From an uncultured Gemmatimonadota bacterium (lineage in GTDB: Bacteria > Gemmatimonadota > Gemmatimonadetes > Gemmatimonadales > GWC2-71-9): a DNA stretch of 9,772 nucleotides. A model generated the notes under the pieces. The model made no database searches, was not told the DNA's origin, and saw nothing but the letters and a program-made list of their open reading frames with translations. The stretch spans positions 1 through 9,772 of the forward strand of contig CAJVYZ010000057.1 of NCBI GenBank assembly GCA_913009915.1, written 5' to 3'. The position numbers and the translations under genes are program-made. How positions within the stretch are numbered: the stretch's first letter is position 1; each line of letters starts with the position of its first letter. Positions 1 to 9,772 of the stretch are shown here, one piece after another.

Positions 1-47
1 ATGAACAGCTGCGGCAATTGGCCTATGATGGAAAAGTCAGGGTAAAG
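1..47. other. Truncated flanking DNA left of the IS21 element
   Basis: These 47 bases lie outside the IS left end. They are open on the plus strand from base 3 (EQLRQLAYDGKVRVK, then into the IS) and also in one minus-strand frame. I do not recognise either peptide. Joining this flank directly to the DNA right of the IS does not extend the AbiEii toxin reading frame plausibly: it stops after about eight codons. The left flank is therefore probably not the other half of the interrupted toxin gene. It may be the end of a different gene. Confidence 0.35.
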
Positions 48-141
48 TGCGGATTTCGGAGTCATTCGGACACCTGTTTCGGACCGGTTCGGACACCCGT
101 TTCGGAGTCATTCGGACACCCATTTCGGGCATTCGGACACC
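48..141 (+). repeat. IS21 left end: terminal repeat plus four phased transposase-site repeats
   Basis: The terminal repeat begins at base 48. The motif TTCGGACACC occurs at 65-74, 88-97, 111-120 and 132-141, that is at 23, 23 and 21 bp intervals. IS21-type ends are known to carry multiple repeated sequences that act as IstA binding sites. The regular spacing of about two helical turns fits that role, though binding itself is inferred. Confidence 0.8.
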
Positions 142-219
142 TTGCTGAGGAGTTGGGCGCTGGATAACTGAGGCGGGCCGGGCATCCCTTGGGGGACCTT
201 CACCCAGGAGTGGTAGCCC

Positions 220-1773
220 ATGCCCGCACGGAGGTTGTCCATGCGCAAGATCTGTGAGCTGCTGCGACTCCAGGCCGAGGGCTTGAGTGTGCGGCAGATG
301 TCCGAGAGCCTCGGCGTGCCGCGCAGCACCGTGGCCGATTATCTGCACCGCATCGAGCGGGCCGGGGTGTCGTGGCCGTTGCCCGAGGGGACCGCTGAGG
401 CCGCGCTGGTCGAGCGGCTGTTCGGTCCCGAGGCCGGCCAGCGAGCGCGGCGTCCGACCCCTGATTGGGCGGTGATCCATGGGGAGCGCAAGCGTCCCGG
501 GGTCACCCTTCAGCTGCTGTGGCTGGAGTACAAGCAGGCCACGCCCGAGGGCTACCAGTACACCCAGTTCTGTGAGTACTACAAGCGGTGGCGGGCACAG
601 CTCGATCCCGTCCTGCGGCAGACGCACACCGCTGGGGAGAGGGTGTTCGTCGACTACGCCGGGCACACCATGCCGGTGGTGGATCGGCAGACGGGCGATA
701 TCCATGAGGCCCAGATCTTCGTGGGTACCCTGGGGGCCAGTCACTACATCTACACCGAGGCGACCTGGACCCAACGGTTGCCCGATTGGATCGGCGCGCA
801 CGGGCGGATGTATCAGGACTTTGGCGGCGTCCCGGCACTGACCGTACCCGACAATCTGAAGGCCGGCGTGCGCCACGCCTGCTATTACGAGCCCGATCTC
901 AATCCGACCTATCAGGATCTCGCCACCCACTATGGCACGGTCGTGCTACCGACCCGGGTGGCGCACCCGCGTGACAAGGCCAAAGTGGAGACCGGCGTGC
1001 AACTGGTCGAGCACTGGTGCCTGGCCCCGCTGCGGAACCACACCTTCTTCAGTCTCGCCGAGCTGAATCGCGCGCTACGGAGCCAATGCGAGGCCCTCAA
1101 TGCCCGACCCTTTCAGAAACTCCCAGGTACCCGCCGCCAACTGCTCGAGACGCTGGAGCGGCCGGCCCTGAAGCCGTTACCCGCCACGGCCTTCGAGTAC
1201 GCCGAATGGAAGAAGGCCCGCGTCAACATCGACTACCACATCCAGGTCGACGGGCATCTCTACAGTGTGCCCTACGCTCTGGTGCGCCAGGAAGTGGACG
1301 TGCGCCTTAGCGCCAAGACCGTCGAAGTGCTGCACCGCGGCAAACGGGTGGCCGCGCATCGGCGCAGTCAGCTCCGGGGACGTTTCACCACCGAGCCCGG
1401 TCATCGCCCCAAGGCCCACCGACAGCATCTCGAGTGGACCCCGTCGCGCTTGATCCGCTGGGGCACGTCGAGCGGCAGCCACACGGGCCGGCTCGTCCAG
1501 GCGATCCTCGAAAGCAAGCCCCATCCGGAACAGGGATACCGCACCTGTCTCGGCCTGATCAGCTTGGCCCGACGCTACGGCGCCGAGCGCCTAGACGCGG
1601 CCTGTGCCCGTGCCCTGCGCAGTGGCACGCTGCGATATCGCTCGGTGAAGTCGATCCTCGAACACAGCCTCGACCGGCTGCCACCCGAGGACCAGCAAAC
1701 GGTGCTGGCCCTACCGGCCGCACACGCCCACCTGCGGGGCCCGGACTACTACGCCACACTCGCTTCCGAGTAA
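220..1773 (+). CDS. istA: IS21-family DDE transposase IstA
   Basis: IstA is the transposase that binds the IS ends and performs DNA cleavage and strand transfer, working with the ATPase IstB. The 517-residue product has an N-terminal helix-turn-helix at about residues 10-45 (GLSVRQMSESLGVPRSTVADYL region). A retroviral-integrase-type DDE core follows: Asp145 in VFVDYAG, Asp211 in TVPDNLKAGV and Glu257 in DKAKVETG. The C-terminal half contains the usual Mu-type beta-barrel-like region (YSVPYALV, about residues 347-354). The length is normal for this IstA branch. The ATG at 220 has AGGAG nine bases upstream. A second in-frame ATG at 241 is possible, but the MPARRLSMRKI start is typical of close relatives. 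istB follows after 12 bases. Confidence 0.95.
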   Translation: MPARRLSMRKICELLRLQAEGLSVRQMSESLGVPRSTVADYLHRIERAGVSWPLPEGTAEAALVERLFGPEAGQRARRPTPDWAVIHGERKRPGVTLQLLWLEYKQATPEGYQYTQFCEYYKRWRAQLDPVLRQTHTAGERVFVDYAGHTMPVVDRQTGDIHEAQIFVGTLGASHYIYTEATWTQRLPDWIGAHGRMYQDFGGVPALTVPDNLKAGVRHACYYEPDLNPTYQDLATHYGTVVLPTRVAHPRDKAKVETGVQLVEHWCLAPLRNHTFFSLAELNRALRSQCEALNARPFQKLPGTRRQLLETLERPALKPLPATAFEYAEWKKARVNIDYHIQVDGHLYSVPYALVRQEVDVRLSAKTVEVLHRGKRVAAHRRSQLRGRFTTEPGHRPKAHRQHLEWTPSRLIRWGTSSGSHTGRLVQAILESKPHPEQGYRTCLGLISLARRYGAERLDAACARALRSGTLRYRSVKSILEHSLDRLPPEDQQTVLALPAAHAHLRGPDYYATLASE

Positions 1774-1785
1774 GGAGGATCACCC

Positions 1786-2577
1786 ATGCTGCTGCAACAG
1801 ACCATCGACCGACTTCATGAGCTGCGCCTCACCGGGATGGCGCAGGCCCTCGACGAACAACGGGGCCAGCCCGATCTCCACGATATCGCCTTCGAAGACC
1901 GGCTCGCCTTACTGCTCGAACGAGAAACCACGGCACGTGCTGACCGACGCCTGACTCGCCTGCTGCAGCTGGCCAAACTGCGCTTGCCCGCCACGGTCGA
2001 AGATCTCGACTTCAAGACGCCCCGTGGGCTCGATCGCTCGGTCATGCTCCGCCTCGCCGACGGCGAGTGGATCCGCCAGCACCACGTCGTCCTGATCGTC
2101 GGGGCCACCGGCACCGGCAAGACCTATGTGGCGTGCGCCTTGGGCCATTGTGCCTGCCGCCAGGGGCTGCGCGTACGCTACTTCCGGCTGCCACGCCTGT
2201 TTGAGGACATCGCCCTGGCCCGGGCCGATGGATCGTACGGCAAACTCCTCGCCGCACTCCTCAAAACCGATTTGCTCATCCTCGATGATTGGGGCCTGGC
2301 GCCCCTGGGCGATCGCGAGAGGCGCGATCTACTCGAAATCATCGAAGATCGATACGGCAGGCGGGCGACCCTGGTCACCAGCCAACTGCCGATCGAGCAC
2401 TGGCACGAAATGATCGGAGACCCCACCTTTGGGGACGCCATCCTCGACCGACTGGTCCATCAGGCGCATCGCATCACCCTCAAGGGTCGCTCGATGCGTC
2501 GGAAAGACCCGCCCAAAACGAAGACACAAACCACGGAGACCAGGAAGAAAAAGACCACCACAACAGCGAGGAACTAA
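1786..2577 (+). CDS. istB: IS21-family helper ATPase IstB
   Basis: IstB is the AAA+ ATPase, related to DnaC, that assembles on target DNA and licenses IstA-mediated insertion. The 263-residue product has an N-terminal helical region, a Walker A motif GATGTGKT at residues 106-113, a Walker B LLILDD at 163-168, and a sensor-like TSQ at 198-200. The C-terminal DAILDRLVHQAHRITLKGRSMR segment is characteristic of IstB. It ends in a lysine/threonine-rich tail of about 25 residues (KTKTQTTETRKKKTTTT) that is longer and more repetitive than the core family needs. The start ATG is preceded by AAGGAGG in the 12-bp gap after the istA stop, so the two genes form one operon with strong translation initiation for istB. 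Confidence 0.95.
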   Translation: MLLQQTIDRLHELRLTGMAQALDEQRGQPDLHDIAFEDRLALLLERETTARADRRLTRLLQLAKLRLPATVEDLDFKTPRGLDRSVMLRLADGEWIRQHHVVLIVGATGTGKTYVACALGHCACRQGLRVRYFRLPRLFEDIALARADGSYGKLLAALLKTDLLILDDWGLAPLGDRERRDLLEIIEDRYGRRATLVTSQLPIEHWHEMIGDPTFGDAILDRLVHQAHRITLKGRSMRRKDPPKTKTQTTETRKKKTTTTARN

Positions 2578-2602
2578 ACCAGCGGCCACTCCCCAGAGCC
2601 GA

Positions 2603-2672
2603 TGTCCGACATCAACCGAACCCGGTGTCCGACATCAACCGAACTGGGCGTCCGGATACGCCGAAATCCGCA
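2603..2672 (-). repeat. IS21 right end: terminal repeat plus direct repeats
   Basis: The 19-base sequence TGTCCGACATCAACCGAAC occurs exactly at 2603-2621 and 2626-2644, a 23-bp period. The terminal inverted repeat follows and ends at 2672. Read on the minus strand these give repeated GGACACC/GGACATC-type motifs like those of the left end. They are likely transposase binding sites. Confidence 0.8.
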
Positions 2673-2896
2673 ATGTCCTCCGAAAATCTATCGATCGCTC
2701 GAAATACCTTAGATAGCGACGTTCCGCCCTTGAATATGAGACGTGGTGATTGATCTCGATCTGAAAAGAGGTGGCCTAGAGTCCAGCACACCCAGAAGTC
2801 CTTCTCCACAATGATTGGGTCGAACCCCTTCTTAGCCGCAGCCTCCTGGAACAGCTCAGCCATTTCTTCTTGGGGCCACTTACCTACCTGGTACAT
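2673..2896 (-). pseudogene. abiEii: AbiEii-type nucleotidyltransferase toxin, truncated by the IS
   Basis: AbiEii is the toxin of the AbiE type IV toxin-antitoxin/abortive infection systems, a nucleotidyltransferase-fold enzyme. About 75 residues remain, starting MYQVGKWPQEEMAEL and including EKDFWV at 31-36, FKGGTSLSK at 55-63 and RFSEDI at 70-75. The family motif runs FSEDID; here the IS right end begins exactly after the Ile codon, so the second acidic residue of the metal site becomes Ala. The reading frame then runs 19 codons through IS DNA to a stop at 2612. Most of the usual length of about 300 residues is missing and is not found beyond the IS left end. The ATG overlaps the antitoxin stop (TGATG), which implies translational coupling before disruption. 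The toxin is almost certainly inactive. Confidence 0.85.
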
Positions 2897-3510
2897 CAGG
2901 CATACCCTTGGGCCAGTTGTGCTACGAATGGCAGCATCCAATCAGGGGCCTTATGGGCAACTCGCCTCAAGTCAAGTTTATCTGTAGGCGAGAGGTGACT
3001 TCGCAGAATGTCTATCGTCGCATCGTCAACGCCATCGGGGCCTAAATAGCGGAGTGCCTGTAGAGCGTAACCGGACATCTTGCCTGCGCCTGCTAGTGTC
3101 TTTGAACCAGCAGGTCGGAGAGTGATCGACTGCCCACCAAGCTTGATGACCCTGCGGGTTGCTGAATCCGTGAGGTAGACCGTCCTCGCAGGCACTTGTG
3201 TCGAGAGACCGAGAGAGTTCGCTGCTCGTGCTTTGGTCACCTGCAACACTCCATCCTTCCCAACCGCAGCCCTCGCAACCGAGTCAAGAGAAGGAGAAAG
3301 TACGCCAAGTCGCTTGCTTGTCTTCGGGTACAGATAAATCCCCCAGGCCACTCGGCTGAGAATGCCTTTCTTGGCGAGCCTTGATAGGGTTTGATCGACG
3401 GCTGCCCGGCTCATATCTATATCTAGGAAATCTTTCGCAGTATGGACAGAACCACGGCCCTTGCCACGAATGCTCTTAAGTATCTTATTTGCAACAGAAT
3501 TAGCTCTCAT
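2896..3510 (-). CDS. abiEi: AbiEi-type antitoxin / autorepressor (DUF6088-like)
   Basis: AbiEi antitoxins neutralise the AbiEii nucleotidyltransferase and repress their own promoter through an N-terminal winged helix. The 204-residue product has that domain at about residues 1-75 (ANKILKSIRGKGRG, then a recognition-helix-like DMSRAAVDQTLSRLAKKGIL, then GIYLYPK). It ends in a C-terminal region of the kind that neutralises toxin. I chose the ATG at 3510 because GAGGTG sits at 3520-3515, and a longer in-frame start at 3543 would lie upstream of the predicted transcription start. The stop overlaps the toxin start by one base. With the toxin cut by the IS, this is an orphan antitoxin that may still repress its promoter. 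AbiE-family assignment rests on the fold pattern plus the adjacent AbiEii remnant. Confidence 0.85.
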   Translation of the reverse strand: MRANSVANKILKSIRGKGRGSVHTAKDFLDIDMSRAAVDQTLSRLAKKGILSRVAWGIYLYPKTSKRLGVLSPSLDSVARAAVGKDGVLQVTKARAANSLGLSTQVPARTVYLTDSATRRVIKLGGQSITLRPAGSKTLAGAGKMSGYALQALRYLGPDGVDDATIDILRSHLSPTDKLDLRRVAHKAPDWMLPFVAQLAQGYA

Positions 3511-3524
3511 AACACACCTCTTAT

Positions 3525-3562
3525 ATGTCAGATAATATACCATAAATATCTGACATTATCAA
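3525..3562 (-). promoter_or_regulatory. abiE promoter with palindromic operator
   Basis: On the minus strand there is a -35 TTGATA (3562-3557), a 17-bp spacer and a -10 TATATT (3539-3534). A perfect 10-bp inverted repeat, ATGTCAGATA (3525-3534) and TATCTGACAT (3547-3556), flanks and overlaps the -10. One arm abuts the -35 and the other covers the region just after the -10. AbiEi proteins are known to autorepress by binding inverted repeats at their promoter, so this is very probably the AbiEi operator. The predicted leader is about 17 nt and contains the ribosome binding site. Confidence 0.8.
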
Positions 3563-3608
3563 TAGTGCATATTGGCGGTCCATACAGGCCCGACGGGCGG
3601 GTACTTTC

Positions 3609-3630
3609 ACTAGCTAACGTTGCACTATGG
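3609..3630 (-). repeat. Core-site repeat shared with 7260-7281 (attC half-site?)
   Basis: These 22 bases match 7260-7281 at 19 positions, including the stretch ACTAGCTAACG. On the minus strand both copies read ...CGTTAGCTAGT, containing GTTAGCT, which resembles the GTTRRRY core that starts an integron cassette. Here it lies about 100 bases upstream of the abiEi start. I could not find a convincing partner arm for a full attC, so this may be a decayed half-site. Confidence 0.45.
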
Positions 3631-3772
3631 GACGTTTCTCGGAGAAGAAGCTACGAAGGGAGATTTTTTCTAACCGCCGAGGAAGTGGTGGATGGTGTCG
3701 ATTCGCGGTGTAACAATGTGGCCATTCCTCGACCCCAGTGCCGGAGTAGCTGAAGCTCCTACAGGGAGGCAT
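3614..3772 (-). CDS. Possible 52-residue cassette ORF, unknown
   Basis: This minus-strand reading frame starts MPPCRSFSYSG and ends SEKRPIVQR. Its stop TAG lies inside the GTTAGCT core-like site of the repeat at 3609-3630. It fills the space between the attC at 3794-3851 and the abiE promoter. No good ribosome binding site precedes the ATG and I recognise no domain. A competing plus-strand frame of about 28 codons from 3627 is also open. The position is suggestive of a small cassette gene but the coding evidence is weak. Confidence 0.2.
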   Translation of the reverse strand: MPPCRSFSYSGTGVEEWPHCYTANRHHPPLPRRLEKISLRSFFSEKRPIVQR

Positions 3773-3793
3773 CACGATCGGCAATTATCCGCG

Positions 3794-3851
3794 GCCTGAC
3801 GTTTGGCATCAGCCGCCGCCGTAGGCGGCCGGCTGCATGCCATTGTTATGC
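3794..3851 (-). repeat. attC site, short 58-bp type
   Basis: On the minus strand the site starts with R'' GCATAAC and ends with R' GTCAGGC. Between them is a stem of 17 paired bases: TGGCAT, CAGCCG and CCGCC pair with GGCGG, CGGCTG and ATGCCA around a TAC loop. Two unpaired G bases sit in the left arm. Paired L boxes, two extrahelical bases in the R''-proximal arm, a 2-3 base unpaired central spacer and a tiny terminal loop are the defining features of attC. The R' core has C where GTTRRRY expects the second T. R'' begins four bases after the stop of the upstream phosphotransferase gene. Confidence 0.8.
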
Positions 3852-3855
3852 CTGG

Positions 3856-6498
3856 CTACGACAGAAGGCGGATCACCCCCGAGGTCCCGTCGACTTCGAC
3901 CCTCTGGCCGTCGTGAAGCTTCGTCATCAACCGATCGATGCCCACAACGCACGGCTTTCCGTACTCGCGCGCGACCACCGCTCCGTGCTGCAGAACCCCG
4001 CCGACCTCGAGCACGACTGCGGCGGCGTTCACGAACAGCGGCGTCCAGCCCGGGTCCGTCGTGTACGCGACCAATACGTCCCCCTTGTGGACGGGCTTCT
4101 CGTGTGGGTCGCGGAGCACCTTGACCGGGCCTGCGACCACACCGGGCGACACAGCCATCCCGCTCAGCTCGCCGGGCTTCTCCTCGCGCGGAGCGGGCCG
4201 AAGGATCCGGCCTCGGGAGTCGATCACTTGAGGGAACTCCGTCACCTGGGCCTTGAGTATCTTGAGGAAACGCGTCCGCTCCTCGCGGACCTCTCGCAGG
4301 TCCAACGAAGGATCCAAGGTGGCCGATTCGAGGTCGCGGACCGTCAGATCGAAGACATCCTCGGCTGCATCGAGACGCCCCTCCCCGACCAGGCGTTTAC
4401 CCTCAATCAGAGCGCGCTTGCGGAGTGCGTAGTTGAACAAGACTATTTCGTGTTTGGGCGTGTCGCGCGTTCCGGCAAACAGGTCGATGATCCGGTGGAC
4501 GCGGCGCAACAGCACCCGCCGCAGCCAACCCAAACGGCTCATCAACTCTTCGTAGGCTTGTCGCCGCTCCTCTACGTGGCGCCGATGCGCAGCTTCCGGA
4601 TCAAAGCCCTCGTCGTCGATGGTCATGAAGGACATCTGCCTCAGGGCGAGACCAGGGTCGTCCGCATAGCGCAGGCTCGCCTGGTCCATCTCCAGGGGAC
4701 CGCGCCAGCCGTACGTCGAGAGGAAGGCGTCCCACGCGCTCAGGAACTCCGCTGACATCTGGCGATTCTCGACACGTTCGGCTAATCGGGTCAAGTCCTC
4801 GAAGTCGGATGGGTTCAACAGCTTGGCCAGGCGAAACAGCGCGATCCCCATCTCGACGACAACGTTGCCGGTGAAGCCGAGGTGGAGATTCTCGGCGAGA
4901 GCGTTCAACTCGGCTGACTTCTTGCCCACCACACGATTGACCGATTCCATTGCGATCAAGCCGGCCCCCAACGCTCCTCCCGTATCGCCGAACATCTGTA
5001 ACATGGGTGCGACGCAGGTCCGCCGGAATTCGGCGATAGGAAGGCTATAGTCGAGGTTCTCAGTAAACTCTATCTCGTAGGCGTCGACCTTCCGCTGATA
5101 CGTTCGGTATGCGCGTTCGGGAAACAGGATGGCCCACAGTGTTTTCCAGAAAACACCGCGAACCAGCCACAAAACTCTGGGAACCGACCATAGGATCCCG
5201 ATTCGCATCCAGGGCGGTCTCGTGGCCGCGCGGTACCGCTTCTCGTCGATGTTGGCTAAAATCTCCCCCATCAGCACGTCATTGGGGGCGCTTGCCTTCG
5301 ACATTTTCTTTGGGCTCGCCAGCCACATCATGTTGGACAAATCCATGTACATGCGGCCGCCCGCGAAGAATACCAGACCCTTCTCAGGGGTGAGCTCGAT
5401 TCCGAACTTCTCCAGAAAGGAGCCGACGAAATCTTCCTGCCAATCCCGCTCCATTGGCGAGATGGGTGCATTGATTGTCATCCCCTTCGACAGCGCAGCG
5501 TCCGCGTACAGTCGTTTGCGTTCGCCGGGCTTAGTAAGCATTTCGGGCGGAAGCGGCACGTAAGTCGTGATGGGGCGTGCTTGCAGCACGTGGAGCTGAC
5601 CGCCGGCGTAGGCCCACTCGATGTCCGTCGGCTTCTCGTAAAGGTCCTCGATTCGACACATTACGTCGGTCAGCTCGCCGAGCTGGGCATCGGTGAGGGT
5701 GAGCTCCGCCGAACGGTGGCCCTTTCGCTCGATGGTGCCGCCGTCGGGACCCAGCCAGATCGAGACTTGCTTGGCGCCCAGGTTCTTGTCCACGACCTGC
5801 CGACCTACCTTGTCGACGATGAAGTGATCGGGTGAGACGAGCCCGGCGACGACCGACTCCCCCAAGCCCCAGTTCGCGTCAATGACGGCCTCGTCGTAGT
5901 CGTTCGTGAGCGGGTTGAGCGAAAAGCCCACGCCGGCTACCTCGCTGTCGATCTGCTGCTGCACGACCACGGCGATGCGCGGCGACAGAACGTCGAAGCC
6001 GTGCTCCTTCTTGTAGACGAGCACGCGCCCATCGAGGCTCGAGGCAAAGCAGTGCCGCACCGCGTCGTCCAAGTCGGCTGGGCGCACGCCCAGTCGGGTC
6101 TCGTAGCCACCGGCGAATGAGGCGGACGTCAGGTCTTCCTCCGGCGAGGACGAGCGCACCGCGAAGAGCATGTCGTCACCCTGCGCTGCGAGGTCCTTGC
6201 GCAGGTCCTCCAGGGCTTGCCGCTGGGTCGACGTCAGCGGGAGGGCAGGGCAGAGCCCCCTCAGCTCGTTGCAGAGGGTCGCCCACTTATCCGGCGTCGC
6301 ATGGGCCAGCGCCGTCCACGTCGCGGACGCCTGAATCTCGTCGAACCAGGGCGCGAAGAACTCCGTGGTGAGCACGGCGCCGGGCGGAACGGGCAAGCCC
6401 GCCTCGACCATCCGCATCAGCGAATAGCCCTTGCCGCCGACCTCCGCGAGGGTCGTCTGCTCGGTGCCGGGAAACGAAACGATCAGGGTCACGTCCAT
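3856..6498 (-). CDS. PEP-synthase / rifampin-phosphotransferase-like enzyme
   Basis: This is a three-domain PEP-utilising phosphotransferase, predicted cytosolic. Such enzymes split ATP with an N-terminal ATP-grasp domain, pass the beta-phosphate to a swivelling His domain and deliver it to a substrate bound by the variable middle domain. In the 880-residue product, GGKG is at 21-24, the VRSSSPEED...FAGGYET nucleotide region at about 114-134, GFSLNP at 191-196, and DIEWA...LQARPITT at about 292-312. The middle domain contains YGWRGPLEMD, comparable to the YG.R...EMD/EID pattern of rifampin phosphotransferases. The His domain has TDPGWTPLF and GGVLQHGAVVAREYG, with the probable phospho-carrier at His838. 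The length matches rifampin phosphotransferases (about 865). I prefer the ATG at 6498, since GGKG normally lies about 20 residues in; a TTG at 6540 would add 14 residues. Neither has a good ribosome site. The substrate is unproven. The gene sits alone between two attC sites. Confidence 0.85.
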   Translation of the reverse strand: MDVTLIVSFPGTEQTTLAEVGGKGYSLMRMVEAGLPVPPGAVLTTEFFAPWFDEIQASATWTALAHATPDKWATLCNELRGLCPALPLTSTQRQALEDLRKDLAAQGDDMLFAVRSSSPEEDLTSASFAGGYETRLGVRPADLDDAVRHCFASSLDGRVLVYKKEHGFDVLSPRIAVVVQQQIDSEVAGVGFSLNPLTNDYDEAVIDANWGLGESVVAGLVSPDHFIVDKVGRQVVDKNLGAKQVSIWLGPDGGTIERKGHRSAELTLTDAQLGELTDVMCRIEDLYEKPTDIEWAYAGGQLHVLQARPITTYVPLPPEMLTKPGERKRLYADAALSKGMTINAPISPMERDWQEDFVGSFLEKFGIELTPEKGLVFFAGGRMYMDLSNMMWLASPKKMSKASAPNDVLMGEILANIDEKRYRAATRPPWMRIGILWSVPRVLWLVRGVFWKTLWAILFPERAYRTYQRKVDAYEIEFTENLDYSLPIAEFRRTCVAPMLQMFGDTGGALGAGLIAMESVNRVVGKKSAELNALAENLHLGFTGNVVVEMGIALFRLAKLLNPSDFEDLTRLAERVENRQMSAEFLSAWDAFLSTYGWRGPLEMDQASLRYADDPGLALRQMSFMTIDDEGFDPEAAHRRHVEERRQAYEELMSRLGWLRRVLLRRVHRIIDLFAGTRDTPKHEIVLFNYALRKRALIEGKRLVGEGRLDAAEDVFDLTVRDLESATLDPSLDLREVREERTRFLKILKAQVTEFPQVIDSRGRILRPAPREEKPGELSGMAVSPGVVAGPVKVLRDPHEKPVHKGDVLVAYTTDPGWTPLFVNAAAVVLEVGGVLQHGAVVAREYGKPCVVGIDRLMTKLHDGQRVEVDGTSGVIRLLS

Positions 6499-6554
6499 AC
6501 CTTCGTGCTCGATTGTTTGGGTAGAAGACGCCGCTCGCAACGCCCCATTGGTGA

Positions 6555-6577
6555 GTTACCTTTTGTCAAGTGGTAAC
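6555..6577. promoter_or_regulatory. Inverted repeat with TTGACA upstream of the phosphotransferase
   Basis: GTTACC (6555-6560) and GGTAAC (6572-6577) form a perfect 6-bp inverted repeat. The 11-base spacer contains, on the minus strand, a consensus -35 hexamer TTGACA (6569-6564). No acceptable -10 lies 16-18 bp downstream (GGGGCG is there), so a sigma70 promoter is doubtful. It could be an operator or chance. Confidence 0.25.
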
Positions 6578-6624
6578 CACCCGATCAGCGTGTCTCCGTT
6601 GTATCGATAGAAAAGCCTTGCGCG

Positions 6625-6754
6625 GCATAACGTCTTGCCGTTGAACTGCGGGCCGTACTTCCGGTATGCCGAAATGAACGGCCGGGCCTACCAATACTGA
6701 CTACTATCAGGGTCCTTGGCCCACCGGGCCCGCTGTTCCAATGGCCGGTTAGAT
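6625..6754 (-). repeat. attC site, long 130-bp type
   Basis: On the minus strand R'' is ATCTAAC, a perfect RYYYAAC, and R' is GTTATGC. The arms GGCCATTGGAACAGCGGGCC and GGCCCGCAGTTCAACGGC pair almost fully, with one extra G in the left arm, the expected side for an extrahelical base. The central region is long and also self-complementary in part. The site closely resembles that at 7870-8000: the first 77 bases differ at about nine positions. Long, mutually similar attC sites are typical of sedentary chromosomal integron arrays. Confidence 0.85.
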
Positions 6755-6761
6755 GCCCTTG

Positions 6762-7060
6762 CTAGCTCGAGCCACCCAATGGGCCCGGCCCTTCTCGGCG
6801 GACATGAACTACAGCGAGCACTTCAACAGCCTCGCTGCTGACCCTATAGATGATCCGGTATGGATGTTCAAGAAGCTCACGGACGTTCGGAGAATCGGTT
6901 TCAGCCACGAGGTGGCCGGACTCAGGAAAAGCTGCGAGCTGCCCCCGCGGTCCATGACTCTCTCTATCATCCGATCGGCGTAGAGTGTAGATGTGCTCGA
7001 GATATACTTGTGGATGGCCGAGAGGTGGCCTAGGGCGGTCTCGGTCCAGAGGATCTTCAC
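6762..7060 (-). pseudogene. ParE-like toxin, frameshifted
   Basis: RelE/ParE toxins are small proteins: ParE members poison gyrase and RelE members cut mRNA. The start GTG at 7060 gives MKILWTETALGHLSAIHKYI...YADRMIERVMDRG, a normal ParE N-terminus. The frame as written then becomes nonsense and stops at 6809. One frame over, the sequence continues GGQLAAFPESG...NVRELLEHPYRIIYRV...EVLAVVHVRREGP, a textbook ParE C-terminus, with its stop TAG at 6762-6764. One missing G in the run of five at 6942-6946 explains this. The repaired protein would be 99 residues and would stop seven bases before the attC R'' core. GTGA overlaps the antitoxin stop. It is either inactive or a sequencing error in a homopolymer. 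Confidence 0.85.
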
Positions 7061-7248
7061 CGCTTAGGCCGAATTCTAGCCACCGCCTCCTCGTGGGATA
7101 GGACCCTCCCCTGCTGGACGTCCTCTAGGCCGGCATCGATTGCCTGGCGCACATAGATGTCATACATGAGGTCGTCCCAGGACGCATCGTCCGGCAGCCG
7201 ATCCACTAGCTTGTGGGCTTCCTGCTTCACGTCTCTAACGTCATCCAT
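7057..7248 (-). CDS. Small antitoxin of a ParE-type module
   Basis: The 63-residue acidic protein contains LPDDASWDDLMYDIYVRQAIDAGLEDVQQGRVLSHEEAVAR. This is the pattern of short antitoxins that pair with ParE/RelE toxins (SWDD.MY..YVRQ.I..GL....GRV). It should bind and neutralise the downstream ParE-like product and probably bind its own promoter. The ATG at 7248 has GGAGG five bases upstream. It begins only 15 bases after the GTTAGCT core at 7269-7263, the short leader typical of an integron cassette. Its TGA overlaps the toxin GTG by four bases. If the toxin really is frameshifted, this antitoxin is an orphan. Confidence 0.75.
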   Translation of the reverse strand: MDDVRDVKQEAHKLVDRLPDDASWDDLMYDIYVRQAIDAGLEDVQQGRVLSHEEAVARIRPKR

Positions 7249-7259
7249 CGTAGCCTCCG

Positions 7260-7304
7260 ACTAGCTAACGCTGAAATATGGCCGCATCCAATGGCCCGTT
7301 ATGT
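7260..7304 (-). repeat. Short or degenerate attC-like junction between two TA cassettes
   Basis: On the minus strand R''-like ACATAAC (7304-7298) and R'-like GTTAGCT (7269-7263) bound only 42 bases. A GGCC/GGCC pair and AACG/CGTT ends can form an imperfect stem with asymmetric spacers. The upstream toxin stop TAA lies inside ACATAAC, and the next antitoxin starts just beyond GTTAGCT, so the position is exactly where an attC belongs. The stem is poor, so the site may be decayed or partly deleted. It shares 19 of 22 bases with 3609-3630. Confidence 0.5.
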
Positions 7305-7598
7305 GTCAATGCGCGATCTCCATCTACGAGGGTCCCGCCGGTTGTGCAGACAGGCCAGGACCTCGATGGTATCTGAGTCACGGAGTCGGTAGTACATGAC
7401 ATACGGGAACTTGGGGAGTAATGCGCGGCGCACATCACCGGCGACTAGTGGGAAGGCCTCGGGCATGAGCTTTATCAAGCCCTCGACTGCAAGAAGAGCG
7501 TGGCTGAACAATGCCGCTAACCCGGGTCGTTGGTTTTCGTACCAACCCCGGGCTTCCTCAAGGTCGCCGGCAGCCTCGACCCTATAGAGGACCTTCAC
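7299..7598 (-). CDS. RelE/ParE-family toxin
   Basis: The 99-residue product begins MKVLYRVEAAGDLEEARGWYENQRPGL and ends EVLACLHNRRDPRRWRSRIDT. It has the RelE/ParE superfamily layout: an N-terminal beta strand, a two-helix hairpin, FPY.MYYR and VLAC.H.RRDP.RW. This is the plasmid-stabilisation branch; whether it targets gyrase or mRNA cannot be told from sequence. I chose the GTG at 7598, four bases after the antitoxin stop. The frame is open further upstream but overlaps the antitoxin gene and has no toxin similarity. The stop TAA is embedded in the attC-like core ACATAAC, the classic end of a cassette gene. The frame is intact, unlike the neighbouring ParE. Confidence 0.85.
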   Translation of the reverse strand: MKVLYRVEAAGDLEEARGWYENQRPGLAALFSHALLAVEGLIKLMPEAFPLVAGDVRRALLPKFPYVMYYRLRDSDTIEVLACLHNRRDPRRWRSRIDT

Positions 7599-7602
7599 AG
7601 AG

Positions 7603-7818
7603 CTATTGATCGTTGAAGAGTCTGGCCCGCATTTCCTCGGCCGAGACGAACTGAGGGTTGGGGTCAGCCAACCGTCGCTCAAGGGCGTCTCTATGCCAGT
7701 CAGGGATCGGGACCTGGGATGGTTCCGCGGCCAGGCTATCCCAGAGATCCTCAACGAGTTGCAGCCGCTCGTCAGGGGGCAGGCGCAGGACATCGTCTCG
7801 AAGTGTGCTGTCACTCAT
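7603..7818 (-). CDS. Addiction-module antitoxin, Unstab_antitox (TIGR02574) type
   Basis: The 71-residue product MSDSTLRDDVLRLPPDERLQLVEDLWDSL...DWHRDALERRLAD...SAEEMRARL matches the small antitoxin family with the LP..ERL.L.E.LWDSL helix and a C-terminal W...L..RL toxin-wrapping region. It should neutralise the RelE/ParE toxin that starts four bases after its stop. The ATG is at 7818 and the attC core ends at 7870, leaving about 50 bases of leader. The ribosome site is weak. A 6-bp inverted repeat, GTGCCA and TGGCAC with a four-base gap (7856-7871), overlaps the cassette start and could be an operator. It forms a complete two-gene cassette with the toxin. Confidence 0.85.
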   Translation of the reverse strand: MSDSTLRDDVLRLPPDERLQLVEDLWDSLAAEPSQVPIPDWHRDALERRLADPNPQFVSAEEMRARLFNDQ

Positions 7819-7855
7819 ACTTGAATCTCGGGGTCTCGGGGCTGGGGCGCAATAG

Positions 7856-7871
7856 GTGCCACGATTGGCAC
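7856..7871. promoter_or_regulatory. Small inverted repeat upstream of the TA pair
   Basis: GTGCCA (7856-7861) and TGGCAC (7866-7871) are perfect inverted copies separated by CGAT, 38 bases upstream of the antitoxin ATG and overlapping the attC R' edge. Toxin-antitoxin complexes usually repress through such palindromes, so an operator is plausible. No clear -35/-10 pair was found. Confidence 0.3.
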
Positions 7872-8000
7872 ATAACGTCCTGCCGTGGAACTGCGGGCCG
7901 TACTTCGGGCATGCCGCAATGAATGGCCGGGCCTACCTATGCTGACGAGTGATCCTAACTGCCGGCCCACCGGGCCCGCTGTTCCAACGGCTGGTTAGGC
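7870..8000 (-). repeat. attC site, long 131-bp type
   Basis: On the minus strand R'' is GCCTAAC, a perfect consensus core, and R' is GTTATGT. The arms GCCGTTGGAACAGCGGGCC and GGCCCGCAGTTCCACGGC pair nearly completely, with one extra T in the left arm as an extrahelical base. It is a close homologue of the 6625-6754 site apart from about 20 bases in the middle. A TAA stop in an upstream reading frame lies inside GCCTAAC. The orientation agrees with the other two attC sites. Confidence 0.85.
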
Positions 8001-8126
8001 GACACCTTTCTGTACCCACCGTAGATCGAGCTTCCGGTTACGGGACGCACCGTAAAGAGAGGATGAGTCCTGTATGAAGGGGAGAGGAGAAAGGTGCCGG
8101 CGAGATTCCGGCCCAACCTGCGCCGG
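7995..8126 (-). other. 3' tail of an unidentified cassette ORF
   Basis: A minus-strand frame is open for 43 codons after a TGA at 8127-8129. It ends ...SSSLYGASRNRKLDLRWVQKGVA with its TAA inside the attC core GCCTAAC. No start codon is present in the open stretch, so at most this is the remnant of a cassette gene whose 5' part is lost. A hairpin TTACGG/CCGTAA (8038-8055) lies within it. I do not recognise the peptide. The stop position is the main support. Confidence 0.3.
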
Positions 8127-8469
8127 TCAAAGGCCGATCTGGATGGAGGCCTAGCAGGGATTCATGTTCTGGAGGACCTTCAGGACCGGGTCTTCATCTC
8201 GTGAGGTCGGAAGTTCGAGTCGCCCCAGGCGCACTGAGGTGATATGGTGATCCCGCTTCGTGTTACGATGCTTGGTGGGATTCGTGTTAGTCGTGTAGTT
8301 TGCTCGGCTGCCTAGTGCCTGAGTTCAGCGGCAGATGAAAGAGGCGCGGCTTCTTGCGAAGGCAAGTCCAAGCCGAAGCTGCTGCACCAATGAGCGGGTC
8401 TCCTCAAGGAGTTCCATATGAGCGTTATCGGATATCCTGCTCTCCCACCGACGCCAAGCGATCCACGCC
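8127..8469. other. Gene-poor stretch with a tRNA T-arm-like scrap
   Basis: No reading frame here has a convincing start and ribosome site. Plus-strand bases about 8199-8233 read CTCGTGAGGTCGG, AAGTTCGAGTC and CCAGGCGCA, resembling the variable loop, T-loop and acceptor 3' strand of a tRNA. However, the T-stem does not pair properly and no matching 5' half exists. TTCGTGTTA occurs twice 24 bases apart (8257, 8281). A short minus-strand frame with MELLEETRSLVQQLRLGL lies near 8330-8420, unrecognised. This appears to be the boundary between the cassette array and the permease operon. Confidence 0.35.
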
Positions 8470-9237
8470 CTACGTCGGGTCCGAGGCGCTTGCGCGTCGA
8501 AACAGCAAAGCCGATCCGAGCCACAGCGTGGCAAAGAATCCAGTCGCGATCAATACATCTCTCGGCCAGACCGGTCCACTGGTGCCTAGCCCAGCGGCCA
8601 GCGCGATCACGGCGACCAACATCTGAGCAAGCGCCGTCGCGAACAACGCGCGCGCCATTCCATGTGGCTGGAAGCGCGCGATTAGGGCACCGATAATTCC
8701 GACGGCGAGCACCCCGATGTACATCAAGTTGGCGGGGTTTCCCTCGTTTCCGATGATGCCAACGGCAAGGTTTACCCAGACAAGGAGGAGCGCTGCCGCG
8801 ACCGCAACGCCTACGGCGGCTCGGTGCGCGATATGGCCTGCTTTCCTCGCTATCAGCTCATACGTGATACCAGCGCCGAACAGGAGGACGCCGGCGACGG
8901 CGAAATCGGCCAGGTCCCAGACCACTCCATCGGTGAACTGCATCGCTACCAATGGCAGCAACAATATGACCGCTGTCGCGAGCGCAACGCGGATAATGCT
9001 TTTCTTTTGCATGATGATGACTGTCATGTTCTCTCCCATAAGCCCTGCGAATGTTTCGACGAACATCCAGAGAACGAAGGCGAATTGTCCCTTTCCTTCC
9101 TCTGCGCGCTCTCGGAGAAGATCGTTGAAGGTTTGCTCCATCGGTTCTCCAAAGCGCTCGTGGTACGGCTTCGGGTAGAGACGAAGCAGTGTTGCGTACC
9201 AGCTTCGGAATCGTCGTCTCGAGTGTTCATGTGCCAT
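8470..9237 (-). CDS. Six-helix membrane protein with a permease-prefix-like N-terminus
   Basis: The 255-residue protein has a soluble N-terminal region of about 70 residues with RLYPKPYHERFGEPMEQTFNDLLRE. This resembles the prefix domain found at the start of MacB/FtsX-like orphan permeases in Acidobacteriota and relatives. About six hydrophobic segments follow (roughly residues 80-101, 107-129, 140-163, 170-189, 195-218 and 224-248), and it ends RRASASDPT. It lacks the large periplasmic domain of MacB, so it is not a full permease; the function is unknown. I chose the ATG at 9237, 11 bases inside the end of the PadR gene; a TTG at 9243 would add two residues. No strong ribosome site is seen, consistent with coupling to PadR translation. 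It is probably controlled by that PadR protein. Confidence 0.8.
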   Translation of the reverse strand: MAHEHSRRRFRSWYATLLRLYPKPYHERFGEPMEQTFNDLLRERAEEGKGQFAFVLWMFVETFAGLMGENMTVIIMQKKSIIRVALATAVILLLPLVAMQFTDGVVWDLADFAVAGVLLFGAGITYELIARKAGHIAHRAAVGVAVAAALLLVWVNLAVGIIGNEGNPANLMYIGVLAVGIIGALIARFQPHGMARALFATALAQMLVAVIALAAGLGTSGPVWPRDVLIATGFFATLWLGSALLFRRASASDPT

Positions 9238-9589
9238 ACGCAACAGTACTCGGCGAGAGCCGTTTTTGTTTGGCGACCGCTACGACCTTGCGGTATCGCT
9301 GCAACTCCGCCGTGAGCGCTTTTTGGCCGAGGCCGGTGATTTTGTAATAGATCCGCCGCTCGTCGTCCATTTCAGGGTCTATCTTCTTGTTGCTCTCGCG
9401 TATCAAGCCGGCCTCGATCATGCGACCAATCGAGCCGTAAAGCGTACCCGGCCCCATGTTCACCTTTCCCTCCGAGTCCGACTCGACCTGCTTCATGATG
9501 CCATAGCCGTGCCGCTCTTCCGTAGAAAGCGCGAGAAGGATATGAAGCACCGCCGGAGTGAGGGGCGCGTTGCTTGTGCTCTTTGCCAT
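9227..9589 (-). CDS. PadR-family transcriptional regulator
   Basis: This 120-residue winged-helix repressor belongs to the PadR family, short subfamily. Visible signatures are LTPAVLHILLAL...RHGYGIMKQV (residues 10-35), MGPGTLYGSIGRMIEAGLI (45-63) with the recognition helix and wing, and DDERRIYYKITGLG (75-88). A short C-terminal helix for dimerisation follows. PadR regulators next to permease genes usually sense small molecules and repress the adjacent membrane genes. The ATG at 9589 is the only sensible start. It lies six bases downstream of a -10 element, so the message may have no leader. The gene overlaps the downstream membrane-protein gene, indicating one transcript. Confidence 0.92.
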   Translation of the reverse strand: MAKSTSNAPLTPAVLHILLALSTEERHGYGIMKQVESDSEGKVNMGPGTLYGSIGRMIEAGLIRESNKKIDPEMDDERRIYYKITGLGQKALTAELQRYRKVVAVAKQKRLSPSTVAYGT

Positions 9590-9595
9590 GCCTGT

Positions 9596-9624
9596 ATACT
9601 ATATCCGTAGCGGATATATATCAA
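9596..9624 (-). promoter_or_regulatory. padR promoter with palindromic operator in the spacer
   Basis: On the minus strand there is a -35 TTGATA (9624-9619), a 17-bp spacer and a -10 TAGTAT (9601-9596); an overlapping TATAGT is an alternative -10. TATATCC (9600-9606) and GGATATA (9612-9618) form a perfect 7-bp inverted repeat around GTAGC, filling the spacer. This is well placed for PadR autorepression. The PadR ATG begins six bases after the -10. Confidence 0.7.
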
Positions 9625-9696
9625 GGACCAATTATGGAAGCGTCGCCCGCCGGAGAGTTCGCCCGTACGAGCCAACTTTACCGTTCCGGATCCGCC

Positions 9697-9772
9697 CTAC
9701 TCGTCCCGCAACGCCTCGACCACATCGATGCGGGTGGCCCGCCGGGCCGGGAGATAGCTGGCGACCAAGGCG
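9697..9772 (-). CDS. FtsX/MacB-type ABC transporter permease, C-terminal end (partial)
   Basis: The frame entering from the right edge reads ALVASYLPARRATRIDVVEALRDE and stops at 9697. The segment A.YLPARRA.R.D...ALR.E is the conserved C-terminus of MacB/FtsX-like permeases: the last membrane helix, then a basic cytoplasmic tail. Only about 24 residues are present. It lies 107 bases upstream of the PadR start on the same strand, so a permease-PadR-membrane protein cluster is likely, of the kind seen with the duplicated orphan permeases of Acidobacteriota. Confidence 0.8.
   Translation of the reverse strand, partial: ALVASYLPARRATRIDVVEALRDE

Follow-up and report, generated by a model that had tools for sequence, protein, structure and literature searches.

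The 9,772-nucleotide stretch of DNA analysed here (the window), from an uncultured Gemmatimonadota bacterium, was proposed in the initial annotation to hold a minus-strand integron cassette array without an integrase in view, and thus raises the question of whether a true cluster of this kind is present and how it came to lie at this place. An integron cassette is a circle whose attC site folds on one strand into a hairpin, and the integrase cuts at R' (G^TT) and joins it to another such box. Our analysis makes it very likely that the window carries a cassette cluster with three attC sites and no intI (a CALIN), which would have been built by an integrase acting from elsewhere in the genome. 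This reading draws on the structure and strand of the sites, the shared descent of the two long ones, the match between cassette start and R'' at two joints, and the position of the row beside chromosomal genes which relatives carry without attC.

All attC scores given here are on the scale of R2, a covariance model whose training set of 22 attC sites comes from six other family genomes and includes nothing from the source genome, and not on that of IntegronFinder's attC model. A CALIN is expected to hold two or more attC sites that a covariance model recognises, and the window has three (35.5–45.5 bits), all on the minus strand: site C at 7870-8000 (131 bp; R'' GCCTAAC, R' GTTATGT; 40.2 bits, E 3e-9), site B at 6625-6754 (130 bp; R'' ATCTAAC, R' GTTATGC; 45.5 bits, E 1e-10) and the short site A at 3794-3851 (R'' GCATAAC, R' GTCAGGC; 35.5 bits, E 5e-8). 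In comparison, R2 reached at most 9.4 bits on the plus strand of the window, 10.4 bits for the best match outside the sites, and 10.3 bits or less on six other contigs of the source genome (38.7 kb). The proposed array thus gains independent support from R2, which recovers all three sites. Folding of the recombining strand points in the same direction, with z-scores of -3.8 (A), -4.3 (B) and -2.4 (C); among 200 shuffles, a fold as good was obtained in 0, 0 and 2 cases, respectively. The presence of sites was judged by covariance models because a detector of paired arms performed about equally on shuffled and real window sequence (with loose limits, 11 matches in the window against a shuffled mean of 7.3). 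A search of the window against Rfam yielded no match at E up to 5, and ARAGORN found no tRNA in it.

Compared to the consensus boxes R'' RYYYAAC and R' GTTRRRY, site B has one mismatch in all and so has site C; the cores given by the initial annotation need correction at the R' of A, which reads GTCAGGC and lacks the GTT. Site A is of a different type from B and C, which, as had been noted, are close homologues (89% and 94% alike over blocks of 76 and 35 nt). Across seven whole long sites in the source genome the mean column identity is 83%, a homogeneous set as in sedentary chromosomal integrons; that likeness fits, since relatives have intI followed by such sites. Homologues of the long site outside the window contig reside on contigs C358, C377 and C278. 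On the strong-copy contig that was read in detail, the sites lie between genes of one strand.

Alternatively, the palindromes might represent terminators, or else dispersed repeats of some different kind, that happen to lie between genes. Such a reading could appeal to the short site A with its changed core and to the single R2 matches on contigs C455 and C232, the former without GTT, but it hardly accommodates scores of 35-45 bits over a background of about 10, the match of start and R'' at two joints, or the intI that relatives carry next to sites of this kind. Palindromes spread genome-wide without cassette boundaries were not found either: strong copies of the long site are restricted to four of the 676 contigs in the source genome, where the first-look filter of the R2 scan dropped site A. 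We consider this explanation extremely improbable.

The joints themselves can be read by a simple rule, according to which the start of a cassette, read as reverse complement, is expected to match the R'' of that cassette. Of the 55 neighbouring pairs scored within the family, 49 match in full; in the window, the cassette start agrees with its own R'' at two joints, from C to X and from B to A. For site A there is a competing match, likewise at 7/9 positions, to another GTT within the gene, although its core agrees at 2/4; this and the R' of A without GTT weigh against the preferred reading. Application of the rule exposed X (7263-7304, minus strand) as a fourth, dead site, in which the R'' of cassette 1 (ACATAAC, matching the cassette start at site C in 8/9 positions) lies beside a foreign L'-R' half (GTTAGCT). 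X shows neither an attC fold (z +0.8) nor an R2 match. The initial annotation had missed this remnant. The same L'-R' end recurs at the half-site Y (3612-3630, minus strand); the pattern common to X and Y occurs nowhere else in the source genome, and a search of viral contigs with a 24-base L'-R' pattern gave 0 matches. When cassette starts belonging to sites C and B were sought by the same rule, none were found (best 6/9 and 5/9), so that no cassette start accounts for the 5' junction at 8003-8474, which speaks against the preferred reading. The rule tells intact from dead joints and points to attI without experiments.

The genes in the row are all transcribed in one direction and end at attC, as is typical of CALINs. 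Cassette 1 encodes an antitoxin of the TIGR02574/PF09720 type (7603..7818, minus strand; 53.9 and 59.5 bits, above both cut-offs) and a ParE-type toxin (7299..7602, minus strand, start provisional; PF05016, 28.3 bits, cut-off 23), whose stop TAA at 7299-7301 is located inside the R'' of X. In cassette 2, a small minus-strand open reading frame in the antitoxin position (7057..7248), for which neither Pfam nor NCBIfam gave a match, is followed by a ParE-like toxin gene that is split over two frames (6762..7060, minus strand, consisting of 6809-7060 and 6762-6947); the second part matches PF05016 with 30.6 bits, the first part has no match. Cassette 3 (3856..6498, minus strand) encodes an 880-aa protein resembling PPDK_N/PEP-utilising phosphotransferases (PF01326, 230 bits; PF00391, 79 bits), which was found in one of 102 family genomes and has relatives of 85-89% identity elsewhere. 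An assignment as rifamycin phosphotransferase is not supported (NF041857, 381.7 bits, below the cut-off of 999); the best NCBIfam model, a phosphoenolpyruvate-synthase subfamily, is likewise below its cut-off (454.9 bits against 945). The initial annotation had placed the gene stops within the cores or up to seven bases from them, and this is borne out: the stop precedes R'' by 4 nt at A and by 7 nt at B, where it ends the second frame of the broken toxin, and it falls inside R'' at X; site C has no gene stop close by. Past site A the row extends through half-site Y to an AbiE gene pair, comprising an AbiEi-like antitoxin (DUF6088; 2896..3543, minus strand; PF19570, 134.8 bits) and the N-terminal piece of an AbiEii-type toxin (2673..2941, minus strand; PF08843, 39.7 bits). 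The latter is cut by an IS21 element on the plus strand (48..2672) with inverted ends, a transposase (220-1773) and a helper ATPase (1786-2577), both above the cut-offs (NF033546, 283.7 bits; NF038214, 271.9 bits).

Neither an intI nor an attI adjoining the array, as expected for a complete integron, was found in the window. As proposed earlier, the 9.8 kb are free of intI; the TIGR02249 profile has no match on the window contig, and no intI was identified in the source genome by profile search or by tblastn, which returned noise only. In this genome, TIGR02249 matches on C39 (XerC-like) and C100 (a XerC-like fragment) were rejected as candidates, and a third, on C274, scores 22.8 bits. The missing intI proves little, as the source genome is only 76.5% complete, in 676 contigs. 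Integrases above the curated cut-off are present in 33 of the 102 family genomes; tblastn with one IntI recovered 13 of 50 given loci, which is not to be taken as a count of loci. On family contigs with both intI and attC, intI lies upstream of the cassettes and in the same direction as these in 11 of 11 cases. On the corresponding 5' side of the present array, chromosomal genes extend over 1.3 kb, among them the gene for a 257-aa protein and a PadR-like regulator (8470..9589, minus strand; PF03551, 49.8 bits). The same gene pair occurs in two related genomes, G074 and G094, with 77-78% nucleotide identity, and the homology to the relatives' flank ends at the gene stop. R2 had no match in 30 loci of relatives at the places of the window and of contig C358. 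Contig C358 likely carries an attI; the side preceding this candidate is chromosomal, and a search there for an intI remnant gave only noise. A neighbour gene of the intI locus of G074 was not found in G000, which is uninformative given the incompleteness of G000.

These findings bear on two further explanations. The array might be a fragment of a complete integron whose integrase resides on an unassembled contig, so that the CALIN would be an effect of assembly. The fragmented and incomplete draft is in line with this, as is the report that drafts inflate CALIN counts (PMC9024848), but where all 11 family contigs have intI 5' of the cassettes, the window has chromosomal genes common to relatives, and the side before the candidate attI on C358 is chromosomal as well. 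The absence of an integrase in view is thereby slightly strengthened, and we regard a split integron as quite unlikely; as the array adjoins chromosomal genes which relatives have without attC, it is probably a true CALIN. More weight, while still the less likely course of events, is to be given to a general rearrangement (IS-driven or homologous) that would have brought part of an integron array here, in place of integrase action at the new location. The IS21 element at the far end and the 5' junction without a recognisable cassette start would fit this course, but the IS21 element sits within the AbiE toxin gene, at the 3' end of the row, and no mobile element was seen on the 5' side, where homology stops at the gene stop.

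Under the preferred reading of a CALIN built by integrase, the enzyme would have acted in trans and may since have been lost from the lineage, or else was not sequenced. The row would now be mostly frozen: with the hairpin of X lost, the two toxin-antitoxin cassettes are fused, and the changed core of A and the IS21 cut in the AbiE cassette may contribute. The toxin-antitoxin pairs would, in addition, discourage loss of the row.

Sites that keep L'-R' without the R''-L'' half are found after katG on contig C278, on C377 and at Y, with X as a mixed case. The half-attC after katG, which shows no attC fold, is common, lesion included, to the source genome and a sister genome of the same genus; the two are identical at 99 of 100 positions up to R', and precisely at the crossover point their sequences part and show no further relation. 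This divergence from R' onward counts in favour of the CALIN reading. It might be speculated, although we think it unlikely, that at least one exchange at R' took place after loss of the hairpin, that such a half-attC is a live docking site, the L'-R' remnant serving as a double-stranded, attI-like acceptor, and that worn attC sites become new insertion platforms. If true, uptake of cassettes by half-attC sites would be a concrete route for cassette spread beyond attI.

Gemmatimonadota integrons, CALINs and off-platform insertion have all been published already, and the window is a further example. Like CALINs in general as they are described, it lacks intI and has cassette genes separated by at least two attC sites that all point the same way; it does not differ in principle and adds one dead site, one half-site and a likely attI on another contig. 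CALINs off the integrase locus in Xanthomonas are likewise cassette clusters that have ordinary chromosomal genes as neighbours and lie away from intI, but according to that report (PMC12444791) intI is kept in many of the genomes, whereas none was found in the source draft genome. In Treponema (PMC3607928), intI is described in the direction of the cassettes, as on the 11 family contigs, although this is another phylum and the window itself lacks intI. Genomic insertion points of cassettes, termed attG (cited in PMC12901181), would account for a location of cassettes next to chromosomal genes where intI is lacking, but no such junction is recognisable in the window. Integrons listed for Gemmatimonadota include that of Gemmatirosa kalamazoonesis, for which over 10 attC sites are given (PMC9024848) and which shares its phylum with the window. 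With the present locus, a phylum whose integrons are listed but apparently little described gains a well-supported cassette cluster.

The three minus-strand palindromes of the window, A (3794-3851), B (6625-6754) and C (7870-8000), are attC sites, as the initial annotation had claimed from the sequence alone. The source genome is a draft of 676 contigs and 3.47 Mb (76.5% complete), in which strong BLAST matches to the palindrome of B (E up to 1e-17) are confined to four contigs, the window itself (the entire contig C57), C358, C377 and C278, with weaker short ones elsewhere; the palindromes are, accordingly, not spread genome-wide. A covariance model, R1, whose training set was the genome's seven complete long sites, B and C among them, identified nine same-strand copies on the same four contigs (E below 1e-8) and also detects sites in other genera. 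To be independent of B and C, which are part of R1, another model, R2, was derived from 22 sites of six other genomes of the family (G074, G015, G005, G010, G057 and G056), the source genome contributing none; in G074, G015 and G005, sites used lie on a contig that also carries the integron integrase gene intI. The R2 structure covaries, with 95.1% paired cells versus 78.9% in shuffles and both-side changes in 14 of 25 pairs versus 9.6. On the window, R2 assigned 45.5 bits to B, 40.2 to C and 35.5 to A, all on the minus strand, and revealed no further site: the next match reached 10.4 bits and the plus strand at most 9.4, while the best match on six contigs of the source genome outside the arrays (38.7 kb) scored 10.3 bits. 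A whole-genome R2 scan, which passed over A owing to its first-look filter, added single sites on C455 and C232. The match on C455 (L132, 1371-1439, 42.8 bits) lies between two genes, has no GTT at its R' end and is doubtful. A very regular array was observed on contig C5 of the relative G010, where R2 marks 20 sites on one strand within 14.4 kb, their length being about 90 bp in most cases. Frames at the contig ends of five loci of the source draft (L006, L007, L031, L132 on C455 and L133 on C232) resemble sequencing-adapter read-through and thereby point to assembly faults.

Cassette 1 encodes an antitoxin of the TIGR02574/PF09720 type (7603-7818) and a ParE toxin (7299-7602, with a tentative start). 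Cassette 2 carries a small ORF in the antitoxin position (7057-7248) and a ParE-like toxin (6762-7060), which is broken into two reading frames by either damage or a sequencing error. The gene of cassette 3 (3856-6498) encodes a protein of 880 aa in which PPDK_N and PEP-utiliser domains are combined; its scores stay far below what the models of rifamycin phosphotransferase and PEP synthase require. A gap of 4 nt separates the stop of the cassette 3 gene from R'' of A behind it, and one of 7 nt the stop of the second toxin gene (second frame) from R'' of B. The first toxin gene ends within R'' of X, a dead remnant attC (7263-7304). No gene stops near C. At E up to 1e-100, a single genome of the 102 in the family has the cassette 3 protein, and at E up to 1e-150 three of 395 in the phylum do, the other two copies being 64% and 38% identical, while its best 12 relatives elsewhere are 85-89% identical, one of them from Bacteroidetes; this distribution fits an arrival of the cassette from outside. 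Its attC, A, differs in type from B and C. Cassette 3 is followed by a half-site, Y (3612-3630), and by an AbiE pair cut by an IS21 element (48-2672), which resides within the AbiEii toxin gene. No target-site duplication was seen in the few bases at either side of IS21, beyond which about 47 bases remain before the contig end. On C278 (L032, 758-1415), a HigB-like toxin gene and an HTH antitoxin gene are oriented opposite to the array direction.

A free cassette is a circle, and its R'' should therefore pair with its own start, i.e., with R' of the preceding site in the array. The rule was applied to 76 sites on 15 contigs, leaving aside two sites truncated by contig ends, the two far-apart ones of locus L103 and any site without a second one on its contig; 55 of the 61 neighbouring pairs were scored, the script having failed to find the core triplet in six. 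The four variable core letters matched fully in 49 of these 55 pairs; for random pairs the count was 1135 of 4970, and when the two ends of one site were paired it was 30 of 65. For positions 8-12 the match was 78% versus 44% and 46%, respectively. The null rate per GTT is 3.6e-5 for at least eight of nine letters and 1.0e-3 for at least seven. R'' of A matches R' of B at 7/9 letters with a complete core; a second GTT within the gene also reaches 7/9, but with a core of 2/4. R'' of B does not match R' of C (core 2/4). R'' of X does so at 8/9 with a complete core, and this match suggests that X was once the attC of cassette 1. X does not fold any more (z +0.8), is not matched by R2 and shares its R' half with Y only. 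For the cassettes ending in C and B no start was located, the best candidates reaching 6/9 and 5/9, respectively.

TIGR02249 exceeds its cut-off in 33 of the 102 family genomes and matches 44 at E up to 1e-40; for two family integrases that were rechecked, the integron-integrase model (cut-off 265) gave 434-435 bits and XerC about 150. The two best matches in the source genome are XerC-like; no intI was found in this 76.5% complete draft, in agreement with its absence from view noted initially. When R2 was run on the surroundings of intI on 30 contigs (30 of 36 over-cut-off matches; mostly 1.5-kb flanks, longer for ten), attC was detected on 11, eight of which come from genomes outside the R2 training set, and always on the strand of intI and past its 3' end. 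On its 5' side, the window array is flanked by two genes, one PadR-like and one coding for 257 aa, the latter with its stop at 8470. The pair is also present in G074 and G094 (77-78% nucleotide identity), while in G039 the 257-aa gene recurs at 68% identity; homology to G074, G094 and G039 begins at 8498, 8479 and 8474, adjoining this stop. The next gene at the relatives' PadR locus encodes a deaminase (G074) or an aldehyde dehydrogenase (G094), and R2 detected no attC at these loci of the relatives. Thus, the 5' side consists of chromosomal genes kept in relatives, and intI is absent from the position where the family keeps it. Near this junction, the stretch 8190-8233 resembles by eye a tRNA gene's 3' portion; ARAGORN and Rfam gave no tRNA call there. 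At 9697-9772, the minus strand resembles, by eye, the end of an ABC-type permease.

On C358, the start rule points to position 1803, tgtccaatactaGTTAGATGGCC, which matches R'' of the contig's first attC at 12/12 letters. On ten of the 11 contigs with intI and attC, the start rule located starts in seven cases, six of them 102-340 nt past intI; that of G074 lies 763 nt past intI with an R2 site between and, for this reason, may not be an attI. A weight matrix of the seven starts ranked the C358 site first among 483 GTT sites in 69.5 kb of the source genome (15.2 versus 6.9), a score from a loose matrix (leave-one-out scores -6.5 to 10.0) that is partly due to likeness to G077. Position 1803 is likely an attI; it may instead be an attG-like site. 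Ahead of it lie an MFS transporter gene and a cytidylate-kinase-like gene, with no trace of intI. The kinase-like gene is present in 85 of the 102 family genomes. Of the 24 closest relatives examined, 17 carry another conserved gene (without Pfam or NCBIfam name) after it, which is missing here; R2 identified no attC on the relatives' kinase loci. At a third place, on C232, an attC (L133, 160-267, 38.1 bits) and the stop of a chromosomal gene, named coaD-like by eye, overlap, and the DNA from there to the contig end has 32% GC versus 66%.

Evidence of movement comes from a katG-like peroxidase gene (PF00141), which, together with the site after it, is 98.3% identical over 2396 nt between the source genome (C278) and G073 (C76), a genome of the same genus. 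The 100 nt ahead of R' are 99% identical and the GTTAG is the same; past it, identity falls to 17/50 and then 9/50. In both genomes the R''-L'' half of the site is gone. The remaining half scores 60.7 and 58.5 bits with R1, while R2 gives 12.2 bits in the source genome and no match at this site in G073. In both genomes the fold of its strand is no more stable than that of shuffled sequence (z -1.0 and -0.8 versus -4.7 for an intact sister site). Being common to both genomes, the lesion probably predates their split, and the change of neighbours is probably younger than the split in at least one line. The difference may also have arisen by gene conversion around katG, by transfer between the two lines, or by a deletion ending at R' by chance. 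That a half-site can still act as a partner, as attI does, appears unlikely to us from this one case.

Integrons have been listed for Gemmatimonadota (PMC8618304), and a large array has been named in Gemmatirosa kalamazoonesis in a study which also states that draft genomes inflate counts of CALINs, clusters of attC sites without integrase (PMC9024848). In Xanthomonas, about half of the genomes are reported to carry CALINs away from the integrase locus (PMC12444791), and PMC12901181 refers to attG sites as places of cassette insertion, citing earlier work. Taxon-specific attC models exist, and the part of PMC8352920 that names 11 taxa does not have Gemmatimonadota among them. As Gemmatimonadota integrons, off-locus CALINs and attG insertion are already published, the window array is a further example of a known element type. 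The integrons of this family resemble those of Treponema, for which the same order from intI to attC has been described (PMC3607928), in that the cassettes are located on the intI strand beyond the 3' end of intI (11 of 11 contigs).
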